Source of the DNA: Spirochaetes bacterium ADurb.Bin133
Lineage (GTDB): Bacteria > Spirochaetota > GWE2-31-10 > MWDO01
Length of the DNA stretch: 58,909 nt
Direction of reading: 5' to 3'
Assembly: GCA_002070605.1 (NCBI GenBank)
Contig: MWDO01000012.1
Coordinates: forward strand, 1 to 58,909
In this document: piece after piece, positions 1 through 58,909 of the stretch
How the letters are laid out: every line of letters starts with the position of its first letter
Numbering within the stretch: position 1 is the first letter of the stretch
The notes under the pieces: model-generated
What the model was told of the DNA's origin: nothing
The model's input: only the letters and a program-made list of their open reading frames with translations
Databases searched by the model: none
Program-made: the position numbers and the translations under genes

Positions 1-1
1 T

Positions 2-448
2 TCAGGCTCTAATGTAGTTCTTGTGAAGTACGACTCCTCGGGAACTGCGCTATGGGCTAAGAGCGTAACTGCGGGGACGAATACATCGAGTTTTAGATCA
101 GTCGCTGTAGACAGTTCGGGTAACGTTTACGCGGCGGGGTATCAAGTCAGTACGGGAAGTTATACTTACGGCGCGGGAGTCAGCGTCGCGGGGAGTTCTG
201 CCTACAGATGTAATGTAGTTCTTGTGAAGTATAACTCTTCGGGAGCCGCGCTATGGGCTAAGAGCGTAACGTCGGGAACGAGCGGCGAATCGCAATTTAA
301 TTCTGTCGCAGTGGATAGTTCGGGCAACATTTACGCGGCGGGGTATCAAGTGGGAACGAGAAGTTATACTTACGGAGAGGGGGTTAGCGTCGCGGGGAGT
401 TCTACCTACTCCTATAATGTAGTTCTTGTGAAGTACGGCGCAACCTGA
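2..448 (+). CDS. Secreted SBBP-type beta-propeller repeat protein, C-terminal part
   Basis: The reading frame is open from the window edge, so the N terminus is missing and no start is assigned. The visible part holds two near-identical repeats of about 67 residues, each with the pattern NVVLVKY..SG.ALWAKSV, then VAVDSSGN[VI]YAAGYQ, then a Tyr-Gly rich stretch and VSVAGSS. The V.VDS.GN.Y..G pattern is that of SBBP (seven-bladed beta-propeller) repeats in secreted or surface proteins. The chain ends right after the third NVVLVKY with no anchor, so it is probably exported and free or noncovalently attached. No enzymatic motif is seen. The DNA repeats are nearly identical, which suggests recent duplication or ongoing repeat exchange. 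Repeat type is fairly secure; function is unknown. Confidence 0.75.
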   Translation, partial: SGSNVVLVKYDSSGTALWAKSVTAGTNTSSFRSVAVDSSGNVYAAGYQVSTGSYTYGAGVSVAGSSAYRCNVVLVKYNSSGAALWAKSVTSGTSGESQFNSVAVDSSGNIYAAGYQVGTRSYTYGEGVSVAGSSTYSYNVVLVKYGAT

Positions 449-480
449 AGGGGAACCGGGAGACATGCGGGGGCTTTGCC

Positions 481-520
481 GTCCGTTCATAATCGTCGCT
501 TTGCGCGATTATGAACGGAC
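481..520. terminator. Strong 15-bp hairpin after the repeat protein
   Basis: Perfect 15-bp inverted repeat (481-495 with 506-520) around a 10-nt loop, 32 bp after the stop of the repeat protein. It is followed by only a short A/T run, so it is either a weak intrinsic terminator or an mRNA-stabilising 3' hairpin. It argues against the longer start at 465 for the downstream cyclase. Confidence 0.55.
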
Positions 521-569
521 AAATTTTGGAGAGAGAAATGTTTTATGGAAATTAATAGGAGGCATTATA

Positions 570-1202
570 ATGGGAAAAGCGTTAAAATTTGAAAAAGAGA
601 TTAGCGCGATATATATTTTCTGCGATATCAGAGATTTTTCGAAAAAAATAAAAGAATCTTCAGACGAAATGAAAAAAATATTAGAAGTTTATTATAGTTT
701 AGCTTTAAAAGTATTTGGCAAATTTGGTTCTAAGACTAGGGAAGATGGTACTTTTAAAAAAATAGTAAAATTTATAGGCGACGGTTTCTTTTGTGTTAAT
801 GAATATACTGATAGGTTGGACTTAATTAATAGAAAAATGGATGAGTCTATTAAAGATATTTCGAACTTTGACAAAAAGTTTAAAGAGACTATTACTAATT
901 TGGGTTTATCAGAAATTAGTCTTCCAATTAATTTGGGATTTGGGATAAATTACGGTTTGTCGAGTAAAATAGATATAAATAAATATCATACAGAATATAT
1001 AGGAAATATTATTAATGTGTCTTCTAGATTATGCGATGCTGCAAAACCTTCGGGGATTATTATAAGGAAAACAGATGATATAGAAAATTTTATTAATGAG
1101 AAATCTCTCAAAGATTCATTTGAACATGATTATTGCGATATAAAAAATGGAGATAAAGTAGAAGTTTATATAGCTCGGGAAATTAATTTTAAAAATTTAT
1201 AA
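570..1202 (+). CDS. Stand-alone class III adenylate/guanylate cyclase domain protein
   Basis: A 210-residue protein that is essentially one class III nucleotidyl cyclase domain. Visible are the first metal-binding Asp in FCDIRDFS near residue 19, the second metal site in KFIGDGFF near residue 68 with the upstream Lys used for purine contact, and NVSSRL near residue 149 holding the Asn and transition-state Arg. The position seven before that Asn, usually Asp in adenylate cyclases and Cys in guanylate cyclases, is Glu. No receptor, HAMP or membrane segment is attached, so input must come from a partner or ion. The start is the ATG at 570, which has AGGAGG seven bases upstream; the earlier start would run through the hairpin at 481-520. 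Likely product is cAMP, but that is inference. Confidence 0.8.
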   Translation: MGKALKFEKEISAIYIFCDIRDFSKKIKESSDEMKKILEVYYSLALKVFGKFGSKTREDGTFKKIVKFIGDGFFCVNEYTDRLDLINRKMDESIKDISNFDKKFKETITNLGLSEISLPINLGFGINYGLSSKIDINKYHTEYIGNIINVSSRLCDAAKPSGIIIRKTDDIENFINEKSLKDSFEHDYCDIKNGDKVEVYIAREINFKNL

Positions 1203-1326
1203 TGGATATGATGGAAATTATTTTATAAATTAATGATAAGGAAAAATTAACTAGAAGATACTTTTAATTCGCGCGGTTGATAGAGAAAAGCGCTCGACCC
1301 CGCCGCGCGCTAGTCCGTCCGTGGAC

Positions 1327-1436
1327 GTCGGTCGGTTTTGGCGTTATTACCCATATGTGTCAAAACAAATTTGACACATATGGAGCTATATGCGTCGCGT
1401 CGCTCCCTGAGAGAAATTGACACATATGCGACGGGT
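1327..1436. repeat. CATATG-family repeat cluster 1
   Basis: Three CATATG cores at 1352, 1377 and 1423. The first two form a perfect 13-bp inverted repeat (1352-1364 with 1370-1382) around five bases, reading CATATGTGTCAAA and its complement. The second and third are spaced 46 bp and share the direct unit GACACATATGGAGC with an internal GGAGC/GCTCC hairpin. A degenerate end sequence GTCGGTCGGTTTTGG starts near 1327. Just left of it (about 1267-1330) is a GC-rich patch unlike its surroundings. Confidence 0.75.
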
Positions 1437-1447
1437 TAAACATTTTC

Positions 1448-1490
1448 AAATATTAAAAAAAACGCCGAAAAGGCGGTTTTTTTAATATTT
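1448..1490 (-). terminator. Intrinsic terminator of the flagellar operon
   Basis: Long stem with ACGCC paired to GGCGG around a GAAAA loop, extended by A-tract/T-tract pairing on both sides, so it works in either direction. It lies six bases beyond the last minus-strand gene of the flagellar operon and would end that transcript. Confidence 0.8.
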
Positions 1491-1495
1491 AATTT

Positions 1496-1837
1496 TTATC
1501 CTAAAATATCAATTTTTCTTCCGATTTTGGGGTCGGTTAATACATTTTTGCTTTGATTTTCATCTTGAGATTCTTCGTTTTCGCCGTCCGGTTGTTCTTC
1601 GTTTTTCTCTTTCTTGTTTTGCTCTTTAGATTTCTCTTCGTCTTTAATTTTTGAGAATTCCTCGTTAAGGTCTTTGGTTTCCGGGATCTCTTCCGAGTCT
1701 TTGATCCCTTGTTTGTGAATATCGCTATTGAGTATTTCTTGCTTTAATACTTCGTTTTCCTTCGTAAGAGCCTGTTGTTTACCGACTCTGTTAAGTTGTG
1801 AAAAAAGCGTTTGTAATTCCAGGGGATTAATAGACAT
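1496..1837 (-). CDS. Small acidic coiled-coil protein at the end of the flagellar operon
   Basis: 113 residues. The N terminus (about 1-35) is a predicted amphipathic helix with LFSQLNRV. The middle (40-95) is a highly charged Lys/Glu/Asn stretch, probably disordered, and the chain ends in a short hydrophobic motif IGRKIDILG. No enzymatic motif. It is the last gene of the minus-strand flagellar block, 11 bp after fapA and just before a strong terminator, so it is co-transcribed with flagellar genes. The charged linker between two short conserved ends suggests an adaptor or tether, but this is inference and I do not recognise a named family. Confidence 0.6.
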   Translation of the reverse strand: MSINPLELQTLFSQLNRVGKQQALTKENEVLKQEILNSDIHKQGIKDSEEIPETKDLNEEFSKIKDEEKSKEQNKKEKNEEQPDGENEESQDENQSKNVLTDPKIGRKIDILG

Positions 1838-1848
1838 TACCTATTCCT

Positions 1849-3777
1849 CTAACGTTCCCTCTCTTCTTCTCTATACGGAGTAACGTTAACCTCCGAACCT
1901 TGTAGCGTGAAGAAGACTTTTTTATATTCGGTTTTAGTTTGAAGATAGGCGCTCTTTATATAGATCTTAACGCCCGGAAATGCAAGTTTTGACGCGATAA
2001 TTCTACCTTTTGTCTTTAAATTTGCTAAATATTCGTTTAGTTGATCGATTTCTTCTTGATTTTTTTTGATAATAGTCTTTAAATTGATCGATTCTTCGAC
2101 CAGTTTTTTGAATAATTCTTCCTTCTCAGGAGTTAGGTTTTTCATAACTTTTTTTTGATTTTCAAGATTGGTTAGGTTTTGTTGCAACGGCTCGAGTTCT
2201 TTGTACGCTTTGATTTTCTCCTCTTCAAGTTCGTTAAGCGTTTGTCTCTTTTTGGGGTCTATTCCTACTTCGCAAGTCGTCTCGGTTCCGGATACCGAAC
2301 CTATGGTTTTTGATTTGATCAATTCGCCCGCTCTCATCCGTCCGCCCACTATCGCCGCTCTTTTACCTACGACGGCTATCTCTTTTGTCGCGTCGATGTA
2401 CGAATGCATTACTCCGTCTTGAATGTACGCCCCCTCCGCCGCTTCGACTCTTGCATTTTCAACGAACTTTGCATAAATATTGCGTCCCGCTCTAATGAAG
2501 CCTTCATTTTTACCCATAACGCCTTGACTTATGATAATATCCCCTTCCGCGTCAAGTTCGCATTTTCCGACGCTTCCGTGTATCTCGATATTTCCGGCGG
2601 CTTTTACGCTAAATCCGTCTTCTACGTTGCCGTTTATTATAACGTTTCCGAGGAATAAGATATTGCCGACTTTTAAGTTGACGTCGCCGTTTACGGTATA
2701 TACCTCTTCTACGACAACTTTTCCGCCGTAGAGCAATACTTGTCCGTTTTTGTCGGCAATAATCTGTAGACCGTCTTCGGAAGCGTGAGTGTTTTTACCG
2801 GGATTTAACGAGCAGTCTTTACCGATTTTTTGAGGTATGAGTTTGCCGCTAATCGTTCTTCCCGGCTCCCCCTTGGTAGCCAGCTCTTTTACAGCCAATA
2901 TCTGACCGGCGACGACGTTCTGGACTATATTTAAGTTTTTAAAATCAACTCTACCGTCCTCTTCGACAAAATGAACTTCGTCCTTTGTATTGAAATTATA
3001 CACAATTTCCGCATCTTTACCGTTTTTGGGTTTAATCCCCTCGGCGATCAAAATTGGCTCGTTATAAATAGGGTAATCGATTATTCTGTTTAAAACGTCC
3101 TCTTTTATACCGACAACCGCATTGTTGCTCTTTAAAATGTTGCTTATTTCATCAATTTCCAGATCGTATCCGCCCGGTTTCGGCGGGGTTAGCACTAGAT
3201 AGGCTTTCATTTCGTCGGATGTTACCTGAACGCTTGCCGAAGAGTCGGCCGTAATGTTCAACGGCATCTCGCCGATTCTTGTATATTCTCCGCTTAGGTT
3301 TTTCAAAACTTTTTTTACCATTTCTCGGTCGAAATTTTGAACTCCTCTTGTTGAAATGATATTCAATATTTCCGATTCCGAAATCTTCTTGCCTTTGCCG
3401 ATCGGCGGAGTAACTTTTAATAAAACTCCTCTGCTTGTAACTCTCAAGAACGCTTCCGAGTCTTTATTTGTTATCTGGTTTTCTATATCGTAATCTGCGG
3501 CGTCGTCAAAGTTCATATTATCCGACATTAGATTCTGAAAAAGTTCGCTTTTTAAGTTGGATTTATAGACGTTTACGACAAAATCTTTTTTACCTAAACC
3601 AAAAACGCCTTTTGAGCCGAATTCTTTTATCTCATAGTCGAGTTCGCTTATATCTACGCCAAGTTCTGCGCTGGCTTTTGAAAGAGCTTCTTCCAGACTA
3701 GAGCCGGATATTTCGACGCTCGTCTGATTTAGCTCCTCTTCGATAAGTTTTTTTAGTATCTCTTTTAATTTTTGCAT
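1849..3777 (-). CDS. fapA: FapA/DUF342 polymer-like protein with N-terminal Jag_N domain
   Basis: 642 residues. Residues 1-70 match the Jag_N pattern (SLEEALSKASAELG followed by FGSKGVFGLGKK). The centre (about 100-500) is a FapA (DUF342) region with a right-handed beta-helix made of repeated Gly/Asn/Val turns such as NVIINGNVEDG and GNIEIHGSVG. Residues 530-600 form a coiled coil. FapA family proteins sit in flagellar loci and have been implicated in flagellar assembly or positioning in several bacteria; the molecular activity is not settled. Here it follows fliA by 13 bp. The Jag_N domain is shared with FlhF-type N termini and suggests a link to the membrane or to RNA-binding Jag-like proteins. 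Confidence 0.88.
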   Translation of the reverse strand: MQKLKEILKKLIEEELNQTSVEISGSSLEEALSKASAELGVDISELDYEIKEFGSKGVFGLGKKDFVVNVYKSNLKSELFQNLMSDNMNFDDAADYDIENQITNKDSEAFLRVTSRGVLLKVTPPIGKGKKISESEILNIISTRGVQNFDREMVKKVLKNLSGEYTRIGEMPLNITADSSASVQVTSDEMKAYLVLTPPKPGGYDLEIDEISNILKSNNAVVGIKEDVLNRIIDYPIYNEPILIAEGIKPKNGKDAEIVYNFNTKDEVHFVEEDGRVDFKNLNIVQNVVAGQILAVKELATKGEPGRTISGKLIPQKIGKDCSLNPGKNTHASEDGLQIIADKNGQVLLYGGKVVVEEVYTVNGDVNLKVGNILFLGNVIINGNVEDGFSVKAAGNIEIHGSVGKCELDAEGDIIISQGVMGKNEGFIRAGRNIYAKFVENARVEAAEGAYIQDGVMHSYIDATKEIAVVGKRAAIVGGRMRAGELIKSKTIGSVSGTETTCEVGIDPKKRQTLNELEEEKIKAYKELEPLQQNLTNLENQKKVMKNLTPEKEELFKKLVEESINLKTIIKKNQEEIDQLNEYLANLKTKGRIIASKLAFPGVKIYIKSAYLQTKTEYKKVFFTLQGSEVNVTPYREEERER

Positions 3778-3790
3778 AAAAACTCTCTGC

Positions 3791-4582
3791 TTATAAGATT
3801 CCCTCTTTGATTTCAGCCAATTTTGCTTTTAGTCTGATGATTGCTTTCGTATGCAGTTGACTTACTCTCGATTCCGTTACGGCTAAAACTTCTCCTATTT
3901 CTTTTAAAGTAAGGTCTTCGTAATAATATAAAACTAAAACTTTTTTTTCTTTGTCGGGCAATTCGTTTATGGCGTTTACGATCAGTTGCTTGACCGAATC
4001 TCTTTCAACGGTAATATCCGGATTCATTTTTGAAGGACTTTCAATTGTGTCTAGTATAGAGATTTTATCGTTGTCGTCCCCCGTAAACCAAGGATCGCTT
4101 AGAGACATTACCGAAGTCGAGGATATTTTTGTTAGGGTCGAATAGAATTCTCTTATATCAAGCCCAAGTTCGTCTGCAATTTCCTGATCTGTGGCGAGTT
4201 TTCCCGTCGTCCCTTCGATTTTAACGATCGCCTGTTCAACCTCTTTAGCTTTAGTTCTGACCGATCTGGGCACCCAGTCGATCGATCTTAGTTCGTCGTA
4301 TATCGACCCTCTAATTCTGGTAACCGCGTAAGTTTTAAATTTGACGTTTTTCTGAAGATCAAACTTTTCGATAGCGTCCATCAGTCCGAATACTCCGAAT
4401 CCGACAAGATCGTCGTATTCAATATTGCCGGGTTTGCCCATAGCGACTTTGCCGGCAACGTATTTAACAAGCGGAGCGTATTTTTCTATAAGGAAATCCC
4501 TGAGTTTTATATCCTTGGTTTTTTTATATAAAATCCAAATATCGTCTTCATTCATATCTGATAATTTATTATTACTATTCAC
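3791..4582 (-). CDS. fliA: Flagellar sigma factor sigma-28 (FliA/WhiG family)
   Basis: 263 residues, normal length for the family. Region 2 is seen at about 25-100 (YAPLVKYVAGKVA, DLVGFGVFGLMDAIEKFD, FKTYAVTRIRGSIYDELR), then WVPRSVR of region 3, and region 4 with the HTH LTLKEIGEVLAVTESRVSQLHTKAI near the C terminus. It directs RNA polymerase to late flagellar promoters. Start is a GTG with GGGGGG upstream. It lies within the flagellar operon, as in other spirochaetes. No anti-sigma FlgM is visible in the window. Confidence 0.95.
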   Translation of the reverse strand: MNSNNKLSDMNEDDIWILYKKTKDIKLRDFLIEKYAPLVKYVAGKVAMGKPGNIEYDDLVGFGVFGLMDAIEKFDLQKNVKFKTYAVTRIRGSIYDELRSIDWVPRSVRTKAKEVEQAIVKIEGTTGKLATDQEIADELGLDIREFYSTLTKISSTSVMSLSDPWFTGDDNDKISILDTIESPSKMNPDITVERDSVKQLIVNAINELPDKEKKVLVLYYYEDLTLKEIGEVLAVTESRVSQLHTKAIIRLKAKLAEIKEGIL

Positions 4583-4604
4583 AGCTATCCCCCCAAGAAA
4601 AATA

Positions 4605-5660
4605 TTAATCCGTTTGTATTAACAAAAATAACAAAACTAACACGACGGCAATTAGAATTATTCCAATAATCCAAAAGTTTTTAGAAAAGAAATTACCCTT
4701 TTGAGCGCGTTCCGGAGCGTCAATCTCCTCTTTTGCCGCCGTTCTAACTTTGACGTTCTCCCCGTAAAATGCGACGCCGTAAATACCCGGTCCAAACCGT
4801 ACCTTTACGCGTATGCCTCCGTCCGTAACTACCAAATCTTCGAGTTCGGCGTAAATTATTTGAGGTTCGTACTCGTCAAAGCTAGTCGTTCCCGATAAGA
4901 GATTGTTTATATAAGACGCTACGGCTCTATCGTCCGTGATCTTTACGGCTATCGTCTGTCCCGGCTTTAGTTCGCTAATAGGCGTTCCCTCGACCGGAGA
5001 TATATCTAATTCGATTTTGATAGTCAGAATTTGGTTTTTTTCTAGTTCTATCTTCTCTTTTTCAGTTTTTTTATTTTCAGAAGTTCCGGTTTTATCGTCG
5101 TCGGGGATTTTATCCCCTTTATTCATCTCAAAAGCGTCGGTTTTATTAACCTTTATTTTGATAGCGGTATTTACGTCTCCGACGACGCCTATAATAATCT
5201 CCGTCAAAAAATTTTTTAGAGATTGTTCGTCAATCTCTTTGTTTTTTGATAATCTTTCAAAAAAATGAACCGATTTGGAATTAATTAGTCCCGTATAAAA
5301 ATTATTCTGGAGATTGAGATTGATACCGCGAGATTTTTCATAATTTAATAAATCTTCCTGATACTCTTTCCAGCGTTTTTCAAAATCAAACTCAATCGCC
5401 GATTTGTCGTTATCTCTGATTACCGCGTTTACCTTTTCTATCGACTTGTTTTTAACGTCGTAAAAGAAAATAAAAGCTCCGTAGATTTTATTTGTCTGAG
5501 CTATAAACTTTCCTCTGATAACGTAAATATTTTTTTCAACAGAGCTGATTATCTTTACGGCTCCTTCAACGTCGTCGCCGGTAAATTTCAACATCAGTTT
5601 AGCCAGATCAAAATCGCATCCCGTTTCGCTTTGAAGTTGTAATATTTTCTGATCCGACAT
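4605..5660 (-). CDS. Membrane-anchored protein of the spirochaete flagellar operon, UBA-like N terminus
   Basis: 351 residues, function unknown. Residues 1-40 (LQSETGCDFDLAKLMLKF.GDDVEGAVKII) resemble a UBA-like three-helix fold such as the N terminus of EF-Ts. The middle has no recognised enzyme motif; residues about 185-215 are Lys/Glu rich. Residues about 320-348 form one C-terminal transmembrane helix, so most of the protein should face the cytoplasm. It lies between the next membrane protein and fliA, 14-22 bp apart from each. Position in the operon suggests a role in flagellar regulation or in tethering FlhF/FlhG or FliA at the membrane; this is inference. Confidence 0.65.
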   Translation of the reverse strand: MSDQKILQLQSETGCDFDLAKLMLKFTGDDVEGAVKIISSVEKNIYVIRGKFIAQTNKIYGAFIFFYDVKNKSIEKVNAVIRDNDKSAIEFDFEKRWKEYQEDLLNYEKSRGINLNLQNNFYTGLINSKSVHFFERLSKNKEIDEQSLKNFLTEIIIGVVGDVNTAIKIKVNKTDAFEMNKGDKIPDDDKTGTSENKKTEKEKIELEKNQILTIKIELDISPVEGTPISELKPGQTIAVKITDDRAVASYINNLLSGTTSFDEYEPQIIYAELEDLVVTDGGIRVKVRFGPGIYGVAFYGENVKVRTAAKEEIDAPERAQKGNFFSKNFWIIGIILIAVVLVLLFLLIQTD

Positions 5661-5674
5661 AATCTATCCTTATT

Positions 5675-6280
5675 TTATGAGTTATCCCGTTTTATCATTG
5701 TTTGAACGGCTCTCGCCAGCTCTTCATTTGTCGCTTCATATCCCAATTTTTCTTTGAGGGTCGCAGAGTTATCGAAATCGTTATTATAGCTATATTCGTC
5801 TTTGGCGTCCATAGAGCTTGTCGAATCGTCGAGAGCCGTTATATCTTCAACGTCGTCGATTTTTTCGTCAAGATCCGAGAATTTGTCTGAATAAAAAAAG
5901 TTTTGATTTTCGCCGCCGTTAGCGTCGCTTTTATTTTCATAGTCGGAAGTTTCATTTTCTCCCGCAATTTCCGTAGAGCCGCTTTTATCGTCGTTGTAAT
6001 TGTTATAATCAAACGGATCGACTTTTTCGTCGATCGATATATCTACATTTTCGCCTTTGGCGTCGGCGTCGCCGTCCGAGCCCTCTTCGGAGGCGGATAA
6101 ATCTATTTTTAATACGTTTTTTAACAATAAAACGGCGCCGAATAAAAATCCAAAAACAGCCGCGCCGCTAAATAGAGATCTGGTAAAAATAACAAAAAAA
6201 GAGTTCCCTTGCGCTAAATTTATTAAGAAGAAGAGAATAAAAAAAACCGCCCCGGCGATAGATGGAATTTTAAAATTCAT
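5675..6280 (-). CDS. Small membrane protein with long acidic cytoplasmic tail
   Basis: 201 residues. Two hydrophobic helices (about 5-24 and 34-54) form a hairpin at the N terminus. The remainder is a strongly acidic Asp/Asn/Ser-rich tail, ending in a short helical motif (GYEATNEELARAVQTMIKRD) that looks conserved and could bind a partner. No catalytic motif. It sits between flhG and the UBA-like membrane protein. Together with its neighbour it may form a membrane platform for the FlhF/FlhG pole-marking system, but nothing in the sequence proves it. Confidence 0.6.
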   Translation of the reverse strand: MNFKIPSIAGAVFFILFFLINLAQGNSFFVIFTRSLFSGAAVFGFLFGAVLLLKNVLKIDLSASEEGSDGDADAKGENVDISIDEKVDPFDYNNYNDDKSGSTEIAGENETSDYENKSDANGGENQNFFYSDKFSDLDEKIDDVEDITALDDSTSSMDAKDEYSYNNDFDNSATLKEKLGYEATNEELARAVQTMIKRDNS

Positions 6281-6348
6281 AACTCTACCATAAATTAATA
6301 TACAAACTAGCAGTATAATCTATTAATTCTATATTTGCAAACAAAAAA

Positions 6349-7212
6349 TTATTTAGAACCTAACAATTTTAGAAAAAAATTCTTCAAACCTCCGCCTTCC
6401 TTAAACTCTATCCCTTCCAATCTTGATACGATATGTTTTATACTAATCGACGCTTTGCTTGTCGGGTCCAAAACTAAAAACGGCGTCTGTTTTCTTACGC
6501 TTTGAGGCACGATCAAGTCTTCGTAAACCATTCCGAGATTATCTACTTTGATGTTTAAGAACTGACCGGCAATATTGATGACCCTTTCGGCTACCTTTCT
6601 CCCTTCCGATATGCTAACGACTCTGTTTACGACCAGTTTAAGCTCCAAAGCGGGATTGCTTATCTCCGTAGCGATGATCTTTATGATACCGTATGCGTCG
6701 GTAATCGCCGTCGGTTCGGGCGTCGTTACGATTATCGATTCGTCGGACGCTACGATAAACGAGAGAACGTTCTGACTGACCCCCGCGCCGGTATCTATTA
6801 TCAAAACGTCGGCGTATGAAAGAGTATCCATCTCCTCTATCAAAAAATGCCGCTCCTCGTCGTTGAGATTTGCGATTTTGGAGAAGCCCGACGCTCCGGC
6901 GACTATTTGTATGCCGTAGTTAGTGTCTATGATTATATCTCTCATAGTTTTTTGTCTCTTTATTAATTGGAAAAGGTTGTATTTCGGAATAATACCCAGG
7001 CATATATTAACGTTGGCAAGCCCCAAATCGGCGTCCATGACTATAACTTTTCTCCCCAGTTGCGCGTATGCGATGCCGAGGTTTACGGCAATGTTTGTTT
7101 TACCCACGCCGCCCTTACCGCTCGATACGGTGATAACCCGCGTTTTTTTTCTTTTGTCCGTATTTATATCTTTTTGCATCATCTTTCTTAAGTTTTCAGC
7201 CTGATCGTCCAT
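6349..7212 (-). CDS. flhG: MinD-like ATPase FlhG (FleN/YlxH), flagellar number regulator
   Basis: 287 residues. The deviant Walker A motif SSGKGGVGKTN is near residue 32, with MDADLGLANV and LIIDTGAGVS as the other nucleotide-site motifs. These define the ParA/MinD family, FlhG branch, which controls flagellar number and placement together with FlhF. The C terminus ends in an amphipathic helix (LKNFFLKLLGSK) that could bind membrane. I chose the ATG at 7212, which has GGAG six bases upstream, over the GTG at 7227. It follows flhF by 23 bp, the usual pairing. Confidence 0.93.
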   Translation of the reverse strand: MDDQAENLRKMMQKDINTDKRKKTRVITVSSGKGGVGKTNIAVNLGIAYAQLGRKVIVMDADLGLANVNICLGIIPKYNLFQLIKRQKTMRDIIIDTNYGIQIVAGASGFSKIANLNDEERHFLIEEMDTLSYADVLIIDTGAGVSQNVLSFIVASDESIIVTTPEPTAITDAYGIIKIIATEISNPALELKLVVNRVVSISEGRKVAERVINIAGQFLNIKVDNLGMVYEDLIVPQSVRKQTPFLVLDPTSKASISIKHIVSRLEGIEFKEGGGLKNFFLKLLGSK

Positions 7213-7235
7213 TTTGTCTCCTACCACATATAATT

Positions 7236-8438
7236 CTAATATTTAGCTAAAGAAAAAAATATTTCAGTTTCTAATCCCTTTATTTTTGATATAATGTTAA
7301 AAATATCCGCTTTCTCAATATCGTTCGGCACTTTTTGCCCGTCGGTATAGTACATTATCGCCTTCTTTTTATCTATGCAAGCATTAATTATCGCTCCGAT
7401 CGAGTCCGACTCGTCAATTTTGGTAATTATTACGTTTTTATAATCAAAAATATCAAAACTTTTAAAAATTCTCTCAACCTCTTTCTGTTTTGTATTAGCG
7501 CTAATCGTTAAAACAAATTCAAGAGCGCAATTTCTAAGATCCAATAACTGCTTCATTTTCAGAATATTAATCTCGTCCTTTTGACTTCTACCTGTCGTAT
7601 CGACTATGATCATATCGGCTTTTGATAGAGCGACTACTCTTTGCAACTCCATATTATCTTCTATATTCATCATTTTTACGTTCATAATCTCGGCGTATTT
7701 TTCAAGCTGAAACCGGGCTCCAAGTCTGTATCCGTCGATCGTAATTAGCTCGATATTTATCTTGTCTCTTATAGCGTTGGCGGCAATTTTCGCCACCGTC
7801 GTAGTTTTGCCGACGCCCGTAGGACCGACTAAGACAAGAACTTTTTTTACGTTATCTAGTTTAAAACCTCCGGAAATCTGAAGATCCTTTTTAATATATT
7901 CATAAACAAATTTATGAACTTCAGATTTGTCGTTAATCTTTGATAAAGGCAAACTTTTATTGATCTCTTCTATCAGTTCATTAATAAAATCGTCAAAAAA
8001 CTCATTTTCCTTAAGAATATCTTTAATTTCTTCTAAATTGGGGTGGATATTTTCCCCCTTGTTGAATTCTTTGTATTGAATAACTTTTTCAAGATTATTG
8101 AGTTTTTCCATCAATATGCTTAGCGAAATGGATTCTCCTTGAATGCTGTTTTTGACGCCCGAGTCGATAGGGGGTTTTGTCGCCGGAACGGTTTTTTCGG
8201 GAGTCCCGGCGCCTTTAAGGTTTGATTGCAGATAAGCAAAACCCTCTTTCGATTTTTTTAGATATTCGTCGTCGGAAATGCTAACCAGAACTTTGACGTA
8301 TCTCTTTTTACCGAACCCTAAAAATCCCCCTTCCGCGTGCTCGGTTCGTCTGATTATCATGGCTCTATCGCCGTATTTCTTTTTAATATCCATGATAGCT
8401 TCGTCGTAAGTTTTTGCGGTAACGTAGTCGTACTTCAT
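7236..8438 (-). CDS. flhF: Flagellar SRP-type GTPase FlhF
   Basis: 400 residues. An N-terminal B domain (MKYDYVTAKTYDEAIMDIKKKYG) is followed by a linker and an SRP-type GTPase core: P loop LVGPTGVGKTTTVAKIA near residue 205, IDGYRLGA, MIIVDTTGRSQ, and TKIDES. FlhF marks the site of flagellar assembly and acts with FlhG. The start has an eight-G ribosome binding site. It lies between flhA (93 bp upstream) and flhG. The central linker (90-150) is poorly conserved, as usual. Confidence 0.95.
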   Translation of the reverse strand: MKYDYVTAKTYDEAIMDIKKKYGDRAMIIRRTEHAEGGFLGFGKKRYVKVLVSISDDEYLKKSKEGFAYLQSNLKGAGTPEKTVPATKPPIDSGVKNSIQGESISLSILMEKLNNLEKVIQYKEFNKGENIHPNLEEIKDILKENEFFDDFINELIEEINKSLPLSKINDKSEVHKFVYEYIKKDLQISGGFKLDNVKKVLVLVGPTGVGKTTTVAKIAANAIRDKINIELITIDGYRLGARFQLEKYAEIMNVKMMNIEDNMELQRVVALSKADMIIVDTTGRSQKDEINILKMKQLLDLRNCALEFVLTISANTKQKEVERIFKSFDIFDYKNVIITKIDESDSIGAIINACIDKKKAIMYYTDGQKVPNDIEKADIFNIISKIKGLETEIFFSLAKY

Positions 8439-8531
8439 TTATATCCCCCCCCAACGTATCTTACTGCCGACCGTCTAATGTAATACTTTAAACTATTATT
8501 GTCAATAAACGGCTACGGTCAAAATTATATA

Positions 8532-10661
8532 TTATGCTTCAACTTTTTCTTTCTCTTTTTCTTTTTCTTTCTCTTTATCTTCAACGGCAATTTGGCCGAA
8601 TAATATCAAATCGACATCCGGCAACAACTCTTTTGTCGATAGAACGGCGATATTTTTATGAATATGAGAGCATATTTCCCATAAAGCTTTTCTTATCTGC
8701 GGTTGAGTAACTATAACGGGTTGAAAACCCTTTTCAAACATCTCGGTAACTTTGTCTTTTATTGCGTTTTGTATCAAATGTAAAACGTCCGGTCTCAATC
8801 TCAATATCGGGAAGCCCTCCTTATCAAGTTCCATATTCTTGTAAATCTCCTGCTCGATTTTTGGGTGGACTCTCAATATGTTGAGTTTTCTATCCTCCGT
8901 GAGATATTTATTGCATATTACTCTTTTTAGAGCCTGTCTGACGTACTCTATAAGCTCAAAAATTTGAGTTTGAGGATTATGCTCCGATAAGGTTTCAAGA
9001 ATAGTGATAAGATCGCGGATAGAGACCCCCTCTCTCAATAAGTTTTGCAATATTTTTTGGATCGAAGACATCTTGTAATCCTTCAAAACGTCTTCGGTTA
9101 GCGTCGGGAAATCCGATTTGAAAGCGTCTATGATCTGTTTGGTCTCTTCCCGTCCCAATATCTCATGGCAATGAGTTTTGATTAGCTCCTGAATATGCGT
9201 AGAAATAATGGTCGGCGGATCGACGACGGTATATCCGAGCGATTCGGCTTTTTCTCTGTCGGATTCTTTTATCCATTTAGCCGGAAGTCCGAAAGCCGGT
9301 TCGGAAGTCGCCTCTCCATCGACGGCTTCGTACCCTTCCCCCATAGCGAGAAGATAGCCGATTTTTATGCTATGCTTGCCGATCTGCTGTCCTCTAATAT
9401 AAAATCCGTATTCGTTAGGAAGAAGCCGCATATTGTCTTGAATTCTTATAGGGGGAACGATCATGCCCATATCAAGCGCCAAATTTCTTCTGATGCCCGT
9501 TATTGAATTAAGCAGTTCCGCCCCTTTACTTTTATCAACCAGCGGTATTAGTTCGTAGCCGATGTATAGAGATAGAAGATCCGTTTTGATAAGCGACGTA
9601 ACGTTTTCAGGACCTTTTTGCTCCTCTTTTTGAGTTCCGCCCACTTTATCCGTCTCTTTTTCCGTTCTCTTTTTGTCGGCGCTATAAAGAGCGTATCCGG
9701 AACCAAACATAGCGATAGAGAGCAGCAGAAGGATTATATGAGGGAATCCCGGCAGTATCCCCAATACCAGCAAAGCGCCGCCGGATATAAAAAATATTCT
9801 ATACTGATTGGCTATCTGTTTCCAAACCGCCGTTCCAAGCGAATCTTTTGCCTGAGAACGGGTAACTATAAGACCGGTGGCGGTGCTTATCAATAGGGAA
9901 GGTATCTGACTGACCAAACCGTCGCCGATTGTAAGCGGTATATAATTTTGAAGCGCGACGTTAAAATCTTCGCCTCTAACAAGCATTCCGACGGTAAAAC
10001 CGCCGACAATGTTCACTATAGTAATAATGATGCCGACAATAACGTCTCCCTGAACAAATTTACTCGCTCCGTCCATATTTCCGTAGAACTGCGCTTCGAT
10101 TGATAACGCCTCTCTCTTCTTTAGCGCTTCTTCTTCTTTAATGACGCCGTTTTGAACGTCCATATCTATCGCCATATATTTGTTTGGCATCGAGTCGAGA
10201 GCGAACCTTGCGGCGACTTCGGATACTCTCGTCGATCCTTTAGTTATAACTATAAATTGAACCAGAGTGATAACGACGAATATTACGGCGCCGATTACCA
10301 TACCGGAGGCGTCGTTTGTTCCGACGACGAAAGTGCCGAACGCTCTGATCATTTTACCGTCAAAGTTTACCCCCTGCGATAATATGAGTTTTGTCGAGCT
10401 GACGTTGACGCCCAATCGGAAAATAGTCGTTACCAACAATAGAGAAGGGAATATCGAAAACTCCACCGCAGACTTGACGTAAGCTACCGTAAGAACAATA
10501 AGAATCGAACTAAGAAGACTCAACGACATCAATAAATCAAGCATAAACGTCGGCATTGGTATAATGAGCATGAGAACGGTTACTAAAATGAAGACCGCAA
10601 ATATCATGGTCGGTTCTGTAAAAATTTTTGAGATATTAACTCCGCTTTTATTCTCCGGCAT
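8532..10661 (-). CDS. flhA: Flagellar type III export gate protein FlhA
   Basis: 709 residues. The N-terminal half has about eight membrane helices and the conserved stretch between helices 4 and 5 (KGSTRVSEVAARFALDSMPN), the FHIPEP-family signature region. The C-terminal half is the cytoplasmic nonamer domain that docks export chaperones. The C terminus carries an unusual low-complexity tail of alternating Glu-Lys encoded by a purine-rich repeat at about 8537-8580, which may vary by slippage. I prefer the ATG at 10661 because the GGGG element is seven bases upstream of it and only one base from the ATG at 10667. Confidence 0.95.
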   Translation of the reverse strand: MPENKSGVNISKIFTEPTMIFAVFILVTVLMLIIPMPTFMLDLLMSLSLLSSILIVLTVAYVKSAVEFSIFPSLLLVTTIFRLGVNVSSTKLILSQGVNFDGKMIRAFGTFVVGTNDASGMVIGAVIFVVITLVQFIVITKGSTRVSEVAARFALDSMPNKYMAIDMDVQNGVIKEEEALKKREALSIEAQFYGNMDGASKFVQGDVIVGIIITIVNIVGGFTVGMLVRGEDFNVALQNYIPLTIGDGLVSQIPSLLISTATGLIVTRSQAKDSLGTAVWKQIANQYRIFFISGGALLVLGILPGFPHIILLLLSIAMFGSGYALYSADKKRTEKETDKVGGTQKEEQKGPENVTSLIKTDLLSLYIGYELIPLVDKSKGAELLNSITGIRRNLALDMGMIVPPIRIQDNMRLLPNEYGFYIRGQQIGKHSIKIGYLLAMGEGYEAVDGEATSEPAFGLPAKWIKESDREKAESLGYTVVDPPTIISTHIQELIKTHCHEILGREETKQIIDAFKSDFPTLTEDVLKDYKMSSIQKILQNLLREGVSIRDLITILETLSEHNPQTQIFELIEYVRQALKRVICNKYLTEDRKLNILRVHPKIEQEIYKNMELDKEGFPILRLRPDVLHLIQNAIKDKVTEMFEKGFQPVIVTQPQIRKALWEICSHIHKNIAVLSTKELLPDVDLILFGQIAVEDKEKEKEKEKEKVEA

Positions 10662-10732
10662 ATTCATTCCCCTTTATTATTTTAAAATTCAGGACGTCTC
10701 CTGAAAAATTATTGTCAAATATAATATCCGGT

Positions 10733-11902
10733 CTATACGACCTCTTCCTTCTGTTTATGTTTATAAGCGAGTATCAGCGCTTGTATTACCATTCCGTAAA
10801 GTTCTCTTGGTATTTCGCTATTAACCTCGACGTCGTTATAAAGCGTTCTGGCTAGCGGTACGTTCTCGTACATAAAAATATCGTTTTCCCGCGCGACCTC
10901 TTTTATTTTCATGGCAAACTGATCTTTGCCTTTTGCCGTTACTTTTGGCGCGTTATCCTGATTGTCTTTGTATCTCAGAGCGACGGCGTAGTGGGTCGGG
11001 TTTGTAATAACGACGTCGGCGTTCGGCACCTCTTCGAGCATTTTCTTCTCGGAAAGAAGCTGTTGATACATCTGTTTGAGTCTCGATTTGACGTTAGGAT
11101 CGCCGTATAACTCTTTATACTCCTCTTTTATCTCCTGTTTCTTCATTTTTAGTTGCTCTTCGTACTGCCATCTTACGAAAAATATATCGAGAATTGCAAA
11201 AATCGTAAGAATTATAGTGGATTTGAGTATAATATCGAAAGCTAGTTTTAATATAAATATAATCGATTGAAACAGACTCTCTTCGTTTATTAATCCTAAT
11301 ATTCTATCCATTTCGCCGGTAATCGTTAGATACGCGACTATTCCGATAATAACGACTTTTACTACCGATTTAAAGAGATTGAAAAATCCCGTAAAAGAGA
11401 ACACTTGATTTTTGAAGAATTTAAAAACATTCGGACTGATCTTTTTGAAATTAGGCTTAATCGCTTTGGGCGTAACTTTAAAACCGATTTGCATATAATT
11501 TGACAAAACGCCTATTATAAACGCTACAATCGCGATTGGCGCAAAAATTTTAATAATCGGTATAAGAAGATAATTATAGTAGACGTTCGAACCGCTAAGC
11601 TCCAAATTTGTCGCATTTTCGAGTATAAACTCCATATTGCTAATGAGAATATCAAAAATGTATTTTGCAAAAAAATAAATCGCTACAAAAGAAAAAAGCG
11701 ATATCAGCGACGCCGGAAGATCTTTGGAGAGAGCGACCCGCCCCTCTTCTCTCGCTTTTCTTATTTTATGTTCGGTCGGTTTCTCAGTGCGCCCTTCGGA
11801 TTCCGCCGACGCGAACCTTTGAAGATCGAATATTATATCCGAGTTTCTACCATATATATAAGATATAAGATCGTCGCGTAAAAAGAGCCCGTTATGTTCC
11901 AA
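10733..11902 (-). CDS. flhB: Flagellar export switch protein FlhB
   Basis: 389 residues. Four membrane helices follow the motif EGRTEKPTEHKIRKAREEG near residue 35. The autocleavage motif NPTH (VVITNPTHYAVALRY) near residue 300 marks the switch in export substrate from hook to filament proteins. The start codon region overlaps the end of fliR by 11 bp, so translation is probably coupled. The N terminus is about 30 residues longer than typical FlhB and may start later. Confidence 0.95.
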   Translation of the reverse strand: MEHNGLFLRDDLISYIYGRNSDIIFDLQRFASAESEGRTEKPTEHKIRKAREEGRVALSKDLPASLISLFSFVAIYFFAKYIFDILISNMEFILENATNLELSGSNVYYNYLLIPIIKIFAPIAIVAFIIGVLSNYMQIGFKVTPKAIKPNFKKISPNVFKFFKNQVFSFTGFFNLFKSVVKVVIIGIVAYLTITGEMDRILGLINEESLFQSIIFILKLAFDIILKSTIILTIFAILDIFFVRWQYEEQLKMKKQEIKEEYKELYGDPNVKSRLKQMYQQLLSEKKMLEEVPNADVVITNPTHYAVALRYKDNQDNAPKVTAKGKDQFAMKIKEVARENDIFMYENVPLARTLYNDVEVNSEIPRELYGMVIQALILAYKHKQKEEVV

Positions 11903-12677
11903 CTTTCATCTCCTTCATCAAGAGATATAACGAGTTGAACGTTTCGTTCATATAGTTATCTACAAACTCGACAAACAGCGGCAATAAGAGTATAATTATT
12001 GCAAACGATACGCCGATCGATATTGGAAATCCGATCATAAGGAGGTTCATCTGCGGCGCCGCTTTTGCGAGCAGTCCCATACTTATAGATACCAGCAAAA
12101 GCGAGGCGACTATCGGCAGCGATATTCTCAGAGCGACCAAAAACATGCTTGAGAATATTCCGACTATACCGTAAGGAGAATTAATTATAACGCCGTTTGT
12201 CAACGACTCTATAGTAACAAGCCCGTAAGAATAATATAGTTCGTATATGATTATTAGCGGACCCTTTATAGCGAGAAATACCATAATAGCGACAAGATAG
12301 AGATATTGCCCCATCAACGGGAGACTTATCTGGCTCATCGGGTCGAAAACCTCCGAAGCGCCGAGACCCATCTGGACGGTAAAGTATTGCCCCGCCAACT
12401 GATATACTGAAAATGAGATCGTTATACATATGCCGATCGTCGCGCCGATGAGTCCTTCTCCTATCGCGATAAGACCGTACTGTACTATATCCTGCGGAAC
12501 TTCGGGGATATTATCAAAAACCACCGGGAACATTACCGCCGTAACGAAGAAAGTCAAGCCCAATTTTACTTGATTAATAATGCTGTCCGATTCGTAAAAA
12601 GTCGAAGTCAGCATGAGCCCCATCATTCTCGCGAAAACAAGCATAAATTTTTGAAAATATAATACAAAAAACTCCAA
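11892..12677 (-). CDS. fliR: Flagellar export gate protein FliR
   Basis: 261 residues, about six membrane helices, with family features such as FARMMGLML near the N terminus and the Gly/Pro-rich region around FDPMSQISLP. FliR with FliP and FliQ forms the helical export pore. The start is a TTG at 12677 with AGGAAG four bases upstream. Overlap with flhB suggests translational coupling. Confidence 0.93.
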   Translation of the reverse strand: MEFFVLYFQKFMLVFARMMGLMLTSTFYESDSIINQVKLGLTFFVTAVMFPVVFDNIPEVPQDIVQYGLIAIGEGLIGATIGICITISFSVYQLAGQYFTVQMGLGASEVFDPMSQISLPLMGQYLYLVAIMVFLAIKGPLIIIYELYYSYGLVTIESLTNGVIINSPYGIVGIFSSMFLVALRISLPIVASLLLVSISMGLLAKAAPQMNLLMIGFPISIGVSFAIIILLLPLFVEFVDNYMNETFNSLYLLMKEMKVGT

Positions 12678-12710
12678 TTGACTTCCTTTCTATTAAATAT
12701 CGCTCAAATA

Positions 12711-12989
12711 TCACGGAACCGGCAGAGCCATTTCCGGTATAAGTTCAAAAATTTGTACGGTAAACGCTATCAAAGTCCCCGATATCCACGGTCCGAAAAT
12801 CGTTATTGCGACGATAATCGCAAATATTTTTGGAACAAACGTCAAAGTCTGTTCCTGTATCGAAGTGGTCGCTTGAAATATCGAAATTATTAAACCGACT
12901 AACATTCCTATTCCCAAAATAGGAAGAGCTATCAATAGCGATATGCGCATCGATTCAATCATGATCTCTTTTATAAATTCTGTATCCAT
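12711..12989 (-). CDS. fliQ: Flagellar export gate protein FliQ
   Basis: 92 residues with two membrane helices and the family pattern LPILGIGMLVGLIISIFQATTSIQEQTL. Four copies of FliQ pack around FliP-FliR in the export gate. ATG with a strong GGGAGGGGG ribosome site. It lies between fliP and fliR in the standard order. Confidence 0.95.
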   Translation of the reverse strand: MDTEFIKEIMIESMRISLLIALPILGIGMLVGLIISIFQATTSIQEQTLTFVPKIFAIIVAITIFGPWISGTLIAFTVQIFELIPEMALPVP

Positions 12990-13010
12990 TTCCCCCTCCC
13001 GAACTCGCTT

Positions 13011-13793
13011 CTATCCAAAACTTCTAAATACTTGGTACGTCAAAAGCTCCCATCCGTCGACTAGAACGAAAAGTATGATCTTAAAAGGCAGCGATATCAT
13101 AACCGGAGGAAGCATTATCATACCCATAGCCATAAGGGTAGAAGCGATGACCATATCGATAATTATAAAAGGTATGAATAATAATATTCCGATTCTAAAG
13201 CCGACGGTAAGTTCGTTAATGACAAAAGCCGGTATAAGAATATACGTCGGCACGTCTTTGTAAGTATTGGGAGCCGGAAGTCGGCGCATATTCATAAAAA
13301 AACCGATATATTTCGGATCGGTCTGTCTAAACATAAAGTCCCTTAGCGGCGATATCCCTTTCTCGTAAAATTGTTCGAGCGACAGACGCTCGTTTGGCGG
13401 AGTCGCCTGAGCGTTAAAGAAAGGTTGAATAGCCTCGTTATTTATGCGGTCGAAAGTCGGAAACATTATGAAAAAAGTTAAAAATAGAGATAAACCGAAT
13501 ATTACCTGATTAGGCGGCATCTGCTGTAAAGAGAGAGCCTTTTTCAAAAAATCAAATACAATCGCTATCCTCAAAAAAGCGGTAGTCAACACCGCGATAG
13601 ACGGAGCCAAAGTCAGAATGGATAACAAAAAAAGTATCTGCAACGACAACGCTACTTCGTTTGGAGAACGCGCCTCTTCTATTCCTAAATTAATCGACGG
13701 AATAGGTATCCTTACCCTCGCGTCCTGAGCGTAAGCCGACGCTATGCCTAAAAAGCAAAATATAACTATTAATATGATTGCGTTTTTTCTCAA
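13011..13793 (-). CDS. fliP: Flagellar export gate protein FliP
   Basis: 260 residues. A cleavable signal peptide (about 1-22, ending AYA before QDARV) is followed by four membrane helices. Typical motifs are TAFLRIAIVFDFLKKAL and QMPPNQVIFGLSLFLTFFIM, both diagnostic of FliP. Five FliP subunits form the base of the export pore. The start is a TTG with GGGAGGAAG upstream. Confidence 0.95.
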   Translation of the reverse strand: MRKNAIILIVIFCFLGIASAYAQDARVRIPIPSINLGIEEARSPNEVALSLQILFLLSILTLAPSIAVLTTAFLRIAIVFDFLKKALSLQQMPPNQVIFGLSLFLTFFIMFPTFDRINNEAIQPFFNAQATPPNERLSLEQFYEKGISPLRDFMFRQTDPKYIGFFMNMRRLPAPNTYKDVPTYILIPAFVINELTVGFRIGILLFIPFIIIDMVIASTLMAMGMIMLPPVMISLPFKIILFVLVDGWELLTYQVFRSFG

Positions 13794-13870
13794 TGCTTCC
13801 TCCCAAAAGCGCGTATCGCGTATTTAAAATATAAAGTCGGCGATACGTTGATTACTCTCGCTCTGAACGA

Positions 13871-14506
13871 TTATTCTTTCAGCTTATCTATTCTACCTCT
13901 CTGTTCTTTTAAATAATCCAGCGAGTCGACTTCGTAGTCAAACTGTCTCTTTTCAACTTTTTTACTGAAGGTTTTTTTGAAAAACTCCGAAATAACGTCG
14001 ACGAAACTATTCCCTTCGTCGATTTTTTTCTGAGATTGATATATCTCCAGCCTCTCTATCTCTTTTGGATCGGTTATCTCTCCGATCAGATTTATATTGT
14101 CGTTAGTTACCCCAAGAATAAGATACTTCCCGTGAATATATACCACTTGCAACTGTTTTCCGGGACCGAGCGTTTGAGAGGTAATTACCGACGATTGGTC
14201 GTCTTTATAAGTTTTAATATTTAAAGTTTTTTTGATAAAAAGAAATATAAGATATATCGACAGTAAAACCAGCGCCAATACTACGATAATTTTGACATAA
14301 GAGAAATAATTGATCTTAATCTTTACTTTACCGTCGACTTTGCCGGCATCGGAAGTATTATCCGCGTCCGTAATCCCCATATTTTTTTTGACTTCCTTAA
14401 AATAAGCGTCTTCGGATATTGAAGAATCGTCCCGCGATACGTCTCTGGCTGAAAATGAACAGAAAATTGACAAAATTAGCGCAAAAAAAACGAAAAGCTT
14501 ATAAAT
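13871..14506 (-). CDS. fliO: Flagellar assembly protein FliO/FliZ, apparently starting at ATT
   Basis: About 212 residues. One central membrane helix (IIVVLALVLLSIYLIFLFI) is followed by the FliO pattern SVITSQTLGPGKQLQVVYIHGKYLILGVT. Only a TTG at 14473 would give a canonical start, but it would cut a signal peptide in half and has no ribosome site. Extending the same frame to ATT at 14506 restores a complete signal peptide (YKLFVFFALILSIFCSFSA before RDVS) and puts GGGGGGG exactly six bases upstream. An in-frame stop lies at 14528-14530. I therefore place the start at ATT, a rare start codon. It is the first gene of the flagellar run in this window; fliL, fliM and fliN, which usually precede it, are absent. 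Confidence 0.75.
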   Translation of the reverse strand: MYKLFVFFALILSIFCSFSARDVSRDDSSISEDAYFKEVKKNMGITDADNTSDAGKVDGKVKIKINYFSYVKIIVVLALVLLSIYLIFLFIKKTLNIKTYKDDQSSVITSQTLGPGKQLQVVYIHGKYLILGVTNDNINLIGEITDPKEIERLEIYQSQKKIDEGNSFVDVISEFFKKTFSKKVEKRQFDYEVDSLDYLKEQRGRIDKLKE

Positions 14507-14541
14507 TTTATTCCCCCCCAGAAAAACTTACTCAAATTTCT

Positions 14542-14569
14542 ATAATAACAGAAAAATAAATTTTGTAAA
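14542..14569 (-). promoter_or_regulatory. Promoter of the fliO-led flagellar operon
   Basis: On the minus strand a TTTACA element (14564-14569) is followed after 16 bases by TATTAT (14542-14547), the latter preceded by TG as in extended -10 promoters. It reads into fliO and would drive the whole 13-gene block, which has no gap over about 100 bp. Confidence 0.55.
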
Positions 14570-14625
14570 TATAATTTTTATAAAAAATTGTAGTTTGCCG
14601 ATTTTTTATGAAATAAAAATTAATT

Positions 14626-15141
14626 TTAGGTATAGTAGACGTATTTGGGATAATTTTCGATTAGGAGCGCGTATAATAGCTGTTTTCGAGCGGCGATACT
14701 CAACAGTTGTGTCATTTTACCCAAAAAGTCGTTTTGCAATTTATCAATCTTCAATTTCCTACCAACAATCTTAAGGAATTCTTCCAACCCGTATTTCATA
14801 ACGCCGTTATAAAAAAACAGTATAATATCTCGAACCGTCGAAGCCATACCGAATTCGTTATACAAGGAATGCCATCTTTTAATTTGCATATAATCTGTTT
14901 CGCTGATTCTAAGGTATTTATCCAGCCTTTTGTCGTCGGATCTATCTATAACGGCGTATTCGGAGCGATGATTTCCGATTATTCTCTTTATTTTTGAGAT
15001 TTTTTTGTTAACGAGACGAAACATCATTTCAAACAGTTTACTGAACGTATTAATTTTGAACTCTTTTAGTAAGAAATCTATGACGTTATTATTCATAGAT
15101 TCCGATACTATAAAATGGAATAGATGTTTTTTGTTTTTCAT
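14626..15141 (-). CDS. Double ribbon-helix-helix protein, family copy 1
   Basis: 171 residues. Residues 5-45 read as strand, helix, turn, helix (HLFHFIVSESM, then NNNVIDFLLKEFKI, then TFSKLFEMMFRLV), the plan of a ribbon-helix-helix DNA-binding fold. Residues about 76-118 repeat the same plan (KYLRISETDY, IKRWHSLYNEFG, ASTVRDIILFFYNGV). So one chain may carry two RHH units, like a TraY-type pseudo-dimer. The last 50 residues are helical and conserved between copies. The start has AAGGAG upstream. It is about 85 percent similar by eye to the product of 47675-48181. Fold assignment comes from pattern only; an RHH repressor or repeat-binding protein is the most likely role. Confidence 0.6.
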   Translation of the reverse strand: MKNKKHLFHFIVSESMNNNVIDFLLKEFKINTFSKLFEMMFRLVNKKISKIKRIIGNHRSEYAVIDRSDDKRLDKYLRISETDYMQIKRWHSLYNEFGMASTVRDIILFFYNGVMKYGLEEFLKIVGRKLKIDKLQNDFLGKMTQLLSIAARKQLLYALLIENYPKYVYYT

Positions 15142-15176
15142 AAAATTTTCTCCTTTTTTTTTAATATTTCTTTAAT

Positions 15177-15230
15177 ATATATAACAACTAAAAGTAGAAA
15201 ACTCTTTACAAAAATTCGTATAATTTTTTA
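15177..15230 (-). promoter_or_regulatory. Conserved upstream region of RHH gene copy 1
   Basis: The bases upstream of the RHH gene are nearly identical to those upstream of copy 3 at 48206-48260. Shared landmarks are ATATATAACAA (15177-15187), AAAAGTAGAAAAC and TACAAAAA. Conservation outside the coding part implies a promoter or operator that moves with the gene. I cannot fix the -35 and -10 elements with confidence. Confidence 0.45.
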
Positions 15231-15264
15231 GAAAATGACAAAAAATTTGCTAATTAAAAAAAAA

Positions 15265-15320
15265 TGACACATATGCGTCGATTTTTCATCGAGGAGCGCT
15301 ACATCCCATATGTGTCAATT
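15265..15320. repeat. CATATG-family repeat cluster 2
   Basis: Two CATATG cores at 15270 and 15307, spaced 37 bp, reading GACACATATGCGTC and CATATGTGTC. Between them lies CATCGAGGAGCGC, the reverse complement of the spacer in clusters 1 and 4. The cluster forms the right part of RHH element copy 1. Confidence 0.7.
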
Positions 15321-15423
15321 TCCTAAAAAACCAACAGAATACGAAATAAATTTACATCTATTGAAAATATTAATATAATACAGACAGTTTTAATAAAAAT
15401 CCGATAATTAATAAGGACATAAA

Positions 15424-16566
15424 ATGAAAAAATCCAGACAAAACAGCAATAAACCTATTTCATTAAAGAAAACAATCATAACAAGCGTTTTCGGAGATAA
15501 AATTGACGAAGAACTGCAAAGACGACTTAGAGAAGATATAGATTACGTCGGCTCTTTTCATTATGGAAGGAACGAAATTAAATACAATATCAAATCTAAA
15601 TGCGGAATAAATTTCAACGACGCCAAAATCGATTCGAAGAAAACCGCGGGGTTTTTTCAAAATCGTAAAAATGAGTCGCTATTTTATCAATATTGGATAA
15701 TGGATAAGACGAGACCTCTGGTTTTCTTTATACACGGCAACGCCGAAAATTCGACTACGCACCCGTTTTTTTTATACAATCTTTTGTTTCAGAAATACAA
15801 TCTTTTCGTATTCGATCAGATAGGATACGGCGATTCAGACGGAATACGAGGGTCTCTTGACAATTTCAACGATTATATAGATAATATTGACGATTTTATA
15901 AATTTTGCGCGAAATAGTAACAATTTATATAAAAACGATATTTATCTTGCCGGATTTTCTACCGGGGCGTTGGAAGTTTTATACTACTATATTTTTAAGG
16001 ACAAAAAACACTCTAAGGAGGTTTATAACAATACGAAAAAAATATTCTTATTTTCATCATTTTTTAAACCGCATCGAAGATTGATAAACTTTCCTGCGGA
16101 GATTTTTCTGATTATTTTCAGCCGATTTTTCGGAAAGGATCGGTTAATTAAGCAAGTGAAGCAAAAGACGATACTCGAGAGCGACGAAGAATTTTATATC
16201 CAAACTTACAAAAATCTGACGGATAACGCGGATTTTTTAAAAAGAAGAAAGAGCGATACGAGAATATACAAGGTTAATTCAAACCGGTGGATTTCTCGAA
16301 TAATTTTAGCTCAAATAAGACTATTTATCCGTATTCTTTTTAACAGGAAAAGCGCCGCAAAAGATATTAGAAATCTAAAAGTATATTTCTACGTCTCGGA
16401 AAATGATTTTGTCGTCGACAACAGACAAACTTTGAAAATCGCGAAACTCCTCAATCTTCAGAATAACGTAGTTATTTCAAAAAACGCTTTTCACGATTTT
16501 ATGGATTACGAAGACGAACGCGGCGCGAATTTTTACTCCGATCTAAATAAGAAATTACAAGATTGA
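15424..16566 (+). CDS. Alpha/beta hydrolase, monoacylglycerol-lipase-like
   Basis: 380 residues. The hydrolase core begins near residue 95: oxyanion-hole motif FFIHGNAEN, then DQIGYGDSDG, and the nucleophile elbow AGFSTGA with the catalytic Ser near residue 180. Candidate Asp is in SENDFVVDN and candidate His in NAFHDFMDYED, both near the C terminus. Order and spacing fit the Hydrolase_4/lysophospholipase group, so an ester of a lipid is a plausible substrate. No signal peptide is seen, so it is probably cytoplasmic. A helical lid-like insertion lies at about 205-320. It is flanked by CATATG repeats on both sides and stands alone. Confidence 0.8.
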   Translation: MKKSRQNSNKPISLKKTIITSVFGDKIDEELQRRLREDIDYVGSFHYGRNEIKYNIKSKCGINFNDAKIDSKKTAGFFQNRKNESLFYQYWIMDKTRPLVFFIHGNAENSTTHPFFLYNLLFQKYNLFVFDQIGYGDSDGIRGSLDNFNDYIDNIDDFINFARNSNNLYKNDIYLAGFSTGALEVLYYYIFKDKKHSKEVYNNTKKIFLFSSFFKPHRRLINFPAEIFLIIFSRFFGKDRLIKQVKQKTILESDEEFYIQTYKNLTDNADFLKRRKSDTRIYKVNSNRWISRIILAQIRLFIRILFNRKSAAKDIRNLKVYFYVSENDFVVDNRQTLKIAKLLNLQNNVVISKNAFHDFMDYEDERGANFYSDLNKKLQD

Positions 16567-16612
16567 TATTTTGAAGTCTGTCCGATCAAATTAAAAATTT
16601 TATGTCGTACCC

Positions 16613-16811
16613 AGTCGTTATTTTGTTATGGGAAAATTGACGCATATGCGACTTTTTTTATCAAGGAACGGCGGTTATGCGATTCATATGCGTCCAATTT
16701 TCATCGAGGCGCGGCAATTATGTAGCGCATATGTGTCATTTTAATTTTAACGCCATATGCGTCGAATTTTCTCCGCAACATCATATGTGTCAATTCCCCA
16801 AAAAACCGACG
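16613..16811. repeat. CATATG-family repeat cluster 3
   Basis: Five CATATG cores at 16643, 16685, 16728, 16754 and 16782, with spacings of 42, 43, 26 and 28 bp. The right end CCCCAAAAAACCGACG (16796-16811) is a clean family end; the left end near 16613-16632 is degenerate. Any short reading frame across it lacks a ribosome site and is not counted as a gene. Confidence 0.75.
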
Positions 16812-16863
16812 GGGGACAAAAAATATTCACATAAAATTTGCGTTTTTAATTATTTTTGATAAG

Positions 16864-17430
16864 ATGTCAGAAATTTTTTTAGGCAGGGTTATGGGCGGCG
16901 ATAAATTTACGAGTTTGATTGAGGCGATATTATTTTACGAGACCGAAGTGGTCTCTTATGAAAAATTGATGCGGATTACCAATCTTGACAAGGACAAAAT
17001 TCTCGATATTGTCAACGAATTAAATTTAGACTACCAAAAAGCTCTTCACGGCATAACCATCGCCGAGGTCGCCGGAGGCTTCGCATTTCAGATAAAAAAA
17101 GATATTTTCCCGGAAATAAGAGATATTTACAATATTCGGGGCAAATCCAGACTCTCGCAGTCGGCGTTGACGGTTTTATCGATAATCGCTTATAAGCAAC
17201 CCGTTACTAAAGGGGAAATAGAGGCGATCAGGGGGGTATCGGCGGATAATCAGGTGAGAAATCTTATAGAAAAAGGGCTTATTGAGATTGTAGGTAGAAA
17301 AGAGACGTTCGGCAAGCCCCTTCTTTACGGCACGACGAAAGAGTTTCTAAAATACTTCAATCTAAAGTCGATTAAAGATCTTCCTGAAATAAACGAATTG
17401 AAAAGCGACGAGTATTCGGACGATGAATGA
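16864..17430 (+). CDS. scpB: Segregation and condensation protein ScpB
   Basis: 188 residues, normal for ScpB. Two winged-helix domains: the N-terminal one has SLIEAILFYETEVVSYEKLM, the second has LTVLSIIAYKQPVTKGEIEAIRGV and LLYGTTKEFLKYFNL, which are family signatures. ScpB with ScpA and SMC forms the bacterial condensin. scpA is not in the window. An in-frame ATG at 16891, preceded by GGCAGGG, may be the real start. The end overlaps rluB by 8 bp, so translation is coupled. Confidence 0.92.
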   Translation: MSEIFLGRVMGGDKFTSLIEAILFYETEVVSYEKLMRITNLDKDKILDIVNELNLDYQKALHGITIAEVAGGFAFQIKKDIFPEIRDIYNIRGKSRLSQSALTVLSIIAYKQPVTKGEIEAIRGVSADNQVRNLIEKGLIEIVGRKETFGKPLLYGTTKEFLKYFNLKSIKDLPEINELKSDEYSDDE

Positions 17431-18136
17431 TAATATACGCCTGCAAAAATTTTTATCGGAGCGCGGAGTTGCGTCGAGAAGAAAAGCGGAGGAGCTGATT
17501 ATTTCCGGAAAAATAAAAGTTAACGGCGTAGTTGCCGATAAGCTAGGCGTCAAAGTAAGCGCAAACGATATAGTCGAATACGACGGTAAGATTTTAAAAA
17601 GCGTAGATAAGGTTTATATCGTTCTTAACAAGCCTAAAAACTATATATGTTCGCGCGACGCTCAATTTAACAGAAAAAGCGTTTACGACATTATACGGGA
17701 GGACAAAAAGATATTTACAGTCGGCAGACTTGATTATCTATCCGAAGGGCTTATTATTCTGACAAACGACGGCGATTTTGCAAACGGCGTTATTCATCCT
17801 TCCAAAGGGGTGAAAAAAGAGTATATCGTCGAGTCGGATCAAAAACCGTCCGCTAATATGATAAAAAACTTTATAAACGGCGTAAATATCGGCGATATTA
17901 CTTATAAAGCGTCGAATATCGTTAAAACCGGAGATTCCAACGTCTTAAGAATAACGCTTGCCGAGGGAAAAAAGAGAGAAATCCGCGAAGTTTACAAATT
18001 TTTCGGTCTGAAAATCAAACGGTTATTAAGAGATAAAATCGGGAAAATGAGTCTGGACGATTTAAAGTTATCGTCCGGAGAGTTTAGATATATGACAAAA
18101 AACGAATTAGAAGGGTACATATATGGAAATATTTAA
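17423..18136 (+). CDS. rluB: 23S rRNA pseudouridine synthase, RluB/RsuA family
   Basis: 237 residues. An N-terminal S4 RNA-binding domain (RLQKFLSERGVASRRKAEELI.SGKIKVNG) is followed by the synthase core with GRLDYLSEGLIILTNDG, where the Asp of GRLDY is the catalytic residue, and a C-terminal LAEGKKREIREVYKFFG motif. It modifies 23S rRNA in the peptidyl-transferase region in the RluB group; RsuA-type 16S activity cannot be excluded. It overlaps scpB and cmk. The scpB-rluB-cmk order is widespread in bacteria. Confidence 0.9.
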   Translation: MNDNIRLQKFLSERGVASRRKAEELIISGKIKVNGVVADKLGVKVSANDIVEYDGKILKSVDKVYIVLNKPKNYICSRDAQFNRKSVYDIIREDKKIFTVGRLDYLSEGLIILTNDGDFANGVIHPSKGVKKEYIVESDQKPSANMIKNFINGVNIGDITYKASNIVKTGDSNVLRITLAEGKKREIREVYKFFGLKIKRLLRDKIGKMSLDDLKLSSGEFRYMTKNELEGYIYGNI

Positions 18137-18761
18137 AATAGCGATAGACGGTCCGGCCGGAGCGGGTAAAAGTTCGATAGCAAAAATAATCTCCGATAAA
18201 TTAAATATTGAATACGTCGATTCAGGAGCTATTTATCGAGCTATTACGAAAAAAATGCTTGACAGTAATATAAAAATAGATAATTATGATGAAATAGAAA
18301 ATCTTATGAATAGAATTTCTATTGCTCTTATAAACGGACATATTTTTATCGACGATGCCGATATGACCGGATATATCAGGAGTAGAGAGGTTACGGAACT
18401 GGTGTCTCCCGTGTCGTCAAACATAACCGTCAGAAAAAGAGTCAACAGATTTCTTAACGAATATTCGGGTTCAAAGTCTGTCATAATGGACGGAAGAGAT
18501 ATCGGAACGGTAGTATTTCCGGACGCAAAGTACAAATTTTACCTCGACGCGTCCGTAACGGAGAGAGCCAAGAGAAGATATAACGAACAAAACGGCGATG
18601 CGACTTTAGAAGAGATCAAAGCTTCAATTGAAAAAAGGGATCTTAACGATAAAAACAAACCGTTTGGGGCGCTAAAGATTGCCGATGGAGCAATTTATAT
18701 AGATACAACCGACTTATCTATTGATGAAGTTGTTGAAGAAATTTTAAAAAAGATTAAATAA
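18123..18761 (+). CDS. cmk: Cytidylate kinase
   Basis: 212 residues. Walker A motif IDGPAGAGKSSIAKII near residue 8, then YVDSGAIYRA, and DGRDIGTVVFPDA in the NMP-binding and lid region. It phosphorylates CMP and dCMP. The start overlaps rluB by 14 bp and its stop overlaps the first ATG of rpsA. In some treponemes cmk and rpsA are fused into one gene; here they remain separate but directly adjoining, which fits the same gene order before fusion. Confidence 0.95.
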   Translation: MEIFKIAIDGPAGAGKSSIAKIISDKLNIEYVDSGAIYRAITKKMLDSNIKIDNYDEIENLMNRISIALINGHIFIDDADMTGYIRSREVTELVSPVSSNITVRKRVNRFLNEYSGSKSVIMDGRDIGTVVFPDAKYKFYLDASVTERAKRRYNEQNGDATLEEIKASIEKRDLNDKNKPFGALKIADGAIYIDTTDLSIDEVVEEILKKIK

Positions 18762-18772
18762 TGGAGAAAAAA

Positions 18773-20509
18773 ATGAGTATTGAGACCAACGACGATGAAT
18801 TAGACTTTGTTAAAGCCTACAATGAAAGTTTTAAGGATATTGAAGAGAATACGCTAATCGAAGCTAACGTTGTTCAAATAAGCTCTGATACGGTTTTTCT
18901 CGATTTTGGGTATAAATCTGAAGCCAAAGTTCCGTTAAGCGAGTTTTCCGAACCTCCAAAATTAGGCGATACCGTCGTAGTTTATTTGGTTTGGACCGAG
19001 GGTAAAAACGGCGATCCCGTCGTATCGAAGAAAAAAGCCGAAACGATTCTTCAAAAGCAAGAAATAATCGACGTTATGAGAGATAAATCTTACGTCGAAG
19101 GGGTCGTAACCGGCGTAAAAAGGAACGGATTTAACGTAAAATACAAATCTCTAACCGGTTTGATACCGTTTTCATTATTCGACGTCGAGAGAATTGAAGA
19201 TCCAAACTCTTTTATCGGCAAAACCATTAATTTTTATATTGAAAAGATTTTTCAAAACGAGGGGGGAAGCGATCGTCCCAGAGGTAGATTTAACAAAAAT
19301 AGAGAAACAGAAGATTTTATGGGCAATAGAAGAAAGTATATATACCAAGAAAAAAATATACTTAGAAGAGAGTTTCTCGACGACAAAGTCGAAGGGGAAA
19401 TAATCGACGGCGTAGTAAAAAACATCGCCGATTTTGGAGCTTTTGTGGACGTCGGCGGTATCGAGGCTCTTCTTCATATCAGAGATATTTCATGGTCAAG
19501 GATTGAAAAAGTCGGAGACGTTCTCAAAGTCGGCGATAAAATTAAAGTAATGATACTAAAAGTTAATAGAACAACCGGCAAAGTATCGGTAGGACTAAAA
19601 CAAACCGAAGAGTCTCCATGGGATAAGTTTGTTGAAAAGTATAAAGTCGGCGACGTAATTGTTGGCTCCGTAGTATCTATGACTACTTACGGCGCTTTTG
19701 TTAATATTATCGACGGTCTTGAAGGACTTCTCCACATTTCCGATATGTCTTGGACAAAGAACATAAAAAATCCTCAAGAACTTCTCGAGAAAGGACAGAA
19801 AGTGGAGGTTAAGATTATTAACATCGACGAGGAAAACCGCAGAGTAAATTTAAGTCTAAAACACCTCTTAGAAAATCCATGGGATAAAGCGGCTCAAAAG
19901 TACAAAGTCGGAACAAAAGTATCGGGCGTTGTAAAAAACATAGTCTCGTTTGGTCTTTTCGTCGAGCTTGAGGAGGGAATAGACGCTCTTCTTCACATTG
20001 AAGATATCTCATGGACAGAACCGGTTAAAAACCTTCACGATTTATATAAAATATCCGACGTTATAGAGGGAGTCGTAATACAATGCGACGCGGATAAAAA
20101 TAAAATTAAAATCGGCGTTAAGCAGTTAACCGGCGATCCATGGCAGACTATTAAAGATTCTTTCAAGAAAGGGGACGCAATCGACGTTAAGATTATCGAA
20201 GCCGACGATTCTAAAGGGATAACCGTGTCTATTGTAGAGAATGTCGACTCGCTGATACCTATATCGCAGCTTGGCGTAGGTAAAATAGATGAAATTAGGT
20301 CAAACTTCAAATTTGATTTTAAAGTAGGCGAAACCGTTAAAGCGATGATTACCGAGCTGGATCCGCAGAAAAAAATAATTAAACTCTCGATAAAAGAGTT
20401 GTTAAAGAAAGAAGAGAAGTCAAAAGTTGAAGCTTACCTTCACAACGATACGGCGGACGATAAATATACTTTAGGAGATATGCTCGAATCAAAAAAAAGC
20501 GATAAATAG
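18773..20509 (+). CDS. rpsA: 30S ribosomal protein S1
   Basis: About 578 residues with six S1 (OB-fold) repeats. The central four are clearest, each with the pattern G.V..I..FGAFVD..G.EALLHI.D.SW. The second S1 unit holds a charged insertion of some 40 residues (around 165-205) with RPRGRFNKNRE, which is unusual. S1 binds mRNA and supports initiation. I chose the ATG at 18773, which has GGAG six bases upstream; an ATG at 18761 overlaps the cmk stop. It closes the housekeeping run. Confidence 0.93.
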   Translation: MSIETNDDELDFVKAYNESFKDIEENTLIEANVVQISSDTVFLDFGYKSEAKVPLSEFSEPPKLGDTVVVYLVWTEGKNGDPVVSKKKAETILQKQEIIDVMRDKSYVEGVVTGVKRNGFNVKYKSLTGLIPFSLFDVERIEDPNSFIGKTINFYIEKIFQNEGGSDRPRGRFNKNRETEDFMGNRRKYIYQEKNILRREFLDDKVEGEIIDGVVKNIADFGAFVDVGGIEALLHIRDISWSRIEKVGDVLKVGDKIKVMILKVNRTTGKVSVGLKQTEESPWDKFVEKYKVGDVIVGSVVSMTTYGAFVNIIDGLEGLLHISDMSWTKNIKNPQELLEKGQKVEVKIINIDEENRRVNLSLKHLLENPWDKAAQKYKVGTKVSGVVKNIVSFGLFVELEEGIDALLHIEDISWTEPVKNLHDLYKISDVIEGVVIQCDADKNKIKIGVKQLTGDPWQTIKDSFKKGDAIDVKIIEADDSKGITVSIVENVDSLIPISQLGVGKIDEIRSNFKFDFKVGETVKAMITELDPQKKIIKLSIKELLKKEEKSKVEAYLHNDTADDKYTLGDMLESKKSDK

Positions 20510-20518
20510 TTTTTTAAC

Positions 20519-21457
20519 ATGGAAGATAATTTTATAGTTATCGGTAAAAGTTCAAAATTAAAAAGCGTATTTGATATAGTAGAGAGAGTCTCCAAAACTC
20601 CGGCGACGGTTTTGATTACCGGAGAGAGCGGTACCGGAAAAGAGCTCGTCGCCAATATTATTCATAAAAAAAGCGACAGAAAAGATCAACCTTTTGTAGC
20701 TATCAATTGCGCTTCTATCCCGGAGACTCTTCTTGAAAACGAACTTTTTGGTCATAAAAAGGGCGCTTTTACCGACGCTACAAGCGATTATATCGGCAAA
20801 ATTGGCGCGGCGCATAACGGTTTTTTATTTTTAGACGAGATTGGCGAGATGCCCTTGTCTGTACAACCCAAACTCCTTCGTTTTCTGCAATACAAATCGT
20901 ACGAACCTCTGGGGTCAAACGACTCCATTTTTGCCGACGTCCGGATTATCGCCGCTACAAATAGAGATTTGACGTCGATGGTAACCCGCGGTAAATTCCG
21001 CGAAGACCTATACTACCGTCTAAACGTTATACCGATAACTCTTCCGCCGCTTCGGGAAAGACGCGAAGATATAATTGATATTGCAAATTATTTTATATCG
21101 ACATATAACAAAAAATACGATAGGAACATTCTCGGTATAAGCGACGAAGCGAAAGATATGATGCTAAATTACGAATGGAGAGGCAACGTCAGAGAACTGC
21201 AGAATGTTATTGAAAAAGCCGTAATTCTCTCATCTAACCGTCTTCTAAGAACGGAAGATATAAAAATCGACTCAAAACAGCTTGCAAATAGTTATCCTTC
21301 AAATTTGAAAGACGCTATTCAGAAATTCAAAAAAGAATTTATTATATCGGCTCTAGAAAAAAACCGTTGGAATCAGACTAAAACCGCGGCGGTTTTGCAG
21401 ATTCAGCGCACCTATTTGACGCGGCTTGTTAAAGAGCTCAATATCGATAAATATTGA
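20519..21457 (+). CDS. AAA+ enhancer-binding-type regulator without receiver domain
   Basis: 312 residues. The AAA+ domain begins at once: Walker A GESGTGKE near residue 36, ELFGHKKGAFTDA, Walker B FLFLDEIGEMPLSVQ, and arginine-finger region LREDLYYRLNVI. A C-terminal Fis-type HTH (RWNQTKTAAVLQIQRTYLTRLVKEL) follows. This is the sigma-54 activator class, but no sensory domain is attached. The sigma-54 contact loop, normally GAFTGA, reads GAFTDA, so contact with sigma-54 could be altered. It starts 9 bp after rpsA with no visible ribosome site, so it may be read through from that gene. Confidence 0.85.
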   Translation: MEDNFIVIGKSSKLKSVFDIVERVSKTPATVLITGESGTGKELVANIIHKKSDRKDQPFVAINCASIPETLLENELFGHKKGAFTDATSDYIGKIGAAHNGFLFLDEIGEMPLSVQPKLLRFLQYKSYEPLGSNDSIFADVRIIAATNRDLTSMVTRGKFREDLYYRLNVIPITLPPLRERREDIIDIANYFISTYNKKYDRNILGISDEAKDMMLNYEWRGNVRELQNVIEKAVILSSNRLLRTEDIKIDSKQLANSYPSNLKDAIQKFKKEFIISALEKNRWNQTKTAAVLQIQRTYLTRLVKELNIDKY

Positions 21458-21472
21458 GAATTACCGAAAATT

Positions 21473-22606
21473 TTACATATTACGGAATTCGTTTAAAAAA
21501 AAGAGCGAAGTCGGATCGACCGGAATACCGTTCGCTCTGACCTCCCAGTGAAGATGCGGACCCGTAGCCGCCCCTGTCATACCGATAGTCCCAATCCGCT
21601 CCCCTTTTGCGACAAACTGATCCGGCGTTACGTCTATAGTATCGAGATGCATATAGTTTGAATACAACGAAAATCCGTGATCGATTATAACCATATTCCC
21701 CACATATTCGCCGTTTTCAGCATATTTTACGACTCCGTCGGCGGACGAATAAACGGGCTCCCCTTTTACGTAGGCGAGATCTATTCCAAGGTGAATATCT
21801 TTTGAGTAAACTTTTTTATTAAGAATCCACTCTCTTATCATGCCAAATTCCGAAGTAAGATATTGATAATCTCTGATAGGATAATCAAAGCCGGATAAAA
21901 AATATGGGGTAGGATTATTGAGACTCCAGATAGCGCCTCTCTTCTCTCTGTCTTTTTTATTTTTATCCTTATCGACGGATTTTATCTCCGCAGATTTGGC
22001 GTTAGAAAATCTAACCTCCTGTCTCTCCCAATCTCTTCTATCCACTTTGTAAGCGTATCTCAACGATAAATACAAAGAGTCGTTTTCGTCGACGTTTACG
22101 GATATATCCGTTTTTAGTATAGTATGATATAAAAAATACGGAACATAAAAACCGTATACGTTAGTTTTACCTTTATCTTTAATTAAATTCATGGAAGTTT
22201 TAAGAGTAAAAACCCCGTCCTCGTTCGTATAATTAATAACTACTTCGCCGGTCATATCGTCGATCTTTCTTGGTATGGAGAGATAAAAAAGCGAGCAATT
22301 CCCCCAGACTCTATCTCCCATCAAATCAAAAAACAACTCCCGATTTTTTTTCGTCGAGCCTTGTATAATCATACCCCTTAAAACGGAAATATTGCTATTA
22401 CGATCGACTTCTATCAAAGAATAGGGCGCTATCGAATACCTTTTATTATTTAAAACTATATCCGCCGCGTCTGTATTTGTTTCTATCTTTTTTACATGTT
22501 TGCCGGCAAGGTCGTGATATTCTACTAATATATCTTTATTGTTTACGCAATTAAAAATTAATAACGCGTTTATAGTAATTATTGAAATTATGAAATATTT
22601 AGTCAT
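21473..22606 (-). CDS. M23-family metallopeptidase, probable lipoprotein
   Basis: 377 residues. The N terminus has a hydrophobic signal followed by LIFNC near residue 20, a relaxed spirochaete-type lipobox. The C-terminal 130 residues are an M23 (LytM) domain with zinc ligands in HLGIDLA and HLHWEVRANG and the YMHLD stretch. Such enzymes cut peptidoglycan cross-bridges or act as activators. The central region (about 50-230) has beta-rich stretches as in other periplasmic M23 proteins. It converges with the AAA+ gene, only 15 bp between stops. Confidence 0.88.
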   Translation of the reverse strand: MTKYFIISIITINALLIFNCVNNKDILVEYHDLAGKHVKKIETNTDAADIVLNNKRYSIAPYSLIEVDRNSNISVLRGMIIQGSTKKNRELFFDLMGDRVWGNCSLFYLSIPRKIDDMTGEVVINYTNEDGVFTLKTSMNLIKDKGKTNVYGFYVPYFLYHTILKTDISVNVDENDSLYLSLRYAYKVDRRDWERQEVRFSNAKSAEIKSVDKDKNKKDREKRGAIWSLNNPTPYFLSGFDYPIRDYQYLTSEFGMIREWILNKKVYSKDIHLGIDLAYVKGEPVYSSADGVVKYAENGEYVGNMVIIDHGFSLYSNYMHLDTIDVTPDQFVAKGERIGTIGMTGAATGPHLHWEVRANGIPVDPTSLFFLNEFRNM

Positions 22607-22660
22607 TTTAATAAGTTCCCTAATTTTTTTCTATCTAAAAATTTGTCATAATTATAAAGA

Positions 22661-22676
22661 AAAACGGCGCCGTTTT
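22661..22676 (-). terminator. Short GC palindrome after the PilZ gene
   Basis: Palindrome AAAACGGCGCCGTTTT, followed on the minus strand by further T residues. It lies about 50 bp past the PilZ gene and could end its transcript before the peptidase gene. The stem is only six pairs with a four-base loop, so it is a weak call. Confidence 0.4.
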
Positions 22677-22724
22677 AGGCTCAAAATGTTTCGCGCTCGT
22701 TTCGATAACCTTATTTATCTCCCG

Positions 22725-23561
22725 TTATCTTTTGATCTTATCATGCTTAGCCATCTCTTCGAGTTTATCTATATACTTGTTAATCAAATCTTTATATTCA
22801 AACGGCACTTTTTCCGGAACAAATTCAACCCCTATTCCGTAAATATCTTTCCGGTCCGTAACCTCTTCATATCTTACCACGGTTCCCTCTATAACCAACG
22901 GCTCCGAAGAATCTTGTATTAAAATATTAATATAGCACTTTTTTTTCATTATAAATTTCGGAATACACGACATTATTACCATAACTCCGTTAGCTGAAAT
23001 ATTTTTTAAAATACAAGCTCGTTTAATATTATCTATTTCGGCAATAATCTTATTTGTCGAAAGTCCGATATCCGTAACGACTTTACCGTCCAGATTAATT
23101 CTCAACGATTGTCTTTTTTTAAAATTCTCGTTTGACTCTATAACCTTACCCAAAATCTCAATCAAATCGTCCGGGGGTTTTTGAGTAAACTCTATCGTCA
23201 TTAAAAACGACAAACGTTCCGTAGATTTTATATTAAAAACGCTATAACCTTTCACAACTGAAGGAACAAAAAAATATATCGAACTTTTTGCATCTGACGG
23301 AAAAAAGGCTAGCCTTAGATTAACAAAGTTTTTCGCCCTTTTTATCTCCTCAAATCCCAACGTGTCCAGATTTATAATAATTTTCGCTTGAGCCATCGAG
23401 CAACTGTACAAAACGCAGGGCCACGGATCCCCTTTAATTTTTAAAAATATATTCCTTGTCTCAAGTCCTAACGCTTTGATTATAGATTTATTAAAAGCTA
23501 TCTCCGTTTTTCTATAATCGTCGTAATACTGATTTAATTTCTGAGTAGATAATGAAGCCAT
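22725..23561 (-). CDS. PilZ-domain protein, cyclic-di-GMP receptor
   Basis: About 278 residues. The PilZ domain occupies roughly residues 145-270: RQSLR supplies the RxxxR motif and NISANG the (D/N)xSxxG motif, the two c-di-GMP contacts. Residues 1-140 form a separate N-terminal domain with no motif I recognise, possibly a YcgR-N-like module. I place the start at the ATG at 23561 because the TTG at 23588 has no ribosome site. A PilZ protein in a motile spirochaete would tie c-di-GMP to motility or envelope behaviour. No diguanylate cyclase is in the window. Confidence 0.82.
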   Translation of the reverse strand: MASLSTQKLNQYYDDYRKTEIAFNKSIIKALGLETRNIFLKIKGDPWPCVLYSCSMAQAKIIINLDTLGFEEIKRAKNFVNLRLAFFPSDAKSSIYFFVPSVVKGYSVFNIKSTERLSFLMTIEFTQKPPDDLIEILGKVIESNENFKKRQSLRINLDGKVVTDIGLSTNKIIAEIDNIKRACILKNISANGVMVIMSCIPKFIMKKKCYINILIQDSSEPLVIEGTVVRYEEVTDRKDIYGIGVEFVPEKVPFEYKDLINKYIDKLEEMAKHDKIKR

Positions 23562-23629
23562 ACTATATCCATATTTTAGTTCTTTCAATCATAACAAATT
23601 TTCCAAGAAAATCAATGTAAAATCTTAAA

Positions 23630-24994
23630 TTATATTTTTTTTATTTTTTTATCTCTGAAAGAAATTTTAATAGGAATCCCTCTATAATCAAATTTCTCCC
23701 GGAATTTATTAACAATATAATTTTTGTAACTTTCGGATAACAAACTTTTTTTATTAATAAAAAATACAAACTCGGTAGGCGCGCATGAAGTTTGGACGCC
23801 GTAATAAATTTTAATAACTCCTTTTTTTGAAGTCGGATTATATTTTTTTATGGTTTCGTTAATAAAATCGTTCAATTTAGGAGTATCTATACGTTTATTT
23901 AGAGCTTTGTATATTTTTAGCGTTAGGTTGAGAATTTCATTTATCCCTTTACCGTATTTTGCCGAAATAGGCAAAATAGGGGCGTAACTAATCACGGGAA
24001 ACTTAAATAATAGTTTCTCTTTTTTTTCCTTAATATTTTGCGCCGTATCTTCCTGCAAGTCCCATTTATTTAAAGCAATTATTAATCCTTTACCGTTTTT
24101 TACAATCTGATCGGTAATTTTTTTATCTTGTTCGGAAACGTCTTCAAGAGAATCAATAAGTAAGATCGTTATATCGGCGCTTTCAATAGTCTTAATAGCT
24201 CTGTTTACCGAGTAGTACTCGACGTCTTCAAACACTTTTGACTTTCTCCTAATCCCGGCAGTATCAAGTATCTGAATATAATTATTTTTATAAACGATCG
24301 TTTCGTCGACGACGTCCCGCGTAGTGCCGGGTATATCGGAGACGATACTTCTATCGCTGCCGACAATTCTATTTAATAAAGACGATTTGCCTACGTTTGG
24401 TTTGCCCACAATCGCCAGTTTAATTATCTTTTTCTCATCGTCATCGGCTTGGCTACTCTTTTCGCCCAGCTCAAACTCCGCTATCTTCTTCTCAAGTATG
24501 TCCAAATTCAAATTGTGAGTCGCCGAAATAGGTATAGGCTCGCCCAAACCGTAAGAATAAAACTCGGATACGGTTTGCTCTTTATCTTTAGAATCGCACT
24601 TGTTTACGGCTAATAAATACCTTTTCCCGGACTTCTTAATAATATCGACATAATCCGTCTCGATCGGAAGAGGATTATTCGCTTCGACTAAAAAAAGTAC
24701 GACGTCGGCTATTTTTAACGACTCAAGCGACTTTTTTTGTACAAATTTATTTATTTCGCCCTCTTCGTCGGTTAGACCTCCGGTATCTATAACTATAAAC
24801 TTCTTATTATTAAAAAAACATTCGTCGAAAATTAGATCGCGCGTAACGCCCGGAGTCGGATCTATAATCGCTTTTCTCTTCTTAATCAATCTATTGAATA
24901 ACGTTGATTTTCCAACGTTAGGTCTTCCGACTATCGCCAAAATGGGAAGATTTGTCTTTTTTAATACAGATATTTGAGATTTTTTTTCATCCAT
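23630..24994 (-). CDS. der: Ribosome-assembly GTPase Der (EngA)
   Basis: 454 residues with two tandem GTPase domains: first P loop GRPNVGKSTLFNRL, second GKPNVGKSSLLNRI, each with DTGG/DTAG and NKCD/NKWD motifs, and a C-terminal KH-like domain. Der matures the 50S subunit. Its first 34 bp overlap the end of ptsI, a larger overlap than usual, so a later start is possible, although the ATG at 24994 is the only clear one. Confidence 0.95.
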   Translation of the reverse strand: MDEKKSQISVLKKTNLPILAIVGRPNVGKSTLFNRLIKKRKAIIDPTPGVTRDLIFDECFFNNKKFIVIDTGGLTDEEGEINKFVQKKSLESLKIADVVLFLVEANNPLPIETDYVDIIKKSGKRYLLAVNKCDSKDKEQTVSEFYSYGLGEPIPISATHNLNLDILEKKIAEFELGEKSSQADDDEKKIIKLAIVGKPNVGKSSLLNRIVGSDRSIVSDIPGTTRDVVDETIVYKNNYIQILDTAGIRRKSKVFEDVEYYSVNRAIKTIESADITILLIDSLEDVSEQDKKITDQIVKNGKGLIIALNKWDLQEDTAQNIKEKKEKLLFKFPVISYAPILPISAKYGKGINEILNLTLKIYKALNKRIDTPKLNDFINETIKKYNPTSKKGVIKIYYGVQTSCAPTEFVFFINKKSLLSESYKNYIVNKFREKFDYRGIPIKISFRDKKIKKI

Positions 24995-26703
24995 AAATTT
25001 ATTTTCTTTTCAGTCCCCTCTTTTGAGCTTCGCCTCAGAGCCTCTTCCGCAATTTTCTTCGCATCGCTATACTTAATATTTAATATCGCCTTTTTTATCT
25101 CTAAAAGACCAATCGAACTTAAAGATAACTCGTCTACGCCTAATCCGATCAAGACTATAGCGTTTTGTATTTCTGAGACCATCTCTCCGCAAACGCCGAC
25201 TTTTATGTTCTCTTTATGAGCGTTATCGATAGTCTTTTTTATAAGCCTCAATACCGCCGGATGTAACGGCTGATATAGATTGCCTACGTTTTGATTGCCC
25301 CTATCGCACGCCATCGTATACTGAATAAGATCGTTAGTCCCAATACTAAAAAAATTGCATTTTTTAGCTAAGATGTCCGATATCATAACAGCGGAGGGAG
25401 TTTCAATCATTATACCCAGAGGAATATTGTCTTTATATTTAAATCCGTCTCTCTTCAACCCCCTCTTTACCTCGGTTATAATCCGTTTGGTCTTTGTTAC
25501 CTCTTCAAGGGTAGTTATCATAGGCAACATAATGCTTAAATTTCCATAAACAGACGCTCTCAATAGAGCCCTTAACTGAATTTTAAAAATATCCGGTCTG
25601 TCCAAGCAAAATCTAATAGCGCGCCATCCTAAATACGGATTAGATTCTTGTTTGGTTACCCCTTCAATCAATTTGTCTCCGCCCAAATCCAAAGTTCGTA
25701 TGGTTACCGGTTTATCCCCCATTTTTTCGAGTATAAACTTATAAGCGTTAAACTGCTGCTCTTCCGACGGCAATAATCTACGCTTTTTAGAAAGATACAA
25801 AAACTCAGACCTATAAAGCCCTATCCCCTCCGCTCCAAATTTAATAACATTTTCTATCTCCTGCTCGGGTATCTCCATATTGGCTTTTAAAACAATACTC
25901 CTGTTATCAAGAGTTTTTGAAGATATATCTTTAAATTGTAAAAACTCGTTTTCCCGTTTCTCTAATTTTTTACGTAAATTCGTATAGTATTCAAGTTTTT
26001 CATCATCCGGATTTATTATAATCTTCCCGCTGTTGCCGTCGACAATGATCAAATCCCCGGTATTCGCTATGTGAGAGACATCCTTTATGCCCACAACCGA
26101 AGGAATTCCTAAAGAACGCGCTAAAATAGCGGAATGAGACGTTTTCCCGCCGATTTCTGTAACAAAAGCAAGAACGCGGTTTTTATTCATACTAGCCGTA
26201 TCGCTGACGGTTAAGTCCGCGCTGATAATCACAACGTCGCTATTTAAATCTGATAAAGACATCGACTTTTGAGACAACAAAACGCGCATAATCTTTCTTC
26301 CGATATCCAAAATATCCGTCGCTCTGTCTTGAAAATATTCGTCATCCAGTTCTGAAAATTTCTTGGACAAATTCTCAACAACTTGATAAATAACCCATTC
26401 TATATTTTTTTTGCTTTCTCGAATATAATCCAAAACCTGATTGATAAAGGTAGCGTCTTCAGTCATCAAAATATGCGCGTCTAAAAATTTACCCTCGTCT
26501 TCAGACATTTCGCTGACCAATTTATTCCTTAATACAATGTAATCCTCTTTAACCTTAACCAGAGCTTTATAAAACCTATCTATCTCAAGTTCAACTTGCA
26601 AATCGTTTATAGAATATTTTTTTATAGATATTTCTTGATTATATACCAAAGCCTCGCCGATCGCTATGCCGTGAGACGCCGATATACCTTCCAAAATTTC
26701 CAT
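24961..26703 (-). CDS. ptsI: Phosphoenolpyruvate-protein phosphotransferase (PTS enzyme I)
   Basis: 580 residues. The phospho-acceptor His is residue 190 in GGKTSHSAILARSLGIPSVVG. The C-terminal TIM barrel has GAEGIGLYRSEFLY, and FFSIGTNDLIQYTMACDR near the active site, with Cys in VGVCGEM. Enzyme I passes phosphate from PEP to HPr. No HPr or sugar-specific EII gene is near. Many spirochaetes keep EI and HPr mainly as a regulatory relay, which may apply here. It precedes der with overlap. Confidence 0.95.
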   Translation of the reverse strand: MEILEGISASHGIAIGEALVYNQEISIKKYSINDLQVELEIDRFYKALVKVKEDYIVLRNKLVSEMSEDEGKFLDAHILMTEDATFINQVLDYIRESKKNIEWVIYQVVENLSKKFSELDDEYFQDRATDILDIGRKIMRVLLSQKSMSLSDLNSDVVIISADLTVSDTASMNKNRVLAFVTEIGGKTSHSAILARSLGIPSVVGIKDVSHIANTGDLIIVDGNSGKIIINPDDEKLEYYTNLRKKLEKRENEFLQFKDISSKTLDNRSIVLKANMEIPEQEIENVIKFGAEGIGLYRSEFLYLSKKRRLLPSEEQQFNAYKFILEKMGDKPVTIRTLDLGGDKLIEGVTKQESNPYLGWRAIRFCLDRPDIFKIQLRALLRASVYGNLSIMLPMITTLEEVTKTKRIITEVKRGLKRDGFKYKDNIPLGIMIETPSAVMISDILAKKCNFFSIGTNDLIQYTMACDRGNQNVGNLYQPLHPAVLRLIKKTIDNAHKENIKVGVCGEMVSEIQNAIVLIGLGVDELSLSSIGLLEIKKAILNIKYSDAKKIAEEALRRSSKEGTEKKINLWMKKNLKYLY

Positions 26704-26817
26704 TATCGATACCTAAGCGAAATAAATTTAAAATTTAACCGTAATTCGCATACTTATAGCATTAAATTTTTATTTTATCAATAAAATATCTTAATAAAGT
26801 AACCGGGACGCGATCCG

Positions 26818-29800
26818 CTACTGTTTTTTTTGTAATATAGCCTCAATTAAATATATTATATCTTCGACCTGATAAGGTTTAGCTATTACTCCGGCAAATC
26901 CGTATTTCTTATAATCGGCCATTATAGGATCCATCGAATAACCGCTGGAAACGATAACTTTTACCTCCGGATTGATCTTTAAAAGTTCTTCCATAGTTTT
27001 TTTTCCGTCCATTTTGCCTGGAACTATCAAATCCAATATGACAATGTCAAAAGGCTTTTTCTTATTTAATTCTTCTTTGTAAATACGAATAGCTTTCTCT
27101 CCGTCTTCAGTCGTCGTTATTTTATAACCAAGCGCAGAAAATATCTTTTCGTTATTTGTCCTAATAAAACGGTCGTCGTCCATCATCAAAATTTTTGCCG
27201 AATTCGCGATCTTAATCTTATCTTTTGACAATTTATCCGAACTTTTGCTATCCGACGCCGGAAGATAAAATGTAAAAACGGATCCGGAGTTTATTTTCGA
27301 ATCTACCGTAAGATAGCCGTTATGTTTTTGAATTATCGAATACGAAGCGGTTAATCCCAATCCCCACCCTAAATTTTTTGTCGTAAAATAGGGATCGAAT
27401 ATTTTTTTCATATTTTCGGACGATATTCCGACGCCGTTATCTTTAACCGATATTTTAACATACCTTCCCTCTTTTACAAACGACGCGTCGTCCGCTCCGA
27501 TATCGACATTGCCGCAAGCAACCTCGATTTTACCCCCTTCGGGCATAGATTGAACGCCGTTGATAACCAGATTGTTTATAACTTGCTGTATCTGCCCTTC
27601 GTCCATTTCAACGTCGTAAACTTCGTCGTCTATACGATACTCGCAATCTACCCTCGAACCTGTTAAAGCAAAATTGACTGTCTCAATCAATAAATTCTTT
27701 ATACTACCGAGTTTTTTTATCGGTCTCCCGCCGCTTGAAAAAGTTAAAAGTTGAATAGTAAGTTTTTTTGCCCTTTCGCAGGCTTTTTCTATATCTTCAA
27801 GAAGTTCTAACAAGTCTTTTGATATCAGATATTCGCTTAACATAAGCCGGGCGAGATAGATATTCCCCATAATTCCGCCGAGTATATTGTTAAAATCGTG
27901 CGCAATCCCCCCGGCAAGGACGCCGATCGATTCTATCTTTTGATTTTTAATCAACTCGTCTTCCAATCTTCTTTTTTCTGTAACGTCCCTGAAAACAATG
28001 ACAATTCCGACTACTATCGAATAATTATCCGTAATATTTGAAGCCTTTACTTCGATTATTCGTTCATACCCGTCTTTCGAAGTTAACGCATACTCCCTGA
28101 GAGAAGAGTCGCCCGCCTTATTAATAAAAAAATCATAGTTTGAAACAATTCTGTTTTTATTATCCGACAAAATATGCAAAATTAGTACTTCAAATAACTT
28201 TTTTCCGATCCATTCGCCGGATTTCCAGCCTGTAAGCTCCTCGGCGACTTTGTTCATCAAAGTTATATTATCCTCTTTATCGACGGTTATTACTCCGTCG
28301 GCAATCGAGCTTAAAGTAACAAACAGCCTCTCCTTTTCGTCGGCAAGCTTCCTTTCGGTCTCCTTTAGTTCGGTAATCTCGGTAACGACGGCAAAACTCC
28401 CCATATATTTCCCTTTGAAATCATACATCGGTTTGGGCGACATAATAGTAGGAATATTTTTCCCCGATCTATTCCTCCACTGCAACTCATAAGAAGACTC
28501 AATTCCATCTAATCTTCTCGTCATCTCGTCGCCAAATTTATCTCTATTATTTTCATCTAAAAATTTAGACGTTTTACTCCCCAGTATCTCCTCTCTCGGA
28601 AATCCCAGCATATTGCAGAATTTCTTATTAACAAACGAAAAAATATCGTAAGCGTTCCTAACCATAAAGCCTTCGTTCATCGTCTCGATTAAAGTTTTAT
28701 ATCTCTCCTCGCTTTGGATTAATTCGAGTTCGACCGCCCTTCTTCTTAGTATATTAAACGTTAAAAACGCAATAATTATCGTAAAAACTAAAACAATAGA
28801 CGTTACAGATACAATATAGTTTTTGTGTTCCAGAAAAAACGAATAAGGCTGATTAATCAATACGGATTCCAAAGGCGCGCGCTCCAAAGGAATTTTGTGA
28901 GCCATTAATTCGCGATAATCAAAAATCAACCGATTCTGACTTTTCTTGACCACCTTGATATTTTTAACATTCTCGCCCTTCAATATTCTGTTAACCATAT
29001 CCGCGGCCAATCTCCCTTGAGACTCGCCCGAAGTAATTACCCCTCCGACAATGCCCCAGCCCAAATAAAAATCCCACACGCCGTAAATAGGGGCTTTACA
29101 TTTTTTTCTGATCATTGTTATAGATTCGCGAAATGAAAAAATTTGCCCGTTTTTATCTCTATTTAATCCGAGCGCTAAAACGACGCTATCGTCGGCCGAA
29201 ATTTTTTGAACCTCGGCTAACAACTCTTTCATGCTATAATCGCTTAATATCGTAAATTTGTACTTTTCGTCAAAATACGGGTAAACTTTTTCTAACAGTT
29301 GCAAATTGTAAATTCCCGTCGAAGTTTGATCGCTAATTACGTAAATATTTTTTGTATCGGGACAAATACGCAAAGCGTTCTCTAAGGTAGCCAGAATATC
29401 AAAAGATTCGACGACGCCCGTTATATTCGAAAAGTTTTTTATCCTCTCGTCCGAAAAATAGTTGACTCCGCAAAAAACTATGGGAGTTTCGCCAAAAAGT
29501 TCTTTCGAATATTTTAATAAAAAATCAAAAGCGTCGTCGTCCGTAGACAATATCGCGTCAAACTTAATATTTTTAAATTTTAATTTATACATTTCGGCTA
29601 ATTTAAAAAAATAGTCTTCGTTCGACAGAATTTTGGTATCCATAAATTCTATCTGAAAATAGATATTTGAGTTTTTCTCAAAATATTTTAAAATGCCGTC
29701 GTTAATACTCCTAGTCCATTCAAGTCCAAGATTGTAAGAGTGTAAAATAAGGATATACTTCTCCTTATCGTAATCCTCGCCGTAAAGCGTCCCCGCCGAT

Positions 29801-29841
29801 AATAAAAAAATAAACGCGGCTATCGTCAAAATCTTTTTCAT
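26818..29841 (-). CDS. Large hybrid sensor histidine kinase with ABC-substrate-binding-like sensor
   Basis: About 1007 residues. Signal peptide (1-20), then a periplasmic domain of about 310 residues resembling ABC-transporter substrate-binding sensors (HSYNLGLEWTRSI, GLNRDKNGQIFSFRESI, GGVITSGESQGRLAADMV). One membrane helix near 350 is followed by two PAS domains, a HisKA domain with the phospho-acceptor His in AGGIAHDFNNILGG, an HATPase_c domain with DNGVGISSE and GWGLGLTASY, and a C-terminal receiver with phospho-Asp in VILDLIVPG. I chose the internal ATG at 29841 because it has GGGG upstream and gives a clean signal peptide. Ligand unknown; no response regulator is adjacent. Confidence 0.88.
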   Translation of the reverse strand: MKKILTIAAFIFLLSAGTLYGEDYDKEKYILILHSYNLGLEWTRSINDGILKYFEKNSNIYFQIEFMDTKILSNEDYFFKLAEMYKLKFKNIKFDAILSTDDDAFDFLLKYSKELFGETPIVFCGVNYFSDERIKNFSNITGVVESFDILATLENALRICPDTKNIYVISDQTSTGIYNLQLLEKVYPYFDEKYKFTILSDYSMKELLAEVQKISADDSVVLALGLNRDKNGQIFSFRESITMIRKKCKAPIYGVWDFYLGWGIVGGVITSGESQGRLAADMVNRILKGENVKNIKVVKKSQNRLIFDYRELMAHKIPLERAPLESVLINQPYSFFLEHKNYIVSVTSIVLVFTIIIAFLTFNILRRRAVELELIQSEERYKTLIETMNEGFMVRNAYDIFSFVNKKFCNMLGFPREEILGSKTSKFLDENNRDKFGDEMTRRLDGIESSYELQWRNRSGKNIPTIMSPKPMYDFKGKYMGSFAVVTEITELKETERKLADEKERLFVTLSSIADGVITVDKEDNITLMNKVAEELTGWKSGEWIGKKLFEVLILHILSDNKNRIVSNYDFFINKAGDSSLREYALTSKDGYERIIEVKASNITDNYSIVVGIVIVFRDVTEKRRLEDELIKNQKIESIGVLAGGIAHDFNNILGGIMGNIYLARLMLSEYLISKDLLELLEDIEKACERAKKLTIQLLTFSSGGRPIKKLGSIKNLLIETVNFALTGSRVDCEYRIDDEVYDVEMDEGQIQQVINNLVINGVQSMPEGGKIEVACGNVDIGADDASFVKEGRYVKISVKDNGVGISSENMKKIFDPYFTTKNLGWGLGLTASYSIIQKHNGYLTVDSKINSGSVFTFYLPASDSKSSDKLSKDKIKIANSAKILMMDDDRFIRTNNEKIFSALGYKITTTEDGEKAIRIYKEELNKKKPFDIVILDLIVPGKMDGKKTMEELLKINPEVKVIVSSGYSMDPIMADYKKYGFAGVIAKPYQVEDIIYLIEAILQKKQ

Positions 29842-29937
29842 ATCCCCGCATTTTATCAATTGCCCCAAACTAAATCAATAAATATTTATCTGTTTCCAAA
29901 TAATTTTTCAATCGGTTATTTTCTTAACGTCGGGAAT

Positions 29938-30243
29938 CTGTTTTTTGGGGGCGGGGAAAATAAATTAACGCATATGGAGCTATACCCGCCGCGTCGCTTC
30001 CCGATAAATTTTGACACATATGGAGCTATACGTCGCGTCGCTCCCTGATGAAAATTAACGCATATGTAACAAACGAATCAACGCATACGAGTCGCGTCGT
30101 AACGCGCGACAATTGTCGCATAGAAATTGACGCATATGGAGCTGCATACGTACGACTATTGACCCCTCGATTTCGCGTCCCAAGCATAGCCAAGGGAAAA
30201 TAAATTGACGCATATGCGTCGAATTCCCCAAAAAACCGACGGG
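29938..30243. repeat. CATATG-family repeat cluster 4
   Basis: Fills most of the 440-bp gap upstream of the hybrid kinase. CATATG cores at 29971, 30017, 30061, 30133 and 30211, plus a decayed CATACG at 30084. The first three are spaced 46 and 44 bp and share GGAGCTATA followed by CGCGTCGC. Left end CTGTTTTTTGGGG (29938-29950) and right end CCCCAAAAAACCGACG (30226-30241) are inverted repeats. No gene inside. Confidence 0.78.
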
Positions 30244-30281
30244 ATTACAAGAGATGCCGCGAAAAATAAATTCCAACAGAA

Positions 30282-30836
30282 TTATTTGATCAAATTGTCT
30301 TTATGAAACAAATCCGACGAGTATAGTAACATAGTTTTTTCTTCAAGGAGAGTATAACCCCAATCGTCGATTTCAATGGCTTTTTTTCCGTTTTGGAATT
30401 TATTCGTTTCAAGAAGGGGCGTTAAAAGTCTTTTTTGTTTCTCAATTAACTTATTCATCAAGGATTCGTCGAAATACAAATTGTTGTAATAGATCATACT
30501 GAACGTAATTTTGAGAAACAGCCCTTTCCCTATCCAATCTCCTATCTCTATAAAATCGGGATCAGAATAGGTCGACTGCCCCAGTTTATGCTTTACAAGC
30601 CAAAACCATTTTTTAAACTTATCAGAATTGCTAAACTTAACGATTACGTCGGGGGTCATCGATAATCCGTAGACCTCTACCATAAATGAATAAATTTCAG
30701 CAAAGAGGGCGACTATCTTACCGCCGTGATCGACGACGTTGTCCCCAAACAACTCGCTTTTAAAACATATATCTTTTTGACAACGGAAATACGCCTTCAA
30801 ATCGTTATAATTAACGCCGTCTTTTATATCGCTCAT
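30282..30836 (-). CDS. Hypothetical protein, 184 residues
   Basis: I do not recognise this protein. It has no signal peptide or membrane helix. It is rich in aromatic residues (Trp, Tyr, Phe) and predicted helices, with WFWLVKHKLGQ near residue 75 and IEIGDWIGKGLFLKITF near residue 100. Three Cys-free stretches and one Cys pair region (CQKDIC near residue 18) are seen; the CxxxxC could be chance. It has only a weak ribosome site. It lies next to CATATG cluster 4 and is read toward it, but does not resemble the RHH family. Confidence 0.5.
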   Translation of the reverse strand: MSDIKDGVNYNDLKAYFRCQKDICFKSELFGDNVVDHGGKIVALFAEIYSFMVEVYGLSMTPDVIVKFSNSDKFKKWFWLVKHKLGQSTYSDPDFIEIGDWIGKGLFLKITFSMIYYNNLYFDESLMNKLIEKQKRLLTPLLETNKFQNGKKAIEIDDWGYTLLEEKTMLLYSSDLFHKDNLIK

Positions 30837-30985
30837 TTTTTTCTCTGAATACTCGTCAATACTTTTAAATTCAATAAAAACAAAATATTTTACTTTATAT
30901 CGGTAATATAACTAATTATTTTAAAAATTCAATAATAATTTTATATTTATTTCAATTCTTTAAATAAATATTGAGTTTTTTTATT

Positions 30986-31014
30986 ATTTTGTTATATAGG
31001 ATATATAACAAAAT
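30986..31014. promoter_or_regulatory. Inverted repeat upstream of glgB
   Basis: Perfect 12-bp arms, ATTTTGTTATAT and its complement, around a five-base centre, ending a few bases before the AGGAGG of glgB. It overlaps the likely promoter or 5' leader, so it could be an operator or an mRNA hairpin. The right arm contains ATATATAACAA, also found upstream of all three RHH genes. Confidence 0.5.
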
Positions 31015-31026
31015 CAGGAGGGAATA

Positions 31027-33264
31027 ATGACTACTACGATAGATAAGGAGCAGATGAATAGGATTGTTTATTCTTATCATTGGGATCCGTTTCAGGTTCT
31101 TGGGTATCATGAAGTTACCGTTGACGGTAAAAAGGTTGGAACTATTAGGGGATTTTTACCCGAAGCTCGGGACGTAGAGTTGGTTATTGTAGAAAATGGC
31201 AAAAAAACCTATAAAAAAATGGAAAAAGTCCATAACGACGGGATGTTTGAAATATTATTGGATAAAACCGGCAAGCCGGATTATATTTTCAAAATAACTA
31301 ATTGGGAGAACCATTCGTGGGAGATAGACGATCCTTACAGGTACGAGCCCGTATTGACTGATTTTGACTTCCATCTGTTTAACGAAGGCAATCACTATAA
31401 AATTTACGAAAAACTTGGCGCGCACATTATTGAAAACGGCGGGAAAAGCGGAACGCTTTTTTCCGTATGGGCGCCGAATGCAAAAAGAGTATCCGTTATA
31501 GGGAATTTTAATCATTGGGACGGCAGAAGGAACTTGATGAGGAATAGAGGAGCGAGCGGTATATGGGAGTTGTTCATTCCGGATATTACCGAAGGGGAAG
31601 TGTATAAGTTTGAGATTAAGACTCAAGACGACCGGCTTTTAGAAAAAGCGGATCCGTACGCTTTTAGAACGGAGTTGAGACCAAAAACTGCGAGCGTCGT
31701 TCATAAATTTGGAACATACAAATGGAACGATAAGTATTATATGGAGAATAGGAATAAACGCAATCATTTTGACGAACCGATTTCGATATATGAAGTTCAT
31801 CTGGGGAGCTGGAAACGAAAAGGATACAACGAGTATTTGACTTATAGGGATTTCGCGCTGGATTTGGTTAACTACGCGTCGGACATGGGCTATACTCATA
31901 TAGAGTTGCTGCCGGTTGCAGAACACCCTTTCGACGGCAGTTGGGGTTATCAGGTTACCGGCTATTTTGCTCCGACGTCGAGATTTGGCTCTCCGGAAGA
32001 TTTCTGTTATTTTGTCGATAAATGTCACGAGAAAGGAATAGGCGTTATAGTGGATTGGGTGCCGGCTCATTTTCCGACCGACTCCTTTGCCTTAGCGCAG
32101 TTTGACGGCACAGCCCTATACGAGCACGCCGATCCAAGAAAAGGATTCCACAAAGATTGGACTACGCTTATATTCAATTTTGGACGCAACGAAGTCAGGA
32201 ATTTTTTAATATCTAACGCGCTCTTTTGGCTCGATTACTATCATATCGACGGATTGAGAGTAGACGCGGTAGCTTCGATGCTCTATCTGGACTATGCCAG
32301 AAAACCGGGCGAGTGGATACCAAACGAATTCGGCGGCAACGAAAATCTGGAAGCGGTTCATTTTATAAAAAGACTCAACGAGCAAGTCTATCTGGAACAT
32401 CCCGGAGTATTAATGATAGCCGAGGAGTCGACCGCGTGGACGGGCGTTTCCAGACCTACGTACGTCGGCGGTTTGGGATTTGGTTTGAAATGGAATATGG
32501 GGTGGATGAACGATTTTCTGAAATATATCTCGAAAGATCCTATATATAGAAAATATCATCACAATAGCCTAACATTCTCCATGATATACGCTTTTAACGA
32601 AAATTTTGTATTGGTATTATCGCACGACGAAGTCGTTCACGGTAAAAATTCGCTGATTAGCAAGATGCCGGGAGACGATTGGCAAAAGTTTGCGAATCTG
32701 AGATCCGCTATAGGTTTTATGTACGCTCACCCCGGTAAAAAACTAACTTTCATGGGCAGCGAGTTTGGACAATGGAGCGAATGGAATGCAAATCAAAGTT
32801 TGGATTGGCACCTGTTGGATTGGGATAGACACAGACAATTACAAAATTATTTTAAGAGCGTTAATAGGATTTATAAGGAAAATCCCGCTTTATACGAGGT
32901 AGATTTTCAGTGGCAAGGTTTTGAATGGGTTAATTGTAACGATTGGGAAGGTTCGGTAGTAAGTTTCCTCAGAAAAGGGCGCAATCCCGACGACGTCGTT
33001 CTCGCCGTAGTCAATTTTACGCCGATACCAAGATATAATTACAGAGTCGGAGTTCCAAAGCATTGTCATTGGGACGAAATACTAAATTCCGACGCTATTG
33101 AATTTGGCGGCGGCGGTCTGGGCAACTACGGCGGATTTTGGTCGGATCAATGGGCTTGGGACAATCAACCCAATTCTCTCTGTCTGACCGTCCCGCCGCT
33201 TGCGATCGTTATGTTTAGGGCGAGAAAAGAAACCCCGCAAGTTACGGATGAAGCGGATAAATGA
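31027..33264 (+). CDS. glgB: 1,4-alpha-glucan branching enzyme
   Basis: 745 residues, full length. Two N-terminal beta domains including a CBM48 ([21 protein letters not shown]), then the GH13 barrel: nucleophile Asp in [11 protein letters not shown], acid/base Glu in MIAEESTAW, and the third carboxylate in [10 protein letters not shown]. The C-terminal beta domain ends in [13 protein letters not shown]. It forms alpha-1,6 branches in glycogen. Strong AGGAGG ribosome site. No other glycogen gene is near, so it is a stand-alone unit with its own terminator. Confidence 0.97.
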
Positions 33265-33322
33265 AAAAAATAACTTTATTTTTTTTAAATCCGGTTTAAT
33301 TTTAGATTATCAAATTATATTG

Positions 33323-33358
33323 AAAGCGCAAAAATCGGTTTACAGATTTTTGCGCTTT
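33323..33358. terminator. Bidirectional terminator between glgB and the sigma-like gene
   Basis: Perfect 14-bp stem (AAAGCGCAAAAATC with its complement) around an eight-base loop. A/T-rich outer stems allow termination of both the glgB transcript and the converging gene at 33370-34158. Confidence 0.75.
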
Positions 33359-33369
33359 AATTTCGGTTA

Positions 33370-34158
33370 TTATTGAAAAACGACGGTTTGTTTCACCCCT
33401 TGTTCGGCGAATTTTTTTCTAATGCGGTTCATGTAGGCGCCGACGGTATTGCGGTTAAGACCAAGGTTACGACCGATTTGATAGCTACTCGGATAGATAT
33501 AGGCGGCGTCGTATAGGGATTTTATATTTTCTCTTACTACTCTTATTTTTTCCTCTTTTCGCTTTAGTTCCTCGAGTCTCTCTTTCTCAGTTTCGTTCAT
33601 TTGATCGCGTTGAACTTTTAACAATTTAACGTAATTAAACGATAATTTTGCCTCAAGATTTATTTTTCTTTCAAAGTTTTCATTTATTTCCATTGAACGA
33701 GTTTTATTATCGGAATATTCTTTACTCACGCCGTATTTGTAATCGATTATCTTAAATTCATTTTTTGACAATTTCGGAAAGTTTATTTTAACGGAAGCGC
33801 TTTCGTCGACGGGAACGGCAAAATTTTCATTATATCCGGATTGTAAAATTCCAAAATCTTTTCTTTTAAGAGACTTCGCGTAATTAATGAAATCATTTTT
33901 TAATACTTTTTTAAACCATGCGTCGAAAGCGTGTTCGTCGGTAGGTTTATACTTAGATAGTATTTTATCTATCTTGCCCAAAACGGCCGCATAATAATCG
34001 TGAATCATGTCTCTGTTGCCGGCGTATCCAAACCTTTTGGGCGTCTCTAAAATTGCCGCAGACAAGCTTCTAATCAACTCCCTTTTTCCGACTCTGCCGT
34101 TTTGGTAACCTCTAACAACCTCTTTACAGCTATCGACTTGCTTTAAATCTTCAATCAT
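33370..34158 (-). CDS. Sigma-70-like regulator (region 2-like and region 4-like parts)
   Basis: 262 residues. Residues about 48-105 (NRDMIHDYYAAVLGKIDKILSKYKPT..AFDAWFKKVLKNDFINYAKSLKRKD) resemble sigma region 2 of the ECF type. The C-terminal part (about 225-255) reads YPSSYQIGRNLGLNRNTVGAYMNRIRKKFA, an HTH similar to region 4. The two are separated by a charged coiled-coil linker of over 100 residues, much longer than in standard ECF factors. Start ATG with GGAGG. No anti-sigma is adjacent. A divergent alternative sigma factor is my best reading, but assignment is by pattern only. Confidence 0.55.
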   Translation of the reverse strand: MIEDLKQVDSCKEVVRGYQNGRVGKRELIRSLSAAILETPKRFGYAGNRDMIHDYYAAVLGKIDKILSKYKPTDEHAFDAWFKKVLKNDFINYAKSLKRKDFGILQSGYNENFAVPVDESASVKINFPKLSKNEFKIIDYKYGVSKEYSDNKTRSMEINENFERKINLEAKLSFNYVKLLKVQRDQMNETEKERLEELKRKEEKIRVVRENIKSLYDAAYIYPSSYQIGRNLGLNRNTVGAYMNRIRKKFAEQGVKQTVVFQ

Positions 34159-34282
34159 AATAATCCTCCAAAATACTTTTTTAATTTTTTTATTTTTTTA
34201 ATGTATTATGTATATCAGATTTTATCAAAATATGAGCGATAAAATATTAAACTAGATTACAATTAATTAAACAATTTTATAA

Positions 34283-35710
34283 TTATAATTCTCCCTTAAT
34301 TATAAAACTATCGCCTCCTCTTTTTGTTATCTCATCGAACTTCATACCGGTCTCCCTCATTAATATTTTAATTATCTTATACGAGCAAAATCCCCCTTGA
34401 CAACGCCCCATTCCGGCTCGGGCGTAGAATTTTATCCCGTCGAGAGTCGTATGACCGGCTTGGATGGCTTCGATTATTTCGGCTTCGGATATACTTTCGC
34501 ATCGACAGACTATATTTCCATAATTTGGGTCCTCGTCTATAACCTCCGCCAGTTTATCAAACGATAAATGTCTGGCTTTAGGTTTTTGTTCGATATACGG
34601 ATCAAAATTCGCTTTCTCGGTAAGACGCAGTCCAATTTTTTTCAAAATATCCTTTACCAAAAGCGCGATAGCCGGCGACGCGGTTAATCCCGGAGATTGT
34701 ATGCCGGCAACCTGTATAAAATTCGCTTTTTTTTTCGATTCCTCTATGTAAAAATCTCCGCCGGGCAGAGCCGGTCGTATTCCGGCAAACGAAGTAATAA
34801 TATCTTTTTCAGAAATTAACGGAACAAGTTTTTTAGCGAAATTAAAAACCGTCTGAAGATTGGTCAAACTTGTCGACAAATCGGTTTTATCCTCTATTTC
34901 TATTGCAGTCGGTCCTATCATCATCGTTCCTTCAACCGTCGGTATCGCCAATATGCCTTTTGAGTTTCTCGACGGCGTAGGAAATATAACCTTGCCGGTA
35001 AACGCCGAACTATTCTTATCCAAAAGATACTCCTCCCCCTTTCTTGGAATTATCTCGTACTCCTCCGCCCCAAATATCCCGGAAATTTCGTCGGCGTAAA
35101 GCCCTGCGGCGTTTACTACGAATCTACTCTCGACTACGCCTCCCTCCTTCGATAATATCTTAAAACCCTCTCCGTTAGATTCGGCTTTGTCGACGGTAAA
35201 ACAGGTTTTCAACTCGACCCCGTTTTTTTTAGCCGACTCGACTAACGAAAATACAAACCTATACGGCTCGATAATGCCGCCGATCGGGGCGTGAAGTCCT
35301 CCAATAACTTCCGTATTCAGTTTCGGTTCTAGAGTTAGGATTCTCTCTCTTCCGCATAACTCTATCCCATGCGATCCGTTCTCCGTCCCCTGCCGATATA
35401 ACGTCTCAAGGGATCGGAGCTCCTCTTCGTTAAAAGCCGCTACAATAACGCCGGTTCTTTTAAACGGAAATCCCAACTCTTTATGCAGTTGATCAAACAT
35501 AAGATTGCCTTTGATCTCAAGAGCGGATTTGAGATACCGCGCGTCCGAATGAAATCCGCCGTGAATTATCCCCGAATTGGCTTTAGAAGTTCCAAAAGAG
35601 ACGTCCGCCTCCTTTTCCAATAGAACTACGTCTAAATTGTATTGAGATAAATTCCTCGCAATGCAAGCGCCTATTACGCCGGCGCCTATAATAGCCACGT
35701 CAAAACGCAT
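34283..35710 (-). CDS. FAD-dependent oxidoreductase with C-terminal BFD [2Fe-2S] domain
   Basis: 475 residues. FAD-binding GAGVIGACIARNLSQY at the N terminus and the DAO fold, with EEYLLDKNSSAF and FAGIRPALPGGDF further on. The last 90 residues are a BFD-like [2Fe-2S] domain: CRCESISEAEI then GMGRCQGGFC supply four Cys. The architecture matches the anaerobic glycerol-3-phosphate dehydrogenase (GlpA) / L-2-hydroxyglutarate oxidase-like group. In many anaerobes a second flavoprotein and a DUF1667 protein follow; neither is present here. The substrate is most likely glycerol-3-phosphate, but this is not proven. Confidence 0.8.
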   Translation of the reverse strand: MRFDVAIIGAGVIGACIARNLSQYNLDVVLLEKEADVSFGTSKANSGIIHGGFHSDARYLKSALEIKGNLMFDQLHKELGFPFKRTGVIVAAFNEEELRSLETLYRQGTENGSHGIELCGRERILTLEPKLNTEVIGGLHAPIGGIIEPYRFVFSLVESAKKNGVELKTCFTVDKAESNGEGFKILSKEGGVVESRFVVNAAGLYADEISGIFGAEEYEIIPRKGEEYLLDKNSSAFTGKVIFPTPSRNSKGILAIPTVEGTMMIGPTAIEIEDKTDLSTSLTNLQTVFNFAKKLVPLISEKDIITSFAGIRPALPGGDFYIEESKKKANFIQVAGIQSPGLTASPAIALLVKDILKKIGLRLTEKANFDPYIEQKPKARHLSFDKLAEVIDEDPNYGNIVCRCESISEAEIIEAIQAGHTTLDGIKFYARAGMGRCQGGFCSYKIIKILMRETGMKFDEITKRGGDSFIIKGEL

Positions 35711-35902
35711 TTATAACGCTCCTTAATTATGAGTATAATTTTTTTTACGTAATTATCAAGACTTTTTTAAAAAATAAAAAACCGATAATATTTGAGTATT
35801 TACTGATAAAATGCTACTATTCGACCGTACTAAACGAAAAAAGAGCTCGTCGCGGCGCTATTTAAAATCGGCGGCAGGCTATTCTATATTGGATTGTATA
35901 AA

Positions 35903-37762
35903 ATGTTAAACAGAGATTTTGACGTAGTCGTAATAGGCGGAGGACACGCCGGATGCGAAGCCGCCGCAATTTGCGCTAAATCCGGCAGAAAAACCATTCT
36001 TATCACTCAAAATTTGGATATGATAGCGCGTTTGAGTTGCAACCCTTCTATCGGCGGCATAGCCAAAGGGCATATCGTTAGCGAGATCGACGCTCTCGGC
36101 GGGCTAATGGCAAAAATCATAGACAAAACGATGATCCAATTCCGAATGTTAAACACAAAAAAAGGTCCCGCGGTGCAGGCAAAACGCGCTCAAGCCGATA
36201 AACTCGATTATCACGTCTTGATTAAAAAAACTCTTGAAAATATGAATAATCTTTACTTATTTCAAGATACCGTCGTAGACTTCGTTATAGAAAACGGGAC
36301 TATCGCCGCAGTTATTACGGAAAGAGGAAACAGAATTTCTTGCAAAGCCTGCGTTTTGACTACCGGAACGTTTATGGAGGGCAAAATCCATATCGGCGAA
36401 TTTCACGCGACCTCCGGGAGATTAGGAGAGCCCGCCGCGTTGGGATTATCGGTCAATCTCGTTAAATGCGGGTTAGAGTTAGGAAGACTAAAGACCGGAA
36501 CGCCCGCCAGAGTGGCGAAAAGAAGCATAGATTTTACTAAACTGCAAGCTCAAATCGGCGACGAAAATATGTTCAGTTTTTCAAATTTCAGCGGCGGGCT
36601 CGTCGACAGACCAAATTGCCCCTGTTATATAGGTTATACAAATAGCAAAACTCACGAAATAATCAGAAAAAATTTTCATAGATCTCCGCTTTTCAGCGGC
36701 AAGATAAAAGGGGTAGGTCCCAGATACTGCCCCTCTATTGAAGATAAAGTAAAGAAATTTGGAGAAAAAGAGCGGCATCAGATATTTATCGAGCCGGAAG
36801 GTTTATACACGGACGAAATTTATCTTAACGGACTATCTTCTTCGCTACCGGAAGACGTCCAACGCGAGTTCTTAACGTCGATAGAGGGGTTTGAAAATCT
36901 GGAAGTTTTAAGACCGGGATACGCGGTCGAATACGATTTTATCAACCCGATACAGTTAAATCCGTCGCTTGAAACAAAAATTATCAAAGGGCTTTTTGTC
37001 GCCGGACAGACTAACGGCACGTCGGGCTACGAAGAAGCCGCCGGGCAGGGAATCGTAGCCGGCATAAACGCTAACTTATACATCGCAAACGAACCTCCAT
37101 TAATTATCCGACGCGACGAAGGGTATATCGGCGTTTTGATCGACGACTTGGTAACAAAAGGGGTAAAAGAGCCGTACAGAATGTTTACCTCCAGAGCCGA
37201 ATACAGACTTAAACTTCGACAAGACAACGCCGATATAAGACTCGCGGGTTACGCGAAAAAATACGGACTTCTTGACGAAACGGCTCTGAATACTTTTAAC
37301 GAAAGAATAAACGATATTGATAGATTAAAAAAATTATTCTTTGAGATAAAACTATCCGGAGACGAACTCGATGATATTAACCAACCTGAAATAAAGAAGG
37401 GCTCTTTTTGGTATCAATATCTGAAAAATCCAAATATTGACTTTATTAAGGCTTACGGAATTTTTAAGAAACATAGAGATAAACTTATTAATCAAAATAA
37501 CTTCTTAACCGCGGCAATCGAGGTAAAATATCAAGGCTATATCGAAAGGCAAAGTAAGTTTATAATCCGGGATAAAAAAATGGAGGAGAGCGCTTTACCG
37601 GAAAATATCGATTACGACAAAATTTACGGAATTTCTATCGAAGGGCGGGAAAATCTAAAACAAGTTAGACCAAAATCTTTGGGACAAGCTTCAAGAATTT
37701 TGGGGGTAACCCCCTCTGATATATCTATTTTATCTATGCATATCATAACGCATCGCAAATAA
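35903..37762 (+). CDS. mnmG: tRNA uridine 5-carboxymethylaminomethyl modification enzyme MnmG (GidA)
   Basis: About 619 residues. FAD-binding VVIGGGHAGCEAA, then the family signatures LGRLKTGTPARV and GLFVAGQTNGTSGYEEAAGQG, and C-terminal SRAEYRLKLRQDNAD. With MnmE it modifies the wobble uridine of several tRNAs. I place the start at the ATG at 35903, as the TTG at 35894 has no ribosome site. It converges with the TPR gene with three bases between the stop codons and no room for a terminator. Confidence 0.95.
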   Translation: MLNRDFDVVVIGGGHAGCEAAAICAKSGRKTILITQNLDMIARLSCNPSIGGIAKGHIVSEIDALGGLMAKIIDKTMIQFRMLNTKKGPAVQAKRAQADKLDYHVLIKKTLENMNNLYLFQDTVVDFVIENGTIAAVITERGNRISCKACVLTTGTFMEGKIHIGEFHATSGRLGEPAALGLSVNLVKCGLELGRLKTGTPARVAKRSIDFTKLQAQIGDENMFSFSNFSGGLVDRPNCPCYIGYTNSKTHEIIRKNFHRSPLFSGKIKGVGPRYCPSIEDKVKKFGEKERHQIFIEPEGLYTDEIYLNGLSSSLPEDVQREFLTSIEGFENLEVLRPGYAVEYDFINPIQLNPSLETKIIKGLFVAGQTNGTSGYEEAAGQGIVAGINANLYIANEPPLIIRRDEGYIGVLIDDLVTKGVKEPYRMFTSRAEYRLKLRQDNADIRLAGYAKKYGLLDETALNTFNERINDIDRLKKLFFEIKLSGDELDDINQPEIKKGSFWYQYLKNPNIDFIKAYGIFKKHRDKLINQNNFLTAAIEVKYQGYIERQSKFIIRDKKMEESALPENIDYDKIYGISIEGRENLKQVRPKSLGQASRILGVTPSDISILSMHIITHRK

Positions 37763-37765
37763 CGC

Positions 37766-39157
37766 CTACTCTTTTCCAATCATCTCCTTCACTTTGCTCA
37801 GTATCTCGGATGTTTTCTCTCTTTCCACCAACTCAAGCATTCTAGACTCGACAAAATCCTTAGCGGTCGGACTAAAATTTCCCGCCGTAACGCAAACTCC
37901 TTTGTCTATTTTTTCATCTCTTAGTTTGTTGTAAATAATTCTTAGGGTAAGATCGCCTACGGTCGTCGCCGACCTCATAAATAAGAAATAATACAGCTCT
38001 ACAAAATTTTTTGTCGAAACCTCGACGTACATTTCAAGACTGTTGTTTACCTGTTGTTGAATTTTATTGAATTTAACAAAGCCTTTTAATCTGGAGTATC
38101 TATTAATATATACTTTTACAAAATGTTTGCATATACTTGTGAATTGACTCGCGGAACCAAAAAGATACTTTTCCAGCAATGAATTCTCGTTTAATTGAGA
38201 ATAAGTCGCAACTTTTTCATCTACGTCTTTATAAGCCGGATTTATCTCAAGTATTTTCCGCCAATTTAATATGGCTTTATTTAAATCGTGAATATTTACG
38301 TAAGAATCCGCAAGATTATAATACGCTTCAAGTTGTTTATCGTCCGATAAAGAACCGGATTTTATCGCCAAAGTGAAATCCTCTATGGCTTTCAAATACA
38401 CCTTCTTTTTCTTGTGAATATTTCCAAGAAAAAAATTTACCTCTCCGGCGTATTTCGGCGACGAACTTACTTTATAAAAATATTTTAACGCTTCGTCCAC
38501 CCGATTGAGATTATAAAAACAATTCCCGATAAGGTAAGAGACGTCGACGTCTTCCGCATTAGCCCTATGAAATTTAAGCAATTTTTCCAGAGCGTTTTTG
38601 TATTTTTTTACTCGATAATAAGCCAATCCGAGAAACTTATAGTTTTCGAGATTATCCGGCGCAAGTTTATCGACGATTTTAAAAAACGCGATAGCTTTTT
38701 CAAACTCGTTTTTTTCGAGTTCTATCTTTCCTAAATTAAAATTAGCTTCGATGCAAAATTTATCCTTTCTCTTTGCCAATAGATAAAATTTTTTTGCGTC
38801 GTCTATCGACCCCATATCTTTGTACGTTTCGGCTATTTTTAAAAATAATCTAACTTCGTCGCTATCAAACGCCGCTCCGCCATGATTGAGAAGCGTCGTA
38901 TACTCCTTAATCGCCGCTAAATGCGATTTTACCTCAAAATATAAATCGGCAAGTTTTTCTCTGACTCCGCGATTTTTTGGACCGCTTTTTAATACTCTTC
39001 TTAACTCTTCTATCGCTAAATATTTATCTTCTTTGCTTAATTTTTTTATTTTATCCTTAACTACCTTTGCCCTTTTTTTAGAAAATAGAGACAACAATCC
39101 AAAAACAAGGAGTAATACCGCCAATATAGTAATTAAAATTATTATTATTAAGTCCAC
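37766..39157 (-). CDS. Membrane-anchored TPR protein
   Basis: 463 residues. One N-terminal membrane helix (IIIILITILAVLLLVFGLLSL) precedes at least six TPR-like helix pairs (about 50-320), with the typical pattern A...Y.......A...Y.K, for example NYKFLGLAYYRVKKYKNALEKLL. The C-terminal 140 residues form a separate helical domain with no motif I recognise. It is probably a scaffold on the cytoplasmic or periplasmic face. GTG start with GGGGGAG. It has no obvious partner gene nearby. Confidence 0.78.
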   Translation of the reverse strand: MDLIIIILITILAVLLLVFGLLSLFSKKRAKVVKDKIKKLSKEDKYLAIEELRRVLKSGPKNRGVREKLADLYFEVKSHLAAIKEYTTLLNHGGAAFDSDEVRLFLKIAETYKDMGSIDDAKKFYLLAKRKDKFCIEANFNLGKIELEKNEFEKAIAFFKIVDKLAPDNLENYKFLGLAYYRVKKYKNALEKLLKFHRANAEDVDVSYLIGNCFYNLNRVDEALKYFYKVSSSPKYAGEVNFFLGNIHKKKKVYLKAIEDFTLAIKSGSLSDDKQLEAYYNLADSYVNIHDLNKAILNWRKILEINPAYKDVDEKVATYSQLNENSLLEKYLFGSASQFTSICKHFVKVYINRYSRLKGFVKFNKIQQQVNNSLEMYVEVSTKNFVELYYFLFMRSATTVGDLTLRIIYNKLRDEKIDKGVCVTAGNFSPTAKDFVESRMLELVEREKTSEILSKVKEMIGKE

Positions 39158-39246
39158 GTCTCCCCCGTATCTTAATCATATCGGAATTCTATCAAAAAAA
39201 ATATAATTATTATATATAATTAAGAAAATATTACATTAATATACCC

Positions 39247-39474
39247 CGACGGTTTTTTGGGGCAGGAAAATAAATTGACACATATGGAGCTGTATACGGC
39301 GCGTCGCACGTCCCGATAGAAATTGACACATATGGAGCTATATACGCCGCGCCACGATAAAAGCGGGAATTCCCGTTTTGAATATACTAATACTCTTAAT
39401 CAACAATCGTATCATATGTGTCAAATTTATTCTTAACATCATATGTGTCAAATTATCTCCCCAAGAAACCGACG
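39247..39474. repeat. CATATG-family repeat cluster 5 with clear terminal inverted repeats
   Basis: The best-defined gene-free copy, 228 bp. Ends are CGACGGTTTTTTGGGG (39247-39262) and CCCCAAGAAACCGACG (39459-39474), complementary at 14 of 16 positions. Left-facing cores GACACATATGGAGC sit at 39281 and 39329 (48 bp apart); right-facing CATATGTGTC cores at 39413 and 39440 (27 bp apart). Between them is half of a second palindrome, described separately. No flanking target duplication is obvious. Confidence 0.8.
39363..39394. repeat. Half copy of the 52-bp GAATTC-centred palindrome
   Basis: 32 bp identical to the centre and right arm of the palindrome at 58313-58364 (from CGGGAATTCCCG to ACTAATACTC). 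The left arm is missing and is replaced by CATATG-family sequence, which suggests recombination between repeat types. Confidence 0.75.
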
Positions 39475-39502
39475 CTATTCTGATTATAATTCAAAAAACA
39501 AC

Positions 39503-39530
39503 TTGACTTATAAGATTTTTATGATATAAA
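39503..39530 (+). promoter_or_regulatory. Promoter of tRNA-Val
   Basis: TTGACT, 16 bases, TATAAA, about 32 bp before the tRNA gene. The sequence after the -10 is GC-rich, as is common for stable RNA promoters. Confidence 0.7.
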
Positions 39531-39562
39531 TAGCTTCCGTTGTCGACGCGCGGGTCTGTTAC

Positions 39563-39635
39563 GGGCGGTTAGCTCAGATGGGAGAGCGATTGCTTGACGT
39601 GCAATAGGTCAGAGGTTCGATCCCTCTACCGCCCA
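39563..39635 (+). tRNA. tRNA-Val (anticodon GAC)
   Basis: 73 nt. Acceptor stem GGGCGGT pairs with ACCGCCC. The D arm is GCTC/GAGC, the anticodon stem ATTGC/GCAAT with loop TTGACGT giving anticodon GAC, and the T arm AGAGG/CCTCT with TTCGATC. The discriminator is A, and CCA is not encoded. Confidence 0.96.
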
Positions 39636-39673
39636 AATTTTTCATAATATATCTTTTTTGCCGATGATTCTTT

Positions 39674-40414
39674 TCAGTTTAGACATTCCGGATTTTCCGA
39701 AAGGGCGGCGGCTACAAAAATGTTCATAGCGATTCCGGCGGCGACCGATACATTGATAGAGTTTTTTTGTCCGTAAAGCGGTATATGAACTATTTTATTG
39801 GAAGCGCGGAGCGTCTCTTTTGATACGCCGAATTCTTCGGAGCCAAATATCAGTAATGAAGGAAATTTTATATCGGCTCTATTTATAGGAACTGAGTTTG
39901 ACGTTTTTTCAAGAGAATATATTTCGACCCCTTTTCTTTTATTTTCAAGTATAATCTCTTTTGCGCTTTTGCCGTAATAAAACGGAACGCGCGACCCTTT
40001 TAACGTTTTATTGAGCTTTTCGTTTAGCTCGGGAATCGGCGTAATTCCTGTCAAAAATATTTTCGTTACGCAAAAACATTCGGCGCTACGCATAATCGAG
40101 CCGACGTTAAAAGGGGAGCGAATATCTTCTAATAGAACGGAGTAGGGGAGCGTTTTTCGATCGGCGCTTTTGTCGTCGAAAGGGACTTCTTCGGTAAATT
40201 CGTTTTCAGATTTCAAAATTGCAAGAAGTTTTTCAAGAATTGATCCGGTCGAGGAGTTTTTGTCAAAACCGAGTTTTTCATATTTTTCCAGCCATAACAG
40301 AATGTTACCGACGTTTTCTTCGCTTATGTCGTTATATTTTTGTAAAGCAAAGATCGCCTTTTTTATCCTGTCGTATCTTTTTAGTAATACAAACTTTTCC
40401 TCTGTAAAAGACAA
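39674..40414 (-). CDS. TrmH/SpoU-family RNA 2'-O-methyltransferase
   Basis: 246 residues. The C-terminal 150 residues carry the SPOUT signatures in order: LEDIRSPFNVGSIMRSAECF (motif 1), LLIFGSEEFGVSKETL (motif 2) and IPLYGQKNSINVSVAAGIA (motif 3), which build the knotted SAM site. The N-terminal 90 residues are helical and not recognised. Target RNA cannot be told from sequence. Start is a TTG with GGAG eight bases upstream. It converges toward the tRNA gene. Confidence 0.88.
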   Translation of the reverse strand: MSFTEEKFVLLKRYDRIKKAIFALQKYNDISEENVGNILLWLEKYEKLGFDKNSSTGSILEKLLAILKSENEFTEEVPFDDKSADRKTLPYSVLLEDIRSPFNVGSIMRSAECFCVTKIFLTGITPIPELNEKLNKTLKGSRVPFYYGKSAKEIILENKRKGVEIYSLEKTSNSVPINRADIKFPSLLIFGSEEFGVSKETLRASNKIVHIPLYGQKNSINVSVAAGIAMNIFVAAALSENPECLN

Positions 40415-40503
40415 TTATCTAACTCCAAATACTTTTCAGTCGACGTTATATCTTATATTGTTATTTTAAAATGTCAATAATTTTGACGACTCTTTAAATA
40501 TCC

Positions 40504-40655
40504 ATCAGTTTTTTGGGGGTTCAACGATGACTTTTGAGACAGTTCCTTTAAAATGACACATATGCGTCGGATTGATACAAATAATTTACTAATTAAAAAT
40601 ATTTGTCCATATGTGTCGATTTTTATCATTAACATCATATGCGTCGAATTTCCAA
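40504..40655. repeat. CATATG-family repeat cluster 6
   Basis: Left end ATCAGTTTTTTGGGGG (40504-40519), then cores at 40559, 40608 and 40636 (last two 28 bp apart). The stretch at 40575-40607 (TTTACTAATTAAAAATATTTG) matches the region upstream of RHH genes 1 and 3, so this looks like an element from which the RHH gene has been deleted. A right end is not clear. Confidence 0.7.
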
Positions 40656-40662
40656 TTAAAAT

Positions 40663-40815
40663 AAGGACGCGATACAAGCGCCGCCTCCTTGTTAAATTTA
40701 AGGAAGCGATACAAGCGCCGCCGCTTTATAAAATAAAGGAAGCGATACAAGCGCCGTCTCCTTATTAAATTTAAGGAAGCGACACAGCTTCCTTTTAGAA
40801 TTCAAGGAAGCGATG
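40663..40815. repeat. Tandem hairpin repeats upstream of gyrA
   Basis: Four to five tandem units starting AAGG(A/C)(A/C)GCGA at 40663, 40700, 40736, 40773 and 40804, spaced 37, 36, 37 and 31 bp. The first three share GATACAAGCGCCG. Most units can fold: AAGGA with TCCTT, and in unit four AAGGAAGC with GCTTCCTT. The last unit runs into the gyrA -35 element. Confidence 0.8.
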
Positions 40816-40816
40816 C

Positions 40817-40845
40817 TTGACTTTTTAGAAATATTTTTATAAAAT
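40817..40845 (+). promoter_or_regulatory. gyrA promoter
   Basis: TTGACT (40817-40822), 17 bases, TAAAAT (40840-40845), about 36 bp before the gyrA start. It lies directly at the end of the tandem repeats, so the repeats are placed to act on transcription start. Confidence 0.7.
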
Positions 40846-40880
40846 ATAAGGAATATTTGGGAAAAAATGGAAGAAAAATT

Positions 40881-43325
40881 ATGGGCAACGTTATACCGGT
40901 AGATCTCGAGGACGAGTTAAAAAATTCATATTTAACATACGCGATGAGCGTAATAGTAAGCAGGGCTATACCCGACGTTAGAGACGGTTTAAAACCGGTT
41001 CATAGAAGAGTGCTTTTTTCTATGGAAGAGATGGGATTAAACTCTAATAAACCTTACAAGAAGTGCGGTCGTATAGTCGGAGACGTTTTAGGTAAATTCC
41101 ACCCGCACGGCGATCAGGCTATTTACGATACGTTAGTTAGATTGGCTCAAGATTTTTCGATGAGATACCCCGCGGTCGACGGCCATGGAAATTTTGGATC
41201 TATCGACGACGATCCTCCGGCCGCTATGAGATACACGGAAGCGAGACTTTCCAAAATCGCCGAATTGATGCTGAAAGATATCAAAAAGGAGACGGTTAAA
41301 TTCGGTCCGAATTATGACGATTCTATGGAAGAGCCTGTGGTATTGCCGGCCGCCGTTCCATACTTGTTGATAAACGGAACATCCGGTATCGCCGTGGGTA
41401 TGGCGACAAATATTCCGCCGTATAATCTCAAAGAAGTCGTTCAGGCGATTTCGGCTCAGATTGACAATCCCGATATAACGATCGACGAGATAATGAAATA
41501 TATGAAGGGACCCGATTTTCCGACGGGCGGCATTATTTACGGTAAAGAAGGTATAAATAGCGCTTTCAAAACGGGTAGGGGACAAATTGCCGTACGGGCA
41601 AAGGTCTCAATTGAAGAGATAAGAAAAAATAGGGAAGCCATTATTGTAACCGAACTGCCGTATCAGGTTTATAAAGCGCATCTTATAAAAAAAATAGCCG
41701 ATTTGGTTAAAGAGGATAGGATACCGGGTATTTACGATATCAGAGACGAGTCGGATAGAGAAGGGATGAGAATAGTCATAGAGTTGAAAAACGGAGTCGT
41801 ACCTAAGGTAGTTTTAAATCAACTCTTTACCCATACGGCGATGCAGTCAAATTTTGGAGTAAACAATCTTGTTTTAGATTTTGGCGTTCCCAAAACTATG
41901 AATATCAAAGACACTATTCAGGCGTATATCAATTTCAGAAAAGACGTTATATATAAAAGAACAAAATTTGAATTAAGAAAAGCCGAGGAGAGAGCTCATA
42001 TTGTCGAAGGATTGCTTATAGCGATAGATAATATCGACGAAGTAATTAGAATTATCAGAGGCTCAAAAGATACCAATGAAGCTAAAGCGGCTTTGATGTC
42101 GAGATTTAATTTGTCCGAGATTCAGGCTAACGCTATTGTTGAAATGAGACTGAGACAGCTGACAAATTTGGAAAGCGTCAAACTTAAAGACGAGTACGAC
42201 GAGTTGCAAAAAACTATAGCCAGATTGAAAGAAATTCTATCCAGCGATAAAAACGTGTTAACCGTCGTTAAAGAGGAATTAAATAGCGATTGCGAGCCTT
42301 TTTTTGACGAAAGAAGAACCAAAATAGTCGATATGAAGATAGAGAGTTTTGACGCGGAGGATCTTATTCAAAAAGAGAGTATGGTCGTAACGGTTACGCA
42401 TAAAGGTTTTATCAAGCGAACGCCGACTAAAGATTTTAAAAAACAATCCAAAGGGGGCGTTGGAGTATCGTCAAGCGCGTTAAGAGACGACGATTTTATC
42501 GAACATCTTATTATCGCTTCGACTCACGATTATATTCTATTTTTTAGCAATAAAGGTTTGGTTTATCAAATTAAAGCCCATGAAATACCTCTGCTTTCTA
42601 AAAACGCTAGAGGAGATACAATCAAAACTCTATTTGGAATAAGCCAAAACGAAGAGATAACGGCTATTCTAAGCGTAAAGGAATTTAAAAACGAGGAACT
42701 CAACGTATTATTGGCGACAAGAAGGGGCATAGTCAAAAAAGTATTGCTTAAAGAGTTTGAAAGAACTAAAATATCCGGTAAACGGGCTATTCAATTAGAC
42801 GATAACGACGAAGTGGTGGACGTAAAAATTACGGACGGTAAAAGAGAAATACTGTTAGCGACCAGAATGGGTAAGGCTTTGAGAATTAGCGAGGAACAAG
42901 TCAGGGTTATGGGAAGAACCGCCAGAGGCGTTATTGGTATAAGACTGGAACAAAACGACGAATTATGCGGCTTATGCGTCGTCGATAGCGATTCGCTGAT
43001 GTTGTTGATAACCGAAAACGGATACGGTAAAAGAATGGATTTTGGACTTTTTACGCAACACGGAAGAGGTACGGGAGGACAGAGGTATTATAAATATAGC
43101 GAAGAAAAAGGAGAAGTCGTATCGGTTAAACAAGTTAAAGATGGAGACGACATAGTCGCTATAACCTCTAAGGGAAATCTCATTAGAATAAATTCAGAAC
43201 AGGTATCGCAACAAGGTAAAAATGCCGGCGGCGTTAGACTTGTCAGAATAACTAAACCGGATTTTGTCGTATCAATTGCAAGATCTCCAAAATCCAATTA
43301 TGTCGAGGATAAAGATAGCAAATGA
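40881..43325 (+). CDS. gyrA: DNA gyrase subunit A
   Basis: 814 residues. The winged-helix and tower parts carry the active-site Tyr in AAMRYTEARL near residue 121, GRIVGDVLGKFHPHGD before it, and the TNIPPYNLKE region. The C-terminal half forms the six-bladed DNA-wrapping domain with repeated T..G...R pattern. The GyrA box is degenerate (KQSKGGVG instead of QRRGGKG). I chose the ATG at 40881; the TTG at 40857 lacks a ribosome site. gyrB is not adjacent. The last four bases overlap the aquaporin gene. ParC is an alternative but length and wrapping domain favour GyrA. Confidence 0.88.
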   Translation: MGNVIPVDLEDELKNSYLTYAMSVIVSRAIPDVRDGLKPVHRRVLFSMEEMGLNSNKPYKKCGRIVGDVLGKFHPHGDQAIYDTLVRLAQDFSMRYPAVDGHGNFGSIDDDPPAAMRYTEARLSKIAELMLKDIKKETVKFGPNYDDSMEEPVVLPAAVPYLLINGTSGIAVGMATNIPPYNLKEVVQAISAQIDNPDITIDEIMKYMKGPDFPTGGIIYGKEGINSAFKTGRGQIAVRAKVSIEEIRKNREAIIVTELPYQVYKAHLIKKIADLVKEDRIPGIYDIRDESDREGMRIVIELKNGVVPKVVLNQLFTHTAMQSNFGVNNLVLDFGVPKTMNIKDTIQAYINFRKDVIYKRTKFELRKAEERAHIVEGLLIAIDNIDEVIRIIRGSKDTNEAKAALMSRFNLSEIQANAIVEMRLRQLTNLESVKLKDEYDELQKTIARLKEILSSDKNVLTVVKEELNSDCEPFFDERRTKIVDMKIESFDAEDLIQKESMVVTVTHKGFIKRTPTKDFKKQSKGGVGVSSSALRDDDFIEHLIIASTHDYILFFSNKGLVYQIKAHEIPLLSKNARGDTIKTLFGISQNEEITAILSVKEFKNEELNVLLATRRGIVKKVLLKEFERTKISGKRAIQLDDNDEVVDVKITDGKREILLATRMGKALRISEEQVRVMGRTARGVIGIRLEQNDELCGLCVVDSDSLMLLITENGYGKRMDFGLFTQHGRGTGGQRYYKYSEEKGEVVSVKQVKDGDDIVAITSKGNLIRINSEQVSQQGKNAGGVRLVRITKPDFVVSIARSPKSNYVEDKDSK

Positions 43326-43993
43326 AAAAACTCTTCCTAGCGGAGTTTATTGGGACTTTTTTCTTGATTTTTTTTGGATTAAGCGCGCTTATTATTCGGG
43401 ATTATAGCTCAAACTTTGGTTCTGTTGGCGCCGCTTTTGTATTTGGAACGACTATAGGCGCCGCTACCTATTTTTTTGGAAGAATTTCCGGCGCCCATTT
43501 TAACCCCGCTTTATCGTTCGCATCCTTTATAACGGCGGAGATAAGTTTTAAAGATTTTTTAATTTATGTTATTTCTCAAATTTTAGCCGGATTTGGAGCT
43601 TGTTTTTTGTTGTTGATAATTTTTTCCGAGCGTTTCTATACCGCGTCTATCCCCTCGGATATGTCTATCTCCATGTTTTTAGAAAACGACATTTCTTTTC
43701 CAACGCTAATCTTAATACTAGAATCTATTTTTTCCTTCTTTTTGGCGCTAGTATATTTTATGTCTATAAAAAATAACAAGATAAGAAATAGAATTGTCCC
43801 AATTTTTATAGGCGGAACGTATTTTACCGCTTGTATGATACTTCTAAATATCAACGGATTTGGAATAAACCCGTTGAGAGTTGTAATTCCCGCTCTTTTT
43901 AAGTGGAACTGGACAAACGTCGCCTATTACGTAACGGCGAATTTTATCGGCGCTCTAATAGGCGGGATAACGGCAACCTATTTTAAGAAATAA
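43322..43993 (+). CDS. MIP-family channel (aquaporin/glycerol facilitator-like)
   Basis: 223 residues with about six membrane helices. The first pore motif is canonical (SGAHFNPALSFASF); the second reads GINPLRVVIPAL, so NPA is replaced by NPL and the following Arg is kept. This changes one half of the selectivity filter region and may alter what passes (water, glycerol or gas). The start ATG overlaps the gyrA stop (ATGA), so the two are translationally coupled, an odd pairing without functional logic that I can see. Confidence 0.82.
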   Translation: MKKLFLAEFIGTFFLIFFGLSALIIRDYSSNFGSVGAAFVFGTTIGAATYFFGRISGAHFNPALSFASFITAEISFKDFLIYVISQILAGFGACFLLLIIFSERFYTASIPSDMSISMFLENDISFPTLILILESIFSFFLALVYFMSIKNNKIRNRIVPIFIGGTYFTACMILLNINGFGINPLRVVIPALFKWNWTNVAYYVTANFIGALIGGITATYFKK

Positions 43994-44045
43994 ATTATCG
44001 ACTTATATTACCTTCTTTTGAAATATTTGTCTGTTGAACCTATTT

Positions 44046-44549
44046 TTAGACATATACCGGTAAATTCTGTATTATCAGGGATAAAAGCGCGAGTTTTTTG
44101 AGAGAAATTTTTCTCATATGTGTCAGAATATCGCCCAAGTCTTTTACAATATTATCTGTTTTCAACTTCTTACCGATCATACAGATAAATTCTTTAGCGC
44201 CATATTTTAAGATTCCTTCATAGAAAAATTTGATAATATCTCTTAAAATTACAGATATTCCGTATTCGTTGAATATATAATGCCATTTTTTTAACATTTT
44301 ATACTTTTCAGCCTTTAATCTCACGTATTTATCGATTCTTTCCGGATTTTCATTGTCGATAAACTCATATTTAGATTCATGATCCCCGATAATATTTTTA
44401 ATATTTCGAATATTTGCAGAAGAAACCTCGAGTATATAATCGATTAACCGGCAATTACTTTTAAAATTAAGTTTTTCCATCAAATAATTGATATAATCGT
44501 TAAACTTAGGCGAGATTTTAAAATGAAAAAGATAATTTTGTTTTGTCAT
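44046..44549 (-). CDS. Double ribbon-helix-helix protein, family copy 2 (diverged)
   Basis: 167 residues, roughly 40 percent identical by eye to the products at 14626-15141 and 47675-48181. Both RHH-like patterns are kept: YLFHFKISPKFNDYINYLMEKLNF at the N terminus and KYVRLKAEKY..LKKWHYIFNEYGISVILRDIIKFFYEG in the second half. Near the C terminus the coding sequence contains a CATATGTGTC site at 44115-44124, where copies 1 and 3 have CAGTTGTGTC. This copy is diverged yet intact, which suggests it is under selection. Confidence 0.6.
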   Translation of the reverse strand: MTKQNYLFHFKISPKFNDYINYLMEKLNFKSNCRLIDYILEVSSANIRNIKNIIGDHESKYEFIDNENPERIDKYVRLKAEKYKMLKKWHYIFNEYGISVILRDIIKFFYEGILKYGAKEFICMIGKKLKTDNIVKDLGDILTHMRKISLKKLALLSLIIQNLPVYV

Positions 44550-44584
44550 GATTTAATCCTAAAAAAAATAATTGTTTTCTATAT

Positions 44585-44622
44585 ATATATAACAATTATT
44601 TTTTGTAATTCTTTACAAAAAA
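44585..44622 (-). promoter_or_regulatory. Operator-like inverted repeat upstream of RHH gene copy 2
   Basis: Arms TTTTTTGTAA and TTACAAAAAA (44599-44608 and 44613-44622) around four bases, beside ATATATAACAA (44585-44595). Half of this repeat (TACAAAAA) is kept upstream of RHH copies 1 and 3, so it may be a self-regulation site. Confidence 0.45.
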
Positions 44623-44657
44623 TAAAAAATATTTTGAATATTTGCGCAAATAAGCAT

Positions 44658-44767
44658 CATATGTGTCAAATTTGCATTATTTTCAAATAATGCGCCCTGT
44701 TAGTTTTTTTGGGGAATAAAAAAAATGACACATATGCGTCGATTTTCCCCCTCAAGAAGCAGACGGG
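44658..44767. repeat. CATATG-family repeat cluster 7, minimal element
   Basis: One core at 44658 and a minimal element at 44699-44767: left end GTTAGTTTTTTTGGGG, a single GACACATATGCGTC core at 44731, and right end beginning CCCC at 44747 with GACGGGG at its end. This may be the smallest unit of the family, about 65 bp. The rest of the 334-bp gap holds the malic enzyme promoter. Confidence 0.7.
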
Positions 44768-44797
44768 GTACGGGCGTCATTTTTTTATAGATTTTTT

Positions 44798-44826
44798 TTG
44801 ACAAAAATTATATTATAATTTAATAT
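44798..44826 (+). promoter_or_regulatory. Promoter of the malic enzyme gene
   Basis: TTGACA (44798-44803), 17 bases, TAATAT (44821-44826). The gene follows after about 58 bp with an AAGGA ribosome site. Confidence 0.55.
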
Positions 44827-44883
44827 GTTTTTATTTGTATAAATATTAATTTAGGATTTTATGTCGCTTTTTAAGGAATTAAA

Positions 44884-46188
44884 TTGAACAATAATATAAG
44901 AAATATCAAAGAAAAAAGTTTGTCGTATCATTTTGATAGAGAACCCGGGAAAATAGAGGTCGTCCCCAGAAAGGAGTGTAAAAACCAAGACGATCTTTCT
45001 ATGGCGTATACGCCGGGGGTCGCTTTCCCATGTCTAGAGATTGAGAAAGACAGGGATAATTCTTACAGATACACTTCAAAAGGGAATCTTGTTGCCGTAA
45101 TTTCCAACGGAACTGCGGTTTTGGGACTGGGAGATATCGGCGCGGAGGCTTCCAAACCCGTTATGGAGGGGAAGGGAATTCTATTTAAAAGATTCGCCGA
45201 CGTCGACATATTCGATCTGGAATTGAATCTAAAAGATCCGGATAAAATAATAGAGGTCGTCAAATCTTTAGAGCCTACTTTCGGCGGCGTCAATCTCGAA
45301 GATATAAAAGCTCCGGAATGTTTTTATATTGAAGAGAAACTGAAAGAGATAATGAATATACCGGTATTTCACGACGATCAGCACGGAACGGCGATTATAT
45401 CCGGCGCGGCGTTTTTGAACGCTCTCGAAATCGCAAAGAAAAATATTGAAGATGTGAAGATTGTCTTTAACGGAGCGGGCGCGGCGGGTATCGCTTGCGC
45501 TAAATTTTATCTCTCGCTTGGAATAAAAAAAGAGAATCTGATACTATGCGACACAAAAGGGGTGATTTACGCCGGCCGAAACGTCGGTATGAATAAATAT
45601 AAAGAATATTTTGCTATCGAAACTGAAAAAAGAAATCTACAAGACGCCCTTGTCGGAGCGGATGCATTTGTAGGCGTTAGCGTAAAAGACGTCCTCGCTC
45701 CCGATATGATAAAATCGATGAATAAAGATCCTATAGTTTTTGCTATGGCCAATCCCGATCCTGAAATAGAATACGACGTCGCTAAAAGTTGTCGAGACGA
45801 CGTAATAATGGCTTCAGGGCGGAGCGACTATCCTAACCAAGTAAACAACGTTCTCGGTTTTCCCTTTATTTTCAGAGGAGCTCTCGACGTACGCGCCAGA
45901 TGTATAAACGAGGAGATGAAGCTCGCCGCCGCCAGAGCTCTTGCAGATCTTGTCAAGCGGGAAGTACCGGAAGAGGTTAAAAAAGCGTATAATCTCGCTG
46001 AAATAGAGTTTGGGCGGGATTATATCATACCCAAACCTTTTGATACCAGAGCTTTTATAGAAGTTTCTCAGGCGGTCGCCTGGGCGGCGGTCGAATCCGG
46101 AGTCGCGCAAATTATTCCCAAATCCCGCGAAGAGTATAGAAAACAATTAACCGACAGATATGAAAATAAAATCAAGCGTTTTAGTTGA
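44884..46188 (+). CDS. NAD(P)-dependent malic enzyme, short bacterial form
   Basis: 434 residues. The catalytic region has [18 protein letters not shown], then [20 protein letters not shown] and [20 protein letters not shown] with the metal-binding Asp residues. The NAD(P) domain has [20 protein letters not shown]. It converts malate to pyruvate and CO2 with reduction of NAD(P). The start is a TTG seven bases after AAGGA. In this anaerobe it would supply pyruvate and reducing power that the HndABCD hydrogenase could discharge. Cofactor preference cannot be read with certainty. Confidence 0.93.
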
Positions 46189-46216
46189 GTAAATCTCAAT
46201 AAATACCGCCCGTTTG

Positions 46217-47050
46217 TTATAAAATTAATTTCATGCAATATTGCTTGATGTCCAAAAAAAAACCGTTTTTTTTCAAGTCGTTTAGTATCTCATCGTCTTC
46301 AACGACATTCTTAATAACGACGACCGTTTCTTTGAGCAATATATGAGATATCATGATAAACAGTTCGTCGTTACTTCCACTAATAATTCCATAATCTATT
46401 ATATCTAACGAATTAGAGCCTCTTCTTGCTATTATATAACCGCAAATCTTATTATCAAGATAAAATATATGAAATTCGGCAATTTTTGCCTCAAGCAAAA
46501 AATTTATGTATAGCGGATTTGTTTCTGAAAATAATTTATTTACTCCAAAATTTTTGCGAAGCATAGCGAAAATTAAAGGGTCTCCATTTTCGTATCGCCG
46601 ATACGAGTCTCTTCTATAAAAAGAGTTAGTTTCATTTCTAAATTGACACAATTGTCTAACAATTTCAAATCCCATCGATTGGTACAGTTTTATCGCATAT
46701 TGATTATCCGCTAATACTTCGAGATATACCTCTTTTATATCGGCCCGCCTCAACCCGTCAAGAGCGCGTTCCATAAGACTTCTACCAAATCCTCGGTTTC
46801 GGAATTTAGCCGATATATACAAAAGCGATATATAAGCGGCGTTTACGCTTTCCAAAATAAATATAATCCCGCCTATTTCATTTTCTACAACTAGCGCAAA
46901 AGAATATTCGGTATTAATTAGCAAGTTTTTTTCTATTTTGCTGATAATTTTTTTTAATTCCAGCCCGGTCGTCTGAACGTCCGCTCGGAGTTGTTTGAGA
47001 TACGTTACAATTTGTTCGCTCTTCAATTCGCTAAGATTATATATTTTCAT
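46217..47050 (-). CDS. GNAT N-acetyltransferase with two GNAT-like halves
   Basis: 277 residues. Residues about 55-135 form a clear GNAT domain: ISLLYISAKFRNRGFGRSLMERAL carries the acetyl-CoA loop (RNRGFGRSL), followed by VLADNQYAIKLYQSMGFE. The second half (about 160-277) looks like a degenerate GNAT fold without the loop (AKIAEFHIFYLDNKICGYIIARRG). The substrate is unknown. Such double proteins often use one half for catalysis and the other for shape. It converges with the malic enzyme gene and is divergent to the lipoprotein. Confidence 0.75.
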   Translation of the reverse strand: MKIYNLSELKSEQIVTYLKQLRADVQTTGLELKKIISKIEKNLLINTEYSFALVVENEIGGIIFILESVNAAYISLLYISAKFRNRGFGRSLMERALDGLRRADIKEVYLEVLADNQYAIKLYQSMGFEIVRQLCQFRNETNSFYRRDSYRRYENGDPLIFAMLRKNFGVNKLFSETNPLYINFLLEAKIAEFHIFYLDNKICGYIIARRGSNSLDIIDYGIISGSNDELFIMISHILLKETVVVIKNVVEDDEILNDLKKNGFFLDIKQYCMKLIL

Positions 47051-47108
47051 AAAAATTATTATATAAAATAATTCATTTTTTTAAAGAAAATTTATATAAT
47101 AGTTATCT

Positions 47109-47612
47109 ATGTATAAAATTCTCGGATTTGTTCTGGCGCTATTTGCGCTGTCTATTTCAAACGTATCCTGCGCCTCAAAAACGATTTTGATGAAAAACAA
47201 AACAAATATCTACTACAGAGTTTTTCTCTATTATTTTCCCCTGTCAAAAAAATCAACCCCTTTTTTTATTTTGAACAAATCAGATTTTTCTATAGAAATT
47301 GAAATTAATAACAAAGACGTTTACAAAGAACCTTCCGACCCGTCTATTTTTGAAGACGACATTATATTCAGAATTGACAATATCCCTTACGATTGGGTAG
47401 GAAAAGGAGAATTTCCCGTTACGCTGCGAACAAACAAAAAAATTATTTCAAGAATGGCGGAATTTAAAATATCGTCGATCGACGGTCTTCTCAAATTAAA
47501 AGGCGACATAAAAGATATAAAAATCATCGATATTACTGATAACGACTATTTCAAAAACAGAGCTAATTGGGAAGAGCCTTTTTATTTTGATTTTAAAATC
47601 TATATGAAATAA
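47109..47612 (+). CDS. Hypothetical lipoprotein or secreted protein
   Basis: 167 residues. The N terminus is a signal sequence ending in SNVSC near residue 21, a plausible lipobox by relaxed spirochaete rules. The rest is a single beta-rich domain with no family I recognise and no Cys after the lipobox. It starts about 58 bp from the divergent GNAT gene. Probably attached to a membrane facing the periplasm. Confidence 0.55.
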   Translation: MYKILGFVLALFALSISNVSCASKTILMKNKTNIYYRVFLYYFPLSKKSTPFFILNKSDFSIEIEINNKDVYKEPSDPSIFEDDIIFRIDNIPYDWVGKGEFPVTLRTNKKIISRMAEFKISSIDGLLKLKGDIKDIKIIDITDNDYFKNRANWEEPFYFDFKIYMK

Positions 47613-47644
47613 ACAATCGCAGTTTACTTTTAAAATATACGCCG

Positions 47645-48372
47645 CGTTGGTTTTTTGAGGAATAACGAATAATTTTACGTATATCTGGGGTAATTTTCGA
47701 TTACGAGGGCGTGTAGTAGTTGTTTTCGAGCGGCGATATTTAACAGTTGTGTCATTTTACCCAAAAAGTCGTTTTTCAATTTATCAATCCTTAATTCCTT
47801 ACCAACAAGCTCAAGAAATCCTTCCAAACCGTATTTTACAACGCCGTTATAGAAAAACAAGATAATGTCGCGAACCGTCGAAGCCATACCAAATTCGTTA
47901 TACAAGGAATGCCATCTTTTAATTCGAAGATAATCCGCTTCGCTGATTCTAAGGTATTTATCCACCCTTTTATCGTCGGAACTATCTATAACGGCGTACT
48001 CGGAGCGGTAATTTCCGATTATTCTCTTCATTTTTGGTATTTTTTTGTCAATAAGACGAAACATAGTTTCAAACAGTTTGCTGAACGTATTAATTTTGAA
48101 CTCTTTTAGTAGAAAATCTATGACGTTACTATTCATAGATTCAGATACTATAAAGTGAAATAAATGCTTTTTGTTTTTCATAAAGTTTTCTCCTTTTTCC
48201 TTTATATATATAACAACTAAAAGTAGAAAACGTTGTACAAAAATTTGGATAATTTTTTATTAAATGACAAATATTTTACTATTTAAAAATATTTAACGCA
48301 TATGTGTCAAATTTTCATCGAGGAGCGCTGCGGCGCATATGTGTTAATTTCTCCCGCCTCAAAAAACTAACG
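47645..48372. mobile_element. RHH-carrying repeat element, copy 3 (type copy)
   Basis: 728 bp bounded by CGTTGGTTTTTTGAGG (47645-47660) and CCTCAAAAAACTAACG (48357-48372), which are complementary at 15 of 16 positions. Inside are one RHH gene, its conserved upstream region, and two CATATG cores at 48299 and 48336. The terminal repeats are close variants of those ending the gene-free clusters. No transposase gene and no obvious target duplication are seen, so mobility, if any, would depend on a protein elsewhere or on the RHH protein itself. Confidence 0.6.
47675..48181 (-). CDS. Double ribbon-helix-helix protein, family copy 3
   Basis: 168 residues, nearly identical in its first 60 residues to the product at 14626-15141 (differences such as N/S and M/T at isolated positions). 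It has the same two RHH-like patterns (LFHFIVSESM with two helices; KYLRISEADY with IKRWHSLYNEFG and STVRDIILFF). Start with AGGAG. It lies fully within inverted repeats and beside CATATG sites, so it probably binds its own element's repeats and represses its gene. Function is inference. Confidence 0.62.
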   Translation of the reverse strand: MKNKKHLFHFIVSESMNSNVIDFLLKEFKINTFSKLFETMFRLIDKKIPKMKRIIGNYRSEYAVIDSSDDKRVDKYLRISEADYLRIKRWHSLYNEFGMASTVRDIILFFYNGVVKYGLEGFLELVGKELRIDKLKNDFLGKMTQLLNIAARKQLLHALVIENYPRYT

Positions 48373-48441
48373 AAACATGTTTCATATGCGTCGATTTTTA
48401 TACTTAACATCATATGTGTCAAATTCTTGCCCCAAAAACCG
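48299..48441. repeat. CATATG-family repeat cluster 8
   Basis: Cores at 48299, 48336, 48383 and 48411. The first pair (37 bp apart, with CATCGAGGAGCGC between) belongs to RHH element copy 3. The second pair (28 bp apart) ends in a further family end, GCCCCAAAAACCGC (48429-48442). So a second, partial element abuts the first. Confidence 0.75.
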
Positions 48442-48471
48442 CTCAGATTACTTAAAATATAAATTTTAAAA

Positions 48472-48500
48472 TAGACAATTATTATAAGTTTTGATATAAT
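48472..48500 (+). promoter_or_regulatory. Promoter of the fabG-like gene
   Basis: TAGACA (48472-48477), 17 bases, TATAAT (48495-48500). The gene starts 41 bp further with AGGAG. The promoter begins only 30 bp after the end of repeat cluster 8. Confidence 0.75.
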
Positions 48501-48541
48501 CGGCATAATTAAACGATTATTATATTTAGGAGATGGTTTTT

Positions 48542-49342
48542 ATGGAATTGATTACAAAACCGTTGTTAGAGGGTAAAAATATTTTTCTAACGGGAGGCTC
48601 TAGAGGCATCGGTAAAGCCGCAGTTTTAGAATTGGCTAAAAATGGCGCAAACGTAGCTTTTACGTACGTTAGCAGCGAGTCGGGAGCTAAAGATACCGAA
48701 GCAAAAATAAAGGAGATCAATCCTAACGCTAAAGTTTTTTACTATAAAATGGACGTTAAAAATTCAAAAGAAGTTAACGAGGTCGCTGAAAAAGCGATAG
48801 CGGATATGGAAAGAATAGACGTTGTGGTCAACAACGCCGGCATATTACGCGACGGGCTGATTTATCAGATGACCGACGATCAGTGGGACGAGGTTATTCA
48901 AACTCATTTAACGGGAACTTTCTACGTGTGCAGGGCTTTTTTGGAAGAATTTATCGTAAATAAGGGGGGGAAGTTCGTTAATATCTCCTCGATTTGTCAC
49001 GTAGGTTCGGCGGGACAGGCAAATTACTCGGCGGCAAAAGCGGGAATAATCGGGTTTTCTAAAGCTTTGGCTAAGGAATATGGGTATAAAAACATTTATT
49101 GCAACGTAATAGTGCCGGGATATTTCAAAACGGAACTGACCGACGCAAACGCTTCAGAAATGATTGTAGAGCAATTTGTTAGATTATCGATGCTGCAAAG
49201 AGAAGGCAAACCTGAAGAATTTGCCAAAGCCGTAGTTTTTTTGGCAAGCGGACTATCTGATTTTGTCAACGGCGACGTTCTGTATGTAACCGGAGGATTG
49301 GATACAATCCCTCCAAAAGACTCAAAAAGAAAGAAGAAATAA
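48542..49342 (+). CDS. Short-chain dehydrogenase, FabG-like 3-oxoacyl reductase
   Basis: 266 residues. NAD(P) motif TGGSRGIGKAAV near residue 17, NNAG near residue 96, and the catalytic Ser-Tyr-Lys in ISSICHV...YSAAKAGIIGFSKAL. This is the 3-oxoacyl-ACP/CoA reductase type. I chose the ATG at 48542 because AGGAG sits nine bases upstream and abuts the earlier ATG at 48533. It is followed after 64 bp by an HMG-CoA-synthase-like gene, so the substrate may be a beta-keto acyl group outside normal fatty acid synthesis. No other fab gene is near. Confidence 0.85.
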   Translation: MELITKPLLEGKNIFLTGGSRGIGKAAVLELAKNGANVAFTYVSSESGAKDTEAKIKEINPNAKVFYYKMDVKNSKEVNEVAEKAIADMERIDVVVNNAGILRDGLIYQMTDDQWDEVIQTHLTGTFYVCRAFLEEFIVNKGGKFVNISSICHVGSAGQANYSAAKAGIIGFSKALAKEYGYKNIYCNVIVPGYFKTELTDANASEMIVEQFVRLSMLQREGKPEEFAKAVVFLASGLSDFVNGDVLYVTGGLDTIPPKDSKRKKK

Positions 49343-49349
49343 TTATAAG

Positions 49350-49385
49350 ACAATCGCTTATATCAAGTAAGGCGATTGTTTTTTA
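49350..49385 (+). terminator. Hairpin between the fabG-like and HMGS-like genes
   Basis: ACAATCGC pairs with GCGATTGT and is followed by TTTTTT. It resembles an intrinsic terminator or attenuator that would lower expression of the second gene relative to the first. Confidence 0.65.
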
Positions 49386-49406
49386 TTATAAACATAAGGA
49401 GAATTT

Positions 49407-50636
49407 ATGAAAATAGGTATTGAAAAAATTAATGTCTATGCGGGAAGTCTCGTACTTGATATTGAGAAGCTTGCTATTGCCAGAGGAAGAGACGTAAACT
49501 ACTTTAAAGAAGAACTTATGCTTGACAGCAAATCGCAAAACGTCGATTTTGAAGACGTAATAACAATGGCGGTAAACGCGGCTAAACCGATAATTTCCGA
49601 ACAGGATAAGGAAGATATCGAGATGGTAATATTTGCAACAGAATCCGGACTTGATTTCTGTAAATCTAATTCTACGTATGTATGCAAATATCTGGGTTTA
49701 AAATCGAACGTTAGAAATTTTGAGATAAAGAACGCATGCTATGCCGCGACTTGCGCCGTTCAGATGGCTATAAGCTGGATAGCGAGCGGAGTCGCTCCGG
49801 GTAAAAAATGTCTTGTCGTATCCAGCGACATAAATTACGATCATGCCGGTAGATCCGGCGAAGAGGTGCCGGCTATAGGCTCGGTGGCTATGCTTATCAG
49901 CGACAAACCCGTAGTAATAGAGTACGAACTCGGTAAAAACGGATACTATACGTTCGAATGCACAGACTATGCAAGACCGACTTCGACTTGGGATATTATC
50001 AATCCTCAAGAGTCGCTATACGCCTATTTGGAATGCGCGGTTGGATCTTGGCAGCACTATAAAAAAGTCGTAGGGCAGGATCTTGATTTGAACAGCTACT
50101 TTAAAAGAATTATTTATCACACGCCGTTCGGAGGTTTAGTTAAGCTTGCCCACGGCAATATTTTAAAGGAGAGTTATCCCGGAATAAAGAAAAGTCAAAT
50201 AAAAGAGAATTTTGAAGAAAAAGTTATGAAGTCATTCAAAATACCGAGAGCCGTTGGAAACACCTACTCTTCGACGGTTTATACCTGTTTATTGAGTTTA
50301 TTATTAGACGACGACGAAGTTAAGCCCGGGGACAGAATAGGTATTTTTTCTTACGGATCGGGCTCGTGCGCCGAGTTTTATAGCGCTATAGTATTGCCGG
50401 GAGCAAAAGAATACGTTAAGTCGTTAAAAATTGACGAACATCTTGCCGCCAGACGACCGCTTACCGTAGAAGAATTCGATCATCTTGCTCAATTGAGATC
50501 AAGTCACGCTGAAAAACCGACTTTCCAGACTGAAATGAACTACCCCGAAGGTTGGTACGATAAATATTATAAAGGCAAAGGATTGCTGATTTTCAGAGGC
50601 GCTGAAGACTTTATAAGAAAATATGAAATTAGTTAA
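49407..50636 (+). CDS. Hydroxymethylglutaryl-CoA synthase-like enzyme
   Basis: 409 residues, thiolase-fold. The catalytic Cys lies in KNACYAATCAVQMA near residue 110, the His in YHTPFGGLVKLAHGN near residue 240, and GSGSCAEFYSAIV is near residue 315. These match HMG-CoA synthase rather than KAS III. Two uses are known: the mevalonate pathway of isoprenoid synthesis, and beta-branching in polyketide pathways (PksG group). No mevalonate or polyketide gene is near; only a FabG-like reductase precedes it. Good AAGGAG ribosome site. Family assignment is solid, pathway is open. Confidence 0.85.
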   Translation: MKIGIEKINVYAGSLVLDIEKLAIARGRDVNYFKEELMLDSKSQNVDFEDVITMAVNAAKPIISEQDKEDIEMVIFATESGLDFCKSNSTYVCKYLGLKSNVRNFEIKNACYAATCAVQMAISWIASGVAPGKKCLVVSSDINYDHAGRSGEEVPAIGSVAMLISDKPVVIEYELGKNGYYTFECTDYARPTSTWDIINPQESLYAYLECAVGSWQHYKKVVGQDLDLNSYFKRIIYHTPFGGLVKLAHGNILKESYPGIKKSQIKENFEEKVMKSFKIPRAVGNTYSSTVYTCLLSLLLDDDEVKPGDRIGIFSYGSGSCAEFYSAIVLPGAKEYVKSLKIDEHLAARRPLTVEEFDHLAQLRSSHAEKPTFQTEMNYPEGWYDKYYKGKGLLIFRGAEDFIRKYEIS

Positions 50637-50640
50637 AGCA

Positions 50641-50679
50641 AAAAAAAGGGGTTGTCCTAGCGAACAGCCCCTTTTTTTT
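50641..50679. terminator. Terminator between the HMGS-like gene and hndD
   Basis: A-tract, GGGG(TTGT)...ACAGCCCC, T-tract. Symmetrical, so it serves both the plus-strand HMGS gene and the converging minus-strand hydrogenase operon. Confidence 0.85.
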
Positions 50680-50689
50680 ATTTATCCGT

Positions 50690-52432
50690 CTATTTCTCTC
50701 TCTTTTTATGATAATGCGTATGAAGCAATTCGTGAGATTTTTTACTCCCCGGTTCGCCTAAAAATTCCTTATATAACTTTTGAATATAAGGGTTATCGTG
50801 CGATTTTCTGATAACTTTTCTTTCGTCCTCCGTATAGATCATCTTCATTCTGCGTTCAAGTTTGGTAGTGTCGCCGTGTATGTAAGGTTGACCTCCGCCG
50901 TTAATACAGCCGCCGGGACACGCCATAATCTCAATAGCGTGGTATTTGGCTTCTCCCGACCTTATTTTCTCAAGAATCTTTCGAGCGTTGCCAAGACCTG
51001 AAGTAACCGCGACTTTTACGTCGAGCTCTCCGATCTTTACCGTCGCTTCTTTGATCCCTTCCAACCCTCTTACCTCGACGAAGTTTACATCTTTTAGTTC
51101 GGTTTTACTAATTACTTCAGATACGGTTCTAAGCGCCGCTTCCAAAACTCCTCCCGAAGCTCCAAAGATAACGCCCGCTCCGGTAGATTCTCCAAGCGGA
51201 TTGTCGTAATCTTCGTCTTTCAATTTTGCTATATTTATACCGGCTTCTTTAAACATTTTGGCGAGCTCTCTTGTAGATAATACGTAATCTACGTCCGGTA
51301 CTCCGTTATTTATAAATTCCGGTTTTGCCGCTTCATATTTTTTGGCTAAACAAGGCATTATAGATACGACTATTAGGTCTTTAGGAGACACGCCAATTTT
51401 TTCAGCATAATAACTTTTAGCGATTGCTCCAAACATCTGTTGCGGAGACTTACAAGTCGAAGGTATATGTAATAAATCCGGGAATTGGTACTCCATAAAA
51501 TTTACCCAACCGGGACAGCATGAAGTTAAGATCGGAAGATTCTCATTTTTATTAATTCTATTAATTAACTCATGTCCCTCTTCCATAATAGTTAGGTCGG
51601 CCGAAAAATCCGTATCAAATACCGCGTCAAACCCTAATCGTCTTAGACCGGCGACAAGTTTACCCGTCGCGGATTCATTTTCAGGAATGTTAAATTCTTC
51701 GCCGATACCGACTCTAACGGCCGGAGCGGTCTGTACGATAACTTTTTTTGTAGGATCGTTAATTGCTTTCCAAACCGGATTGATATAATTAATCTCGGTA
51801 AGAGCGCCGGTTGGACATACGTTGACGCATTGACCGCAAAAAACGCAATTTGTGTCGTTTAACGGTTTCATCTCCGGAGGCGCGACTACCGCCATAAATC
51901 CTCGTTTATAGCCGGTCAAAACTTTAACCGTCTGTATTTCGTTGCAAGCGGTCTCGCATCTTCTACACATTATACATTTGTCAAGATCCCTATTAATCGC
52001 ATTACTCGACGTATCGCGCGGATATGAAGATCTCTCGCCCGTATAAGTAAGGTGATCTATTCCAAATTGTCTGGCTAGCGCTTGAAGTTCGCAATCTAGC
52101 GATTTCGCGCATATCAAACAATCAAAGGGGTGATCGGATAACAGCAACTCCAAAACCGTTCTTCTTATCTGAATTATTTCCGGAGTATTCGTCTTTATCT
52201 TCATCCCATCTTGTACCGGCGTGCAACACGCGGGCATCATTTTAGATCTGCCGCCAAGTTCGACTTCCACCATACATACTCTACACGACCCCGTTCTATG
52301 TTCTATGTTGAAACTTTCCAGATCCAGATGACACAAAGTCGGAATAAATATGTCGACCTCCTTTGCGGCGTCCAAAATTGAAGCGTCGTTAAGAGCCTCA
52401 ACCGGAATATCGTTTATTATTACTTTAGCCAT
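50690..52432 (-). CDS. hndD: [FeFe] hydrogenase catalytic subunit, HndD type
   Basis: 580 residues. From the N terminus: a [2Fe-2S] ferredoxin domain, a His-Cys3 cluster motif, two [4Fe-4S] motifs (CIMCRRCETACN and CVFCGQCVNVCP), then the H-cluster domain with its three signatures TSCCPGW, MPCLAKKYE and MACPGGCINGGGQP. A small-subunit-like tail follows. It reduces protons or oxidises H2. Length and domain order match HndD of NADP-reducing hydrogenases and HydA of bifurcating ones. ATG with AGGAGG. Last gene of hndABCD. Confidence 0.95.
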   Translation of the reverse strand: MAKVIINDIPVEALNDASILDAAKEVDIFIPTLCHLDLESFNIEHRTGSCRVCMVEVELGGRSKMMPACCTPVQDGMKIKTNTPEIIQIRRTVLELLLSDHPFDCLICAKSLDCELQALARQFGIDHLTYTGERSSYPRDTSSNAINRDLDKCIMCRRCETACNEIQTVKVLTGYKRGFMAVVAPPEMKPLNDTNCVFCGQCVNVCPTGALTEINYINPVWKAINDPTKKVIVQTAPAVRVGIGEEFNIPENESATGKLVAGLRRLGFDAVFDTDFSADLTIMEEGHELINRINKNENLPILTSCCPGWVNFMEYQFPDLLHIPSTCKSPQQMFGAIAKSYYAEKIGVSPKDLIVVSIMPCLAKKYEAAKPEFINNGVPDVDYVLSTRELAKMFKEAGINIAKLKDEDYDNPLGESTGAGVIFGASGGVLEAALRTVSEVISKTELKDVNFVEVRGLEGIKEATVKIGELDVKVAVTSGLGNARKILEKIRSGEAKYHAIEIMACPGGCINGGGQPYIHGDTTKLERRMKMIYTEDERKVIRKSHDNPYIQKLYKEFLGEPGSKKSHELLHTHYHKKREK

Positions 52433-52453
52433 TATTTCCTCCTATATCGTTAA

Positions 52454-53914
52454 CTAAGATACTATTATTGCGTTAAATTTACAGTTTGTATAACATACGC
52501 CGCATTTTATACACGCTTTCTGATCTATGGTATGAACCTCTTTCACTTTTCCGGAAATACACTGTACGGGGCAACTTCTCGCGCATCTCGTACAACCGTT
52601 GCATTTATCCGGAACTATTTCGTATTTCAACAGCGCTTTACAAACTTTCGAGCGGCATTTTTTATCTTTTATATGCTCGTCGTATTCGTTCCTAAAATAC
52701 CTTAAAGTCGACAATACGGGATTGGGCGACGTTTGTCCTAAACCGCATAGGGACGCTTTTTTAATCGTAGCGCATAGTTGTTCAATTTGCGGTATGATCT
52801 CTTCCGTCGCCTGTCCGTTGGTAACCTTCTCAAGCAGTTCGAGCAATCTTTTATTCCCGACCCTGCAAGGCGCGCATTTTCCGCAACTTTCGTCGATGGT
52901 AAATTCGAGGAAGAATTTTGCAAAGTTAACCATACAGTCGTCTTCGTCCATTACGATCATACCGCCCGATCCCATCATCGAACCGATAGATAAGAGGTTA
53001 TCGTAATCGATTGGAGTGTCTAAGTTCTCTCTTGTTATACAACCTCCCGAAGGTCCTCCCGTCTGGACCGCTTTGAACTCTTTCCCGTCTCTGATGCCTC
53101 CGCCAATATTATCGATAACGTTTCTCAAAGTCATACCCATAGGAATTTCTATCAATCCTACGTTATTAATTTTACCGGCTAACGCGAACACCTTAGTTCC
53201 GGGCGATTTTTGAGTCCCTATACTTCTAAACCAATCTTTTCCGTTTAGGATAATAGGACATATATTAGCAAAGGTCTCTACGTTATTTACTATTGTAGGT
53301 TTACCCCAAAGCCCTTTTTGAGCGGGATAAGGCGGTTTAACGACCGGCTCGCCTCTTTTACCCTCTATCGACGCTATAAGAGCGGTCTCTTCTCCGCAGA
53401 CAAACGCGCCGGCTCCGTATTTAAGTTCGATATCAAAAGAAAATTCCGTTCCCAAAATATTCTTCCCCAAAAAACCGTATTCTTTTGATATCTCTATGGC
53501 TTTTTTTATTCTTTCTATAGCTAAAGGATACTCGGCTCGTATGTATATAATACCCTTGTCCGCGCCGACGCTATACCCGGCGATAGTCATAGCTTCCAAT
53601 ACGCTGTGAGTATCCCCTTCGAGAACGGCTCTATCCATAAAGGCTCCCGGATCTCCTTCGTCGGCGTTGCATATAATAAATTTTTCATCGCTAACTTCCG
53701 CCGCCGCCGCTTTCCATTTTATTCCGGTCGGGAATCCGCCGCCGCCTCGTCCTCTTAATCCGGATTCGGTAATGATATTTATAACGTCCGCCGGTTTTTT
53801 ATCAAAAAGACAAGTTACCAAAGCTTCGTATCCTCTGGCGTTTATATAATCCTCAATACTTTCCGGATTAACTCTCCCGCAATTTCTTAGCGCAATTCTA
53901 ACCTGTTTTACCAT
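52454..53914 (-). CDS. hndC: Hydrogenase flavoprotein subunit HndC (NuoF-like)
   Basis: About 486 residues. FMN and NAD(P)H motif GRGGGGFPTGIKW near residue 57, ICNADEGDPGAFMDR, ECGKCAPCR-type cluster site SCGKCAPCR with C...CGLGQ, and at the C terminus two ferredoxin motifs (CNGCTRCARSCP and CIKCGVCYTNC). It takes or gives NAD(P)H electrons. In bifurcating hydrogenases the equivalent HydB has an N-terminal thioredoxin-like domain; here that domain is encoded by the separate hndB. I start at the ATG at 53914, which has GGGGG upstream, instead of the TTG at 53938. Confidence 0.93.
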   Translation of the reverse strand: MVKQVRIALRNCGRVNPESIEDYINARGYEALVTCLFDKKPADVINIITESGLRGRGGGGFPTGIKWKAAAAEVSDEKFIICNADEGDPGAFMDRAVLEGDTHSVLEAMTIAGYSVGADKGIIYIRAEYPLAIERIKKAIEISKEYGFLGKNILGTEFSFDIELKYGAGAFVCGEETALIASIEGKRGEPVVKPPYPAQKGLWGKPTIVNNVETFANICPIILNGKDWFRSIGTQKSPGTKVFALAGKINNVGLIEIPMGMTLRNVIDNIGGGIRDGKEFKAVQTGGPSGGCITRENLDTPIDYDNLLSIGSMMGSGGMIVMDEDDCMVNFAKFFLEFTIDESCGKCAPCRVGNKRLLELLEKVTNGQATEEIIPQIEQLCATIKKASLCGLGQTSPNPVLSTLRYFRNEYDEHIKDKKCRSKVCKALLKYEIVPDKCNGCTRCARSCPVQCISGKVKEVHTIDQKACIKCGVCYTNCKFNAIIVS

Positions 53915-53930
53915 TTTATCCCCCTTGTCC

Positions 53931-54296
53931 TTATTCAAAATTTCTGGGAATCACGTATTGACTCTCGAAAGATTTATTCAAAATATGCATATCTATAACG
54001 TCTAACGCATTTTCCGATTTAATATTTCCGAGAATTACCGATCCGCCCTCCGGATAAACTATCTCAATCGTCGGTTCCGCATAGCAATATCCAACGCAAC
54101 CTACTCTAACGATCTTAGCGTTTTTAATATTCCTCTCGGCAAGACCTTTTTCAATGGCTTTTTCGATTATCTTCGCTCCAGCCGCTATTCCGCAAGTCCC
54201 AAAACCTATTAATAATTTAATATCCTTATCTTGAGCGCGCTTTTTAACCGTCTCTTCTTTGAGTTTAAAAAAATCCTCTTTACTTTTCAATTTCAT
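53931..54296 (-). CDS. hndB: Hydrogenase [2Fe-2S] subunit HndB
   Basis: 121 residues with a thioredoxin-like [2Fe-2S] fold. Visible Cys are in GTCGIAAGAK near residue 34 and in VGCVGYCYAEP near residue 70; I see three in all, so one ligand position differs from NuoE-type sites. The GC.GYC.AEP pattern matches the N-terminal domain of HydB/NuoF-like proteins. ATG overlaps the hndA stop by four bases. Probable role is electron transfer between HndA, HndC and HndD. Confidence 0.88.
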   Translation of the reverse strand: MKLKSKEDFFKLKEETVKKRAQDKDIKLLIGFGTCGIAAGAKIIEKAIEKGLAERNIKNAKIVRVGCVGYCYAEPTIEIVYPEGGSVILGNIKSENALDVIDMHILNKSFESQYVIPRNFE

Positions 54297-54832
54297 TTAT
54301 TTTCCTCCATAGAGTTTGCCAATTTTATACAGTCGGTCATAATGTCTCCGACCATTTTTGGATTAACGTTGCCGTAGACTCTGTCTCCAACCATTACAAC
54401 CGGAGCCAAACCGCAAGCTCCGACGCATCGTAAAACGTCCAGAGAAAATTTTCCGTCGGAAGTAACGCCCCCGGATTTAATATGCAGAAAATTCTCAAAC
54501 TCTTTCAAAACCTTTTCCGAGCCGCGGACAAAACAAGCGGTTCCCATACAAATGCTAATATTCACTTTCCCTTTCGGCAGAGTCGTAAAAAAGTTATAAA
54601 AACTTATAACCCCCGACACTTCCGAATGACAAACGCCCAACTTCCTGGCGACAAATTTCTGAACCTCTTCCGGCAAATAACCGAAAAGACTCTGCGCCTT
54701 ATGCAAAACTTGAATGAGATACCCCTTTTTTCTGGGATCCTTTGAATCGATGCCCAAATCTTCGACAAAACTGTCAAGTTTGCGATACAACTCTTCAGGA
54801 AGTATTTTCTTATACTCAGTTACTTCGCTCAA
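54293..54832 (-). CDS. hndA: Hydrogenase [2Fe-2S] subunit HndA (NuoE-like)
   Basis: 179 residues. N-terminal helical bundle with LIQVLHKAQSLFGYLPEEV, then the [2Fe-2S] site with CMGTACFVRG and LRCVGACGLAPVVMV, giving four Cys in the NuoE pattern. First gene of hndABCD. The start is a TTG with GGAGG upstream and a well-formed promoter 41 bp further out. Confidence 0.93.
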   Translation of the reverse strand: MSEVTEYKKILPEELYRKLDSFVEDLGIDSKDPRKKGYLIQVLHKAQSLFGYLPEEVQKFVARKLGVCHSEVSGVISFYNFFTTLPKGKVNISICMGTACFVRGSEKVLKEFENFLHIKSGGVTSDGKFSLDVLRCVGACGLAPVVMVGDRVYGNVNPKMVGDIMTDCIKLANSMEENK

Positions 54833-54872
54833 TTTATTTCCTCCGTATATAAATGTAAAAAGATTAACGATA

Positions 54873-54900
54873 CCATTATAATGATTTTAAAAATAAATTC
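54873..54900 (-). promoter_or_regulatory. Promoter of hndABCD
   Basis: On the minus strand TTGAAT (54895-54900), 16 bases, TATAAT (54873-54878). It reads into hndA. Confidence 0.7.
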
Positions 54901-54967
54901 AACCTTAATTTGAATATTTATGAAATACATTTTTTTTATTACGACAATCTTTTTACTTGGATAGCCC

Positions 54968-55107
54968 CATATGCGCGCTCTTACATCATATGCGTTATTT
55001 TTTCAAGACAGTCGCCGCGCGTCCCATATGTGTCAATTTATCCATGAACGTCATATGTGTCAATTTTACTTTTAGCATCATATGCGTTAAAAAAAAACCG
55101 AGCGACG
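54968..55107. repeat. CATATG-family repeat cluster 9
   Basis: Five cores at 54968, 54987, 55025, 55052 and 55079; the last three are phased exactly 27 bp apart and share CATATG(T/C)GT(C/T)AA with a following T-rich stretch. The right end is AAAAACCGAGCGACG (about 55093-55107). With the hairpin at 55212-55253 it fills most of the 480-bp gap between hndA and the phosphatase. Neither promoter is interrupted. Confidence 0.75.
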
Positions 55108-55211
55108 TATAAAATCCATTTCAATAATAGAATTTTAAATAATATTAAATAATTGACAATTTAAAATCAGTCGGATATATTAATAATGGCGATAGGTTGT
55201 TTTCTTGATAA

Positions 55212-55253
55212 TAACAACATATGCGTCAAATTAGATTTTGACACATATGTTGT
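55212..55253. repeat. Long palindrome built from two CATATG sites, in a 5' leader
   Basis: Arms AACAACATATGCGTCAAA (55212-55229) and TTTGACACATATGTTGTT (55236-55253) pair at 17 of 18 positions around six bases. It lies about 60 bp before the phosphatase start and would form a strong hairpin if transcribed. Confidence 0.75.
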
Positions 55254-55314
55254 TTCTCGCCAAAAAAACAATCAATCGCGCTTGGCGCTAATTCCTTCGT
55301 ATAAAAGGCGGAGT

Positions 55315-56388
55315 ATGAACGTAGATAACTTTGATTTTAAAAACGGCGATTATGAAGAGTATAAGGCTCTGGTTTTTGATATATTATCTTATCCTAAGCC
55401 GCCCGATACCGAAATATTCAAAAATATTTTAAGAGAGACGCTTTCGGCGTATAGCGGCGAAAACGAGGAAATTAGACCGAAAGATAAAAACGGATTTGGC
55501 GGCGGTTTGATTGATTTAAGCGGAGCCGAAAGAGTCGTTATCATTCCGGATCTGCACGCGCGAAGGAGTTTCTTAAAGGAGACGCTTCTTTTTTCTATAA
55601 ACGGAGACGGGGTTTCAATATTTGAGCGTCTTGAAGATAAAAGTTTGACCGTCCTCTGTTTAGGCGACGGAGTTCATAGCGAGGGGGCGTATTTAAACCG
55701 GTGGCTGCGCGCTTACGACGAATACAAAAAGGGATTTGATAAGTCGCCTAATATGGATATGGAGATAGCCGACTCGTTCAATCTTATGCTCGCGGTAATG
55801 CTGTTAAAAATACGATATACAGATAACTTCCATTTTTTAAAAGGCAATCATGAGAATATATTGAACGAGACCGCTAACGGTAATTATGCGTTTGCTAAGT
55901 TTGCCAACGAGGGGGCGATGACGTTGTCGTATTTTCAAAAAAAGTACGGCGAAGAGATACTGGCAAATTATTCAAAATTTGAAAAAGAGTTGCCGCTATT
56001 TGTCGTCGGGAAAAATTTTCTCGCAAGTCATTCCGAGCCCGGCTATTTTTTTACAAGGGACCAAATTATTAATCATAGGGACGATCCCGATTTGATCGCC
56101 GCTCTTACGTGGACGGACAACTACTCCGCGGAAGAGGGCTCTGTCGATAAGATTATATCGTATTTTATTCCGGAAAACGACGATTGCACTTACTATTTTG
56201 GCGGACACAGACCTATTAAAGACCTTTACAACAAGATTAATAACGACAGGTACGTTCAGATACACAATCCGAGAAGGAAGATCGTTTGTTTAATAGATCG
56301 GGACAGGCGCATCGATTTGGATAGAGATATTATCGAGATAGCAAAGGACGAAAAAAAAAGTATTTTTAAGAAAGAAAATCCGATATAA
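55315..56388 (+). CDS. Calcineurin-like phosphoesterase, PPP-phosphatase type
   Basis: About 357 residues. Metal-site motifs appear in order: PDLHARRSF (GDxHG equivalent), LCLGDGVHSEG (GDxVDRG equivalent), LKGNHEN, ASHSEPG and GGHRPI. This is the PPP-type order of Ser/Thr and diadenosine phosphatases, though the first two motifs are divergent. I start at the ATG at 55315 (AAGG six bases upstream); the earlier start would translate through the CATATG palindrome. It lies 31 bp upstream of a Ser/Thr kinase gene, so it probably reverses that kinase's action. Confidence 0.78.
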   Translation: MNVDNFDFKNGDYEEYKALVFDILSYPKPPDTEIFKNILRETLSAYSGENEEIRPKDKNGFGGGLIDLSGAERVVIIPDLHARRSFLKETLLFSINGDGVSIFERLEDKSLTVLCLGDGVHSEGAYLNRWLRAYDEYKKGFDKSPNMDMEIADSFNLMLAVMLLKIRYTDNFHFLKGNHENILNETANGNYAFAKFANEGAMTLSYFQKKYGEEILANYSKFEKELPLFVVGKNFLASHSEPGYFFTRDQIINHRDDPDLIAALTWTDNYSAEEGSVDKIISYFIPENDDCTYYFGGHRPIKDLYNKINNDRYVQIHNPRRKIVCLIDRDRRIDLDRDIIEIAKDEKKSIFKKENPI

Positions 56389-56419
56389 TATTTATTGACC
56401 TCGAAATACAGAGTATATA

Positions 56420-58276
56420 ATGGATAAAGAGAGTAAACGACAAAATACCGAGATTAAGGGCTATACTATTCTGGGAAAAATCGCTAAGGGCGGAATGGGC
56501 GAGGTATATCGCGGCATTCATCAAGGACTTAACAAGGAAGTGATACTAAAGAAGTTAATCTCAAAGGCGCCGCCTACTTTTTACGAGCGGTTTCGACGGG
56601 AAGCGACGATAATGATGGAGATATCGCACCCAAACGTCGTTCATCTTTTCGATTATTTTAAAGAGGACGACTCTTCTTATATAGTGATGGAATATGTCGC
56701 CGGATTTAATCTTTCGGAAATTATCAGAAAATTTGGCAAAGTTCCGGTATATCTTGCCTGTTATATCGCTTACGAGATTGCCAAAGGGCTGGAGTGCGCT
56801 CATCAAAAGGAGATTATTCATAGGGATATAAAGCCGGCAAACGTCCTTATTTCTAACAGAGGGGAGATAAAGCTTACGGATTTTGGAATAGCGTTTAAAA
56901 GTTCCAGAGAAGAGGAAGAGGCGATAACTAAAAAAGGCGCTTTACTTGGGACGCCGGCTTATATGTCGCCCGAACAGATTAGCAGTTCTAAGGACGTCGA
57001 CACGAGAACGGACCTTTACGCTCTCGGCGTCATAATGTACGAGATGCTCTCAGGCGTCAAACCTTTTACTAACGAATTCTCTATGGAGAATGTAGTAAAT
57101 ATCAAAAAGGGGAAGCGAAAGCGGCTAAGGTCTCTCAACAAAAACGTCCCCTATACGCTAAACGCGATCATTAATAAAATGTTGAATCCCAAAAAAAACA
57201 AAAGATACCGAAATATAACGGAGTTTAAACGGGTAATAGAGAAATTCATTCTTTTTAAATTTAAAGATATAAACTCAATTAAGGACAAATTTGCTTTGTT
57301 AATCGGCGATAACGAGAATAAGCCCGATCTTAAAGAGTTTGATTATTCAAATATAGTTATAGTTTTGACTCTTATATCGGCTGTAGCGTCTCCCGCGGCG
57401 GCGGCTATTATTATTTTGTTATTTTTGAGAATGTTTTTTCCCGGCGTACTTTTTAGTTTTTTATTCCCCAATTATTACGGACTTGTCGGGATAAATATTG
57501 TTGATAATAGGGAAATAAAATATTACGACCTCAAGATTATAGATTACGATAACAGGACGTTTTTCAAGAAAAAAGGGCTGACTGACAAAGAAAAATTAAC
57601 GTTAGACAATATAGCCCTTCGTCCGAATCAATACAAAGTCGAACTGGATATCCGCGATAAAAAATACGTTACCGATTTGGTAGCAAGATCGTACAAAACT
57701 TCGGGAAAGAAGACCGTGGATTTTAAGATCGCCAACGTAGAAAAGACGCTTTTTTCTGTTTACAGCTACGTTTACGACGATTTGGGAGCTCCGGCAAATA
57801 ACTGTAAACTTTATTACAGGTCCGGAGTTGAAAAGGGGTGGAATATTCTCCTAAGAGAGATGAATTTATTAAACGGGACGAAATATGATTTTAAGGCGAC
57901 TTCGGACGGATATTTCGACGCTTATATAAACGGAATCGACATTCCGAGAGAACAAAAATCGTTGGCTCTGAAATTTTATTTGATCGAAAAAAACGCTAAA
58001 GTAAATCTGCTAAATCCATATATTGATTTGGATATGAAAATAAACGGCGGCTCCAAGTATCTTTTAGACCAACGAGGGCTTAAAACCGGCTCGATAAGAA
58101 AGTTGTCGAAAGATAAAACTATTTTTCTGAAAAAAGGCGTTTATAAATTTGATTTTTACAATAAGAAGAAGAATATTAGAGAATCTTTTAAAATATCGCT
58201 GAATAAAGGGGACGAACGGGATCTTCTGTTTAAATACGACGAAATAAATAACAAATTACATATTGAAGCAAAATAA
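56420..58276 (+). CDS. Membrane Ser/Thr protein kinase (PknB-like) with extracytoplasmic domain
   Basis: 618 residues. Kinase domain 15-275: glycine loop LGKIAKGGMGEVYRG, Lys in EVILKKLI, catalytic loop HRDIKPANVLI, DFGIAF, and GTPAYMSPEQ in the activation segment. A membrane segment of about 35 residues lies near 310-350 (LISAVASPAAAAIIILLFL). The outer region (about 355-618) is beta-rich with PEGA-like units, for example LKKGVYKFDFYNKKKNIRESF near the end, and may sense the wall or envelope. No clear ribosome site. It is adjacent to a PPP-type phosphatase, a common kinase/phosphatase pairing. Confidence 0.88.
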   Translation: MDKESKRQNTEIKGYTILGKIAKGGMGEVYRGIHQGLNKEVILKKLISKAPPTFYERFRREATIMMEISHPNVVHLFDYFKEDDSSYIVMEYVAGFNLSEIIRKFGKVPVYLACYIAYEIAKGLECAHQKEIIHRDIKPANVLISNRGEIKLTDFGIAFKSSREEEEAITKKGALLGTPAYMSPEQISSSKDVDTRTDLYALGVIMYEMLSGVKPFTNEFSMENVVNIKKGKRKRLRSLNKNVPYTLNAIINKMLNPKKNKRYRNITEFKRVIEKFILFKFKDINSIKDKFALLIGDNENKPDLKEFDYSNIVIVLTLISAVASPAAAAIIILLFLRMFFPGVLFSFLFPNYYGLVGINIVDNREIKYYDLKIIDYDNRTFFKKKGLTDKEKLTLDNIALRPNQYKVELDIRDKKYVTDLVARSYKTSGKKTVDFKIANVEKTLFSVYSYVYDDLGAPANNCKLYYRSGVEKGWNILLREMNLLNGTKYDFKATSDGYFDAYINGIDIPREQKSLALKFYLIEKNAKVNLLNPYIDLDMKINGGSKYLLDQRGLKTGSIRKLSKDKTIFLKKGVYKFDFYNKKKNIRESFKISLNKGDERDLLFKYDEINNKLHIEAK

Positions 58277-58312
58277 ATCCCGTTATCTTCCGTATAGTTT
58301 TTAATTCAGTTC

Positions 58313-58364
58313 GAGTATTAGTATATTCAAAACGGGAATTCCCGTTTTGAATATACTAATACTC
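58313..58364. terminator. Perfect 52-bp palindrome after the kinase gene
   Basis: Perfect palindrome centred on GAATTC (58336-58341), with arms of 26 bases. It lies 36 bp after the kinase stop and may act as a terminator, although its size and the half copy at 39363-39394 show that it is also a dispersed repeat. Confidence 0.8.
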
Positions 58365-58500
58365 TAAAATATATACTCCCGTAAAAATTACGTAAATTTT
58401 TATTTTTCCCTTTACTTTATTACTATAATTCTTTAAAATGAAATTATGTATCGTTCCGTTCATTATATATTTTGGCGATATACGTAGGGAGAAAAATGTT

Positions 58501-58909
58501 ATGAGAAAGGTTGGAGTTTTATTTTTTTTGTTTATTTTTTTAACGTTAATTTCTGCGAAACCTGGCGATTATAATAATTTGGGCGGAGGTTGGACGGAAA
58601 TCGGCGGCATGGCGTCTCTCGGCGACAAACTCTATATTATTTCCGGCGGTAAACTTTATGAGACGACTAAAGACGGTAAATACAAGTCTTTGGGCGGAGG
58701 CTGGATAGAAATCGGCGGCATGACGTCTCTCGGCGATAAACTCTATATTATTTCCGGCGGCAACCTTTATGAGACGACTAAAGACGGTAAATACAAGTCT
58801 CTCGGCAGAGGTTGGATAGAAATCGGCGGCATGGCGTCTCTCGGCGATAAACTCTATATTATTTCCGGCGGCAACCTTTATGAGACGACTAAAGACGGTA
58901 AATACAAGT
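58501..58909 (+). CDS. Secreted protein with 37-residue tandem repeats, partial
   Basis: The frame runs off the window end. Signal peptide MRKVGVLFFLFIFLTLISA precedes KPGDYNN. Then come tandem repeats of 37 residues (111 bp, starts near 58579, 58690 and 58801) reading GGGW.EIGGMASLGDKLY and IISGG.LYETTKDGKYKSL. The pattern of GGxW.xIGG and LY.T..DGKYK is that of tectonin-like or other short-bladed beta-propellers. The copies are almost identical at DNA level, so length probably varies between strains. Start ATG nine bases after GGGAG; an overlapping ATG at 58496 hits a stop at once. No anchor visible. Confidence 0.72.
   Translation, partial: MRKVGVLFFLFIFLTLISAKPGDYNNLGGGWTEIGGMASLGDKLYIISGGKLYETTKDGKYKSLGGGWIEIGGMTSLGDKLYIISGGNLYETTKDGKYKSLGRGWIEIGGMASLGDKLYIISGGNLYETTKDGKYK

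Follow-up and report, generated by a model that had tools for sequence, protein, structure and literature searches.

A multicopy cassette with IS66-like ends carries a predicted double ribbon-helix-helix protein gene together with CATATG sites in a spirochaete genome

Introduction

Mobile elements have been proposed as a source of new regulatory networks, mostly through the binding sites that they spread. Elements of the IS66 family, which encode a DDE transposase, have ends that begin with GTAA (PMC12888890), and those of Paracoccus generate 8-bp duplications (PMC3281130). IS-type ends and a duplication may also surround a gene unrelated to transposition, as in the mobile insertion cassettes (PMC3129680) and the tIS66 passenger-gene elements (PMC12888890); the compared cases carry resistance or other genes and occur in few copies, and the tIS66 elements retain the transposase. 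MITEs of the MITEAba12 type (PMC6382973) are short and gene-free, lie at AT-rich insertion sites within 8–9 bp duplications and have a related IS enzyme as their mover. In the RAYT-REPIN systems (PMC8049555), one gene, a single-copy domesticated transposase, is accompanied by hundreds of small dispersed repeats per genome, and the system persists under constraint. Two ribbon-helix-helix (RHH) units per chain and several DNA sites are described for F-plasmid TraY and RHH proteins, F TraY being a single chain with the fold of an RHH dimer (PMC12117103).

Here we analyse a window of 58,909 nucleotides, the contig C12 of the spirochaete genome G000 (2.99 Mb, 103 contigs, 95.6% complete), together with G001 (Spirochaetes bacterium Go_SlDig_bin_318), which is its sister species and nearest named relative, and G003, a relative from the same bacterial family. 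The window contains a mobile cassette that is like the single-gene type of IS66 in its ends and its 8–9 bp duplications, but it has no transposase and carries instead a gene for a predicted DNA-binding protein and its likely sites. The cassette has the same arrangement as mobile insertion cassettes and tIS66 elements, with IS-type ends and a duplication enclosing an unrelated gene, and differs from them in its DNA-binding cargo with operator-like arrays, its 50+ intact copies and its hundreds of gene-free derivatives. These derivatives resemble MITEs, from which they differ in that nearly all hold one to eight CATATG sites shared with the gene-bearing sibling. In contrast to RAYT-REPIN, the cassette gene is itself amplified, and its product has no nuclease look and no HUH motif; with TraY the protein shares the two units per chain and the several DNA sites, but it reaches no significant sequence or fold-search score and has no relaxosome genes nearby. 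The parts themselves are known. We know of no such combination, copy number and constraint, and our literature searches retrieved no case of it.

Results

An 813-bp insertion in the window

An earlier note on this DNA had delimited an element at 47645–48372 by the repeat CGTTGGTTTTTTGAGG (47645–47660) and its inverted match, identical at 15 of 16 positions, at 48357–48372. Both sequences are indeed present and enclose one gene (47675–48181, minus strand) and CATATG at 48299 and 48336, and matches like this repeat are found six times in the window, against 0.65 expected. The mobile element is nevertheless larger, spanning 47639–48451 with four CATATG sites inside, as it is bordered on both sides by a perfect 9-bp target duplication, TTAAAATAT. 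The orthologous locus of G001 is uninterrupted, has a single TTAAAATAT, and its intergenic DNA can be aligned across the insertion site; the neighbours of the element, a lipoprotein-like gene (47109–47612) and a FabG-like reductase gene (48533–49342), have orthologues in G001 that adjoin each other. The 9-bp duplication and the empty orthologous site therefore prove that the 813-bp element is a genuine insertion, and they rule out 48372 as the right boundary, which is an internal copy of the repeat. The features of the window are the following:

14589–15342 (approximate), minus strand: second gene-bearing copy (gene 14626–15141, protein 86% identical), with older ends and a decayed duplication
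16637–16811, unstranded: gene-free CATATG cluster with a terminal repeat at its end (16796–16811)
29935–30241, unstranded: gene-free MITE-like element with a CATATG array
39247–39474, unstranded: gene-free MITE-like element with a CATATG array
44046–44549, minus strand: divergent stationary paralogue (34% identity), with an operator-like site upstream at 44658
44692–44772, unstranded: short element without a gene, located upstream of the divergent paralogue, with a single CATATG; ends placed by eye
47630–47638, unstranded: left 9-bp target duplication TTAAAATAT, found once at the empty G001 locus
47639–48451, minus strand (gene): complete mobile element of 813 bp, delimited by duplication and empty site
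47639–47660, plus strand: terminal inverted repeat at the gene's 3' side, ACGCCGCGTTGGTTTTTTGAGG, profile score 21 bits
47675–48181, minus strand: gene of a 168-aa protein whose single chain has two predicted RHH units; 53 or more intact copies in the genome
48190–48250, minus strand: probable core promoter, TTGTAnAnnGTTTTCTACTTTTAGTTGTTATATATAT on the strand of the gene, kept in copies and paralogues
48293–48347, unstranded: two operator-like CATATG sites (48299, 48336) upstream of the gene
48357–48372, minus strand: internal terminal-repeat copy, right end in the earlier note
48383–48422, unstranded: two more CATATG sites (48383, 48411) between the internal and the true terminal repeat
48428–48451, minus strand: actual promoter-side terminal inverted repeat, reading GTAATCTGAGCGGTTTTTGGGGCA on the minus strand
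48452–48460, unstranded: right 9-bp target site duplication TTAAAATAT

The earlier note had proposed to look for target duplications, for empty sites in relatives and for ends that coincide across copies. The first two are found at the window copy, with more duplications of 8–9 bp elsewhere; as to the third, in a flank alignment of all copies homology ends at common terminal repeats, and the right end given for the window copy had to be moved, to 48451. Copy L018 is likewise missing from G001, with a clean site, and copy L008 is missing too, but its junction is not clean. The orthologue of the divergent paralogue at 44046–44549 is present in G001 (77% identical over 168 aa).

Copies and gene-free relatives in the genome

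A protein search of G000 gave 83 matches. Of these, 55 are essentially full length, most of the others are truncated by the end of a contig, and a few are divergent or broken. At least 53 gene copies are intact (mean identity 89%), a lower bound, since the assembly is fragmented and possibly metagenomic. With up to three mismatches, the terminal repeat has 632 matches in G000 and its reversed control pattern has 24, and the repeats are therefore not due to chance. Within contiguous stretches totalling 805 kb, or 27% of the genome, 56 repeat pairs lie less than 400 bp apart, and 54 of these enclose CATATG; in the same 805 kb, mismatch-free 9-bp duplications at the exact offset flank five pairs, against 0.07 expected, and 8-bp cases occur as well.

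The gene-free copies, being short, without coding capacity, bounded by common ends and in a subset flanked by intact duplications, have the properties of MITEs. The two clusters near 29.9–30.2 kb and 39.2–39.5 kb, which had been taken for internally deleted members, are indeed relatives bounded by related repeats. The gene-bearing copies, with IS ends and a duplication around a non-transposase gene, have those of a mobile insertion cassette; a recognisable duplication is missing at many of them, and the G001 copy L124 has no clean one.

The window element was said to contain no transposase, and its sole gene is the one encoding the predicted double RHH protein. Between more distant repeat pairs in the 805 kb, the enclosed ORFs are the RHH gene or host genes, among them some that we take from their sequence to encode an adenosine deaminase, a DegQ-type protease and an ABC-F protein, and a transposase within some repeat pairs was rejected on this ground. 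Searches for a phage or plasmid origin gave no match in phages, plasmids or viral contigs. At one locus of G000 (C9:45809–46915), an ORF encoding a PIN-domain-like protein of 134 aa lies between two very strong terminal repeats (35 and 36 bits); the locus holds either two neighbouring gene-free elements or a second kind of cargo.

Origin of the ends

The whole G000 genome was searched for four transposase families, IS66, DDE_Tnp_1, rve and IS256. None of the first three was found, and PF03050, the IS66 transposase domain, has no match in G000 or G001. The sole transposase traces among the families searched are two decayed IS256-family fragments (L224 and L225, at C3:99831 and C36:17665); IS256 was rejected as the source of the ends, there being only these two fragments, which lack them.

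An IS66-domain search of 60 relatives identified an intact IS66-family element of 1506 bp in G003 (L233:1319–2824), encoding one transposase of 459 aa (PF03050, E 1.7e-40) between perfect inverted repeats, GTAATCCCTTAGTTTTTGGTGGGA, and flanked by an 8-bp duplication, GAAAATAT. Its ends are identical at 19 of 24 positions to those of the youngest gene-free copies in G000, and more poorly, at 15 and 13 of 24, to those of the window copy; an end-profile built on G000 scores 12.7 bits at both ends of the G003 element. The GTAA start is present in part of the family, namely at the promoter-side end of the window copy (GTAATCTG) and in young gene-free copies (GTAATCCGTCAG), and the other ends, including the gene-side end of the window copy, read GCGCC or ACGCC. 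Duplications have the IS66-type length, 8 and 9 bp in G000 and 8 bp at the G003 element.

At the sequence level, the ends are thus similar to those of the G003 IS66 element, with a matching duplication length. An IS66-type enzyme acting in trans would have moved the copies; as the proposed transposase was found in neither G000 nor G001, it is the ends that carry the case for this mobilisation. Of the two possibilities raised in the earlier note, a passenger moved by a protein encoded elsewhere is the better one, given the IS66-type ends and the intact IS66 element in a relative, and a new class of transposon found no support. We accordingly file the element as an IS66-type mobile insertion cassette with MITEs, not as a new transposon class.

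The encoded protein

With 13 family members, AlphaFold predicted strand-helix-helix twice per chain (pLDDT 74.5, pTM 0.75). In this model the gene product is a single-chain double RHH protein with a TraY-like layout, in agreement with what had been read from the sequence. The Pfam models RHH_1 and RHH_3 gave only marginal scores (E about 0.04, one member), no weighty sequence match was obtained in Pfam, PHROG, NCBIfam or PDB, and PF07600, the Leptospira DUF1564 paralogue family, did not appear when 16 members were compared with Pfam at E up to 5. In the fold search, chains of the F relaxosome rank first, at non-significant values (E 0.8 or worse); TraY gave no significant fold match, and no sequence match among solved structures. 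The invariant residues of the family include neither a HUH motif nor a conserved acidic triad. A profile search across 393 genomes of the phylum detected the family in five, all from one order. A literature search on DUF1564 and on RHH proteins with MITEs in spirochaetes yielded nothing useful. A distant branch is also multi-copy in G005, which belongs to a different genus of this order (L073, L075, L077, L079 and L081), and the genes of this branch have no CATATG sites upstream.

Distribution of the CATATG sites

Exact TTGACACATATG occurs 791 times in G000, 39 times in G001 and at most once in each of eight other relatives. A looser form, GAC[AG]CATATG, precedes the start codon by 104–155 bp in 54 of the 55 G000 copies and by 117–190 bp in 10 of 10 G001 paralogues, which are mostly 35–44% identical and have no clear element ends. 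Outside ORFs lie 400 of 435 sites (92%), though 86% of the sequence is coding. A site is found within 30 bp on the inside at 132 of 213 strong ends, and within 120 bp on the outside at only 6; the typical spacing is 5–20 bp inside the terminal repeats. A subterminal site is present at both ends of 27 of the 56 short gene-free elements, and in nearly every copy TTGACACATATG-type sites precede the gene and also stand a short way in from the promoter-side end. This is the distribution that binding by the protein would predict. Because the site position is kept upstream of all paralogues, sites and protein co-occur only within the genus and the placement is subterminal, it is strongly suggested that the protein binds the CATATG sites.

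TTGACACATATG, exact or with one mismatch, is also seen inside the 3' coding part of divergent paralogues, where it encodes LTHM (window 44115–44126; L061 and L064).

Age, selection and linkage

No stops or frameshifts occur among the 53 full copies, which have a mean dN of 0.054, a mean pairwise dS of 0.468 and a dN/dS of 0.115; for the orthologues of G000 and G001 the medians are 0.062 for dN and 0.61 for dS (ratio about 0.10). Each copy is therefore constrained as strictly as a host gene. The highest pairwise identity among copies is 94.6% and, as their dS is near the interspecies value, most of their divergence is old. One insertion junction, upstream of mraZ, is common to G000 and G001, so activity seems to predate the species split and to have continued after it.

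In this fragmented, possibly metagenomic assembly, linkage between variants of the 53 copies falls to the permuted level beyond about 10 bp (r2 0.0194 vs 0.0193), which would fit dense gene conversion among copies or, in part, recurrent substitution along a star-like tree. Multi-base alleles are common to otherwise unlike copies among the 53.

Discussion

We propose, with a probability of about 0.7, that the locus is a non-autonomous IS66-ended cassette with a double RHH gene, which was moved in trans and whose protein binds TTGACACATATG as a regulator or organiser. The cassette inserts with an 8–9 bp target duplication, and it has amplified to at least 53 intact gene-bearing copies and to gene-free derivatives that, extrapolating from the end counts, number some hundreds. 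The enzyme that moved it in trans, of the IS66 family, would later have been lost from G000, or be missing in it. Against this reading stand the transposase not found in G000 or G001, the poorer match of the window copy's ends to the G003 element, the many gene-bearing copies that have no recognisable duplication, the non-significant fold match to TraY and the host-like constraint in every copy, which is unusual for a passenger. By binding TTGACACATATG sites, the protein may control its own promoter from the site 104–155 bp before the start codon and thereby also sit on the hundreds of intergenic sites scattered through the genome, in the role of a regulator or DNA-organising protein. The gene carried by the cassette would derive from an older, stationary regulator family of the genus.

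The near-fixed spacing of 5–20 bp between sites and terminal repeats, the retention of at least one CATATG in 54 of 56 short gene-free elements (subterminal at both ends in 27) and the intactness of all gene copies would also fit an accessory factor of transposition, which, by analogy with TraY and the F relaxase, would bind the subterminal sites, bend or pair the ends and be needed by the transposase. This seems unlikely to us, as the G003 IS66 element has similar ends and no such gene, and stationary paralogues without evident ends have the same upstream site, which is therefore older than transposition or independent of it; a site kept in short derivatives may, moreover, reflect linkage to the end. 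That the protein is itself the transposase of a new class, as the sole gene of an element with at least 53 intact copies, is hardly credible for a chain of 168 aa with a pure RHH layout and no acidic triad or HUH motif among its invariant residues, all the more so as ends of the IS66 type already have a known enzyme.

Mobile insertion cassettes with unrelated passengers are known, and copies stand at sites that are empty in the sister species, so the gene might be a pure passenger, its product functionless beyond its own promoter and its intactness a mark of recent insertion. The copies are old, however (dS 0.47 vs about 0.61 between species; no pair above 94.6%), and yet 53 of 53 are intact with a dN/dS of 0.115, where stops would be expected in neutral copies, and we consider the pure passenger very improbable. 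Collapsed or chimeric repeats in a fragmented assembly could have inflated or shuffled the copies, in line with the contig ends that often fall within them and with the absent linkage beyond about 10 bp. Such an artefact is very improbable, as the copies are found among different host genes and have duplications of their own, the window locus has an empty orthologous counterpart, and shuffling over 5–10 bp is finer than the usual assembler word sizes.

Returning to the IS66-ended cassette, its significance would be that the sites and a likely matching regulator travel together, and the finding names an enzyme family, IS66, as the candidate for their mobilisation. G001 offers a comparison with ten regulator paralogues and few sites. 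Since every copy is under host-like constraint, whether the cassette brings a benefit can be tested directly. More tentatively, and with a probability below even, a transposon family may have spread a complete regulatory circuit of protein and sites, so that the more than 50 co-selected copies and some 800 sites now act across the genome as a regulon or organise the chromosome, with the protein perhaps also involved in transposition.

Related arrays were observed elsewhere. In G001 (C6, L164:93–204), five tandem 22-bp units, TTGACACATATGTTGTTTTACT, stand upstream of a lipoprotein-like gene without terminal repeats, perhaps as a host promoter under the control of the same protein. In G000 (C3:56000–60500, L169), TTGACACATATG modules cluster around small toxin-antitoxin-like genes, mostly without clear terminal repeats, and are mixed with a second repeated module, GGGAATTCCCGTTTTGAATATACTAAAACACTAAAGCG.
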